A DNA stretch of 35,744 bases, taken from a virus. Positions 1-35,744 of the stretch are shown piece by piece (position 1 is the stretch's first letter; each line of letters opens with the position of its first letter). Location of the stretch: IMG/VR virus record IMGVR_UViG_3300030103_004013, positions 1 through 35,744 of that record; one strand, 5' to 3'. The notes below the pieces were generated by a model that saw only the letters and a list, made by a program, of their open reading frames with translations, had not been told where the DNA came from and did no database searches. The translations under genes were made by a program, and so were the position numbers.

Positions 1-39
1 TTTACATTTATCTAACTTAGCCTATAGGTGTACAGGCTA

Positions 40-67
40 GCACGCGCCCGCGCCGCGGTGGTCGAGC
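40..67. other. GC-rich island in AT-rich DNA
   Basis: 24 of 28 bases are G or C, and the segment contains CCGCGG and several GCGC steps. The surrounding sequence and nearly all other non-coding DNA in the window is strongly AT-rich. No ORF or RNA gene explains it. It could be a cohesive-end or packaging site, an origin or structural element, or foreign sequence at an assembly or recombination junction. The sequence alone does not decide between these. Confidence 0.4.
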
Positions 68-113
68 TTTTGTTAGTCTATGTTATATGTAAATGGGAAA
101 TGAGCCTTGAAAA

Positions 114-139
114 TATGGGGAACTATATAGTTCCCCATA
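114..139 (-). terminator. Perfect 26-bp palindrome, probable terminator
   Basis: The sequence from TATGGGGAAC to its mirror GTTCCCCATA is a perfect palindrome with an ATATAT centre. Read on the minus strand it is followed by ATTTTC, so it would act as a terminator for the small operon that reads leftward from 598 to 180. The U tract is short and the perfect symmetry also allows a protein-binding site. Confidence 0.5.
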
Positions 140-179
140 GAATGATTATGATTATATTTATTTTTGTTTAGTGCTTCTT

Positions 180-212
180 TTAATTAGTTTTTGAACCGCC
201 TTTTGATGTCAT
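180..212 (-). CDS. 10-codon micro-ORF MTSKGGSKTN
   Basis: This ORF begins in a TAATG overlap with the stop of the upstream gene and has a strong SD (AAAGGAG, nine bases before the ATG). It encodes only MTSKGGSKTN. Its SD-to-start segment is an exact copy of the one in front of the upstream gene, so this may be a real micro-peptide or the remnant of a gene whose body was lost. I give it low confidence as a functional product. Confidence 0.25.
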   Translation of the reverse strand: MTSKGGSKTN

Positions 213-365
213 TAGTCTGTCTCCTTTTTATTTATATGAAGTTTTCGTAGGTATATTTTATATTGGCTATCGATGAGAGCGAGTGTACGATCTCGCAACT
301 CTTTGTCGTCCATTCTAGGTGGACTCATTATTATTCTAGGTTTACTCATTAGTCTGTCTCCTTTT
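209..365 (-). repeat. 20-bp direct repeat containing SD and start codon (209-228 and 346-365)
   Basis: Two identical 20-base segments, 137 bases apart, read on the minus strand as AAAAGGAGACAGAC then TAATGA. Each contains a Shine-Dalgarno and the start codon of a small gene (starts at 349 and 212). The sequence diverges immediately on both sides, so this looks like a copied ribosome-binding module and not a gene duplication. Confidence 0.75.
212..349 (-). CDS. Small basic protein of unknown function (45 aa)
   Basis: Starts MSKPRIIMSPPRMDD and ends KKETD. The ATG at 349 has an AAAAGGAG Shine-Dalgarno about nine bases upstream, which supports expression. The protein is rich in Arg/Lys and Asp, with a Pro-rich N-terminus and a central segment predicted helical (RDRTLALIDSQYKIYLRK). 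It is too short to assign to a family. It follows the gene at 407-598 on the same strand after a strong hairpin, and its last codons contain the SD for the micro-ORF downstream. Confidence 0.65.
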   Translation of the reverse strand: MSKPRIIMSPPRMDDKELRDRTLALIDSQYKIYLRKLHINKKETD

Positions 366-373
366 CCCGTTAG

Positions 374-399
374 TAGGCAGAGCCTAACGGCTCTGCCTA
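374..399 (-). terminator. 11-bp stem hairpin between small genes
   Basis: TAGGCAGAGCC (374-384) pairs perfectly with GGCTCTGCCTA (389-399) around a TAAC loop. It lies just past the stop of the 407-598 gene. The minus strand continues CTAACGGGAAAAGG with no U tract, so it is more likely an mRNA-stabilising or attenuating hairpin than a full intrinsic terminator. Confidence 0.55.
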
Positions 400-406
400 A
401 TTTATA

Positions 407-598
407 TTACTTTATCTTTAACAATTCAAATAAAGCTTTAGCTATCTTATCTTTTTCATTTATGCTAAAGTCATTCTCTGAATTATGCTTACCCCAAAAA
501 TTTATTCTAACTCTATCATCAGAATGCTTTTCAGAGTACCTATTTACTACTAACTCAATGTTAATTTCATTGAAGTCTTTTGTATATCTTTGTTCCAT
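407..598 (-). CDS. Small protein of unknown function (63 aa)
   Basis: Begins MEQRYTKDFNEINIELVVNR and ends AKALFELLKIK. The pattern of alternating beta (INIELVV, RVRINFW) then a C-terminal helix suggests a small alpha/beta fold; I do not recognise the family. The start at 598 is preceded by AACGAAAGGAAG, the extended Shine-Dalgarno used by many genes in this phage. A good minus-strand promoter (647-675) and an operator-like palindrome lie directly upstream, so this is probably the first gene of an early leftward operon. Confidence 0.7.
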   Translation of the reverse strand: MEQRYTKDFNEINIELVVNRYSEKHSDDRVRINFWGKHNSENDFSINEKDKIAKALFELLKIK

Positions 599-631
599 TT
601 TCTTCCTTTCGTTAATAAGATTACTTAATTG

Positions 632-653
632 TTATCTTATATATATAAGATAA
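632..653. promoter_or_regulatory. 22-bp perfect palindrome overlapping a -10 box
   Basis: TTATCTTATAT followed by its exact reverse complement forms a perfect 22-bp palindrome. It covers the -10 box and start region of the leftward promoter, and a further half-site (TTATCTTATATTA on the minus strand) abuts it. A dimeric repressor binding here would block the promoter; this role is inferred from position and symmetry. Confidence 0.45.
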
Positions 654-675
654 TATAAGATAAACCATTTGTCAA
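647..675 (-). promoter_or_regulatory. Sigma70-type promoter for the 407-598 gene
   Basis: On the minus strand TTGACA (670-675) is separated by 17 bases from TATCTT (647-652). The consensus -35 and ideal spacing support it. It lies back-to-back with the rightward promoter at 709-737. Confidence 0.6.
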
Positions 676-708
676 TAACTTTTTTTATTTTTTTTATAAT
701 TATTTTTG

Positions 709-737
709 TTGACATATAGCCCATATTATCCCATAAT
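709..737 (+). promoter_or_regulatory. Sigma70-type promoter for the 783-1646 operon
   Basis: TTGACA (709-714), a 17-base spacer and CATAAT (732-737). The start codon of the first gene follows 45 bases later with SD AACGAAAGGA. The segment ATCCCATAATATA around the -10 recurs in related form near other promoters in this window. Confidence 0.6.
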
Positions 738-782
738 ATAATTGAGTTATTAATATTATCATTTAACGAAAGGAAAAATACA

Positions 783-1163
783 ATGGCTCAAAGTAATATA
801 GAAAAAGCTTTTAAAAAGCATAAACAAAAAGAATGGGAAAAAGAAACCATTAAATTTGTTACTAATAGAGTAATAAAAAATAAAGCTAGTAAGGAAGATA
901 CAAAACTTACTGAAAAGCAACATTTAATAATTGATGAATATGGCAAGTTAAATCTTTATGATGAAATTTCTTCTTCATATTTTGATGAATTAGAAGTTAA
1001 ACATAAAAACAAAACTATTAAAGTTATAAGAAAAAATGATAATGAATCTAATTCTGTGGATTTAAAAAAATGTCAAAAAGAATTTCCAGAACTATATTTG
1101 CAATTATTTAACAACAAACTTATAAGAAATTCAAAATATAGAACTATAAAAATTATTAAATAG
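783..1163 (+). CDS. Lysine-rich protein of unknown function (126 aa)
   Basis: Starts MAQSNIEKAFKKHKQKEWEK; very rich in Lys and Glu, with long predicted helices at the N-terminus and a C-terminal basic segment (RNSKYRTIKIIK). No catalytic motif is visible. A helix-loop region around residues 38-60 (KEDTKLTEKQHLIIDEYG) could be DNA- or protein-binding, but that is a guess. The SD AACGAAAGGAA lies at a normal distance from the ATG. It is the first gene of a three-gene rightward operon ended by a strong terminator at 1660-1700. Confidence 0.75.
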   Translation: MAQSNIEKAFKKHKQKEWEKETIKFVTNRVIKNKASKEDTKLTEKQHLIIDEYGKLNLYDEISSSYFDELEVKHKNKTIKVIRKNDNESNSVDLKKCQKEFPELYLQLFNNKLIRNSKYRTIKIIK

Positions 1164-1204
1164 AAAGGATAGGGAAGAGCTAATAACTCTTCCCTTTTTT
1201 TATT
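1164..1204 (+). promoter_or_regulatory. SD - hairpin - TTTTTTT - N3 - ATG element, copy 1
   Basis: GAAAGGA (1163-1169) precedes a hairpin GGGAAGAG (1172-1179) / CTCTTCCC (1187-1194) with loop CTAATAA, then seven T (1195-1201), ATT, and the ATG of the next gene at 1205. It looks like an intrinsic terminator, yet the start codon lies ten bases past the stem and the only SD lies on the other side of it. Copy 2 is at 1412-1451. Confidence 0.75.
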
Positions 1205-1411
1205 ATGAATAAAAGAATTGTAAGAGTGCCTATTGAAAGTATTGGTGATGTATGTGGATATTCTATGATTGAATACCATATGAATTTTACAGAAACTGTT
1301 AATAAATTATTAAAATCAAACAACATAAATTTTAAATTACAATCAACGTCTTATGGTGGTGAATACCTAGATGAAGACTGGAGAATATTATTTAAAATTG
1401 AAAAAATATAG
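1205..1411 (+). CDS. Small protein of unknown function (68 aa)
   Basis: Starts MNKRIVRVPIESIGDVCGYS and ends WRILFKIEKI. It is predicted alpha/beta with one Cys and no known motif. The assigned ATG has no Shine-Dalgarno at the usual distance; the nearest (GAAAGGA) is 35 bases upstream, beyond a hairpin. A later GTG (1226) has no better site. It is the second gene of the operon from 709, followed at once by an equivalent hairpin element and another gene. Confidence 0.65.
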   Translation: MNKRIVRVPIESIGDVCGYSMIEYHMNFTETVNKLLKSNNINFKLQSTSYGGEYLDEDWRILFKIEKI

Positions 1412-1451
1412 AAAGGATAAGGGAAAGCTAATAACTTTCCCTTTTTTTGTT
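1412..1451 (+). promoter_or_regulatory. SD - hairpin - TTTTTTT - N3 - ATG element, copy 2
   Basis: GAAAGGATAA (1411-1420), stem GGGAAAG (1421-1427) / CTTTCCC (1435-1441) with the same CTAATAA loop, seven T (1442-1448), GTT and ATG at 1452. Compared with copy 1 the stem sequence differs but complementarity is kept, while loop, T count and distance to ATG are identical. Confidence 0.75.
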
Positions 1452-1646
1452 ATGCAATCATTAACATTAAAACAAGTAAGAAAATTATTATTTACTTTGA
1501 GTGATAAACATTTATCTAATTTACTTAAACAAAAAAAAGAAAATGATTCTGAATTTAAAAAAGCTTTATTAGATGAAATGGCTAGTAGAGTTTTTATTGA
1601 AGTTAGAAACAAATATGGAATTGTTAAAGGCAATTTAAAAAAATAA
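1452..1646 (+). CDS. Small helical protein of unknown function (64 aa)
   Basis: Starts MQSLTLKQVRKLLFTLSDKH and ends GIVKGNLKK; Lys/Leu-rich and predicted all-helical. The frame is open further upstream to an ATG at 1371, but that would overlap the preceding gene and read through the hairpin, so the ATG at 1452 ten bases after the hairpin stem is preferred. It is the third and last gene of the operon, with a strong terminator 14 bases after the stop. Confidence 0.65.
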   Translation: MQSLTLKQVRKLLFTLSDKHLSNLLKQKKENDSEFKKALLDEMASRVFIEVRNKYGIVKGNLKK

Positions 1647-1659
1647 AGTTTCTTCCTTA

Positions 1660-1700
1660 CTGGATCAGCTTGAAAAAAATCAAGCTGATCCAGGTTTTTT
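1660..1700 (+). terminator. Strong intrinsic terminator
   Basis: A 14-bp perfect stem (1660-1673 with 1680-1693, CTGGATCAGC...) closes an AAAAAA loop and is followed by G then six T. It ends the rightward operon 783-1646. Confidence 0.9.
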
Positions 1701-1844
1701 AATCCAATAAACATTTATATATATACTTGCAACTAGAACCTGGGTTCTAGTGATATGATTATATGATTATATGATTGTATGATTGTAGGTATGATCTGGC
1801 GCTATGATTGCGCCAGATATGATTATGATTATATGATTGTATGA
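1701..1844. repeat. Non-coding stretch with ATGATT repeats and two hairpins
   Basis: No gene is seen. It contains ATGATT hexamers at 1755, 1763, 1771, 1777, 1804 and onwards to 1847, often as TATGATT with 6-8 base spacing. A hairpin ACTAGAAC/GTTCTAGT lies at 1732-1751. A second hairpin has a 9-bp stem ATCTGGCGC (1794-1802) / GCGCCAGAT (1810-1818) whose 7-base loop is itself TATGATT. The region separates a rightward operon from leftward genes that converge on it. Confidence 0.7.
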
Positions 1845-1985
1845 TTATTTTTTTCTTTTAATTAATTCAAATTCAAAAAAACTTTCATCACATTCAACAC
1901 ATTCATAAGGATAATTCCATTGTGAATGTGATTTATCTTTTGTCACTGGTTGTTCACAGTTTTTACAAAGTAAATTATTTTTCAT
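1845..1985 (-). CDS. Zinc-ribbon micro-protein (46 aa)
   Basis: Starts MKNNLLCKNCEQPV and ends FELIKRKK. Two CxxC knuckles (C7/C10 and C29/C32) are spaced as in a single-zinc ribbon, and the C-terminus is basic. Such ribbons usually bind nucleic acid or proteins; the exact role is unknown. The SD AACGAAAG lies upstream of the ATG at 1985. It follows the cysteine-rich gene at 2006-2704 on the same strand and is probably co-transcribed from the promoter near 2950. Confidence 0.75.
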   Translation of the reverse strand: MKNNLLCKNCEQPVTKDKSHSQWNYPYECVECDESFFEFELIKRKK

Positions 1986-2005
1986 TTTATAACTTTCGTT
2001 TATGA

Positions 2006-2704
2006 TTAATATTTTTTGATTTTCTCAACAATTACATTCGTTGTTTCTTTTCTATAGCAAAGTAAACAATCCTGGCATTTTTGGCCAGTGCAGTTTTGTT
2101 CATTCACAAAATTATCAACGGCAACGTTATTAAATGTTTTATCAAAATGCTTAGGAATCTTTTTTAATATTGAATTAGTTTTTTTTACTGAATAAATCAA
2201 AATCAAATTATCTGGTTTTTTTCTTTTATTAAAAAATGGTTTAATAATCTCCGTTCTTTTGGACCATAAAGCGAACATGCAATGCGGATTTTTTTCCGCA
2301 ATCTTACAATAATTTTCTATATGATTAAATTTTGGATACGTTTTTATTACTTCGCCTTTATCGTTTATAACTTCCGTTAATAATTCGCCGTGGGCGTTTA
2401 ATCTATAATAAGCTTGTAAAATTGTTGGTATCTCATTATTATTCAATAAACGCTCCGCTAAATATTCGTTACGATCTAATGCTGGACCAACATTTTTTCG
2501 AACGCCTTGCAACATTTCCTGAGAATAACAAACACCGCATATATTAACAACACGGCCAGCTTTTTCATTTTCAATTTTACCATTAACATAATTGTCATAG
2601 CAAAATTTATTTTTAAGAGTATTATTGCTAATACTTTTTAATCCAATTAATTTACCAGACATTGTTGACTGGTGGGGCATAACTGGGAAATTATCATTTA
2701 ACAT
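2006..2704 (-). CDS. Cysteine-rich phage protein resembling the gp88 family (232 aa)
   Basis: The protein has a CxxC near the middle (ICGVCYS, C56/C59), an RLNAHGELL segment (101-109), a FALWSKR segment (144-150), NLILIYS (166-172), and a C-terminal cluster C205, C210, C213, C216 (CTGQKCQDCLLCY). This order matches my memory of the phage 'gene product 88'-like proteins, which have conserved cysteines suggestive of metal or iron-sulfur binding and no established biochemical role. The start at 2704 has AACGAAAGGAAC upstream. It is the middle gene of a leftward operon with small genes on both sides. Confidence 0.65.
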   Translation of the reverse strand: MLNDNFPVMPHQSTMSGKLIGLKSISNNTLKNKFCYDNYVNGKIENEKAGRVVNICGVCYSQEMLQGVRKNVGPALDRNEYLAERLLNNNEIPTILQAYYRLNAHGELLTEVINDKGEVIKTYPKFNHIENYCKIAEKNPHCMFALWSKRTEIIKPFFNKRKKPDNLILIYSVKKTNSILKKIPKHFDKTFNNVAVDNFVNEQNCTGQKCQDCLLCYRKETTNVIVEKIKKY

Positions 2705-2725
2705 TTTATTTGTTCCTTTCGTTAA

Positions 2726-2878
2726 TTATAAAACTTTATTTTTTCCAAAATTATCTATTTGCCATTGCACGCCGTCCAACAACAATTTCATATTATAATT
2801 ATCTTTATTATAATTTTTCTTTAGATCAATTTCGTTTAATTCTTTTAATTGATTTAATAAACTTTGGTATTGATACAT
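2726..2878 (-). CDS. Small protein of unknown function (50 aa)
   Basis: Starts MYQYQSLLNQLKELNEIDLK and ends VQWQIDNFGKNKVL. The N-terminal half is predicted coiled helix, followed by an Asn/Lys/Tyr-rich linker. The ATG at 2878 has a strong SD (CGAAAGGAAG). It is the first gene after the leftward promoter at 2944-2971, and the SD of the next gene begins just after its stop. I do not recognise it. Confidence 0.7.
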   Translation of the reverse strand: MYQYQSLLNQLKELNEIDLKKNYNKDNYNMKLLLDGVQWQIDNFGKNKVL

Positions 2879-2894
2879 TTTTCTTCCTTTCGAA

Positions 2895-2916
2895 AGTGTT
2901 GTATTTTTACAACACT
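2895..2916 (-). promoter_or_regulatory. 5'-UTR hairpin just upstream of the SD
   Basis: AGTGTTGTA and its exact complement TACAACACT form a 9-bp stem with a 4-base loop. On the transcript it ends immediately before TTCGAAAGGAAG, the SD of the 2726-2878 gene. A stem this close to the 5' end could protect the mRNA or tune initiation. Confidence 0.5.
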
Positions 2917-2943
2917 AATTATTATTATTACGTTACATTATAT

Positions 2944-2971
2944 ATTATAAGATTATATGGGATAAATGCAA
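2944..2971 (-). promoter_or_regulatory. Sigma70-type promoter for 2878-1845 operon
   Basis: On the minus strand TTGCAT (2966-2971) is followed after 16 bases by the consensus TATAAT (2944-2949). ATCCCATATAATC lies in the spacer, as near other promoters here. Confidence 0.6.
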
Positions 2972-2980
2972 AGCTTTTTT

Positions 2981-3508
2981 TTATTTTTTCAACAATTTTT
3001 CAAGTTGTGCAAATAAATTATTCAAGGTTCTCGATTCTAGGATCAAGCGAAATATTCCTGGATTATTGTTTTTTGAATCTGTTTTTTTGATTCTAGGTTC
3101 ACGAAGCTTCTTATCAATATGATTAGATATGATTGTATGATTAGATATGATATGATTGCGAATATGATTGGGGATATGATCGCGAATATGATTGGATATG
3201 ATATGATTTCGTGAATCAAGAGCCACGATTCTGAAAAGTTTGAAGCCTCTCTGCTTGGTACTTGGTAGCAAGATAAAAACTTTACCACCACATTTTTGAT
3301 GTTTGATATGCCAATTGATCTGATAGTTTGATAATCCTAAATTCTTGCTCTCCTTTGATTTTAATTCAATCCAAAACTCAAAACCATTAATTAAACAGTT
3401 TACATCAGGAATTCCTCTGATTGTGGCACTCTCAATTCTCGTAAAGTGCCACAATTTCTGTGTTTTTTGAAGTGTGTTGATTTTTTGCCACAATTGAGAT
3501 TCATTCAT
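2981..3508 (-). CDS. VRR-NUC-like PD-(D/E)XK nuclease with Asn-His-Ile repeat insert (175 aa)
   Basis: Probable structure-specific or Holliday-junction-type nuclease. Counting from the ATG at 3508, the core shows RIESATIRGIPDVN (D35), EFWIELKSK (E48, K50) and the following Q63, the order expected of a VRR-NUC fold, ending near residue 98. Residues 101-131 are a run of NHI/NHT units (NHIISNHIRDHIPNHIRNHI), translated from a DNA repeat. A basic tail with FRLILESRTLNNLFAQLEKL follows. A TTG six bases further upstream is also possible. The start overlaps the upstream micro-gene by eight bases. The repeat probably forms a low-complexity linker; whether it harms activity is unknown. Confidence 0.75.
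   Translation of the reverse strand: MNESQLWQKINTLQKTQKLWHFTRIESATIRGIPDVNCLINGFEFWIELKSKESKNLGLSNYQINWHIKHQKCGGKVFILLPSTKQRGFKLFRIVALDSRNHIISNHIRDHIPNHIRNHIISNHTIISNHIDKKLREPRIKKTDSKNNNPGIFRLILESRTLNNLFAQLEKLLKK
3119..3208. repeat. ATGATT repeat tract inside the nuclease gene
   Basis: Ten ATGATT-like units (seven exact, plus ATGATC and two ATGATA) begin at 3119, 3129, 3137, 3147, 3152, 3164, 3176, 3188, 3198 and 3203. GCGAATATGATTGG occurs twice, 24 bases apart. The tract has a length compatible with the reading frame and is read as Asn-His-Ile units on the minus strand. Confidence 0.85.
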
Positions 3509-3566
3509 CGCCAACCCAAAAGCCTAGCAAGAAAACCAAAAGCAAGATTATGAAAATTTTAATCAT
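3501..3566 (-). CDS. 21-aa membrane micro-peptide
   Basis: Encodes MIKIFIILLLVFLLGFWVGDE, one hydrophobic segment with a basic start and acidic end, so a single-span inner-membrane peptide is likely. Its ATG overlaps the stop of the upstream gene (ATGA) and its stop overlaps the nuclease start by eight bases. This tight chain supports real translation by coupling. Function unknown; such peptides can be holin-like or modulate host membrane proteins. Confidence 0.55.
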   Translation of the reverse strand: MIKIFIILLLVFLLGFWVGDE

Positions 3567-3742
3567 CTTTTTTCATTTAGATAATCAAAAATTATATCCT
3601 CGATTTGATCTTGTGAATGAAAAATTATATCTCTCTTATAAATATTATTTAAAATTTCTTGTTGAGAACCTCCGCCCTCTTCAATTGTTTTTTGGATATA
3701 TGCCTCTTCTTGCTCGAGAGCCATTTGTTTTACTTTACCCAT
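3563..3742 (-). CDS. Small acidic protein of unknown function (59 aa)
   Basis: Starts MGKVKQMALEQEEAYIQKT and ends DIIFDYLNEKR. It is mostly helical with a Gly-rich turn (EEGGGSQQ). A good SD (AGGAGAG) precedes the ATG at 3742, which overlaps the end of the upstream gene by eight bases. It is the second of four chained genes (3956 to 2981) that share one promoter. Confidence 0.7.
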   Translation of the reverse strand: MGKVKQMALEQEEAYIQKTIEEGGGSQQEILNNIYKRDIIFHSQDQIEDIIFDYLNEKR

Positions 3743-3956
3743 TTTTCTCTCCTACGTTTTCGTAATCATCAATTAAAGACTCTAAATGCAATTCTGATAG
3801 ATGCCAAAAATCTTTATTATGGTATTTAGGATAATTAGCTTCAAAGTAAGTAGCACCACCATTACCGTCATTCCATATGGAACCTTTATCAGTTTTGGCT
3901 TCATAACCTAAACCACGCCTTGTTTCAAAGTATCTTACACTTTTAATTTTAATCAT
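3735..3956 (-). CDS. Small protein of unknown function (73 aa)
   Basis: Starts MIKIKSVRYFETRRGLGYEA and contains a Gly/Asn-rich loop (WNDGNGGATYFEA), then a C-terminal acidic helix. The beta-rich N-terminal half could be a small binding domain; I do not recognise a family. SD GAAAGGAC lies upstream of the ATG at 3956, and a good promoter lies at 3990-4017. It is the first gene of the leftward chain that ends with the nuclease. Confidence 0.7.
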   Translation of the reverse strand: MIKIKSVRYFETRRGLGYEAKTDKGSIWNDGNGGATYFEANYPKYHNKDFWHLSELHLESLIDDYENVGEKNG

Positions 3957-3989
3957 TGTTTTTGTCCTTTCTTACATATTATTAATTTA

Positions 3990-4017
3990 ATTATATTAAA
4001 AAAAAACATATTGTCAA
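3990..4017 (-). promoter_or_regulatory. Sigma70-type promoter for 3956-2981 genes
   Basis: On the minus strand TTGACA (4012-4017), 16-base spacer, TATAAT (3990-3995). Both boxes are consensus. It is divergent from the promoter starting at 4028, the two -35 boxes being ten bases apart. Confidence 0.75.
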
Positions 4018-4027
4018 TAAATTTATC

Positions 4028-4056
4028 TTGACATATCCTATAATATATGAGATATG
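4028..4056 (+). promoter_or_regulatory. Promoter for the 4093-6585 small-gene cassette
   Basis: TTGACA (4028-4033) is followed after 17 bases by GATATG (4051-4056), a weak -10. TATCCTATAATATA right after the -35 resembles sequences beside other TTGACA boxes in this window and may be an operator. The only other + strand signals upstream of the twelve-gene cassette are the RBS of its first gene. Confidence 0.5.
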
Positions 4057-4092
4057 TATATTAATATGAACTATAAAACGAAAGGTAATGTA

Positions 4093-4308
4093 ATGACCAA
4101 AGACTTATTTAAATTAACTGATGATCAACAAAAGGTTCTCAAAAAATTTAATTGGGATGTAACACCTCAAGGTAAGGTTTTAGATTTATACCACGAGGAT
4201 TTCCAAGAAGGTATATGGGAACAAATACTACAAGTAATGGGTGAACATTCTGATAAGCTAACTTTGTTTGTAATTGGTGTTAATTCAGATAAAAGGAGAA
4301 GTGAATAA
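4093..4308 (+). CDS. Cassette protein 1, unknown function (71 aa)
   Basis: Starts MTKDLFKLTDDQQKVLKKFN and ends VIGVNSDKRRSE; acidic helices followed by a hydrophobic strand. An ATG at 4054 in the same frame lies inside the promoter, while the ATG at 4093 has SD AACGAAAGG, so the latter is chosen. First of twelve overlapping + strand genes. No known motif. Confidence 0.7.
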   Translation: MTKDLFKLTDDQQKVLKKFNWDVTPQGKVLDLYHEDFQEGIWEQILQVMGEHSDKLTLFVIGVNSDKRRSE

Positions 4309-4442
4309 TGACTTACGAAGAACTTATTAAATGGTTAGACAATGCAGACGTTGACTATGAAGAAGTTGAACACTTTAAAGATGAAGCGGGTGCATCAATA
4401 TGGATTAGATTTGATTTAGACGAGGAGGATGATGATGACTAA
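4308..4442 (+). CDS. Cassette protein 2, small acidic protein (44 aa)
   Basis: Starts MTYEELIKWLDNADVDYEEV and ends FDLDEEDDDD. It is extremely acidic, with an Asp/Glu tail. Its ATG shares a base with the previous stop (TAATG) and an AAAAGGAG SD precedes it. The polyacidic end resembles DNA-mimic or RNAP-binding phage inhibitors, but that is only an analogy. The GGAGG inside its last codons is the SD of the next gene. Confidence 0.7.
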   Translation: MTYEELIKWLDNADVDYEEVEHFKDEAGASIWIRFDLDEEDDDD

Positions 4443-4638
4443 ATACATAGCTGATATATCAAGTGTCCACGAGGTTTCTGAAAAAGAAAAGAAACTTTTG
4501 GAAACAGTTTGGTCAGATGATGAGATCAAACAATGGTTAGTCAAACAAGTAATGGATAACAAGATTGAGTTTTTAGGTATTCATTATGATAATGACGGAG
4601 AAGAACTAGAGAATGTAGATTTGGGAGGAGTACTATGA
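4435..4638 (+). CDS. Cassette protein 3, acidic (67 aa)
   Basis: Starts MTKYIADISSVHEVSEKEKK. Three ATGs lie in a row (4429, 4432, 4435); the last sits six bases after GAGGAGG and is preferred. The protein is helical and acidic, with a HYDNDGEELENVD segment near the end. It overlaps both neighbours. Function unknown. Confidence 0.7.
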   Translation: MTKYIADISSVHEVSEKEKKLLETVWSDDEIKQWLVKQVMDNKIEFLGIHYDNDGEELENVDLGGVL

Positions 4639-4883
4639 CTAAACAATATAAAATATATAAAAGAACTGTCCACGAGGATCGAGGAATCCATGTAAGCTTT
4701 GGCACGGAGGAAGATGTCAAGGATTGGAGAGAGGAGGAACAAGAATGGATCGAGGAGGATCTGTGTGTTGATGCAGATACCATTGAGGAATTAAAAATAA
4801 CCTCAACTGATTCAAACATTGGTAAAATATTAAATGTAATTAACGATAACATTAATGAACTGAAAGGAAAAAGTTATGACTAA
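4635..4883 (+). CDS. Cassette protein 4, acidic (82 aa)
   Basis: Starts MTKQYKIYKRTVHEDRGIHV and has a strongly acidic middle (WREEEQEWIEEDLCVDADT). ATGA overlap with the previous gene and SD GGGAGGAG. No recognisable domain. Confidence 0.7.
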   Translation: MTKQYKIYKRTVHEDRGIHVSFGTEEDVKDWREEEQEWIEEDLCVDADTIEELKITSTDSNIGKILNVINDNINELKGKSYD

Positions 4884-5178
4884 AAAGAACTTAGTATATC
4901 CTTATGAGGGGTATAGTAGTAGTGGTAGTGATGCTGACTATGAACAACCTACAAAAAAATATCATGTTGACTTTACAAGTTTGGTAATTGACCACAGAAC
5001 TTATGAGAAACTAAAGTCAGATAGATTTGGATACCTAAACGGCAAAGAGTTTTTAAAAGAGCTAGTTGACCAAGATGTTATTGAAATTGTTAATATAGAT
5101 GAAGCAGATGAACTTGATGATCTGACTTATCCAAAAACAATTAGTAATGCAGTGAACAAATATTTAGGAGGTAAATGA
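4876..5178 (+). CDS. Cassette protein 5 (100 aa)
   Basis: Starts MTKKNLVYPYEGYSSSGSDA, with a Ser/Gly-rich N-terminal stretch, then a beta/alpha body (YHVDFTSLVIDHRTYEKLKS) and an acidic helix (IEIVNIDEADELDDL). It overlaps the previous gene by eight bases and has SD TGAAAGG. Function unknown. Confidence 0.7.
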   Translation: MTKKNLVYPYEGYSSSGSDADYEQPTKKYHVDFTSLVIDHRTYEKLKSDRFGYLNGKEFLKELVDQDVIEIVNIDEADELDDLTYPKTISNAVNKYLGGK

Positions 5179-5414
5179 TGACTAAAAGTAATGAAAAACA
5201 AATAGAATGGGTTATGGATGAAGTTAGTAAAATAATAAATCAAGCCCACAAAAAAAAATATGATTGTGTGAATGTTTGGCAAGGTATTAACCAAACTGCT
5301 ATCGAATATGGTTTTGATTGCGCACCTACCAATTCAAATATAACTATGTTTACTTTGATGAATTTAGTTGACAAACTAAAATCATTAGAAGAAGAGAGGT
5401 TAAAAAATGACTAG
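5178..5414 (+). CDS. Cassette protein 6 (78 aa)
   Basis: Starts MTKSNEKQIEWVMDEVSKII. Two ATGs occur (5175, 5178); the second is six bases after AGGAGG and in a TGATG junction with the previous stop, so it is chosen. Helical, with two Cys in the middle. Function unknown. Confidence 0.7.
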   Translation: MTKSNEKQIEWVMDEVSKIINQAHKKKYDCVNVWQGINQTAIEYGFDCAPTNSNITMFTLMNLVDKLKSLEEERLKND

Positions 5415-5631
5415 AGTAATTATGAAAACTGAAGATTATGTGGACTTTTATTCTGATTTATCTCAAATGATGTTAACTAAACACATTGAAGATGTATACA
5501 ACGATGACCCATATGAAACACAAAAAAATGGTGATATCACAATTAAAAGCAAATATGAGGATATTTGGTTAGAAATTGTTGATGATGTTTGTGAAACTAT
5601 TGATAAATTTATTATTAAGGGGGAAATATGA
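5407..5631 (+). CDS. Cassette protein 7, acidic (74 aa)
   Basis: Starts MTRVIMKTEDYVDFYSDLSQ and ends CETIDKFIIKGEI. Two acidic helices flank a Tyr/Asp/Lys-rich centre. It overlaps the previous gene by eight bases, with SD AAGAGAGG. Function unknown. Confidence 0.7.
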   Translation: MTRVIMKTEDYVDFYSDLSQMMLTKHIEDVYNDDPYETQKNGDITIKSKYEDIWLEIVDDVCETIDKFIIKGEI

Positions 5632-5921
5632 CTAGAGTAAAAATAATATTTCCAAATGACGACCCTAGATGGGAGTATGTAAGAGGTGCATTTCCCACTA
5701 GCAGAGAACAAGCAAGAGATTGTTGGATGAGTATATCTTGCAGTCTTGCACCAGAGAATCTGGCAGAGGATGGTGAGTTGCCGTACTACTTACAGATACA
5801 GAAACGAAGAGATGTATTAAAAGATGCTAAACTTTTAGTTAAACATGGTTTTAAATGTCCATCAGATATTGCTGATATGTGCGATGATGATGGGTTAATT
5901 AAATATAAGGAGAGTAAATAA
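5628..5921 (+). CDS. Cassette protein 8 (97 aa)
   Basis: Starts MTRVKIIFPNDDPRWEYVRG and has three Cys in the body (RDCWMSISC, FKCPSD) plus MCDDDG near the end; four Cys could bind a metal, but the spacing is not a recognised zinc motif. ATGA overlap and SD AAGGGGG. Function unknown. Confidence 0.7.
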   Translation: MTRVKIIFPNDDPRWEYVRGAFPTSREQARDCWMSISCSLAPENLAEDGELPYYLQIQKRRDVLKDAKLLVKHGFKCPSDIADMCDDDGLIKYKESK

Positions 5922-6220
5922 TGCCAATATTAGTACAATATAAAATCATTGATGGTTTCAATGAATACAATAACTATGTCATTCATCAAGATGATGTTGA
6001 TGTAAAAGATGATCAAGAATTAATCAGGGATGTGTTTCCTGATTCTCTACCTGATGACAATGGTGGTGAGCAAGATGACTATAGAAAAATAGAAGTTGTT
6101 TATACCAAAAGCATAGGTATTAAACATGCAGAGTTTCTGCAAGAATGTTTCATTGCATTCCCTTTTGGGGGTAATGAATGGTTAAGACAATTAGCAACGA
6201 AAAAAAGGAGTGCGAAATGA
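5921..6220 (+). CDS. Cassette protein 9 (99 aa)
   Basis: Starts MPILVQYKIIDGFNEYNNYV. The N-terminal part reads as a beta-strand followed by a very acidic segment (DDVDVKDDQE, SLPDDNGGEQDD), then AFPFGGNEWLRQLATKK, a basic helix. It shares one base with the previous stop (TAATG) and has SD AAGGAGAG. Function unknown. Confidence 0.7.
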   Translation: MPILVQYKIIDGFNEYNNYVIHQDDVDVKDDQELIRDVFPDSLPDDNGGEQDDYRKIEVVYTKSIGIKHAEFLQECFIAFPFGGNEWLRQLATKKRSAK

Positions 6221-6264
6221 AACACGAGGAAATTTTTAATGCTATTAAGCCAGAGGATGTGTGA
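6217..6264 (+). CDS. Cassette micro-ORF 10 (15 aa)
   Basis: Encodes MKHEEIFNAIKPEDV. It has its own SD (AAGGAG) and is joined to its neighbours by ATGA and TGATG overlaps, so ribosomes almost certainly pass through it. It may be a real peptide or only a device that couples translation of the next gene. Confidence 0.4.
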   Translation: MKHEEIFNAIKPEDV

Positions 6265-6515
6265 TGAAAATATGGGATGGTTATGATGATTGCATAATTG
6301 GAGTGGGAACACGATGCGGAATGACGGATGTATTTATCTATGATAAGCACAAAATGATCACAAAACTCGTAAGAAAAGATGATATGACATATGATGAAGC
6401 ACTTGAATTTATAGATTTTAATATAGCAGGTGCCTTTATAGGTGAAGATACTCCAATACTTGTAGATCGCATGACACGAGCTGAAATTAAAAGTTATATT
6501 GAAGAGTTGGATTAA
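6264..6515 (+). CDS. Conserved phage protein (83 aa), cassette protein 11
   Basis: Starts MKIWDGYDDCIIGVGTRCGM and ends KSYIEELD. The segment MTYDEALEFIDFNIAGAF followed by IGEDTPILVD resembles a small protein I have seen in many marine and T4-like phages, of unknown function. A GTG at 6261 is also in frame; the ATG at 6264 in TGATG is preferred. Confidence 0.7.
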   Translation: MKIWDGYDDCIIGVGTRCGMTDVFIYDKHKMITKLVRKDDMTYDEALEFIDFNIAGAFIGEDTPILVDRMTRAEIKSYIEELD

Positions 6516-6516
6516 T

Positions 6517-6585
6517 ATGGAACTTGTTTTAATTTATATGGTTTTGGGTCTTGTTATATACTTTTGGGAGGGTAAACAAAAATAA
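6517..6585 (+). CDS. 22-aa membrane micro-peptide, cassette protein 12
   Basis: Encodes MELVLIYMVLGLVIYFWEG then KQK: one transmembrane helix and a short basic tail. It starts one base after the previous stop, with GAAGAG upstream. It resembles the 21-aa peptide at 3501-3566 in length and layout but not in sequence. It is the last gene of the + cassette and ends six bases from the end of the convergent small terminase gene. Function unknown. Confidence 0.5.
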   Translation: MELVLIYMVLGLVIYFWEGKQK

Positions 6586-6590
6586 TATGA

Positions 6591-7103
6591 TTAAGTGATT
6601 TCTTTGATATGATTAGGTGTTACATCTATGATTGCGGAAGAGTCGTCTATTTTCTTTTCTAATTGTTGCAATCTTTCTTCTAGTTGTTCCCTGCTCATAC
6701 CCTCTAAAGTATTATGAGTGATCTCTTTTTTATCAACAAACATTCCTGCCATTTGACCTGCTCGAAACTCTGCGTTAATTGCTCCAGTATACTGACCTTT
6801 CTGCTCTGCACCATTTCGCAAACGTTCAAATGTTTTAAATCTAGCCAATTTATCTTTTTCATACTTATCTTGTTCTCTTTGTAATCTTTTTTCTAAATAC
6901 CTACAAACATGAGGATTTAAATCTGGATTTAACAAACGACTTGCTTGTTCATATGGTTTCCCACGGGTTGAAGTATATCCAGCTTTTTCAGCCGCGTCTG
7001 CTTTTTTTATTTGTCCCCAATTCGAAACAAGAATATCGACAAACTTTCGTTGTTGAGCAGTTAATTCAATAGATGATTTCAATTGATTAGATTTTTTTAC
7101 CAT
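6591..7103 (-). CDS. terS: Small terminase subunit (170 aa)
   Basis: Recognises phage DNA for packaging by the large subunit. The N-terminal half has the helix-turn-helix pattern of this family: LTAQQRKFVDILVSNWG (residues 14-30), KADAAEKAGYTS (34-45) and ASRLLNPDLNPHVCRYLEK. The C-terminal half is predicted coiled coil (EQLEERLQQLEKKI) for ring assembly. The length is normal for the family. Its last residues (TPNHIKEIT) are encoded by ATGATT repeat DNA. It has no adjacent large terminase gene, which is unusual. There is no strong SD; AGGAAA is 18 bases upstream of the ATG. A promoter lies at 7127-7155. Confidence 0.8.
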   Translation of the reverse strand: MVKKSNQLKSSIELTAQQRKFVDILVSNWGQIKKADAAEKAGYTSTRGKPYEQASRLLNPDLNPHVCRYLEKRLQREQDKYEKDKLARFKTFERLRNGAEQKGQYTGAINAEFRAGQMAGMFVDKKEITHNTLEGMSREQLEERLQQLEKKIDDSSAIIDVTPNHIKEIT

Positions 7104-7120
7104 TTTTTGTATATATATAT

Positions 7121-7269
7121 TTCCTAAGAATAAAAAAAAAAAATAAAAAATGCAAGCTTCTGTCCATAAGAAATCTGTATTTTTCCTATTTTTTGGGAAT
7201 TTTTCCTAAAATTTTCCTAAAACTTTTTGGTGTTTTTCCTAGTTTTCTGGGATTTTTCCTAGTTTCCTA
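7121..7269. repeat. Seven TTCCTA repeats upstream of the small terminase gene
   Basis: TTCCTA (TAGGAA on the minus strand) occurs with CC at 7123, 7185, 7205, 7216, 7238, 7258 and 7266. The gaps are 62, 20, 11, 22, 20 and 8 bases, mostly close to whole helical turns, so most copies would lie on one face of the DNA. No gene explains it. Candidate small-terminase (pac) binding array, activator sites or origin iterons. Confidence 0.6.
7127..7155 (-). promoter_or_regulatory. Promoter for the small terminase gene
   Basis: On the minus strand TTGCAT (7150-7155), 17-base spacer, TATTCT (7127-7132). The same TTGCAT -35 is used at 2966-2971. One TTCCTA copy lies right at the expected transcription start. 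Confidence 0.45.
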
Positions 7270-7418
7270 AAATATTTGCTTATTTTACTTTTTGTTTTAA
7301 AAAAAAAGTTGTAAGGAACGACATTATAGGATTTTGGGAAAAAATGATTGTACACTATGATTAAATATGATAGAACAATATATGTAGGGGTATCACCTCT
7401 TCCTTTCGTTACATATTG
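7270..7418. other. Non-coding stretch with an orphan SD-like motif
   Basis: I see no convincing gene. On the minus strand TAACGAAAGGAAGAGG (7396-7411) matches the extended ribosome-binding motif found before many genes here, but it is followed by only an 11-codon GTG ORF. A 62-codon minus frame over this stretch (7239-7427) runs through the TTCCTA array and lacks its own SD. Confidence 0.5.
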
Positions 7419-7460
7419 ATAGCACATAGATTTTTATGATTTATGTGCTATTTTTTTATA
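7419..7460 (+). promoter_or_regulatory. Hairpin - TTTTTTT - N3 - ATG element, copy 3
   Basis: TAGCACATA (7420-7428) pairs with TATGTGCTA (7442-7450), then seven T (7451-7457), ATA and ATG at 7461. The stem-to-start layout equals that of the two copies at 1164-1204 and 1412-1451, but loop and stem sequence are unrelated and no SD precedes the stem. It could also simply be a terminator for rightward transcription. Confidence 0.6.
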
Positions 7461-7703
7461 ATGTATCTTTTTCTTGAATTTATTTGTGCGATTACGGCTG
7501 TTATTTCTATTTACATTTATGGTAATCAATCCTGGTATGCACCTCTATTTGGTCTATTTTCACAAATATTCTGGCTCACGTGGACCGTGGTTGGTGGTCA
7601 TTATCCCATGCTTATATTGAGCTGCGCCATGATAATCACGCATTTTAGAAATTTTAAGACGATGCAGACTACAAAAGTTTTGAGACAAAAATGGTGGAAA
7701 TAG
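7461..7703 (+). CDS. Membrane protein, unknown function (80 aa)
   Basis: Three hydrophobic segments are visible: MYLFLEFICAITAVISIYI, LFGLFSQIFWLTWTVV and MLILSCAMIITHF, followed by a basic tail (RNFKTMQTTKVLRQKWWK). The ATG at 7443 in the same frame falls within the hairpin arm, so the ATG at 7461 is preferred. It overlaps the 3' end of the convergent 7669-8133 gene by 35 bases and is the only + gene in this stretch. It might be a holin or a host-envelope modifier; there is no family evidence. Confidence 0.6.
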   Translation: MYLFLEFICAITAVISIYIYGNQSWYAPLFGLFSQIFWLTWTVVGGHYPMLILSCAMIITHFRNFKTMQTTKVLRQKWWK

Positions 7704-8133
7704 GTACATCTGGTAAGCTTTTTACGTATACTCTATATTTTACTACATCTTTTCTTTTTTCTTTTCTCACTATTTTATTATTAGTAGCTATCATTTTTCG
7801 ATAAAGTTTATCGTATTTTTTCCATGCGACTTGTCTTTGGGTAAAAAAGACTTTTTTTCTTTTTAATGCACTAACGTAGCATTCAACCATATCATCTGGG
7901 TCGAGGGTTCCCCATTCACAGGTTCTACGAAAATCGAATTCGTTACCTATGATCCAATTATGTGCATTTATTTTTATTAAGGATGATTTTCTATCTGATT
8001 GTGTTATGAGTGTTTCGTCAAAGGCGTTGACGACTACAGCTCGCCAGAGCTTTTGTTCTGGGTCGATTCCTTTATTAAGAACGGATCGCGCAAATTTTAA
8101 TCCTATGGTTTTGAGTAAATTTGGTGCTACCAT
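7669..8133 (-). CDS. Conserved phage protein of unknown function (154 aa)
   Basis: The segment EQKLWRAVVVNAFDETLI (about residues 26-43) followed by AHNWIIGNEFDFRRTCEWG and LDPDDMVECYVSAL resembles a helical phage protein found in many alphaproteobacterial phages; its role is not known to me. The C-terminal third is very basic (KIVRKEKRKDVVKYRVY). It starts in TAATG with the upstream stop and has only a weak SD, so translation is probably coupled. Confidence 0.65.
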   Translation of the reverse strand: MVAPNLLKTIGLKFARSVLNKGIDPEQKLWRAVVVNAFDETLITQSDRKSSLIKINAHNWIIGNEFDFRRTCEWGTLDPDDMVECYVSALKRKKVFFTQRQVAWKKYDKLYRKMIATNNKIVRKEKRKDVVKYRVYVKSLPDVPISTIFVSKLL

Positions 8134-8357
8134 TAGTGAAAGTAATTTTTTGCTATTTCATTTAGCACTTTTTTATACTTTCGCAACAATGTTTTTGATG
8201 GTTTTTCTTCAGCAAGGTTAATCATATACTCTTGATATAGTCTATCGAACAGAAAGATTCTATCTTCAAAGTCCATATCTTTAAGATTTACTATTAATTG
8301 TAATTCTTCTTCTACTTCGTATACTTTATAGAGTTCAGTTTTTTTTGACATATACAT
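8133..8357 (-). CDS. Small helical protein of unknown function (74 aa)
   Basis: Starts MYMSKKTELYKVYEVEEELQ and ends LNEIAKNYFH; a second ATG two codons later is equally possible. Predicted mostly helical, with acidic and basic halves. Neither ATG has a clear SD. It shares one base with the next gene's start. No family recognised. Confidence 0.6.
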   Translation of the reverse strand: MYMSKKTELYKVYEVEEELQLIVNLKDMDFEDRIFLFDRLYQEYMINLAEEKPSKTLLRKYKKVLNEIAKNYFH

Positions 8358-8370
8358 AGTTTAACCAACT

Positions 8371-8592
8371 CTATTCTTTTTTGCTACCTTTGATAACAGT
8401 AAATTTTTTGTAATCATTGAATTCATATTCTAAGTGCGCAACTTCTTTAAATATTTCAAGGGTTTGTTCTTTAGATATGTCACCTAACTTTAGATCGTAA
8501 ATCAAGCTGAAGGCCTCGACATAATTCTTATGACTTAATTTAAACGATAATAAATTAAGTAATTTTTTAAGTTTTTCTTTTTTATCAAGCAT
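8371..8592 (-). CDS. Small helical protein of unknown function (73 aa)
   Basis: Starts MLDKKEKLKKLLNLLSFKLS and ends KFTVIKGSKKE. Lys/Leu-rich helices, then an acidic part (EVAHLEYEFNDYKK). SD GGAGA lies six to seven bases before the ATG at 8592. It lies between the HNH gene and 8133-8357 in a run of same-strand small genes. Confidence 0.65.
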   Translation of the reverse strand: MLDKKEKLKKLLNLLSFKLSHKNYVEAFSLIYDLKLGDISKEQTLEIFKEVAHLEYEFNDYKKFTVIKGSKKE

Positions 8593-8606
8593 AGTATCTC
8601 CAATTA

Positions 8607-8921
8607 TTAATCACCTTGATCCTTGATCCGTGATTGCTGGTACTTGATATTTTTACTTTTAAACGTTGGTAACTGACTATCGCAGTTAGGACACACGAAC
8701 CTAAGGTTCTCGAGCCTATGATCATTTTTTACACCATTTATGTGATCGAGTACAAGCACTAATTTTTTTTCTTTCCAATCGCCTCTGTTTTTACAAAATG
8801 CGCAAACGTAATCGAGAAGCTTATCTTTTAATATGCGTGCTTTCAAACGACCACGATTTTTATATGATGAGTCCTTAACAAATAATGTTTTAGCAGAAAT
8901 GCTAGTGTATTGATTAGCCAT
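8607..8921 (-). CDS. HNH endonuclease (104 aa)
   Basis: Metal-dependent nuclease of the HNH type. Cys pairs CAFC (C40/C43) and CPNC (C77/C80) form the zinc ribbon around the catalytic beta-beta-alpha core LDHINGVKNDHRLENLRFVC (D59, H60, N62, N72). The length fits a free-standing phage HNH protein, which may be a homing nuclease or support packaging. SD AAGGGAGAG precedes the ATG at 8921. Basic flanks would help DNA binding. Confidence 0.9.
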   Translation of the reverse strand: MANQYTSISAKTLFVKDSSYKNRGRLKARILKDKLLDYVCAFCKNRGDWKEKKLVLVLDHINGVKNDHRLENLRFVCPNCDSQLPTFKSKNIKYQQSRIKDQGD

Positions 8922-8972
8922 ACTCTCTCCCTTTCACTTATAGGATAAGGGTTTGAGGTCCGTGTGTCTAGG

Positions 8973-9128
8973 TTAGTGTCTTTTGATTTTTTTAAATACG
9001 ATGCTGCAATATGGACACATTACTTTGTCAACCCCTTCAAGTGATAAAAAAATCAGAGGATGACCTCCAGAGTCTTCACCCTTACAACACACTGTTGTTT
9101 CGTTAAAGACTTGAATTATTTTAGCCAT
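8973..9128 (-). CDS. CHCC zinc-finger protein (51 aa)
   Basis: Starts MAKIIQVFNETTVCCKGEDS. Its C14/C15, GGHPLIFL (H23) and VMCPYCSIVF (C38/C41) match the layout of the CHCC zinc-finger family, small proteins common in alphaproteobacteria and homologous to the complex I zinc subunit NDUFS6. The family pattern is C - HPR(V/I)(Y/F)L - CPYC. The gene starts inside the upstream stop region with an eight-base overlap. In a phage it might be a host-derived gene affecting respiration or a nucleic-acid-binding protein; the function is unproven. Confidence 0.75.
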   Translation of the reverse strand: MAKIIQVFNETTVCCKGEDSGGHPLIFLSLEGVDKVMCPYCSIVFKKIKRH

Positions 9129-9240
9129 TTTCTTTTAACTGTTGTAGTTTTAACATGGTGTAACCATAATGACTTTGTAAACGTTTTGCGGCATAACCTG
9201 GTGTTTTAATACATTTGATTAAAATTTCTTTTTCATTCAT
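9121..9240 (-). CDS. Small protein of unknown function (39 aa)
   Basis: Starts MNEKEILIKCIKTPGYAAKR and ends LKLQQLKENG; helical and basic. The frame is open further upstream to 9363, but that part lies over the DnaJ-type zinc-finger gene in another frame, so I start it at 9240, where AGGA lies upstream and the overlap is eight bases. It sits between two zinc-finger genes. Function unknown. Confidence 0.55.
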   Translation of the reverse strand: MNEKEILIKCIKTPGYAAKRLQSHYGYTMLKLQQLKENG

Positions 9241-9388
9241 AATGTTTTCCTGAATGACCTGATCCTCCGCATGCATTACACACGTAAGTTGTGTCAATAT
9301 CTTTATTTGCAAGTCTGTGAGATTTGGTAAATCCATTACCGTGACATTCTTCACAGACTTCATAAACTACTATTTTTTCTTTAATCAT
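9233..9388 (-). CDS. Free-standing DnaJ-type zinc-finger micro-protein (51 aa)
   Basis: Starts MIKEKIVVYEVCEECHGNGF and contains CEECHGNG (C12/C15) and CNACGGSG (C37/C40), two copies of the CxxCxGxG repeat that builds one zinc site in the DnaJ central domain. There is no J domain or substrate domain. ATGA overlap with the upstream gene and SD AAGGAA support the start. It could bind unfolded proteins, or regulate a partner such as the host DnaK system or the phage polymerase; this is inference. Confidence 0.75.
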   Translation of the reverse strand: MIKEKIVVYEVCEECHGNGFTKSHRLANKDIDTTYVCNACGGSGHSGKHYE

Positions 9389-9591
9389 TCTTTTTCCTTC
9401 GTTACACATTGCTGTTTATATTTTGTATATCCAAATATAGTCACTGCAGGATTATTAGGATCAGCCTCTGACCATCCTTTGTCAACCCATACACAAGTAT
9501 ATTGTCGTTCATTATTTTTCTTTTGTACAAAAAAATCCGCGTTGCTCCAAGTATACAGATTTATTACTAATCCTACAATTAACGTTTCCAT
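9385..9591 (-). CDS. Small protein with hydrophobic N-terminus (68 aa)
   Basis: Starts METLIVGLVINLYTWSNADF, a short hydrophobic segment that could be a membrane anchor or signal peptide but lacks a clear basic start. Two Cys (YTCVWVD, QQCVTK) could form a disulfide outside the cytoplasm. SD AAGGAG lies ahead of the ATG at 9591. Function unknown. Confidence 0.6.
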   Translation of the reverse strand: METLIVGLVINLYTWSNADFFVQKKNNERQYTCVWVDKGWSEADPNNPAVTIFGYTKYKQQCVTKEKE

Positions 9592-9593
9592 TA

Positions 9594-9827
9594 TTACTCC
9601 TTATCTTTTACTTGATCCCATTTGTTTAGCCTATATTTTTTAAACCAAGTAATGGGATCGTTACACTTGACGGCTTTTATTTTTTTGTTTGGGTGTTTTT
9701 TATTAAAGTTTGAAGTCAACTCTAGTGTTGCATGCTCGCAAACGTCATGAGTGAAGTTTGAATGATGTTGCATATATAATTTATTATTAAATTCAAACCA
9801 CACGGTAATTATCATCCAACTAAACAT
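9594..9827 (-). CDS. Small protein with hydrophobic N-terminus (77 aa)
   Basis: Starts MFSWMIITVWFEFNNKLYMQ and ends WDQVKDKE. A TTG one codon earlier (9830) and an internal ATG (9815) are alternatives. Two Cys (DVCEHAT, VKCNDPIT) and a basic C-terminal half. It overlaps the upstream gene by eight bases. I do not recognise it; the N-terminus suggests membrane anchoring or export, like its neighbours. Confidence 0.55.
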   Translation of the reverse strand: MFSWMIITVWFEFNNKLYMQHHSNFTHDVCEHATLELTSNFNKKHPNKKIKAVKCNDPITWFKKYRLNKWDQVKDKE

Positions 9828-10026
9828 CAATCCCTAATCTTTTTCTCGCATCTTGTCGCAGTAAAAAAGTTTTTTCATCATAACAACCCCAACCTTCAAC
9901 GTTTTTCTTAGTTTCAGTTTCAAAAATTTCTACTTGCTCATTTATTTTTGCATAGTCACAAATTTCTACTTCACCATATACATGTTCAAGGTCATTGGCT
10001 AAAAAAAATATTACAATCCATTTCAT
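9820..10026 (-). CDS. Small protein with hydrophobic N-terminus (68 aa)
   Basis: Starts MKWIVIFFLANDLEHVYGEV, a basic residue followed by a short hydrophobic run. Two Cys (EICDYA, WGCYDEK). SD AAAGGAGC and an ATGA overlap with the upstream gene support the start. The C-terminus is basic and helical (LLRQDARKRLGIDV). Function unknown; third of three similar-looking small proteins in a row. Confidence 0.6.
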   Translation of the reverse strand: MKWIVIFFLANDLEHVYGEVEICDYAKINEQVEIFETETKKNVEGWGCYDEKTFLLRQDARKRLGIDV

Positions 10027-10271
10027 TCCTGCTCCTTTGCAAATACGTACACATTATCTTCAAAATAACTACACCTTTGTACATGAATGGCTTTCATTTT
10101 GTGACCACCATATTCAAAATCACTATCCATAACTATTTTTAATGTGTCTGGAATAGAAATGTGAATGCCTTTTTTATAATCAGCATGTTGCAAAGAATCA
10201 TCTCTGTAACCTTGAGCATAATTTTTATTGTCTTTGTATACTAAGAATGGAGCCCATCGTTCTTTATTCAT
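10023..10271 (-). CDS. Protein of unknown function (82 aa)
   Basis: Starts MNKERWAPFLVYKDNKNYAQ and contains beta-rich segments (GIHISIPDTLKIVMDSDFEY, HVQRCSYFEDNVYVF). A start four codons earlier (10283) is possible; neither has a strong SD, and both overlap the end of the RHH-like gene, so translation is probably coupled. No family recognised. Confidence 0.6.
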   Translation of the reverse strand: MNKERWAPFLVYKDNKNYAQGYRDDSLQHADYKKGIHISIPDTLKIVMDSDFEYGGHKMKAIHVQRCSYFEDNVYVFAKEQE

Positions 10272-10467
10272 TGGCACTACCATTCATTAACTCTTTTTTG
10301 TAATTCTCAACTTTAACTTTGTTTTTCTTCGCTTGATACTCTATATACTCATGCACTAGTTTTGAAATCATTCCTGCTGGAGCTCGAAATTTACTTTTAC
10401 ATAAGCCTCTTAATAGTTTATAATCTTCTATTCGCACAGCAATAGATTTCCATTTAGTCGTGTCCAT
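10264..10467 (-). CDS. Ribbon-helix-helix-like small regulator (67 aa)
   Basis: Starts MDTTKWKSIAVRIEDYKLLR. The pattern of a short strand (KSIAVRI), helix (EDYKLLRGLCKSK), turn and helix (ISKLVHEYIEYQAKK) fits an Arc/CopG-type DNA-binding dimer. The ATG at 10467 with SD AAAGGAC is chosen over an ATG at 10542, which would lie in the promoter. It is first in the leftward small-gene operon and sits next to a divergent promoter pair, so autoregulation of that pair is a reasonable inference. Confidence 0.6.
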   Translation of the reverse strand: MDTTKWKSIAVRIEDYKLLRGLCKSKFRAPAGMISKLVHEYIEYQAKKNKVKVENYKKELMNGSANE

Positions 10468-10501
10468 AATTTGTCCTTTATTTAAAATTAATAATATTGT
10501 T

Positions 10502-10529
10502 AAATTACAGATATTGTGGGATATGTCAA
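10502..10529 (-). promoter_or_regulatory. Promoter for the leftward 10467-7669 genes
   Basis: On the minus strand TTGACA (10524-10529), 16-base spacer, TAATTT (10502-10507). TATCCCACAATATC follows the -35, matching sequence seen beside other promoters here. Confidence 0.6.
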
Positions 10530-10535
10530 GGGATA

Positions 10536-10563
10536 TTGACAAAATCTTTAAAAATTATATTAT
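10536..10563 (+). promoter_or_regulatory. Promoter for the 10580-10723 gene
   Basis: TTGACA (10536-10541), 16-base spacer, TATTAT (10558-10563). It is back-to-back with the leftward promoter; the two -35 boxes form TGTCAA-6 bp-TTGACA. Confidence 0.7.
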
Positions 10564-10579
10564 TATGTAAGGAGATACG

Positions 10580-10723
10580 ATGATTACAAAACTAGAACAA
10601 AAAGTTGCTCTTGAACATCTTTGGGCTCAAAAGTTCAAAGAAAATGGTGCATATACGATTGACATGGTGCCCCTTACTTCTAAGATAGAAGAATTACAAA
10701 GAGAACTTATAGTTACTGATTAA
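10580..10723 (+). CDS. Small protein of unknown function (47 aa)
   Basis: Starts MITKLEQKVALEHLWAQKFK and ends ELQRELIVTD; two helices separated by a GAYTIDMVPL segment. It has a strong SD (TAAGGAG) and its own promoter, and its stop overlaps the convergent end of the polymerase gene by four bases. It is the only + gene between 7.7 and 17.9 kb, which suggests separate, probably early, expression. Confidence 0.7.
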   Translation: MITKLEQKVALEHLWAQKFKENGAYTIDMVPLTSKIEELQRELIVTD

Positions 10724-12588
10724 GTAGCTGAACCAAAATCGTTGCCCAAGGCAACATCTACGACACTTGGAACGTTTAGTTCCACGCAACCCTCCATCTC
10801 TTTGACAATTTTTTCCACATCTTCTTCATGAACATTAAAACATAACTCATCATGTATTTGTAGTAATGGCGTATACCCCAAATGCGAACAAGATACTATC
10901 GCTTGTTTTGTTTGATCTGCCGCAGATCCTTGAATCAATCTATTTAAAGCCTTGTATGTAAAAGCGCGCTTGATATTGTTCGATCCGTATTTAGCACTTG
11001 CATTCTCAAAAGTTTCTGGAGTGTGTATACCAAAATCTTTGGTTTCCCACATGTTAAATCTACATTTGCGACCTAGTTTAGTTCTAATCACACCTTCTTC
11101 ATTGGCTTTTTTCATACAACGATCAGATAGCATCTTAACAAAAGGGGCTCTTCTATTAAACTTACCAATTAAAGCACTAGCTTCATCAAAATTTAAGCCT
11201 AACATATTAGCTAATTTATTCTTACCCATGCCATACATTAAACCCAGTCCAATTGTTTTCGCTTGTTTTCTGTCAATACCCACTAGATCAGCAACAGTTT
11301 GATGAAAATCAGCGTCTGCATTAGCATAGGCCTCAACAAGCTCCTGAGAGCCCTCATAGCCTTCTCCAATACTGGATGCATAATGAACCACTAATCGTGG
11401 TTCTTGTTGCGAGTAATCAAAACTACCCCATTTAAAACCCTCTTCTGGTAGGAATAAACCTCTAATCATGGGTCCAAACTCTTTATTTCTTGCTGGAAGC
11501 TGTTGCAAGTTAGGATTACTCATAGATAATCGACCAGATACAGTGCCTCCTGTGTCAGACCGTAGTTGATTTATCTCTGCATGGATTCTACCTTCGTGTT
11601 CAAATCGCATAATAGAATTTAAAAAAGTATTGTGAAATTTATTAATCTCTCTGGCACTAACTATTAGTTTAGATATTTCGTATTCGCTATTAACTAACCA
11701 ATTTTGAGTGAAGCTAGGTTCTTTTGACTTAGCCGTTTTAGGATATTCTAAGCCTAACTTGTCGTAAGCAAAAGCGATTTGTCGTGCCGCCCAAATATCT
11801 ATATCTTTACCAACAAGCTTTTTTATTCTGTGCAAGATCTCTTTTTCTTTTTCAACAAAATTAACTTTTAATTCTTCTGCTCGTTGTGTGTTTACACGAA
11901 TACCTTTCTGTCGCATTTTAATTAAGATAGGCAATAAAGATTTTTCAAGTTGCCATACTGTGTGAAGATTTTGTTTATATATCTCATGTTTAAATCGTTG
12001 CCACAATAGGTACGTGAGCCGTGCATCTTGTTCTGCATAATATCCTACATGCTCTGCGGGTAATTTCCACATCTCCATTTTTGGATCAACACCATGTGCT
12101 TTTGCAGCTTCCACCAAGTCTGTTTCTGCTTTTAACTCTCCTAGATAATCTTTGGCTAAAGCATTTAATTTATACGTATACCTGTTTTCATCGATCAAAG
12201 CTCCTGCAATCATAGTATCAACAATTTCACCACGCACATCGATACCATATGCTTTTAACCAACCTACATCATACTGAGCGTTGTGAAATATCTTACGACA
12301 AGGTAATCGACATACATCGTGCATATATTTCAAAACTTGTTCTTTAATAAGATTACCACCGCCAAAGTGACCAAATGGATAATAGGCTTGAAAGCCTTCT
12401 GTTGCGACTGCAAAACCTATAATTTCGCCACGGCCTGTAGCCCAACCCGCACCTAGACCCTTATTAATGCCCTCATCTTTTGTTTCTAAATCTATTGCTA
12501 TCTCCTTAGCGTTAGATAAATCATGATAATCAACGGGCGCAGACCAAATATGTTTTTTAAAATTAAATGTCAGTTGAAGACTTGTCAT
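10720..12588 (-). CDS. polA: Family A DNA polymerase with 3'-5' exonuclease (622 aa)
   Basis: Replicative polymerase. Exonuclease motifs: D33-L-E35, FHNAQYD (D107), YAEQD (Y184/D188). Polymerase motif A SFDYSQQEPRL (D391), motif B RKQAKTIGLGLMYG (R440, K444, Y452) and motif C IHDELCFN (H579, D580, E581) are all present. The position matching E. coli Phe762 is Leu448. The length is normal for a phage Exo-Pol protein with no 5' nuclease domain, and no DnaJ-like cysteine insert is seen. There is no clear SD; the start overlaps a 32-aa ORF. It is followed convergently by the 10580-10723 gene. Confidence 0.95.
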   Translation of the reverse strand: MTSLQLTFNFKKHIWSAPVDYHDLSNAKEIAIDLETKDEGINKGLGAGWATGRGEIIGFAVATEGFQAYYPFGHFGGGNLIKEQVLKYMHDVCRLPCRKIFHNAQYDVGWLKAYGIDVRGEIVDTMIAGALIDENRYTYKLNALAKDYLGELKAETDLVEAAKAHGVDPKMEMWKLPAEHVGYYAEQDARLTYLLWQRFKHEIYKQNLHTVWQLEKSLLPILIKMRQKGIRVNTQRAEELKVNFVEKEKEILHRIKKLVGKDIDIWAARQIAFAYDKLGLEYPKTAKSKEPSFTQNWLVNSEYEISKLIVSAREINKFHNTFLNSIMRFEHEGRIHAEINQLRSDTGGTVSGRLSMSNPNLQQLPARNKEFGPMIRGLFLPEEGFKWGSFDYSQQEPRLVVHYASSIGEGYEGSQELVEAYANADADFHQTVADLVGIDRKQAKTIGLGLMYGMGKNKLANMLGLNFDEASALIGKFNRRAPFVKMLSDRCMKKANEEGVIRTKLGRKCRFNMWETKDFGIHTPETFENASAKYGSNNIKRAFTYKALNRLIQGSAADQTKQAIVSCSHLGYTPLLQIHDELCFNVHEEDVEKIVKEMEGCVELNVPSVVDVALGNDFGSAT

Positions 12589-12661
12589 TTTTTATTTTCT
12601 TATAGATATTAGGATCATATCCACCAAGATTAAATTTTCTTTTATATTGTTTCTTTTTCAT
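12563..12661 (-). CDS. Lysine-rich 32-aa ORF overlapping the polymerase start
   Basis: Encodes MKKKQYKRKFNLGGYDPNIY and then KKIKNDKSSTDI. It overlaps the upstream gene by 20 bases and the polymerase start by 26. Its SD is weak (GAGA). As the polymerase has no SD of its own, translation of this ORF could deliver ribosomes to it. It may be a real basic peptide or only a coupling ORF. Confidence 0.4.
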   Translation of the reverse strand: MKKKQYKRKFNLGGYDPNIYKKIKNDKSSTDI

Positions 12662-12860
12662 AGTCTCGTTCTATAATCATATCAATGTAATGTTTTGCTT
12701 TTTCTAAATCCTCTCGTCCATTCTTACCTCTGTGTCTACAAATATATTTTATCACATTACCCTCAGCAAATAAAATCTTGTTCTCATTAATAAATTGTGA
12801 AGGTTGTATTGAAAACTGTGTGTAATACTGGCCCCCGCGTTTCCATAAATCTTTAACCAT
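12642..12860 (-). CDS. DUF3310-type protein (72 aa)
   Basis: The segment IQPSQFINENKILFAEGNVI, KYICRHRGKNGREDLEKAKHYI fits the DUF3310 family, small phage proteins often called nucleotide-kinase-like, with no proven activity. SD AAGGAGG is ten bases before the ATG at 12860. The helical C-terminus is typical. It lies between a likely oxygenase and the polymerase, as is common in phage replication modules. Confidence 0.75.
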   Translation of the reverse strand: MVKDLWKRGGQYYTQFSIQPSQFINENKILFAEGNVIKYICRHRGKNGREDLEKAKHYIDMIIERDYEKETI

Positions 12861-13356
12861 TAATATAATCCTCCTTTATCTCATTTAATAGGTCTGCATA
12901 AGATAGTTTGTTTTTATCTTCTTCAAACTCAATTGTTAGCATTAAACGTAAACCATCATAATTTACGACCATATGGTCTTTTTGATTGTTAAATATAAAT
13001 CTGCTACCAGGATAGTATTGCAATTCTACCACACTGTGACTTACATCAGAGTATCCTCTAAAAAAAGTATAAGACGTATTCGGTGTTGCAATCATAGAAT
13101 TTATACAAACACCTCTTTTTGTATCACAATGCCAATTGTAGATAGTTTTGTTTTCCATGCGTAATACACCTGCTTTATATTTGTGTCGTGTGTATAACCA
13201 ATTGTAAAACTCATCTTCAAATAGAATGTCATTTTCAACTGGACAGGCTGTGAAATTATAATATTTTACCCACTCGGTTTCTGGGTTCCAGACTTTATCA
13301 TAAAGCCTGGGGCTAAAAAATTGACCTACGGGTAGTTCTTCAAAGTATGGACTCAT
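12853..13356 (-). CDS. 2-oxoglutarate/Fe(II) oxygenase-like protein (167 aa)
   Basis: Jelly-roll pattern with H76-C-D78 (NWHCDTKRG), a distal H128 (NNQKDHMVVN) and R137 (GLRLMLTIEF), the 2-His-1-carboxylate facial triad plus the Arg that holds 2-oxoglutarate. Such proteins are frequent in marine phages; the substrate is unknown. ATGA overlap with the helicase and SD CAGGAG support the start. It is shorter than many prolyl-hydroxylase-like enzymes, so a cupin fold of other function is possible. Confidence 0.65.
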   Translation of the reverse strand: MSPYFEELPVGQFFSPRLYDKVWNPETEWVKYYNFTACPVENDILFEDEFYNWLYTRHKYKAGVLRMENKTIYNWHCDTKRGVCINSMIATPNTSYTFFRGYSDVSHSVVELQYYPGSRFIFNNQKDHMVVNYDGLRLMLTIEFEEDKNKLSYADLLNEIKEDYING

Positions 13357-14975
13357 GTTTTCTCCTGTAAATACATTAGATAATCCATCCCTATGGGATA
13401 ATTATATTTATAATCTGTGGATAAGATATGTAAAGTGTTTTTTGCTCTTGTAACCCCTGTATAATATACCCTTTTCTCATCTGACTTCTCTTCTTTTGTT
13501 TTGTGAGAGAACGAAGCGGGCCAATTAGTTTTGGAATATAGTAAAACATTATTTGCTTCACCACCCTTAACAGAGTGTATAGTATCTATAATAATTTTAG
13601 GATCTTGATTTAATTTTGCTTGACCATACTTCTTTAAAATCAACACGAAATAAGCTGTTTGCCTTGGGGTGAAATTTCTTTTCAATACACTCCACCAAGG
13701 TTGATTATACTGATCATCATTCAAGTCAAGTCCCGCCCACTCTTTTAATTGTTTAAAATTAAATGTTTGTGTCTCTGGTATATTTTGCCAAAATTTTGGT
13801 GTTCTAAAGTCATAGTCTGTTAAATCTCTAAGATAACGATACATATTCTCTGCGGCATCGCGTGTTATTGTCTTACCATTAGAAACAGCAGTCCATGACT
13901 TAATTGCTTGCCATTGTTTGGAGTCAAAAGATTTATTACCTTTGTTGTCTGAAAAATAAAGACCAGAACTTTTTGCGGCCATTTTGAGTTCTGTTACACT
14001 AGAATGCACACGACCTAATATATACCAAGTGCCTTCACATTGATCAAAGGGTACTTCATTAAAATTTAAATATCTTTTGATGTAACTATCTTTTTCTGTG
14101 TGCACATAATCTTTGTCAACACTATCAAAAATACCACGTCTAATAATTTGTGAAAACTTGTAAATCTCCTTACCAAAACGTCTCGTTTGTCGCAGTACAA
14201 CCTCCCTACCAGGAAAGTAAGTCGTAAAATATTTTGGATCTGCGCCATTCCATTTGTAAATACCTTGATCATCATCTCCTGCTAGATAAATACGTTTAAC
14301 CTTATCTACCATTTTGTAGATTACTGACCACTGCAAAGGTGTAAAATCTTGAGCTTCATCTAATATTAATACCTCTAACGGAGGAAACTCAACCTCATCA
14401 ATAGCTCTTTCAATCATATCTGTAAAATCAATAAATGAATTTTTCTTATAGTGTTCATATGTATCTATCTTTCGTAAAAATATATCCAGATTATCTTTTT
14501 TATAACTCTCTTGTTTGTAAACAAGTTTAGGATCTTGCATCATATTTCTGGCTTTATCGTAAATACCTAAAGACCAATCTTTGTAAAGAAAGCCATCATC
14601 TGATAATCGTTTGTCCGATGTTTTAATTATCTTTGTCTGTAAAGCAAAATCTAACATACAGTTTTTTGGATCAAATACTTCTTCTTCAAAATATCTTCGA
14701 CAATATTTATGCAAAGTTTTAAACCTTTGAAAGTCATCCATATCATACTGAGGGAAAGCTGATAAAGCACGGTCTCTAGCGGTGTCAACTGCTTTGTTTG
14801 TAAATGAGATAAACGCTATATCTTTTGGGTGAACACCGATACGTAGGTATTTTTTCAAAACTCTTTCAATTAAAGTATATGTCTTACCTGTACCAGGTGG
14901 CCCAAATATTTTAATTGTTTTTTTGTTCAGACTCTTTTGCTTGTGAAGTCCTGAATTTATCATGGTAGTCTTCAT
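13353..14975 (-). CDS. UvrD/Rep-like SF1 DNA helicase (540 aa)
   Basis: ATP-driven helicase, probably replicative or recombinational. Walker A GPPGTGKT (25-32), motif Ia FISFTNKAV, DEAQ box (206-209), motif III LAGDDDQGIYKW, motif IV LRQTRRF, motif V IDTIHSVKGGEA and motif VI YYTGVTRAKNTL are all visible. The start is uncertain: ATGs at 14975 and 14963 both overlap the primase end (by 65 and 53 bases) and lack a clear SD. The reading frame is intact and of normal length for a compact phage SF1A helicase. Confidence 0.9.
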   Translation of the reverse strand: MKTTMINSGLHKQKSLNKKTIKIFGPPGTGKTYTLIERVLKKYLRIGVHPKDIAFISFTNKAVDTARDRALSAFPQYDMDDFQRFKTLHKYCRRYFEEEVFDPKNCMLDFALQTKIIKTSDKRLSDDGFLYKDWSLGIYDKARNMMQDPKLVYKQESYKKDNLDIFLRKIDTYEHYKKNSFIDFTDMIERAIDEVEFPPLEVLILDEAQDFTPLQWSVIYKMVDKVKRIYLAGDDDQGIYKWNGADPKYFTTYFPGREVVLRQTRRFGKEIYKFSQIIRRGIFDSVDKDYVHTEKDSYIKRYLNFNEVPFDQCEGTWYILGRVHSSVTELKMAAKSSGLYFSDNKGNKSFDSKQWQAIKSWTAVSNGKTITRDAAENMYRYLRDLTDYDFRTPKFWQNIPETQTFNFKQLKEWAGLDLNDDQYNQPWWSVLKRNFTPRQTAYFVLILKKYGQAKLNQDPKIIIDTIHSVKGGEANNVLLYSKTNWPASFSHKTKEEKSDEKRVYYTGVTRAKNTLHILSTDYKYNYPIGMDYLMYLQEKT

Positions 14976-16494
14976 CCATTTCAGATTTATCGTTTTTATT
15001 AATTGGCTTTCTAATACTTTGATGGTTTACAAACTCAGGCATTTCAACATACCAAACATTTTTCTCACCCTCTTTATAATCTGTTCGTTTACATTTTAAC
15101 ATACGTAATGCATCAGCAGTAGTAGTAAAGGTTCGTGATGCGTGTTTCTTGAGAAACTTATCAAGGGTAAGTTTTTTAAAATAACATATATTTGATTTAG
15201 AATCTAAAACTACATAGCCATCTTTTAATTTGTCAAACTTATCTTGTTCTATATGTGATTCAAAAAAATCTTTAAGTACAGAGTATCGCTCCTCTTCAAC
15301 TGTATCTGTATACAAATGGTCTGTAGATTCTTCTGCTTTTTCAACAATATTCTTCATTAATAACTCAAATGGGTCTGGACCTTTTCGTGCCTTTGGTAAG
15401 GTCAACCAATAAACTCTGTTTCTTAATAATCTCACTCTAAAAGATTTTTCATCCTTCATATCTTCTGGTGTTACTGTAATTCTGGAACCTTTAAAATCAA
15501 ACTCATACCACACACTTTTAGTATCTTGTATATACGTGATATTTTCAAAAGCTTCTACGATCTCTGGCACCGCTTCTCCTATGCCTAATCTTCTTGTCTT
15601 ACATAACTCTTTATTACAAATAGGGCCATATTCTGGATGTTTTGGAGGGCATTGAAATTGATAACCGCCTTTGTGCACAGATTTAGATAATTGAATTACT
15701 TCATTTCTTGGCAAAGGTTGTGTGAATATTTGATTGTTTCTTTGTAAAGCAATTTCTTCTATTTGTTGTGTGCTTAATGAATTGTTTTTTTTCATCTCTA
15801 AAACTAAAACATTAAATAAAAAATTATTTCTATTGTTACCAGACCACCCTTCCTGAATAAGTTTCTGTACACATGGAGGGTAGTGTTTCCATTCGCTTTC
15901 TGCCTGATACTCTTGAACTTTTAAATTAAAAAAATCTGTTGGTTTAATCTTTTTTTCATTGGCTAGTGTTATAAAACGACCAACCATGATAGGTGTATTG
16001 TTTTCATCAAAGGCAAACTCCATTGATGCATTCATATTGTGATAAGGCATATTGACTGCCTTGTTGCAAGGAAATATTTCTTGCGCTAAAAAATATTCTT
16101 CATTTATCTCAGCTAATTTTGTAGTAACTTTTTTTATATCTGCGGGCTCTGCAAAGAATACAAAAATATGCAGACCGCCAGATTTAGACTTGACAGGCAC
16201 AAAAGGTAGAGAATACTTTTTAATAATCTCAACATACTTCTTTTCTGAATAGTCCTTATAATTGTTAGGGTCTACATCAATACATCCCCACCAACAATTA
16301 TTGTCTATTTCTGGTCTAAGGCCTAGTCTAATTTTACCTTCTAAATGTTGTTTCCAAACTTCTTCCGTTACAGGTTCGTGAACAGTCACATAGTTGGCTT
16401 GTCGCTTACCCCTCTCATCGTCCTCTCCCGTGAGAGAGGACTTGAGATAACGGGAGTCATCGCCTTGAAACAACGACAACAACTCCTTTTGCAT
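14911..16494 (-). CDS. Archaeo-eukaryotic-type primase (527 aa)
   Basis: Makes primers for replication. The N-terminal domain has WGCIDVDPNNY (D73, D75) and VPVKSKSGGLHIFVFF (S105, G107, H109), the DxD and sxGxH motifs of the AEP superfamily. A Cys/His-rich stretch (CPPKHPEYGPICNKELC) follows at about residues 286-302, then a C-terminal region without a recognised helicase motif. It lies between the SSB-like gene and the helicase. No SD is seen; the ATG at 16494 is four bases after the previous stop. Confidence 0.8.
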   Translation of the reverse strand: MQKELLSLFQGDDSRYLKSSLTGEDDERGKRQANYVTVHEPVTEEVWKQHLEGKIRLGLRPEIDNNCWWGCIDVDPNNYKDYSEKKYVEIIKKYSLPFVPVKSKSGGLHIFVFFAEPADIKKVTTKLAEINEEYFLAQEIFPCNKAVNMPYHNMNASMEFAFDENNTPIMVGRFITLANEKKIKPTDFFNLKVQEYQAESEWKHYPPCVQKLIQEGWSGNNRNNFLFNVLVLEMKKNNSLSTQQIEEIALQRNNQIFTQPLPRNEVIQLSKSVHKGGYQFQCPPKHPEYGPICNKELCKTRRLGIGEAVPEIVEAFENITYIQDTKSVWYEFDFKGSRITVTPEDMKDEKSFRVRLLRNRVYWLTLPKARKGPDPFELLMKNIVEKAEESTDHLYTDTVEEERYSVLKDFFESHIEQDKFDKLKDGYVVLDSKSNICYFKKLTLDKFLKKHASRTFTTTADALRMLKCKRTDYKEGEKNVWYVEMPEFVNHQSIRKPINKNDKSEMDEDYHDKFRTSQAKESEQKNN

Positions 16495-16497
16495 GAC

Positions 16498-17286
16498 TTA
16501 AAAAGGAACGTCTTCTTTTATTGTTTTATTTTTATCTTCAGCAAATTCTACTTTACCAAAAATATCAGACTCTTTAGCGCCCTCATAGAAACCTTTTGTA
16601 ATTTCTAAAGCACCACTATCCTCTGGTTTGTCTAAAAATTTAACGAATTCAACAACCCATCCAAACCAATTATTACCACCACCAGACTCTTTGGTTGTAG
16701 TTAATTTATAAACACTAGCCCAAGATGGAGGGATAAAGTATCCATTCTTACCTTTTAACCTTTTGGATTGCATCATAGAATTCCAAAGCTTGGATTTCTT
16801 TTTTTGCGTTGATTTCATAGTAATTAAAGCACTTTCAATAGGGTTAAAGTTTTTATCCAGAATGTATACAAAGTGGTTACCTGTATCTTCAACATAATGT
16901 CCATTTTCTAAACGATCTTTACCATCGTCTGCTCTATTGGTTTTATTCATTACAGATTGATCAGTGTGTATTTGAATAGGTCTGCCTGGACTATCACCAC
17001 GGTCAGCCCATTCATTAAAAGTATTTATGAAAAGGCAAGGGACAACATAAACACCCTCTTTACTTTTATAAAGAGAACCTGTTACTTCATTGTAAATATC
17101 TCCTTGTTTTGCTTTTTCATTATACTTTCCGTCACTTTCATCAAGAACGGGTGAATTAGCATAAAGTATTTTTAGTATAGGTAATTTTGTATCACGAGCC
17201 GTGATGTTTTCTGTACCTTGACCAGAAAATTCTTCCAGATTTGTAAGAGTAGGAAGTGACTCTTGTTTTTTTGCGACTTCATTCAT
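16498..17286 (-). CDS. Probable single-stranded DNA-binding protein (262 aa)
   Basis: The C-terminus is KTIKEDVPF, closely like the acidic -DDIPF tip of bacterial SSB that recruits partners. The body is beta-rich with many aromatic residues (WFGWVVEFVKF, FVYILDKNF). Position next to the primase fits. The sequence does not show a textbook OB-fold, so this is an inference from the tail and context. SD AAGGAG precedes the ATG at 17286. It might instead be an annealing protein. Confidence 0.55.
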   Translation of the reverse strand: MNEVAKKQESLPTLTNLEEFSGQGTENITARDTKLPILKILYANSPVLDESDGKYNEKAKQGDIYNEVTGSLYKSKEGVYVVPCLFINTFNEWADRGDSPGRPIQIHTDQSVMNKTNRADDGKDRLENGHYVEDTGNHFVYILDKNFNPIESALITMKSTQKKKSKLWNSMMQSKRLKGKNGYFIPPSWASVYKLTTTKESGGGNNWFGWVVEFVKFLDKPEDSGALEITKGFYEGAKESDIFGKVEFAEDKNKTIKEDVPF

Positions 17287-17291
17287 GTTTA

Positions 17292-17837
17292 TTACTCCTT
17301 GGTTTTAATAGTCGTTTTGTTTGATATATATACCCCAAATAAATCCATAGGAACATTTTGACCATTTTGAATTGCTTCTTTAACAAAAGCTTTCAAGGTC
17401 TGTGGTTCTACTTTTTTCTTTTGAGATACGTTGTGTCCTTTACTTTTTAAATCTTCAACAAGTGAATTAGCTATATTGTCTTCTGATTTTCCAAAGTTTA
17501 AAGACACAGTGTTTTTAATTAAATCCCCGTAACCATTACCTGTAAGCCATTGAAAAGCTTCATCAGTTTTGGAGACAGGAATTTTAGCGGCATAAAAAGG
17601 TTTAATAGAAACAGATGAACCATCTGCTAATTTAAACTCTGATACGCCAGCTTCTTGCATAAGGTTTGGAATCTCTTGTTCAGAAAGCATGCGAATTTCA
17701 TCGTTCTTACTTTTTAAGTTTTCCTCGATTCGTCTCGCTTGTTCCTGAAGATCCAATAACCTATTGCAAAGTTCAGATATGCTTTTAACCTTATCTGTAT
17801 CCACATTTATGAGCGTGGATTCTTGCTCTAAGTCCAT
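17292..17837 (-). CDS. Conserved phage protein with coiled-coil N-terminus (181 aa)
   Basis: Residues about 17-58 are predicted coiled coil (ELCNRLLDLQEQARRIEENL), followed by FKLADGSSVSIKPFYAAKI, FQWLTGNGYGDLIK and a C-terminal PQTLKAFVKEAIQNG, PMDLFGVYISN segment. I know this C-terminal layout from many phages, always near replication genes, with no assigned function. A strong SD (AAAGGGAGG) and its own promoter make it the first gene of the leftward replication operon. Confidence 0.7.
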   Translation of the reverse strand: MDLEQESTLINVDTDKVKSISELCNRLLDLQEQARRIEENLKSKNDEIRMLSEQEIPNLMQEAGVSEFKLADGSSVSIKPFYAAKIPVSKTDEAFQWLTGNGYGDLIKNTVSLNFGKSEDNIANSLVEDLKSKGHNVSQKKKVEPQTLKAFVKEAIQNGQNVPMDLFGVYISNKTTIKTKE

Positions 17838-17884
17838 AAGGACCTCCCTTTAGTTACAGTTCATTTTAGTATGAACATTTTTTG

Positions 17885-17913
17885 AAATTAATTTTTTTTA
17901 TTTGTAAAGTCAA
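17885..17913 (-). promoter_or_regulatory. Promoter for the leftward replication operon
   Basis: On the minus strand TTGACT (17908-17913), 17-base spacer, TAATTT (17885-17890), with the gene start at 17837. The -35 differs from consensus by one base. Confidence 0.5.
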
Positions 17914-17941
17914 GAAAAAAAGTTAAGATATTGATATTATT

Positions 17942-19357
17942 ATGGGACGAATGCAAAACTACGAATACAAAACTAAACCGTTTAAGCACCAAATACAAGC
18001 ATTACAGCGTGGTGCAGAGGCATATAATTTTGCTTACTTTATGGAGATGGGAACAGGAAAAACTAAGGTAGCAATTGACAATGTTTGTTATTTATTTCAA
18101 CAAAAAAAAATAAATACGGTTGTAGTTATTGCACCAAATTCTGTTTATAGAAATTGGATTGATGAGATACATTTACATGCACCTTTGCAGTGTCACATAA
18201 ATACACACAAAATGGATAAAAAATTTGTGCAAGATAAAACAAAACTTAATTTTTATTTAATTAATGTTGAGGCTTTCTCACATCAATCTGGCGCAAACAT
18301 ATTAAAAAAAATTATGAATCAATACGGCAAAACAATGTGTACAATTGTAGATGAATCAACGACTATAAAGAACAGACAAGCCAAACGAGCAAAAAATGTA
18401 ATACAGTTATGCCGACAGTCAACTTACAAAAGAATTTTAACAGGTTCTCCAATTACAAAATCTCCCTTAGACCTTTATAGCCAATGTGATTTTTTAAAGC
18501 AAGGATTACTGGGATTTAATAATTATTTTGTTTTTAGGGCTCGTTATTCTGTAATGAAACAGATACAAGTTGGTGGTAATAAAAATGTAATGATACCCAT
18601 ATACTATACAAACTTAGATGAGCTAGAGGATAAATTAAAATCGTTTTCTTTTAGAGTAAGAAAGGACGAATGTTTAGACTTACCCCCTAAAATTTATGAG
18701 AAACGAATAGTAACTTTATCAAGACCTCAACAAGAAATTTACAACGATCTAAAACAATTTTGTAGAACAGTAATTGAAGATGATATGGCTAGCTATAACA
18801 ATAAACTTACTGAAATCAATAAGTTACAACAAGTTTGTTGTGGGTTTGTCAAAACAGACGATGGCGAAACAAAAACATTACCCAATGCAAAATTAATTGA
18901 GTTGTTAAATATATTAGATGAAACAGAGGGTAAAGTTATTATCTGGTCAACGTTTGTTCATAGTATAAATGAGATTGTCAATGCTTTACAAAAAAAATAC
19001 GGCTCTGATTCAACAGTGCAAATTCATGGCATAGTTAGTTTAGAGTCAAGAACATCTGCTGTGCAAGATTTTCAAAAAAACGACAAGGTTAGATTTTTGG
19101 TGGGTAATCCTACCGTAGGTGGTTATGGGCTTACTTTAACTGCGGCAAACACAATAATTTATTTTAATAATTCTTTTAATCTTGAGGTTAGACAACAATC
19201 AGAGGATCGAGCACATCGTCATGGACAAAAAAAAAGTGTTACATATATTGATTTAATAGCAGACAAAACTTTAGATGACTTTGTTTTAAAAACACTTAAT
19301 CAAAAGATGAAATTAAGTGCTCAAACTTTGGGTGAAGAGGTGGTTAAGTTTTTATAA
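17942..19357 (+). CDS. SNF2-family helicase/translocase (471 aa)
   Basis: SF2 ATP-dependent DNA translocase. Walker A MGTGKT (36-41), VVIAPNSVYRNWIDE (motif Ia), VDESTTIKN (DEST 137-140), LTGSPITKSPLDLY (motif III), VIIWSTF (IV), GGYGLTLTAAN (V) and QSEDRAHRHGQ (VI) are all present. It is a compact SNF2 core without extra domains. It may remodel forks or aid recombination. It is the only + gene in the replication region, has no SD, and its 3' end overlaps the convergent exonuclease by 37 bases. An ATG at codon 4 is an alternative start. Confidence 0.92.
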   Translation: MGRMQNYEYKTKPFKHQIQALQRGAEAYNFAYFMEMGTGKTKVAIDNVCYLFQQKKINTVVVIAPNSVYRNWIDEIHLHAPLQCHINTHKMDKKFVQDKTKLNFYLINVEAFSHQSGANILKKIMNQYGKTMCTIVDESTTIKNRQAKRAKNVIQLCRQSTYKRILTGSPITKSPLDLYSQCDFLKQGLLGFNNYFVFRARYSVMKQIQVGGNKNVMIPIYYTNLDELEDKLKSFSFRVRKDECLDLPPKIYEKRIVTLSRPQQEIYNDLKQFCRTVIEDDMASYNNKLTEINKLQQVCCGFVKTDDGETKTLPNAKLIELLNILDETEGKVIIWSTFVHSINEIVNALQKKYGSDSTVQIHGIVSLESRTSAVQDFQKNDKVRFLVGNPTVGGYGLTLTAANTIIYFNNSFNLEVRQQSEDRAHRHGQKKSVTYIDLIADKTLDDFVLKTLNQKMKLSAQTLGEEVVKFL

Positions 19358-20052
19358 TATCTTTCTACTCTTAACAGCCACTTCTTCTCATATTCTGCTA
19401 ACAATTCTTCATTGACCAAAAACCCTTGATACAACAAATCTTTTGTACAAACACAAATTAATCCTTGTTTAATATCACCAAAGTTTTTTTTATGCGCTAA
19501 GGCATAGGCCGCAATCTGATAATAATAATCTTCAATCCATTCTTCTCGTTTAGGTTTATTAGATTGTTTAAAGTCAATTATTGTTGGTTTATCGTTGTAA
19601 TACCCAACTGCATCGCTAGAACCTGCCCATTTATCTTCATAGTGCAAGCTGACCTCAGTACCATAGACCTCGCTTAGTTTATCAAGATTAGATACAATTG
19701 TGTGAGCCATCATTCGTGGTAAGGCACCCTTTTCAGATAGATTTAAATAACCTTTTCCCTGTAGATATTGTTCCATAATATAATGCATTTCCGTCCCTCT
19801 AGTTGCCGCTTGGATCGTGACTCGTGTGGCTTCATCAAATCCAACACGTTCTCTCCAGGCTTGCAAAGCTTTTTGTTTTTCTAAACTTTGAGTAGCAGAT
19901 AAGATTGTCGTTACAGAGGGTATTTTAAGCTTACCAACATTGTATGTTCTACCTGTTTCTTCATCGTTTCTGGTAAACTCTTTGTAATTATATTTTTTAT
20001 TTATTTTAAAACCAGTGATTGAAAAACTTTTATCACTTCTTATTATCTTCAT
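19321..20052 (-). CDS. PD-(D/E)XK exonuclease (243 aa)
   Basis: Probable DNA exonuclease for recombination or host DNA breakdown. The core reads GTEVSLHYEDKWAGSSDAVG (E133, D147), TIIDFKQS (D160, K162) and YYYQIAAYALAH (Q179), the RecB-like catalytic order. An upstream in-frame ATG at 20157 would overlap the 228-aa gene by 125 bases; the ATG at 20052 has SD GCAGGAG and is chosen. Similar nucleases are typical of cyanopodoviruses and pelagiphages. Confidence 0.88.
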   Translation of the reverse strand: MKIIRSDKSFSITGFKINKKYNYKEFTRNDEETGRTYNVGKLKIPSVTTILSATQSLEKQKALQAWRERVGFDEATRVTIQAATRGTEMHYIMEQYLQGKGYLNLSEKGALPRMMAHTIVSNLDKLSEVYGTEVSLHYEDKWAGSSDAVGYYNDKPTIIDFKQSNKPKREEWIEDYYYQIAAYALAHKKNFGDIKQGLICVCTKDLLYQGFLVNEELLAEYEKKWLLRVERYYKNLTTSSPKV

Positions 20053-20719
20053 CGTCTCCTGCATATAGATTGTTAAAGGTGTTTTCCCAATCCATATAGC
20101 TATCATCGCTCTCAGCACTGTGCTTCCATTGAGATGGAACAAAATCAGGTGGACCATTACCTGTAACCCACATCGCAGGAGATGTTACTCGAACTCTGTT
20201 GTTAGGTAGAGCAACAATACAACCATTCCAAGGGCCGCTTGTAAGTCTTAAAATATGAGATTGTTTATGTTGAGCAGGATCATCTGATATTTCAGAACCT
20301 GTATAGTCTACTGTCATATAATATTGACCTGTATAAAACTCGCCATCAATTTTACAAAGCCAAGGACTTGACGAAGTTCTATCAAAAACAATAACTTCAT
20401 GTCCTCTCGAAGAGCAATCCCATGGTTGAGCTAAATGAGTTTGTATGGGTGGGGGAAACTCATCCAAAGGTTCATCAGCTACAAGAGCAGTTATGGGCAC
20501 TCTAGCCCACATTGCTCCACCATGGGGATTCTCCAGTCTATTTTCTTCGTCTTCACATCCAGTAAAAATTACTTGAAAGCTTAAACAACGATCTGGCACA
20601 CAATTTACAGCGATTGCCAAACCATGTAAAAACTCCCCGTGATACTTTCTGTGATTGTGGGTAAATTCTTTTCTTACCCATACCTTAAAATAGGGTATGT
20701 TGCTTATTAAATAAGGCAT
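20033..20719 (-). CDS. Conserved marine-phage protein of unknown function (228 aa)
   Basis: Contains GGAMWARVPITALVADEPLD (67-86), HLAQPWDCSSRGHEVIVFDR, CKIDGEFYTGQYYMTVDYTG and ALPNNRVRVTSPAMWVTG. I have met this family in many marine podovirus genomes, usually beside replication or structural genes, with no known role; the beta-rich, Pro/Trp-rich make-up suggests a virion or binding protein. GGGG lies close to the ATG at 20719. Its last codons contain the SD of the exonuclease. Confidence 0.65.
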   Translation of the reverse strand: MPYLISNIPYFKVWVRKEFTHNHRKYHGEFLHGLAIAVNCVPDRCLSFQVIFTGCEDEENRLENPHGGAMWARVPITALVADEPLDEFPPPIQTHLAQPWDCSSRGHEVIVFDRTSSSPWLCKIDGEFYTGQYYMTVDYTGSEISDDPAQHKQSHILRLTSGPWNGCIVALPNNRVRVTSPAMWVTGNGPPDFVPSQWKHSAESDDSYMDWENTFNNLYAGDDEDNKK

Positions 20720-20757
20720 ACCCCATATTAAGATCTAAAAAAAAATTAGCAAGTAAA

Positions 20758-21006
20758 TTATGCTTTTACTAATTTCATTCCTTTTTTCTTAGCCATAGCT
20801 CTGAGTTGTGTAACAGTCATAGTTTTTGTTTTTACACCTTTTTTGGTTGATCCTTTAGCATAACCTTTAGCCATCATACGACCTCCCATTGCTTTCATCA
20901 TTTTAGCTCCGCCTTTAGCGTAACCTTTGGCCATTTTACCGCCACGAGCTTTCATCATTTTTGCTCCACCTTTGGCAAAGCCTTTTGATTTCATGCGATT
21001 TCTCAT
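20758..21006 (-). CDS. Lysine-rich repeat protein, histone-like (82 aa)
   Basis: Three tandem units of the form KG(F/Y)AKGGAKMMKA, separated by RGGKMA and MGGRMMA, followed by KKGVKTKTMTVTQLRAMAKK, a C-terminal helix. It is very basic, with Met, Gly, Ala and Lys dominating. Similar proteins occur in pelagiphages. It may bind DNA in the virion or neutralise charge during packaging; this is inference from charge. Strong SD (AGGAGA) and its own promoter at 21045-21073. Confidence 0.75.
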   Translation of the reverse strand: MRNRMKSKGFAKGGAKMMKARGGKMAKGYAKGGAKMMKAMGGRMMAKGYAKGSTKKGVKTKTMTVTQLRAMAKKKGMKLVKA

Positions 21007-21044
21007 TATTTTCTCCTATAGGTTTATTTTAGTTAACTTAGAAT

Positions 21045-21073
21045 ATATTAGTCTATTTTAGGTAGGTAGTAAA
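21045..21073 (-). promoter_or_regulatory. Promoter for the lysine-rich repeat gene
   Basis: On the minus strand TTTACT (21068-21073), 17-base spacer, TAATAT (21045-21050). It lies in a 123-base gap (21007-21129) that otherwise shows no gene. Confidence 0.4.
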
Positions 21074-21129
21074 CCATTAGGAAGGTAAAAACTTTTCGTG
21101 TATGGCTCTTAAAATAGGCCGTTTTTTGG

Positions 21130-21573
21130 TTAATTTTTAAACAAACTGGTGTTTACAAGCAAAAGACTGATTAATCCAATTACTGAAATCGCAAGTGCTG
21201 AATAGGCACAATACATTAAAAATTGTTCTCTTTCTTTTTTCTTTTGTGCAATTGCTGCAATTCTTTTTTTCTTAATATCAGTTCTGATTGCAACAAACTC
21301 ACTCCAAGCATTTGGAGCTCCATATAACATAAACATTTCTCTAAGTTGGTTCTCCATATCATGAACTTGTTTTAATTTAAAATATGTATCAAGAGCTTCT
21401 TCATTTGAAGAATTAAACCATTTTGATTTTTCTTTTTTGTGCTCTTCTTCAACAACATTCATTTGTTTAACAAATTTAATTATTTGTCCAGACAAACTGT
21501 GTAATTCTTTTCCTACAGAAATACCAGATTTAATTGCTGCGAATGCGGAAGTTGCGATACTTATTGGGTCCAT
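21130..21573 (-). CDS. Virion- or membrane-associated protein with C-terminal membrane helix (147 aa)
   Basis: Starts MDPISIATSAFAAIKSGISV, a start typical of a marine-phage family of unknown function, with a charged coiled-coil middle (VVEEEHKKEKSKWFNSSNEE) and one C-terminal membrane span (YSALAISVIGLISLLLVN). The frame is open 18 codons further, but the ATG at 21573 has AGGA upstream and fits the family start. The layout fits a spanin- or holin-associated lysis protein or an internal virion protein. Confidence 0.6.
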   Translation of the reverse strand: MDPISIATSAFAAIKSGISVGKELHSLSGQIIKFVKQMNVVEEEHKKEKSKWFNSSNEEALDTYFKLKQVHDMENQLREMFMLYGAPNAWSEFVAIRTDIKKKRIAAIAQKKKEREQFLMYCAYSALAISVIGLISLLLVNTSLFKN

Positions 21574-21782
21574 ATGACAAGTCCTACTATTGTTACTATA
21601 ATAGTGAGCATACCACTCATCATCCAAAATAACAACTTATCGACTTTAGCTCCAAGTTTATCTATATCTTGATGCATATGTGCTAAGTGATTTTCTTTTA
21701 TATTAGTCACTTCTTTTTTTACACCTTGTATATGACCGTACAGTGAAATTATATGCTCTTTGGTTGTTCTAGGTTCAGGCAT
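21561..21782 (-). CDS. Holin-like / XhlA-type membrane protein (73 aa)
   Basis: An N-terminal coiled-coil region (SLYGHIQGVKKEVTNIKENH, IDKLGAKVDKLL) leads into one C-terminal membrane helix (MLTIIVTIVGLVIW). Size and layout match haemolysin XhlA-like phage membrane proteins that act in lysis. SD AGAGGAAG precedes the ATG. It overlaps both neighbours. No endolysin is seen next to it, so the lysis role is not secure. Confidence 0.55.
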   Translation of the reverse strand: MPEPRTTKEHIISLYGHIQGVKKEVTNIKENHLAHMHQDIDKLGAKVDKLLFWMMSGMLTIIVTIVGLVIWTQ

Positions 21783-24700
21783 TTTGTCTTCCTCTCTGTG
21801 CTATCATTTGTCCCGATGGATCGTTTGGAAATAATCCTGCGTAAGTTTGTCCTCTATCTGCTGGCAAAGCTGCGATTCCTGCAGGTTGCGGTTGTTGTAC
21901 AGAAGGTGGTGTCACTGGAGCGGGTGCCGTGGGTCGTGGCATTTGTTCCATAGCGAACATGTCTACTGTTGGTGATACATTTTTACTTATTGGTTGTTGC
22001 TCTTCATCTATTTCCTCTGGTGGAGGATTCAAAATATCATTTAATTCGTCTTGATTAATGTCCCTTTCATACTTTTCTTCAACTAATTCATTTAATAAAG
22101 GATTGTAAACATCTGTATCTTCATCAACCTTTAATGAAATATTAAATACAGTTTTAAACATTTTTTCAAAAGTTTCACCTTTAGCACTTTTAAGTTTGTT
22201 AAATTGTTTAAGTTTATCTGGATCCAATACAATCTGTGCCATTTGTTCATCCATAGAATCTCCATAGATACGAGAAAACAACTGAAACAGACGTCCTTCT
22301 TTTGTGAATTGACCAAAAGCTGTACCTCTTACAAAGTCTTTAATTTTTTGCGGAAAAGAAGTCTTGGTTGTTAAATTTGCTTTTCTAGACACAATTTCAA
22401 GATTTTTACCAAACAATTCAAGATCTTTTACATATTCAGGTTCATTAGCAAAGATTTTTTTAATTTTTTTATCATTTTTTTTCATATAATTAATGTAATT
22501 TTTAAAAACAAATTGTCCTCGTTCATCAGTAATATTTTTGTAAATATCATCAGTAACCTGTTTTTGATAACCTTTTAAAATTTCAGGATCTTTTTTCATA
22601 ACGTTTAAAACTCTGTTAAGTGTTACAGGCTTATCTTCAATGTAACTTTTTCTAAAGATTTCTTCTGGAGCAATACTATCTATTTGACCAAATGAAGAAT
22701 CTTTTAGTTTTTTTTGAATACGATCTAGTTTAATTTGATTTTTTTCAACAACTTCGGTCAAGCCATTTAACTTATTTATTTTTGCATATTCATTAGGTTT
22801 AAAAAATATTTTTAAATTTTCACCATAATCATCCATAAATTTTTTGTGAAGTTTTGGAATAGGTGTTCCATCTGGAGCAACTTTTTGTCTGTAAAAACTC
22901 ATTATAGAGTCCGCATAGAGTTGTCTTTTTTCAGGATGATCTTTAAAAACCTCGTTAAGTTCTCTCATATTACGTTGAGCATTTAAATTTTTTGAGGGTT
23001 TAAATGTTTGTTCAAAAACATTTTCATTACCTATCATTAAACGTCCGTTTTTTGCGGTAAGAACTGTATTAATTATACCACCAAAATCTTCTTTGTATTT
23101 TTTGTATGCATTATCAACACTTGTAAATTCGCTATAAACTTCTGGCCATTTCTTTTTCAGTTGTGTGTCTATTATATTATTCATTTCATTTACTAAATTC
23201 ATTGGAAAACCTTTTGGACCTATTGAAGCTCCTCTAGTTATTTCTCTTTGTATTTCAAGCAAATCAGAACGAGTGTTCATAAGTTCTTCAAAATTCATAG
23301 TCTCTGGTGGTTTTTTCATTATTTGAGATATTGTTGTTTTTTTCTTAACCAAAGATTTTTTTTCTTTATCAGACATTTTGTTAAATTGTTTTGCTAATTC
23401 TTTTGTATCAAAAATTACAGGTTTACCTGCTTTACCTAACGAGGCATATTTACCCCTAAAACTATCAAAAACAGATTTGTCTATTTCATCAAATATAGTT
23501 CTAATTTTTTGTCCTTCGTCTTTGTAAACACCAGGTGCTATTTCAACAACTTCGTTTGTAAGATCTGCCTGAGAGTTTTCAAGTCTTCTTATTGCCGCTT
23601 GTCTAATAGGATCTTGTCTTTGTTTAATAATATTTCTTAATGAACTTTCTAAAGCTACTTCTTGATCATTAGATGCTCTTGCTAATTGGCCGTTGTTAAA
23701 TTTACCTTTTGATAGACCAAAAAAAGTATTAAGAGCATCAAATTGTTCTTTTTCCATCTTAGCTACTTTACCAACTTGCCCATAATTTTCGTTTTTTGCA
23801 ATTTTATTGTATACAGAAAGTAATATTGGATCACCACTTGCTTGACCAAGATTGTATTTCATTTTTTTATCAGATCCAAGCTGAGCTAATCTAGCATTGG
23901 TTTGATCTAAAATTTCCATTGATGGTTTACTATCCTGAATAGGATCATTAAATCTATTAACATCTATTTTTCCTGTTTTCACTAACGAAGAAGCCATCTT
24001 CACAAATTGAGGAAGTGTTATACCTGCCGCAGTAATTAATGCATTTGTTTCATCAAACTTACCTTTTTCTTCTAAATATCTTTTAAAGCTTTGCCCTAGA
24101 GTTTCATCATTATCAAATCGTGCATTCATATCAAAATATCTGTGACCTATTGCTAATCTTAAAGCATCAGCATAGGCAGTGCCTAATCCAGAACCCGCTG
24201 TAGCTCCAGCAAACCCCAGAGTGGGATTTACAATTCCACCTAATGCACCTCCCACTAAAATACCTAAACCATCTCCAGCTAAAACTAAAGCATCTCCCCC
24301 TAAAGAAGAAATGTCCGATGCATCTAAACCTGGTTTATTTAAAAGTTGTCTCTTACCTGATTTTGGATTATCAAATACAATTTCACCTGTAAAATCATCA
24401 ATTTCTGTATTAACAGGACCATATTCTTTAAATTCTTCGCTTAACGCAGTTTTTGCTTTCATTAAACGATCAGCAGGAGTATCGCCAAAACCCATTTGGA
24501 AACGAATTTTATTACGCGATACATCTGTTTGTGTGTCAAACCCTGCCTCTGTTTCTCTTTCTTTTAAAGACCTAGTTGGATTACCAGTTATTGGTCTAAA
24601 GTCATTATCATCTAAAGGTATTCTTGTAAAACCTATTTCTATATTTCTTTTTGCTGGATTAAATTGATCAAAAAAATCTGCAAATTCAACTAACGAACCT

Positions 24701-24999
24701 CTTTTTTTTAATTCCTCATGTGCCACACGCCCTACTTCATAAGGAGTTTTTTCATCTAAATCACCGTATATATTTTTAAAATTATTTTTAAAATTATCAA
24801 TTGAACTGTAAGCATTAGTAGGTGACATTTTTTGATTGTAAGTATAAAAATCTATTTTTTCGCTTTCTAAAAGATCTCCTCTGTCAAAAGGCTCTTGGAC
24901 TTCTTTTTTATAAAGATGATCAATTAAAGATTGGTCTGAATTGTTTTTATATTTTTCACCAGTATTTTTTCTAAATTCATTTAAATTATCAAAAGCCAT
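21775..24999 (-). CDS. Large internal virion / ejection protein (1074 aa)
   Basis: The longest gene in the window. It is mainly helical and Lys-rich. A glycine-zipper-like hydrophobic segment (LGILVGGALGGIVNPTLGFA, about residues 249-268, then ATAGSGLGTAYADALRL) could insert in membranes, as in podovirus ejection proteins. The C-terminus is Pro/Gln-rich and ends GLFPNDPSGQMIAQRG, a tail motif common in marine phage virion proteins. SD GGAGG; TAATG junction with the upstream gene. Its position after the other internal proteins fits a T7 gp16-like role, without visible transglycosylase motifs. Confidence 0.7.
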   Translation of the reverse strand: MAFDNLNEFRKNTGEKYKNNSDQSLIDHLYKKEVQEPFDRGDLLESEKIDFYTYNQKMSPTNAYSSIDNFKNNFKNIYGDLDEKTPYEVGRVAHEELKKRGSLVEFADFFDQFNPAKRNIEIGFTRIPLDDNDFRPITGNPTRSLKERETEAGFDTQTDVSRNKIRFQMGFGDTPADRLMKAKTALSEEFKEYGPVNTEIDDFTGEIVFDNPKSGKRQLLNKPGLDASDISSLGGDALVLAGDGLGILVGGALGGIVNPTLGFAGATAGSGLGTAYADALRLAIGHRYFDMNARFDNDETLGQSFKRYLEEKGKFDETNALITAAGITLPQFVKMASSLVKTGKIDVNRFNDPIQDSKPSMEILDQTNARLAQLGSDKKMKYNLGQASGDPILLSVYNKIAKNENYGQVGKVAKMEKEQFDALNTFFGLSKGKFNNGQLARASNDQEVALESSLRNIIKQRQDPIRQAAIRRLENSQADLTNEVVEIAPGVYKDEGQKIRTIFDEIDKSVFDSFRGKYASLGKAGKPVIFDTKELAKQFNKMSDKEKKSLVKKKTTISQIMKKPPETMNFEELMNTRSDLLEIQREITRGASIGPKGFPMNLVNEMNNIIDTQLKKKWPEVYSEFTSVDNAYKKYKEDFGGIINTVLTAKNGRLMIGNENVFEQTFKPSKNLNAQRNMRELNEVFKDHPEKRQLYADSIMSFYRQKVAPDGTPIPKLHKKFMDDYGENLKIFFKPNEYAKINKLNGLTEVVEKNQIKLDRIQKKLKDSSFGQIDSIAPEEIFRKSYIEDKPVTLNRVLNVMKKDPEILKGYQKQVTDDIYKNITDERGQFVFKNYINYMKKNDKKIKKIFANEPEYVKDLELFGKNLEIVSRKANLTTKTSFPQKIKDFVRGTAFGQFTKEGRLFQLFSRIYGDSMDEQMAQIVLDPDKLKQFNKLKSAKGETFEKMFKTVFNISLKVDEDTDVYNPLLNELVEEKYERDINQDELNDILNPPPEEIDEEQQPISKNVSPTVDMFAMEQMPRPTAPAPVTPPSVQQPQPAGIAALPADRGQTYAGLFPNDPSGQMIAQRGRQNA

Positions 25000-26672
25000 T
25001 AATCTGTTCCTCCATACGGATCGTTTATAGGATCTTGACTTTCAGTCTCTCCTCCGCCTTCTTCTATTTTTCTCTTTTTTTGTTCCGCAGCTTTTTGCTC
25101 TTGTCTACCATAATATTTATATTCTTCTACTCTATCTCTTAAATTAAATAATCTTTTATTGTTTCTATATCTTTCAAATTTGCCTTTTGGATCTAACTCT
25201 TCATTCATCATCATTATTGAGTCCTCAAAATCTTTAACCGCAGGAGACAATATAGTAAATCCTGTTCTTGCTAATTTTGTTAATAATATATTAGTATTGG
25301 AACTACCACCAATTGAACGTAAAGCTAATTCTATGTCACTAACGGAGAAACGACCTCCCTCTTCTCTCGCTTTTGCTACTGCATAAGCAAGATTAATCAA
25401 CGATGAGTCAAGAGCAGCATCAGCTTGTGCAAATTCAGATTTAAAACTGCCTGCAAGAGTTCTTAAAGATCGCCCTTGTCTTGAGTTTTTATCTATATTG
25501 TACTTATTTAAATAAGCATCTGGGTTCTTCATAGCTAATTCTAAATCATTATAATTTTCCGCATAAACAGAACGGCTTGATTTTGGATTAATAATCGCTT
25601 TGTCTCTTTCAATTTTTAACCCAAGAAAAGTGGCATAGGCTTTACCAGAAGCTATGGCCTGAGATACTTTTCCAATACCACCAGACACAGCACCTCTCTC
25701 CTTAACATCGCTTTCTATTAATTGTATTATGTCATCTAAATGAGCACCTTGTTGAAGTTTAGTAAAAGCAGCATCATATCTTTTACGTTGAGCTTCTAGT
25801 TCGGGTTTTTTTACATATTTGGTCATTGAATCTAAAAACTGGTTTTTTTGCTTTTTATATGCACTAGGATTTGTCAAAATTTCTGCTTGTGTAACACTAG
25901 TCTCATCTCCTTTAGAACCCAAACCTGGAACATCTTCAAGCAGTTCTACATCAATTGGGGAATTTAATCCTGAAATAAATCGTTCTTGGTTTGGATTTTT
26001 ATCTAATAATGACAAAACATCACTTTCAAAAATAGTACGTGGTCTTTTTTCAACTGTATCGTAAACTGTAATTAGTTTTTGTTTTTCTCCTTCTTTACCT
26101 TTTGGAGTAAAACGAGGAGAGCCATCAGGATTTAATTGAGTTTGAATTTGTTGTTCAGTAACAAACACAGGCAAATTTGTAGTTGTATCAATAGCTTCCT
26201 TAGTTTTAGAAAATTTTGCCTTTTGAGCGTCAAGTTCAGCTTCAGTTGCTTTTAAATCTGCAAGACTCATAGCACCCATACCTAAACCTCCAGCTAAATT
26301 AGCAAAAGGATCTCCAGGTTGTGCTAAGGCCATAGCTAATTGAGCTGCAAATATTCCCTTTTTCTCTGAGTCAGTAAATAAAGAATCTTGTTTTGCCTTT
26401 TCTCTGCCTTTTTGTATAGCTTCAACTGTTTCTGTTTTTACTGTTGGGTCTAGCACCTCAACTGCTGTTTCCTTATTTACATCTTCATCAATACCAGATA
26501 CAGGATTATTAACCACATCTAATTCCATAATACCTTTATCATTTTGCTTACTTTGATTACCCATAGCAATTTGTTGAAAATTCATAGCGGGACCACCAGT
26601 AACAAAACCTTGTGGTTTGTGTAACTCCATAAATCTTTTTTGAAATAAAGGTCTGAGTAAAGTCTTATCCAT
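24999..26672 (-). CDS. Probable internal virion protein (557 aa)
   Basis: Helical protein with a hydrophobic Ala/Gly-rich stretch (FAAQLAMALAQPGDPFANLA, then GGLGMGAMSLADLKATEA, around residues 110-147) and a charged C-terminal tail (QKAAEQKKRKIEEGG). There is no enzymatic motif. The gene is placed between two other probable virion proteins on the same strand with gaps of a few bases, so it is likely part of the ejection apparatus. GGGG precedes the ATG at 26672. Confidence 0.6.
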   Translation of the reverse strand: MDKTLLRPLFQKRFMELHKPQGFVTGGPAMNFQQIAMGNQSKQNDKGIMELDVVNNPVSGIDEDVNKETAVEVLDPTVKTETVEAIQKGREKAKQDSLFTDSEKKGIFAAQLAMALAQPGDPFANLAGGLGMGAMSLADLKATEAELDAQKAKFSKTKEAIDTTTNLPVFVTEQQIQTQLNPDGSPRFTPKGKEGEKQKLITVYDTVEKRPRTIFESDVLSLLDKNPNQERFISGLNSPIDVELLEDVPGLGSKGDETSVTQAEILTNPSAYKKQKNQFLDSMTKYVKKPELEAQRKRYDAAFTKLQQGAHLDDIIQLIESDVKERGAVSGGIGKVSQAIASGKAYATFLGLKIERDKAIINPKSSRSVYAENYNDLELAMKNPDAYLNKYNIDKNSRQGRSLRTLAGSFKSEFAQADAALDSSLINLAYAVAKAREEGGRFSVSDIELALRSIGGSSNTNILLTKLARTGFTILSPAVKDFEDSIMMMNEELDPKGKFERYRNNKRLFNLRDRVEEYKYYGRQEQKAAEQKKRKIEEGGGETESQDPINDPYGGTD

Positions 26673-26675
26673 ACT

Positions 26676-27743
26676 TTACCCCATTGGCTTTAGAAGTTGA
26701 TAGGCAGCATAAGCACCTAATCCTGTTGATGCGGCTTTAGCTAAAGGATCAACACCAGGACCTGTCGTTTGAGTAACAGTTGATGCAGCTGTAGGTAAGG
26801 CTGTCATAATACCCTTTTGAAATTCTATTCTTTGATAAGGCTCATAGGCTCTTGCAATCTCTGTTTGCCTTTGTGCAGTCAAAGCTTGTTGAGCTAATTG
26901 TTGTTGAACCGCACCTGCTCGAGCCATTTCTTGAGCAGCACCAATACCTGCTTGAGCTTGAGCACCACCCAAAGTACCTAATAATCGAGCACCTTCTAAG
27001 CCTGCTGAAATTTCTTGTCCTTGTTGAGCTTGTGCTGCTTTTAATGCATCTTGATAACCCATTCTTTGTGCTTCACCAATAGAACGAATTCTTCCTGTCT
27101 CTAATTCACCTAAAGCCACACCCTCTCGACCACCACCAAAAGCTCCTGCATTAACTGCCTGAGCAGCTAAATTATTACGAGATATTTCTGCTTGTCTGTT
27201 TATTTCATCAGTAACAAACGATTGAAAAGGATTCATAAATCTCATGATGTCGGGCATTTGTTGCGCTGTAGCCTGAGCCTGTTGCACAGATCCAATACCT
27301 TGTTGAAATGTAGGTTGACCAAGCGATGCTAATCCAGATGCTTGAGCAAATTGTTGTTGTTGCAAGGGAGAAGGGCCAGCCGCTTGTATTGTAGGCACGG
27401 GAATAGGTTGTGCAGATAAATCAATAGCTTCATCAAATAATGCAAGTTTACGAGCTTCAATCTCTGGTGCTTCTCTTTGTATTTGTGTTGTTCTTTCGGG
27501 TTGCGAGGGAGCTGGTGCGGGGGCAGGGCCTCCACCTCCACCGCCACCTAAAAAACCTCTTAGACCAGTGATAGGGTTTTTCTTACCCATGCCACCAACG
27601 TTTTTTAATAATTGTGCTTCAAACTCGTTGATGTGAGCTAGTTCAGTATCTTCTGCTTCACCTTTACAAGCAATATCTGCATACAATAAATTGTATAGCC
27701 AAATTTTTATTTTAATTGGTATAAGTTTAAGTAACCACTTCAT
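26676..27743 (-). CDS. Virion protein with shared N-terminal domain (355 aa)
   Basis: Starts MKWLLKLIPIKIKIWLYNLL, then ELAHINEFEAQLLKNVGGMG and NPITGLRGFLG, a domain also at the N-terminus of the 28124-29395 protein. Next come a poly-Gly and Pro/Ala linker (GGGGGGGPAPAPAPSQ) and a long Ala/Gln-rich helical region with FGGGREGVALGELETGR. Known from marine phages as a structural or injection protein. The ATG at 27743 has AGGA eight bases upstream and is preferred over 27812. Confidence 0.7.
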   Translation of the reverse strand: MKWLLKLIPIKIKIWLYNLLYADIACKGEAEDTELAHINEFEAQLLKNVGGMGKKNPITGLRGFLGGGGGGGPAPAPAPSQPERTTQIQREAPEIEARKLALFDEAIDLSAQPIPVPTIQAAGPSPLQQQQFAQASGLASLGQPTFQQGIGSVQQAQATAQQMPDIMRFMNPFQSFVTDEINRQAEISRNNLAAQAVNAGAFGGGREGVALGELETGRIRSIGEAQRMGYQDALKAAQAQQGQEISAGLEGARLLGTLGGAQAQAGIGAAQEMARAGAVQQQLAQQALTAQRQTEIARAYEPYQRIEFQKGIMTALPTAASTVTQTTGPGVDPLAKAASTGLGAYAAYQLLKPMG

Positions 27744-28146
27744 AGAAAAATCCTGTTCTTTTAAATTGTAAATTATTTTTTTTAATAACTTTATCCCATC
27801 CTTTTCGTCCAATTATTTCTAAACCATCGCATTTTTGTTCTTTTGCATAGTTTAAGAAAAACTTTTCTATTTTTTTTACTTCTTTAATAACTTTGCTGCC
27901 ACCACAAAACAAAATTCCCAATACTATTTTTGCAGGGTAATATACTTTTTGTACTACATATACAGCGCATAACTTTTTTTTATTTGTTATTAAAAACATA
28001 GTCATTGTGCCTTGTTTTAAAAGTTTGTATGTAGAATCTAATGTATGACGACCATTAGACTGCACTACTACTTTATGAACCCAATTTTTTACTTTATCCC
28101 AAAACACATCAACACACTCTATATCAACTTGTTTTATTTCTATCAT
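27727..28146 (-). CDS. GNAT-like protein (139 aa)
   Basis: Central strands (MTMFLITNKKKLCAVYVVQK, KIVLGILFCGGS) followed by a helix (VIKEVKKIEKFFLNYAKEQK) and GLEIIGRKGWDKVIKKNN resemble the acetyltransferase (GNAT) fold. Its size and position among ejection proteins match the small GNAT-like internal virion protein found in T7-like marine podoviruses. Whether it is active is unknown; no clear acetyl-CoA loop is visible. It overlaps both neighbours and has no strong SD. Confidence 0.6.
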   Translation of the reverse strand: MIEIKQVDIECVDVFWDKVKNWVHKVVVQSNGRHTLDSTYKLLKQGTMTMFLITNKKKLCAVYVVQKVYYPAKIVLGILFCGGSKVIKEVKKIEKFFLNYAKEQKCDGLEIIGRKGWDKVIKKNNLQFKRTGFFYEVVT

Positions 28147-29395
28147 TTACTAAATCGTACACTCTTTTAAATGAATCTTGTTGTTTATAAAAAAACTGTG
28201 CACCCTTTCTTCTCATGTCTTTAAAATCATCTGGGTTTGCTCCTGTCATAATACCTGCACCCAAAATAGCATCAGCTCTTGACACAAACTCACCGTCAGC
28301 TAATTGGGCTAACATTGTATCTTCATCTTTATCACCATTACCAGAACCATCTTCTACATAACCCATAGCCCTTACATAATTATTAGCATCTTTTTCATCG
28401 TGATCTGATTTTGACGGTAAATAGTTTACACCACCTTCTTTTAATTTAAGAGTTGCTAAACCGCCTTGTCTTGCTGCAAACATTTCTTCTTGTCGATCAT
28501 ATACATTTGCTGGTGTCAATGCATCAGGAGCCATAACGTATTCTGCCCTTTCACTTGTAGGATCAAAACGTTCTCGTTCTCTCTGGTATAACTCTCCTGT
28601 CATCCCAGCAAATTCTGGTGAACCAGGACTTACCGTGCCTACAGGAGTTTGATTAGATAAGGCCAAACTTCCAAGAGTTGCTGCTCCACCTATTACTGCT
28701 CCAGGATTTTCATCTACAAAAGTGCTTATAGCTCCAGGTATCCTTGCTAAATTTGCACCTATATTACTGGTTTGACCTGCAACCCCTAATCTTAAAGCTT
28801 CCGCTCCTGTAGGAAATGCACTTGATATTGTTGACGGTATCCCACTTGCGGCTGCGGTTGGTATCGCAGGAGCTCCTGCACTAATTGAAGCTGCACTTGG
28901 GAAAGCTCCAGTTAATTGACTACCAACACCAAAATTTGATGCAACACCAGTAGTTGCTTTTTCCAAAGCAAGTGCTGATTCTGCTGCAGCAGTTGAACCA
29001 CCAGCAGCCTGTGCCCCTAACGCTCCTTTTGCGGCTGAAACACTTGCAGATGTGGGCGCTGTCATTAAAGCTTTAATACCACCTGCTCCTAATCCAGATA
29101 ACACACCTGCTAGCAAAGCAGTCCTCGTGGATGCACCAGCTAATTTAGCAATTCCAAAACCTGCCGCCCCAACAGCCAAACCTATTGCTAAAGGACCAAA
29201 ATATTGTCTTAAACCAGTGTTAGGATTAAGAGTGCCTGCACCACCTATACTTTTTAAAAACGCTTGTTGTTCTTTTGTAAGATAAGCTATTCTGGTATCA
29301 CCGTTGATACCTTTACTTGCTAAATCGTCATAAAGTAAGTTGGTAAACCAAGTTTTGATAAACTTGGGGATTAAATTAATAATCCTCTTCATCAT
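28124..29395 (-). CDS. Virion protein with shared N-terminal domain and Ala/Gly-rich body (423 aa)
   Basis: Starts MMKRIINLIPKFIKTWFTNL, then IAYLTKEQQAFLKSIGGAGT and NPNTGLRQYFG, paralogous to the N-terminus of the 26676-27743 protein. A hydrophobic Ala/Gly segment (LAIGLAVGAAGFGIAKLAGA) and a long low-complexity region follow; the C-terminal part (EFVSRADAILGAGIMTGANP) resembles a conserved marine-phage motif with ADGEF and a GA-rich loop. SD AGGAG precedes the ATG at 29395. Probable virion component, perhaps membrane-interacting. Confidence 0.7.
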   Translation of the reverse strand: MMKRIINLIPKFIKTWFTNLLYDDLASKGINGDTRIAYLTKEQQAFLKSIGGAGTLNPNTGLRQYFGPLAIGLAVGAAGFGIAKLAGASTRTALLAGVLSGLGAGGIKALMTAPTSASVSAAKGALGAQAAGGSTAAAESALALEKATTGVASNFGVGSQLTGAFPSAASISAGAPAIPTAAASGIPSTISSAFPTGAEALRLGVAGQTSNIGANLARIPGAISTFVDENPGAVIGGAATLGSLALSNQTPVGTVSPGSPEFAGMTGELYQRERERFDPTSERAEYVMAPDALTPANVYDRQEEMFAARQGGLATLKLKEGGVNYLPSKSDHDEKDANNYVRAMGYVEDGSGNGDKDEDTMLAQLADGEFVSRADAILGAGIMTGANPDDFKDMRRKGAQFFYKQQDSFKRVYDLVNDRNKTS

Positions 29396-29428
29396 AAAAA
29401 ACTCCTAAGTAATTACTTAACCTCTAGT

Positions 29429-30244
29429 TTACTCTGATTTTGGGGGACTTTCAACTCCCTGATCGTGCATCTCATCATACAATCTTCCTGTGTATTGAAA
29501 CTCACCAACATGAGTAATATAACTCATAATGTAACAAAACAATTTACCACCAATTTTTGACCACAACCTACAAAAAGCAAAGTCTTCTCCTAAATATCTT
29601 TTTGTTTCTGGATCATAATAAGTATCGAAAAAATTATAAAAATGTGGTCTGTCCATATACTTTCCATCTATCGTAGTTTTTTGCACTATCTCTCTATTTG
29701 GATAGGCCTTAATTAATTTATCAAATACATCACGTTTGATTAACATACAACCAGTAGGACAATGCGTTGCTTCTATAACACCTTTATTAATTTTTATATC
29801 CTGATTGTTATCCTTAATTAGCAAAGGATATTGATGTATATGGTGTTGACAATCATCGTCTTTCTTAATAAAACCAGATTTAATTTTTTGCATTAGGGTA
29901 TCCCATTGTGCTGTTTTCATAGGATAAGGTATTGATATAATATCTTTGTCTAATTCTATTAATCTAAATATAGCCTCTGGATCAAAAGCAATATCAGAAT
30001 CAACAAATAACAAGTGTGTAAAATCTGTATTTAAAAAATAACTTACGCAAAGGTTTCTGCCTTGTGTAACTAAAGATGACTTCATCATCTGAAACATAAT
30101 GCGCATATTACGTTTCATACATTCTTTTTGTAACTCTAACATAGTTTGAGCATAATGCATTGACACATCACTATGCACAGGGGTTGCTACAAACAAACTA
30201 ACAGGACGTTCCTCTTTTAACCAAATAGGTTTATTGTTTTGCAT
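29429..30244 (-). CDS. GT-A-type glycosyltransferase (271 aa)
   Basis: Predicted sugar transferase. HLLFVDSDIAFDPEAIFRLI has the DxD-type metal site (D82-S-D84), and LGEDFAFCRLW (near residue 218) gives the acidic catalytic region usual in family 2-like enzymes. The N-terminal strand reads VSLFVATPVHSD. It overlaps the GT-B gene by 14 bases, so both act in one pathway, probably decoration of virion proteins or host surface glycans. AGG lies upstream of the ATG. The acceptor is unknown. Confidence 0.8.
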   Translation of the reverse strand: MQNNKPIWLKEERPVSLFVATPVHSDVSMHYAQTMLELQKECMKRNMRIMFQMMKSSLVTQGRNLCVSYFLNTDFTHLLFVDSDIAFDPEAIFRLIELDKDIISIPYPMKTAQWDTLMQKIKSGFIKKDDDCQHHIHQYPLLIKDNNQDIKINKGVIEATHCPTGCMLIKRDVFDKLIKAYPNREIVQKTTIDGKYMDRPHFYNFFDTYYDPETKRYLGEDFAFCRLWSKIGGKLFCYIMSYITHVGEFQYTGRLYDEMHDQGVESPPKSE

Positions 30245-31160
30245 CTAATATGCCTGTTAGAAAATTAGTCCACTCTAAAGCTTTTTTATCCCAAGAGTAA
30301 AATCGTCTTACATATTTTTGTTGTTCGTCTAAATGCTCTTGGATTATTGGTTCGTGGAGCGTGTCTCGACATATTTTAATACCCTCTGCAAATTGATGTG
30401 CCAAGTTTACTAAATTAGTTTCATAGTTTACGTATACAGGAAACTCGGCTCCTGTTTCAAACAAAGCACCATAGTTTGTTGTCATACAATATAAACCTGC
30501 AGCCATAGATTCAAGCAAAGATATACATGAAGTTTCTTCCCAGATACTTGGGTAAGCAAACATGTGATAGTAAGGTAATTTACTTAAAATAAATTCATTA
30601 CTTCTATAACCAAGATAATTTACATTTTTTAAAGTTTTAGCTTGATCATAAAGATCTTGATATTTTTCATCATTATCTTTTTTAAATTCTTTTCCGTATA
30701 TTTCACAACTACTATATACATCTAATTCTATATTTTCGTTTTCTAATAACTGCATAGTTGCAAGTAAAACATTTAGACCTCTCCAAGGTGTTGGATGAAA
30801 GATCATGCGAAGTCGATCACCTTTTGTAAAAACTTTTCTTTGTGGAAAATTGGTTACACCATTTTTTATGACATGACATCTATCGGTGGGTATATCAAAA
30901 TGATACCTAAATTTTTCATAGTTCCAACTTGAATTAAAAACATACCAATCGTACTTTTGATGATTTGATTGTTCCTTAAACCAAGGCACAATATTAGGTT
31001 GATCGTAACTATTTTTTTGCCATAATATATTAACTTTATCTTGAGCAAGAGGTATTTTTTCTGGAACAGACGTGCAAATCTGAAATTGTTCGAGTATTTT
31101 TTTATCAACAAAACTTGTTAAAAAGTTTTCTTGTAGTTCAGTTCCACCTAATGGTGTCAA
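30231..31160 (-). CDS. GT-B-type glycosyltransferase (309 aa)
   Basis: Starts with a TTG codon: (M)TPLGGTELQENFLTSFV, where GGTEL is the usual N-terminal glycine loop. YVFNSSWNYEKFRYHFDI, RCHVIKNGV, MIFHPTPWRGLNVLLATMQL and SIWEETSCISLLESMAAGLY match family 4-like GT-B enzymes, with E-x7-E near residue 212. GGAG is seven bases before the TTG, which overlaps the previous stop as TTGA. Pairs with the GT-A enzyme downstream. Confidence 0.82.
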   Translation of the reverse strand: MTPLGGTELQENFLTSFVDKKILEQFQICTSVPEKIPLAQDKVNILWQKNSYDQPNIVPWFKEQSNHQKYDWYVFNSSWNYEKFRYHFDIPTDRCHVIKNGVTNFPQRKVFTKGDRLRMIFHPTPWRGLNVLLATMQLLENENIELDVYSSCEIYGKEFKKDNDEKYQDLYDQAKTLKNVNYLGYRSNEFILSKLPYYHMFAYPSIWEETSCISLLESMAAGLYCMTTNYGALFETGAEFPVYVNYETNLVNLAHQFAEGIKICRDTLHEPIIQEHLDEQQKYVRRFYSWDKKALEWTNFLTGILDAKQ

Positions 31161-31342
31161 TCTGTTTCTCCATCCAATGATAACTCAGGGACGATAATAT
31201 TAACGTTCCTTTGTATGTCACTTTCAGTTGTGTCAGTTGAGGCATCTGCAATGTCTTTTTGAACTTCAGCTTCATCTTTATACACTTTACCAGTTTTTTT
31301 ATTTAGAATCGTAGTTTCAGATTTACAATGTATAATATCCAT
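31157..31342 (-). CDS. Small acidic protein of unknown function (61 aa)
   Basis: Starts MDIIHCKSETTILNKKTGKV and ends VPELSLDGETD. A short beta-hairpin (TTILNKKTGKVYK) leads into an acidic Asp/Thr-rich helix. It lies between a virion-associated gene and the GT-B gene and overlaps the latter by four bases. AGG lies 14 bases before the ATG. No family recognised. Confidence 0.6.
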   Translation of the reverse strand: MDIIHCKSETTILNKKTGKVYKDEAEVQKDIADASTDTTESDIQRNVNIIVPELSLDGETD

Positions 31343-31380
31343 AATTAAAATTACCTAATTTATATAAAATTGCAAATAAA

Positions 31381-31722
31381 TTATCCGTTTTCTTGCGAGC
31401 GGTCAAGTAGTGCATACGACACTATACCTTGTATTTCATCAGCAGTGCCTGCTGTCATTTTTAAAATATCACCTTCTTCTAATACAAGTGTTTGTGATAT
31501 AATTTGTCGAGTTGTGTTAGCTGCAATAGAGGCATTGTCAATTCTAAATGTTGCTGATGCACTTGTATCTGTAACTTGTGTCACTAAACTTACCGTACCT
31601 GTTGAACCATTGTGAGCTTGTATTTGTTTGACTAGACAACGACCATTGGCTGGTGCCGTCAGTACACTGGTTGTGCCTGTAGTTGTGAGTGAAAACCCTT
31701 GATTTTTATATTGTATTGTCAT
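31381..31722 (-). CDS. Small beta-rich virion-associated protein (113 aa)
   Basis: Starts MTIQYKNQGFSLTTTGTTSV and contains VKQIQAHNGSTGTVSLVTQV, SASATFRID and LVLEEGDILKMTAG. I know this type from many marine phages, always in the structural module; it probably decorates or joins the head or tail. ATGA overlap with the upstream TTG-start gene. Function not proven. Confidence 0.65.
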   Translation of the reverse strand: MTIQYKNQGFSLTTTGTTSVLTAPANGRCLVKQIQAHNGSTGTVSLVTQVTDTSASATFRIDNASIAANTTRQIISQTLVLEEGDILKMTAGTADEIQGIVSYALLDRSQENG

Positions 31723-31886
31723 GAGCTCATAAAAAAGTTAAAGGCATCTTGTTCATTTTTTAAATCATTTTGATAAGCAAAGTTTAACTGATTTACTAAT
31801 GTTTCAATACCATAAGTTATCTGTCTTTGATTTTGTACCACATAATCATCATTAAGTTCAGGAATAAGTATATTTATTTTAGCCAA
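31719..31886 (-). CDS. Small protein with TTG start (55 aa)
   Basis: Reads (M)AKINILIPELNDDYVVQN and ends QDAFNFFMSS from a TTG at 31886. The ATGA overlap with the following gene and the eight-base overlap with the preceding one fill an otherwise empty gap of about 150 bases. SD GAGAAA is weak. No ATG in frame gives a similar length. I do not recognise it; it may be a small virion-assembly factor. Confidence 0.6.
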   Translation of the reverse strand: MAKINILIPELNDDYVVQNQRQITYGIETLVNQLNFAYQNDLKNEQDAFNFFMSS

Positions 31887-32166
31887 CTTTTCTCGCTTTC
31901 TTTAAAGATTCTTTTGCTTTTTTTGCAATACTTACAACTTGTGTTTTACCCATAACTTTAGCTCTTTGCTCCATCACAGTTAAAATTTGTATCTTACGTG
32001 CATAGGGTTTATTTATTTTTTTTACCTTAGCCACAGTTTTTCTTGCATCAGTAGGCGTAGCAAATTTTATACTTACCGTATCTTTAGGGTTTTCATCAGT
32101 ATATAATCTTCTACCTGATTTTTTAGGTTTTTTACCTGTCCCTACTTTTGGATCTTTTTTAACCAT
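31879..32166 (-). CDS. Conserved basic phage protein (95 aa)
   Basis: MVKKDPKVGTGKKPKKSGRR, LYTDENPKDTVSIKFATPTD and KKINKPYARKIQILTVMEQR, AKVMGKTQVVSIAKKAKESL are strongly reminiscent of a protein found in nearly all pelagiphage-like genomes, of unknown function (DUF5872-like). Its high Lys content suggests DNA or RNA binding, perhaps in the virion. It starts in TAATG with the stop of the upstream gene. Confidence 0.75.
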   Translation of the reverse strand: MVKKDPKVGTGKKPKKSGRRLYTDENPKDTVSIKFATPTDARKTVAKVKKINKPYARKIQILTVMEQRAKVMGKTQVVSIAKKAKESLKKARKVG

Positions 32167-32300
32167 TATTTTGGTTTCTTTTTATATCTAAGTCTTTGAT
32201 CCTTTTCAATGGCTTCTAAAATCTTTGCTTGTTGTGCATGCAGTTTAGTTGCCTTTTTTAGACCTTTAATAACTTTTTTTAGTCTTGCTGTATAATGCAT
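32166..32300 (-). CDS. Small basic helical protein (44 aa)
   Basis: Encodes MHYTARLKKVIKGLKKATKL, HAQQAKILEAIEKDQRLRYK, KKPK: one long amphipathic basic helix. It has a strong SD (AAGGAG) seven bases before the ATG, and its stop shares a base with the next start. Function unknown; it may act with the basic protein downstream. Confidence 0.7.
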   Translation of the reverse strand: MHYTARLKKVIKGLKKATKLHAQQAKILEAIEKDQRLRYKKKPK

Positions 32301-32309
32301 TTTTACTCC

Positions 32310-34220
32310 TTATCTTCTTCCATCAGGTTGTACATCAGCTCGGAACGCACCAAATCTCCAAGATTCATCTGTGGAAGTGTTTTCTATTTTTAACGATGCT
32401 AATCTACCTCGTGCCCTTGTGTCAACCTTTTTTGTGCTAGATGTAATAGTAAAAGGTCCAAGCGGTGAAGACGCTTCAGTTTCTGATGGAAAGTCTTTTA
32501 AATTTATTGTTATCTGAGCATTACCATCAAGCTTACCAAAGTCTGGAATAAATCTTCTTATTTTTACAAAAAACTCACCTGCACTACCTTCCATAGGCAT
32601 TTCAAAATCACCTGATTCTATAAATGCATTTATAGGTGTTTTGTTCCCAACCACATCCAGTTGATTATTACCTGTTTCATGTTTGTATAATATAGCTGCA
32701 CCAAACTCATTGGTAATACCATTAATAGATAATGATGGTAATCCTGTAACATTATATTCTGTTGCATATGGATTATCTAATACATACTTATCACTGTATG
32801 CAGTTCGTGCTAAAGAACTTGTTGTCCATAAACCCTCTCTATAATTTAATGTCACACATCGATCTATTTGTGTTGATCCATCTTTACAGTAAAACCAATT
32901 AATTTCAGTAAACAAAGTATTGTATCCTGCAAATACTTGTTCACTTTGACCAAAATTAAATCCTAAATCATCTGAGGTTTGCGTTGTAAATACAAAATCC
33001 TCAACAGAACAGGTAAGTTTTTTTACTGAACCACCATCATACGCATAGAAACCACCAGACTTACCCATCCAATACATAATACCATCCACATGCACTAGTG
33101 AATGCTGTGACATAGCGCCACAGTTTGAACCTACTTGTCTTATTGAAAACGTAAATGGAGGACCAACAAACTGCATAATGTATGCGGATGTATCTGTAAC
33201 AATAAAAATATAATCTTTACCTCGTGCTGCACTGACTATTTTTGAGCCACTATCTAATTGAAAGGTTCCTGCAGTATTAGTTGAAACAGGCACATAATCT
33301 GTTCTATCTTCTTGATCTGAAAAACGTATAAACATTTTATCTTGTGTGTTAATCGAACCAATTGTTGTTTCTGTTCCTAAATGAATTAAGTGTCTATCAG
33401 TATCCGATACAATTGTCATTACACTTGCTGTTGGATTTGTGCTTACTGAAGTTGCTCTTGTTGCAACACCACTTGTTGGGTTCCATTCAAATGTCCCACC
33501 ATTTTTAATTGTTGCTACTAGTATTGTTCCATAGTTATCTAACGACCAATTGCCTGGTTCTAAACTTGTAGCTGAAGCTAAGGTTGCTGAACCCCAAGCA
33601 GTAGAACCATTCCAGACTCCTGTACCCCAACCAAAACCAAGAGTCTGTGTTGCTGAACCAACAGGAAAATAAGATTGTACTGTTCCCGAACCTGCTGCTG
33701 TAATTCCTGCACCTGATTCATTTGAGGGCATGGTAATTGTAAAACTATTCGACGTTGCTGTAATAACTTGAAAAGGGTTATCAGTAAAGTTAGCGGCTGT
33801 AAATCCTGTACCACTTCCAGGCATAGTCACTGATGAAAAAACAACAAACTCACCTGCTGTTAAATTGTGTGAAGTTTTGTTTACTGTTACTGTTGCGGAG
33901 CCATTTGTGGAGGTAAAAGTCAAACCTGTTATTGCAGTTTCAAGTGGACTAATATCATAAATACCACCACCATAAAATAAAAACAAACCTTTACTTGTAC
34001 CTATAGCTATGTATTCTGTTCCATCCCTATCTGTCCAAATGTGTGTTGCTCTGGCTACACCAGGCATTGTTGTAGCCACGGCTTGTTGCCACCCACCTAT
34101 TTTTTCAGGCTCGCCATAACGAAAGCGAACAAAATCACCATCCGTCCATTGGTTAGATGCTTCACTTTGTGTTATTTGTTTGTTAAAACCACCCTTAAAA
34201 GGTATACGAATTAAAGGCAT
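32310..34220 (-). CDS. Large beta-rich structural protein (636 aa)
   Basis: N-terminus MPLIRIPFKGGFNKQITQSE, then FVRFRYGEPEKIGGWQQA. Repeating aromatic/Gly beta strands (KGLFLFYGGGIYDISPLE, GIMYWMGKSGGFYAYDG) suggest a beta-propeller. Residues about 99-178 hold an inserted domain (HNLTAGEFVVFSSVTMPG) seen in other marine virion proteins. The C-terminus RARGRLASLKIENTSTDESW, RFGAFRADVQPDGRR is typical of the family. It is probably a tail-nozzle or head-tail protein of a short-tailed phage; the exact role is inferred from position. Confidence 0.75.
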   Translation of the reverse strand: MPLIRIPFKGGFNKQITQSEASNQWTDGDFVRFRYGEPEKIGGWQQAVATTMPGVARATHIWTDRDGTEYIAIGTSKGLFLFYGGGIYDISPLETAITGLTFTSTNGSATVTVNKTSHNLTAGEFVVFSSVTMPGSGTGFTAANFTDNPFQVITATSNSFTITMPSNESGAGITAAGSGTVQSYFPVGSATQTLGFGWGTGVWNGSTAWGSATLASATSLEPGNWSLDNYGTILVATIKNGGTFEWNPTSGVATRATSVSTNPTASVMTIVSDTDRHLIHLGTETTIGSINTQDKMFIRFSDQEDRTDYVPVSTNTAGTFQLDSGSKIVSAARGKDYIFIVTDTSAYIMQFVGPPFTFSIRQVGSNCGAMSQHSLVHVDGIMYWMGKSGGFYAYDGGSVKKLTCSVEDFVFTTQTSDDLGFNFGQSEQVFAGYNTLFTEINWFYCKDGSTQIDRCVTLNYREGLWTTSSLARTAYSDKYVLDNPYATEYNVTGLPSLSINGITNEFGAAILYKHETGNNQLDVVGNKTPINAFIESGDFEMPMEGSAGEFFVKIRRFIPDFGKLDGNAQITINLKDFPSETEASSPLGPFTITSSTKKVDTRARGRLASLKIENTSTDESWRFGAFRADVQPDGRR

Positions 34221-34221
34221 A

Positions 34222-35744
34222 TCACCTCGCAGTCACAGGGCTCGTCCCGTCCCCAACGAATGGATGTTCTGCCCATGCCCAATACAGATAATCATAACTA
34301 CCATTATAATTTGAATTAGTTCCTCTGCATTTAAAACCATTAGATAAAAAATCTAAATCGTTTCCAGATGTAGTTTCAGCTTGGCTCAAATCTGTATAAA
34401 GAACATTATCACATGGGTTAATTACACTTCTTTTATTATCCCAAATTATCCAATTGTTACCTATGGTATAACCTTTAATCATAACAAAAGCTGGTTTAAA
34501 TCCTGTATAAATAAATGGACCATCTGCATTATTGTTTCCACTGAACCTTCCAAACTTACTAAAGCCATCTACTCCATGCCAACAATATGCAATGTAATTA
34601 TTACTACTTTCATTTACTTCATAACCAGTTCCACCAACAATAATAGCTGAAGATGTAGGGTTACCCCACATAGATGCACTACCATACCCATCATCACTAT
34701 TTAATTTTTGATATGTTGTAATGTTTCCAAAACCAGTATGCCAACATCTCCAGTTAGTTGAGTTTCCTTTATCTTTAATCCATATAACTTCTGGTGCAGC
34801 AGATAAACCATGTCCAATTGAACCTGAACTACCAGTTCCAGTATATTCTAATATTGAAAATCCAGCAGTTGTATTAGCTTGAACAGTTGAGGTAATTGAA
34901 CCAGTTGTATTTGAGCTAGTGCTTCCTGAATTCACTACCCAGTTCCAACCTACATAACTTTGACCTTCTGTATTTAAATTAGCAAAATCTTCAACTGAAT
35001 ATCCACCAGCTAAAAATTTTTGTATCATATCTGGTTGAGTTAGTGTCCCATTAGTTAAATTAGGTTGTAATTGTGAATCTCCACCTCTTGAACTGTCTAT
35101 AAGCAAATGATTGTAAGTTGTATCTCTGCCTTTAATCCAAGCCATACCAGTTATACCTTTAGCTGTCGAAGGCAAGTTGTCTTGATTTAACCCAACAAAA
35201 CCAGTTGGTGGGGTGTAGGTAAAAGATTTTTGACCATGATTAAATGTTCCAGTTTGTGCTCCTAAAGCAGTGCCATAAACTGATAGGTAAAAACGATAGA
35301 AAGTTTCATTTGATAAATGTACAAAAAAACCAGTGCCATTAGCTGGGTTTCCAGAATTATACCAAGTATTGTTTTTACCAATCCAAACCTTGCCTTCTTT
35401 AAAAGCTATTTGCATAACATCACTTGTTGCAAAACCAGGACTTAAACTAGCATTAGTTCCTGTACCACTATCGACACCATTTACTTCTCTTACTATATAA
35501 CTATCTTCTGTTGTTAAAATATTATTACCCACTCCAAGTAATAAATTTGAACTGTTTTGTCTTACATAATCTGCTCTTACATCAACCACACCTAAAGCAT
35601 ATCCATTACCAGCAGCAGCTTGAACACTATCACAAGTAATCTCACAATAATATCCAGTTGATGATTTTGGGTCTAATCGTAAAGTTGACCGACCACTACC
35701 ATATTTACCATCATTAGTATTTTTCGAAATTTTTAAATTACCTT
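34222..35744 (-). CDS. Tail fibre / SPRY-domain receptor-binding protein, 5' end cut (506 aa visible)
   Basis: The frame stays open to the window edge, so the real start lies beyond 35744; the GTG at 35589 is internal. The first visible residues (ISKNTNDGKYGSGRS, RLDPKSSTGYYCEITCD, GYALGVVDVRADYVRQ) form part of a SPRY domain. Later segments (AYCWHGVDGFSKFGRFSGN, GPFIYTGFKPAFVMIKGYT) belong to a repeat-type domain common in marine phage tail proteins. Probable adhesin. It ends in WAWAEHPFVGDGTSPVTAR, and the next gene begins one base later. Confidence 0.75.
   Translation of the reverse strand, partial: GNLKISKNTNDGKYGSGRSTLRLDPKSSTGYYCEITCDSVQAAAGNGYALGVVDVRADYVRQNSSNLLLGVGNNILTTEDSYIVREVNGVDSGTGTNASLSPGFATSDVMQIAFKEGKVWIGKNNTWYNSGNPANGTGFFVHLSNETFYRFYLSVYGTALGAQTGTFNHGQKSFTYTPPTGFVGLNQDNLPSTAKGITGMAWIKGRDTTYNHLLIDSSRGGDSQLQPNLTNGTLTQPDMIQKFLAGGYSVEDFANLNTEGQSYVGWNWVVNSGSTSSNTTGSITSTVQANTTAGFSILEYTGTGSSGSIGHGLSAAPEVIWIKDKGNSTNWRCWHTGFGNITTYQKLNSDDGYGSASMWGNPTSSAIIVGGTGYEVNESSNNYIAYCWHGVDGFSKFGRFSGNNNADGPFIYTGFKPAFVMIKGYTIGNNWIIWDNKRSVINPCDNVLYTDLSQAETTSGNDLDFLSNGFKCRGTNSNYNGSYDYLYWAWAEHPFVGDGTSPVTAR

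Follow-up and report, generated by a model that had tools for sequence, protein, structure and literature searches.

A terminator-like hairpin between a stop-fused Shine–Dalgarno sequence and the start codon as a candidate modular gene connector in an ocean virus family

Introduction

What can a terminator-like hairpin do when it stands between the only Shine–Dalgarno sequence (SD) of a gene and its start codon? The question is raised by a 57.5-kb virus record, of which we analysed a stretch of 35,744 nt (the window). A sequence-only reading had reported that the genes starting at 1205, 1452 and 7461 are each preceded by a stem-loop, seven T, three bases and ATG, and had proposed that these hairpins act on both transcription and translation. 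The sequence at the three sites is exactly as described, and the observation proved, if anything, understated.

The element analysed here combines devices of known kinds: a bridged ribosome-binding site, an attenuator and a shuffling cassette. In pyrBI-type attenuation, an intrinsic attenuator is governed by the ribosome. The Escherichia coli terminator tR2 is almost completely repressed when it lies a few bp from a stop codon and becomes stronger with distance (PMC4824070). Genes 38 and 25 of phage T4 are translated via a hairpin bridge that shortens the SD–AUG distance from 22 to 5 nt and from 27 to 11 nt, respectively (Nivinskas 1999 and Malys and Nivinskas 2009, as reviewed in PMC3014915). 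T4-type phages also carry promoter-early stem-loop cassettes, or PeSLs (Arbiol 2010 and Comeau 2014, as summarized in PMC4503421).

Hairpin–T7–ATG sites in the window

The genome is a relative of the Pelagibacter phage HTVC023P, to whose DNA polymerase its own is 70% identical, and the carriers of the element are an ocean virus family infecting SAR11-type bacteria. A scan for a hairpin followed by a T-run, ATG and an open reading frame (ORF) of at least 35 aa found three sites in the window and none in the genome's next 19 kb or in HTVC023P; the expectation was 0.1 per Markov-simulated window, or 0.05 if an SD was required. The genome has 109 runs of seven or more T, four of which are followed by exactly N3-ATG, and three of these four are the reported copies. 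Folding energies for copies 1, 2 and 3 were −16.0, −12.5 and −17.5 kcal/mol (z −4.1, −2.9 and −6.8, respectively). Terminator-like sites numbered 24 in 18 kb, against 6.5 expected. Within the window, Rfam returned no match at the gathering score, and a direct similarity search of annotated phage records with 9 kb of the window and the element returned nothing or weak chance matches.

The claim that all three copies share one layout held for copies 1 and 2, referred to below as elements 1 and 2 (Table 1). Copy 3 lacks an SD and has another loop and another spacer, and we rejected it as a member of the family. Its hairpin, T7 and ATG are kept in two other contigs, L020 and L023. Near position 7190 of L023 (reverse strand), an SD-like GAGGA stands flush before a copy-3-type stem; it is missing in the window and in L020.

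Table 1. Features of the three-gene operon and of the third reported site, in window coordinates
Feature	Position	Strand	Details
Promoter-like site of the three-gene operon	709..737	+	TTGACA-N17-CATAAT, 11/12
Ordinary SD of the leader	767..773	+	CGAAAGG, 9 nt ahead of ATG
Leader gene, 'MAQ' protein	783..1163	+	126 aa; TAG stop overlaps SD of element 1
Element 1	1161..1207	+	TAG stop 1161–1163 fused to AGAAAGGA SD 1162–1169
Element 1, parts		+	stem 1171–1179/1187–1195, loop CTAATAA 1180–1186, T7 1195–1201, ATT, ATG 1205
Cargo gene 1	1205..1411	+	68 aa, MNKRIVRVP...; homologues L002–L009
Element 2	1409..1454	+	TAG 1409–1411 fused to AGAAAGGA SD 1410–1417
Element 2, parts		+	stem 1419–1427/1435–1443, loop CTAATAA 1428–1434, T7 1442–1448, GTT, ATG 1452
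Cargo gene 2	1452..1646	+	64 aa, MQSLTLKQ...; homologue L011
Conserved spacer AAAGTTTCTTCCTT	1645..1658	+	last stop codon to operon-end terminator; also in relatives
Operon-end intrinsic terminator	1660..1700	+	14-bp stem, −25 kcal/mol, T6
Reported copy 3	7418..7463	+	stem 7418–7452, T7 7451–7457, ATA, ATG 7461; no SD

Anatomy of the element

Elements 1 and 2 have the layout TAG-AAAGGATA-stem-CTAATAA-stem-T7-[A/G]TT-ATG. As the sequence-only reading had noted, the sole SD lies about 35 nt from the ATG: the linear distance is 35–36 nt in the window, with no nearer SD, and 35–38 nt in relatives. With the GGG/CCC hairpin collapsed, this distance falls to 13–15 nt, or to 9–13 nt when the outer A-U pairs are included. 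An overlong linear SD–AUG distance and an intervening stem-loop that shortens it are both features of the T4 gene 25 type, and the comparison with that gene, which had already been drawn, fits quantitatively (35–38 to about 9–15 nt here, 27 to 11 nt in T4; PMC3014915). The stem starts 7–8 nt past the upstream stop codon, which itself lies 41–44 nt before the ATG, and the gap between stem and ATG is only 9–11 nt. Pairing of the SD with the 3′ end of 16S rRNA extends over 8 nt at about −9 kcal/mol, a value calculated with the general bacterial tail rather than one read from SAR11.

As in an intrinsic terminator, the G+C-rich stem runs straight into the U-tract. The ordinary spacer between SD and ATG is rich in A here (49%, with 30% T) and has a median length of 8 nt. 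Set against this, the T7–8 run and the G+C-rich stem base are terminator hallmarks. The hairpin cores (−13.7 and −11.0 kcal/mol) are weaker than the operon-end terminator (−25 kcal/mol), which fits a partial terminator. In the predicted lowest-energy fold, a portion of the SD is paired to the U-tract, which adds only 1.5–2.3 kcal/mol of stability; such pairing could mask the SD, with a predicted gain smaller than the SD–16S pairing energy. In most copies, the upstream frame carries paired stops two codons apart (TAG AAA GGA TAG/TAA, at 1161–1172 and 1409–1420 in the window), the second resembling a retained back-up.

An element family in other viral contigs

A search of related genomes, which the sequence-only reading had recommended, turned up a family of elements whose stem pairing is kept across versions: the 47-nt element occurs in 18 further viral contigs besides the window, whereas all isolates checked, HTVC023P among them, lack it. 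The exact pattern (SD, loop and T-run) recovered 13 other contigs, and a looser pattern that left hairpin, loop and stem unspecified yielded additional members; all hits of this family had the hairpin. A search with the leader protein added L081 and L082, which have the hairpin, and L093, which has neither hairpin nor cargo. Because several contigs are near-duplicates, we counted distinct elements and cargo families, and the totals do not give a number of independent events. The family consensus is TAG-AAAGGATA-stem-CTAATAA-stem-T7-8-[A/G]TT-ATG. In nearly all copies the stop codon of the upstream gene is merged with the SD, and in nearly all the T7–8 run is unbroken beside the GGG/CCC stem base. 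In three cases (L081, L082 and the second element of L026), TTTGTTTT replaces T8, indicating that an unbroken U-tract is not essential, which either weakens the case for a terminator role or points to tuning.

The stem differences between elements 1 and 2, in which pairing is kept, had been read as covariation within one genome, and the same holds across genomes. Four stem versions occur among the 15 listed entries (14 distinct sequences): GGGAAGAG/CTCTTCCC, GGGAAGG/CCTTCCC, GGGAAAG/CTTTCCC and GGGAAGGC/GTCTTCCC. All four are fully paired, with two-sided changes at pairs 6, 7 and 8; the stem base and the loop are invariant, and the covariation is therefore limited to these three pairs. Stems were counted directly; the MAFFT alignment A3 misplaces the stem by one base, understating the pairing.

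Ahead of the element there is always either the MAQ leader gene, which has a promoter and an SD of its own, or, for second elements, the preceding cargo gene. A comparable promoter precedes the leader in L079, L081 and L082 (TTGACA) and a less similar one in L093, and AACGAAAGG or TTCGAAAGG stands ahead of nearly all leader relatives. Three leader subfamilies, with about 30–35% identity to one another, precede the same element. At the other end of the operon, the spacer takes the form (A)GTTCCTTCCTT in the relatives that reach that point and is found at a single place in G000. Leader and cargo proteins gave no Pfam match above the curated cut-offs. The leader of L016 weakly resembled the end of a RecE-like profile (PHROG, 1.5e-5), which we rejected as an indication of function, and the predicted leader structure (pLDDT 50, no confident fold) was not used. 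Arrays of the repeats ATATGATT / TATGATTG lie at 1740–1850, after the cargo operon, and at 3110–3200 of the window, and these repeats also trail the operon end in many relatives. Elsewhere in the window, CCACGAGG or CACGAGGA occurs several times within a cluster of small plus-strand genes (4180–4700 and 6220–6230).

Gene exchange at the element

The cargo genes behind the element belong to 12 unrelated families of small proteins (39–107 aa). Their position makes it possible that they are early genes for host takeover or anti-defence. Outside the locus, homologues of cargo gene 1 in L002–L006 and L008 start at the same ATG (L004, the closest, is 77% identical); in most cargo 1 homologues, an ordinary SD precedes the start by about 8 nt and there is no hairpin. 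Upstream of the L004 homologue, the sequence reads AAATAGAAAGG-GAAAAATAAA-ATG, which is the same fusion of stop and SD with an A-rich spacer replacing the hairpin. Likewise, the cargo 2 homologue in L011 has the same ATG, a GGAG SD and no hairpin. Because homologues share these ATGs behind ordinary SDs, the starts are real and the hairpin is an addition; because the hairpin is missing from most cargo homologues outside the locus, it belongs to the locus and not to the gene. The sequence-only reading had held that homologues starting at a different codon or lacking the hairpin would speak against it. Hairpin-free homologues do exist outside the locus, yet they start at the same ATG, and they do not refute a function of a hairpin that belongs to the locus.

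Comparison of contig pairs located the points of exchange. L022 and L025 are 59% identical upstream of the element, which is background for this AT-rich DNA, and 100% identical in both element and cargo. Between the window and L022, identity is 97% upstream, 98% in the element and 55% (background) in the cargo. Several such pairs change their level of identity at the element, which is therefore a shuffling junction. Element–cargo units stand two in a row in L019 and in the window. L093 (3310–3370) has no element and no cargo: its leader stop, TAGAAAG, is followed at once by TTCCTTCCTT and the terminator of the operon end. L092 carries cargo behind the same leader, and comparing the two contigs gives the outline of the inserted unit. 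Farther downstream, genes of L020 and the window share up to 100% identity, so the cargo site varies within a genome that is conserved. Since the [A/G]TT-ATG end is constant ahead of unrelated genes, the ATG is part of the element, which is thus an initiation element and not a terminator alone.

The same order in unrelated phages

Hits from wider scans were chosen by pattern and attest to recurrence, not frequency. A loose pattern identified two environmental virus groups in which SD-hairpin-T7-8-ATT links a gp2.5-like single-stranded DNA-binding protein (SSB) gene to the ATG of a downstream Cas4-type exonuclease gene; the stop TAA abuts the SD in one of the groups. Exonuclease relatives from isolated phages (L094–L101) have no hairpin at that start, which confines this case to the two environmental groups. 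A second pattern, with AGGAG, matched 56 stretches. In a group with a major head protein gene (PHROG 617), the stop lies a few bases before an SD that is flush with a G+C-rich hairpin, and the hairpin leads through T7 into the ATG of a 60-aa gene; the stems differ yet pair. Where a pattern hit is followed by an ORF, the SD in most cases adjoins the stem or barely overlaps it; where no ORF follows, it mostly lies within the stem, which is what chance capture of ordinary terminators would give. Bacterial hits were rejected, only one Enterococcus pair looking similar: in two species (L073:6647–6694 and L076:2088–2136), AGAAAGGATA-hairpin-T7-ATT-ATG precedes an SDR-like gene, with the loop changed and the stem kept.

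Isolated relatives of the PHROG 617 head protein mostly have the order stop-terminator-SD-ATG, which is so annotated in Burkholderia phage Mica. The terminator after the major head gene in Mica, VP882, phiHAP-1 and CRP-821 resembles the present element as an expression step-down between co-transcribed genes, but it differs in its order, which in the L102/L143 viruses, as in elements 1 and 2, is stop-SD-terminator-ATG. Among the papers searched, we found no description of a terminator between an SD and its start codon.

Weighing the explanations

We propose that elements 1 and 2 are modular gene connectors in which an attenuator of the intrinsic-terminator type is combined with a hairpin-bridged ribosome-binding site, a reading to which we give an even chance. 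The joint conservation of hairpin, T-run, SD position and ATG position before unrelated genes favours a dual role in transcription and translation, which fits both copies better than either half alone and is the best-supported reading, if an unproven one; the word 'switch', with its two regulated states, is the part of the original proposal that we do not retain. A simpler account, which we regard as doubtful though a serious competitor, keeps only the bridge: as in T4 gene 25, the U-run would be an unstructured spacer, and the ribosome at the stop codon would make termination negligible. The SD flush with the stem, the constant collapsed distance and the stop 7–8 nt from the stem agree with this account, as does the fact that E. 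coli ribosomes strongly suppress such terminators (PMC4824070), and the TTTGTTTT variants retain the spacing yet interrupt the U-tract. However, if spacing alone mattered, one would expect neither an unbroken T7–8 run beside a GGG/CCC base in nearly all copies, where ordinary spacers are A-rich, nor the terminators that isolated phages have at the corresponding junction after the capsid gene. Conversely, the hairpin could be an ordinary intergenic terminator that happens to precede the next gene, with the SD a leftover or chance match and ribosomes reaching the start either by 70S scanning or, from the stop codon, by re-initiation. Every hallmark of a terminator is present, the genome is compact and the stop is only 41–44 nt from the ATG, but the ATG is fixed after T7–8 ahead of 12 unrelated genes, every copy has an 8-nt SD flush with the stem and none after the hairpin, and scan hits leading into ORFs have the SD beside the stem, or barely overlapping it, where most ORF-less hits have it inside. 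We therefore consider chance placement unlikely.

Two further explanations place the function elsewhere. The element might be kept mainly as short homology for cargo exchange, any effect on expression being incidental; breakpoints at the element and the L093 site, which lacks both element and cargo, agree with this, and there is precedent in PeSLs, described in PMC4503421 as regulatory motifs serving as shuffling points. As homology requires neither pairing-preserving stem changes nor fixed SD and ATG positions, we judge this very improbable. The hairpin might also be an operator, its CUAAUAA loop bound by the leader or another phage protein that controls termination or initiation. The loop is identical across copies while the inner stem varies, and the leader gene is always adjacent; against this, the same loop follows three divergent leader subfamilies, the leader has no confident predicted fold and belongs to no recognised RNA-binding family, and other phages with the same layout have different loops. 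Such an operator would surprise us greatly.

Proposed mechanism

Under the connector reading, RNA polymerase would initiate at the promoter-like site (709–737) and transcribe the leader gene, at the end of which a 9-bp hairpin and U7 would be made. Without a close ribosome, the hairpin would fold and release some polymerases ahead of the next ATG. As the stop is merged with the SD, a ribosome terminating there, 7–8 nt before the stem, would cover the 5′ arm and allow the polymerase to read through. The earlier proposal had invoked antitermination or read-through as the gate; read-through would suffice without an antiterminator, since it is established for E. coli that ribosomes suppress terminators adjacent to stop codons (PMC4824070). 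In the read-through RNA, the hairpin would refold once the ribosome has departed and bring the SD to about 9–15 nt from the ATG instead of 35–38 nt. The bridged SD would then direct translation of the cargo, perhaps by the terminating ribosome itself. The net output would be low, leader-coupled expression of any small gene plugged in, and the element, with its stop, SD and ATG, would double as homology for the exchange of cargo genes. It is from the arrangement of these parts that we infer partial termination, ribosome gating, bridging and the level of expression; the ribosome at the leader stop might suppress termination almost fully, leaving the bridge alone.

More tentatively, and with somewhat less than even confidence, we suggest that stop-SD-terminator-U7-N3-AUG is a general, so far unnamed design of phage operon junctions. 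Transcription across such a junction would need a ribosome at the stop to hold the hairpin open, and initiation would need the hairpin closed, so that output of the downstream gene would depend on, and scale with, how actively its upstream neighbour is translated. In some phages, the junction would have become a standard connector for swapping accessory genes.

Discussion

The features that go beyond the original observation are the merging of the stop with the SD, the role of the element as a gene-shuffling junction and the recurrence of the layout in unrelated phages; modular reuse and this recurrence are the stronger of the new facts. Like T4 genes 25 and 38, the element has a stem-loop that shortens an overlong SD–AUG distance. 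The review describes no terminator-type U-tract for those genes, whereas the present hairpin runs through U7–8 straight into N3-AUG; its SD, moreover, is merged with the stop codon of the preceding gene, and one and the same element serves many unrelated genes. Its likeness to ribosome-suppressed terminators and attenuators lies in a G+C-rich hairpin and U-tract placed where an upstream ribosome can block folding; it differs from them in that the next gene's SD precedes the terminator and the AUG directly follows it. With PeSLs, as PMC4503421 presents them, it shares a short conserved stem-loop or terminator motif that borders swapped small phage genes, and exchange of neighbouring genes occurs at the motif here too. 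However, PeSLs are there described as promoter–terminator motifs, whereas in the present family the promoter precedes the leader gene, and an SD and a start codon, rather than an early promoter within or past the hairpin, complete the element.

If the connector reading is correct, a 47-nt element would do three jobs, ending the upstream message, starting the next protein and marking a border for gene exchange, with one hairpin that is open for continued transcription and closed for the start of translation. This would explain how unrelated small early genes can be plugged into one controlled slot. The layout also provides a searchable signature for such slots and for their correct start codons, which gene finders may miss because no SD lies near the ATG. 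It would also open to direct test, by simple reporters, the long-standing question of how coupling of transcription and translation sets the gene ratios of phage operons.
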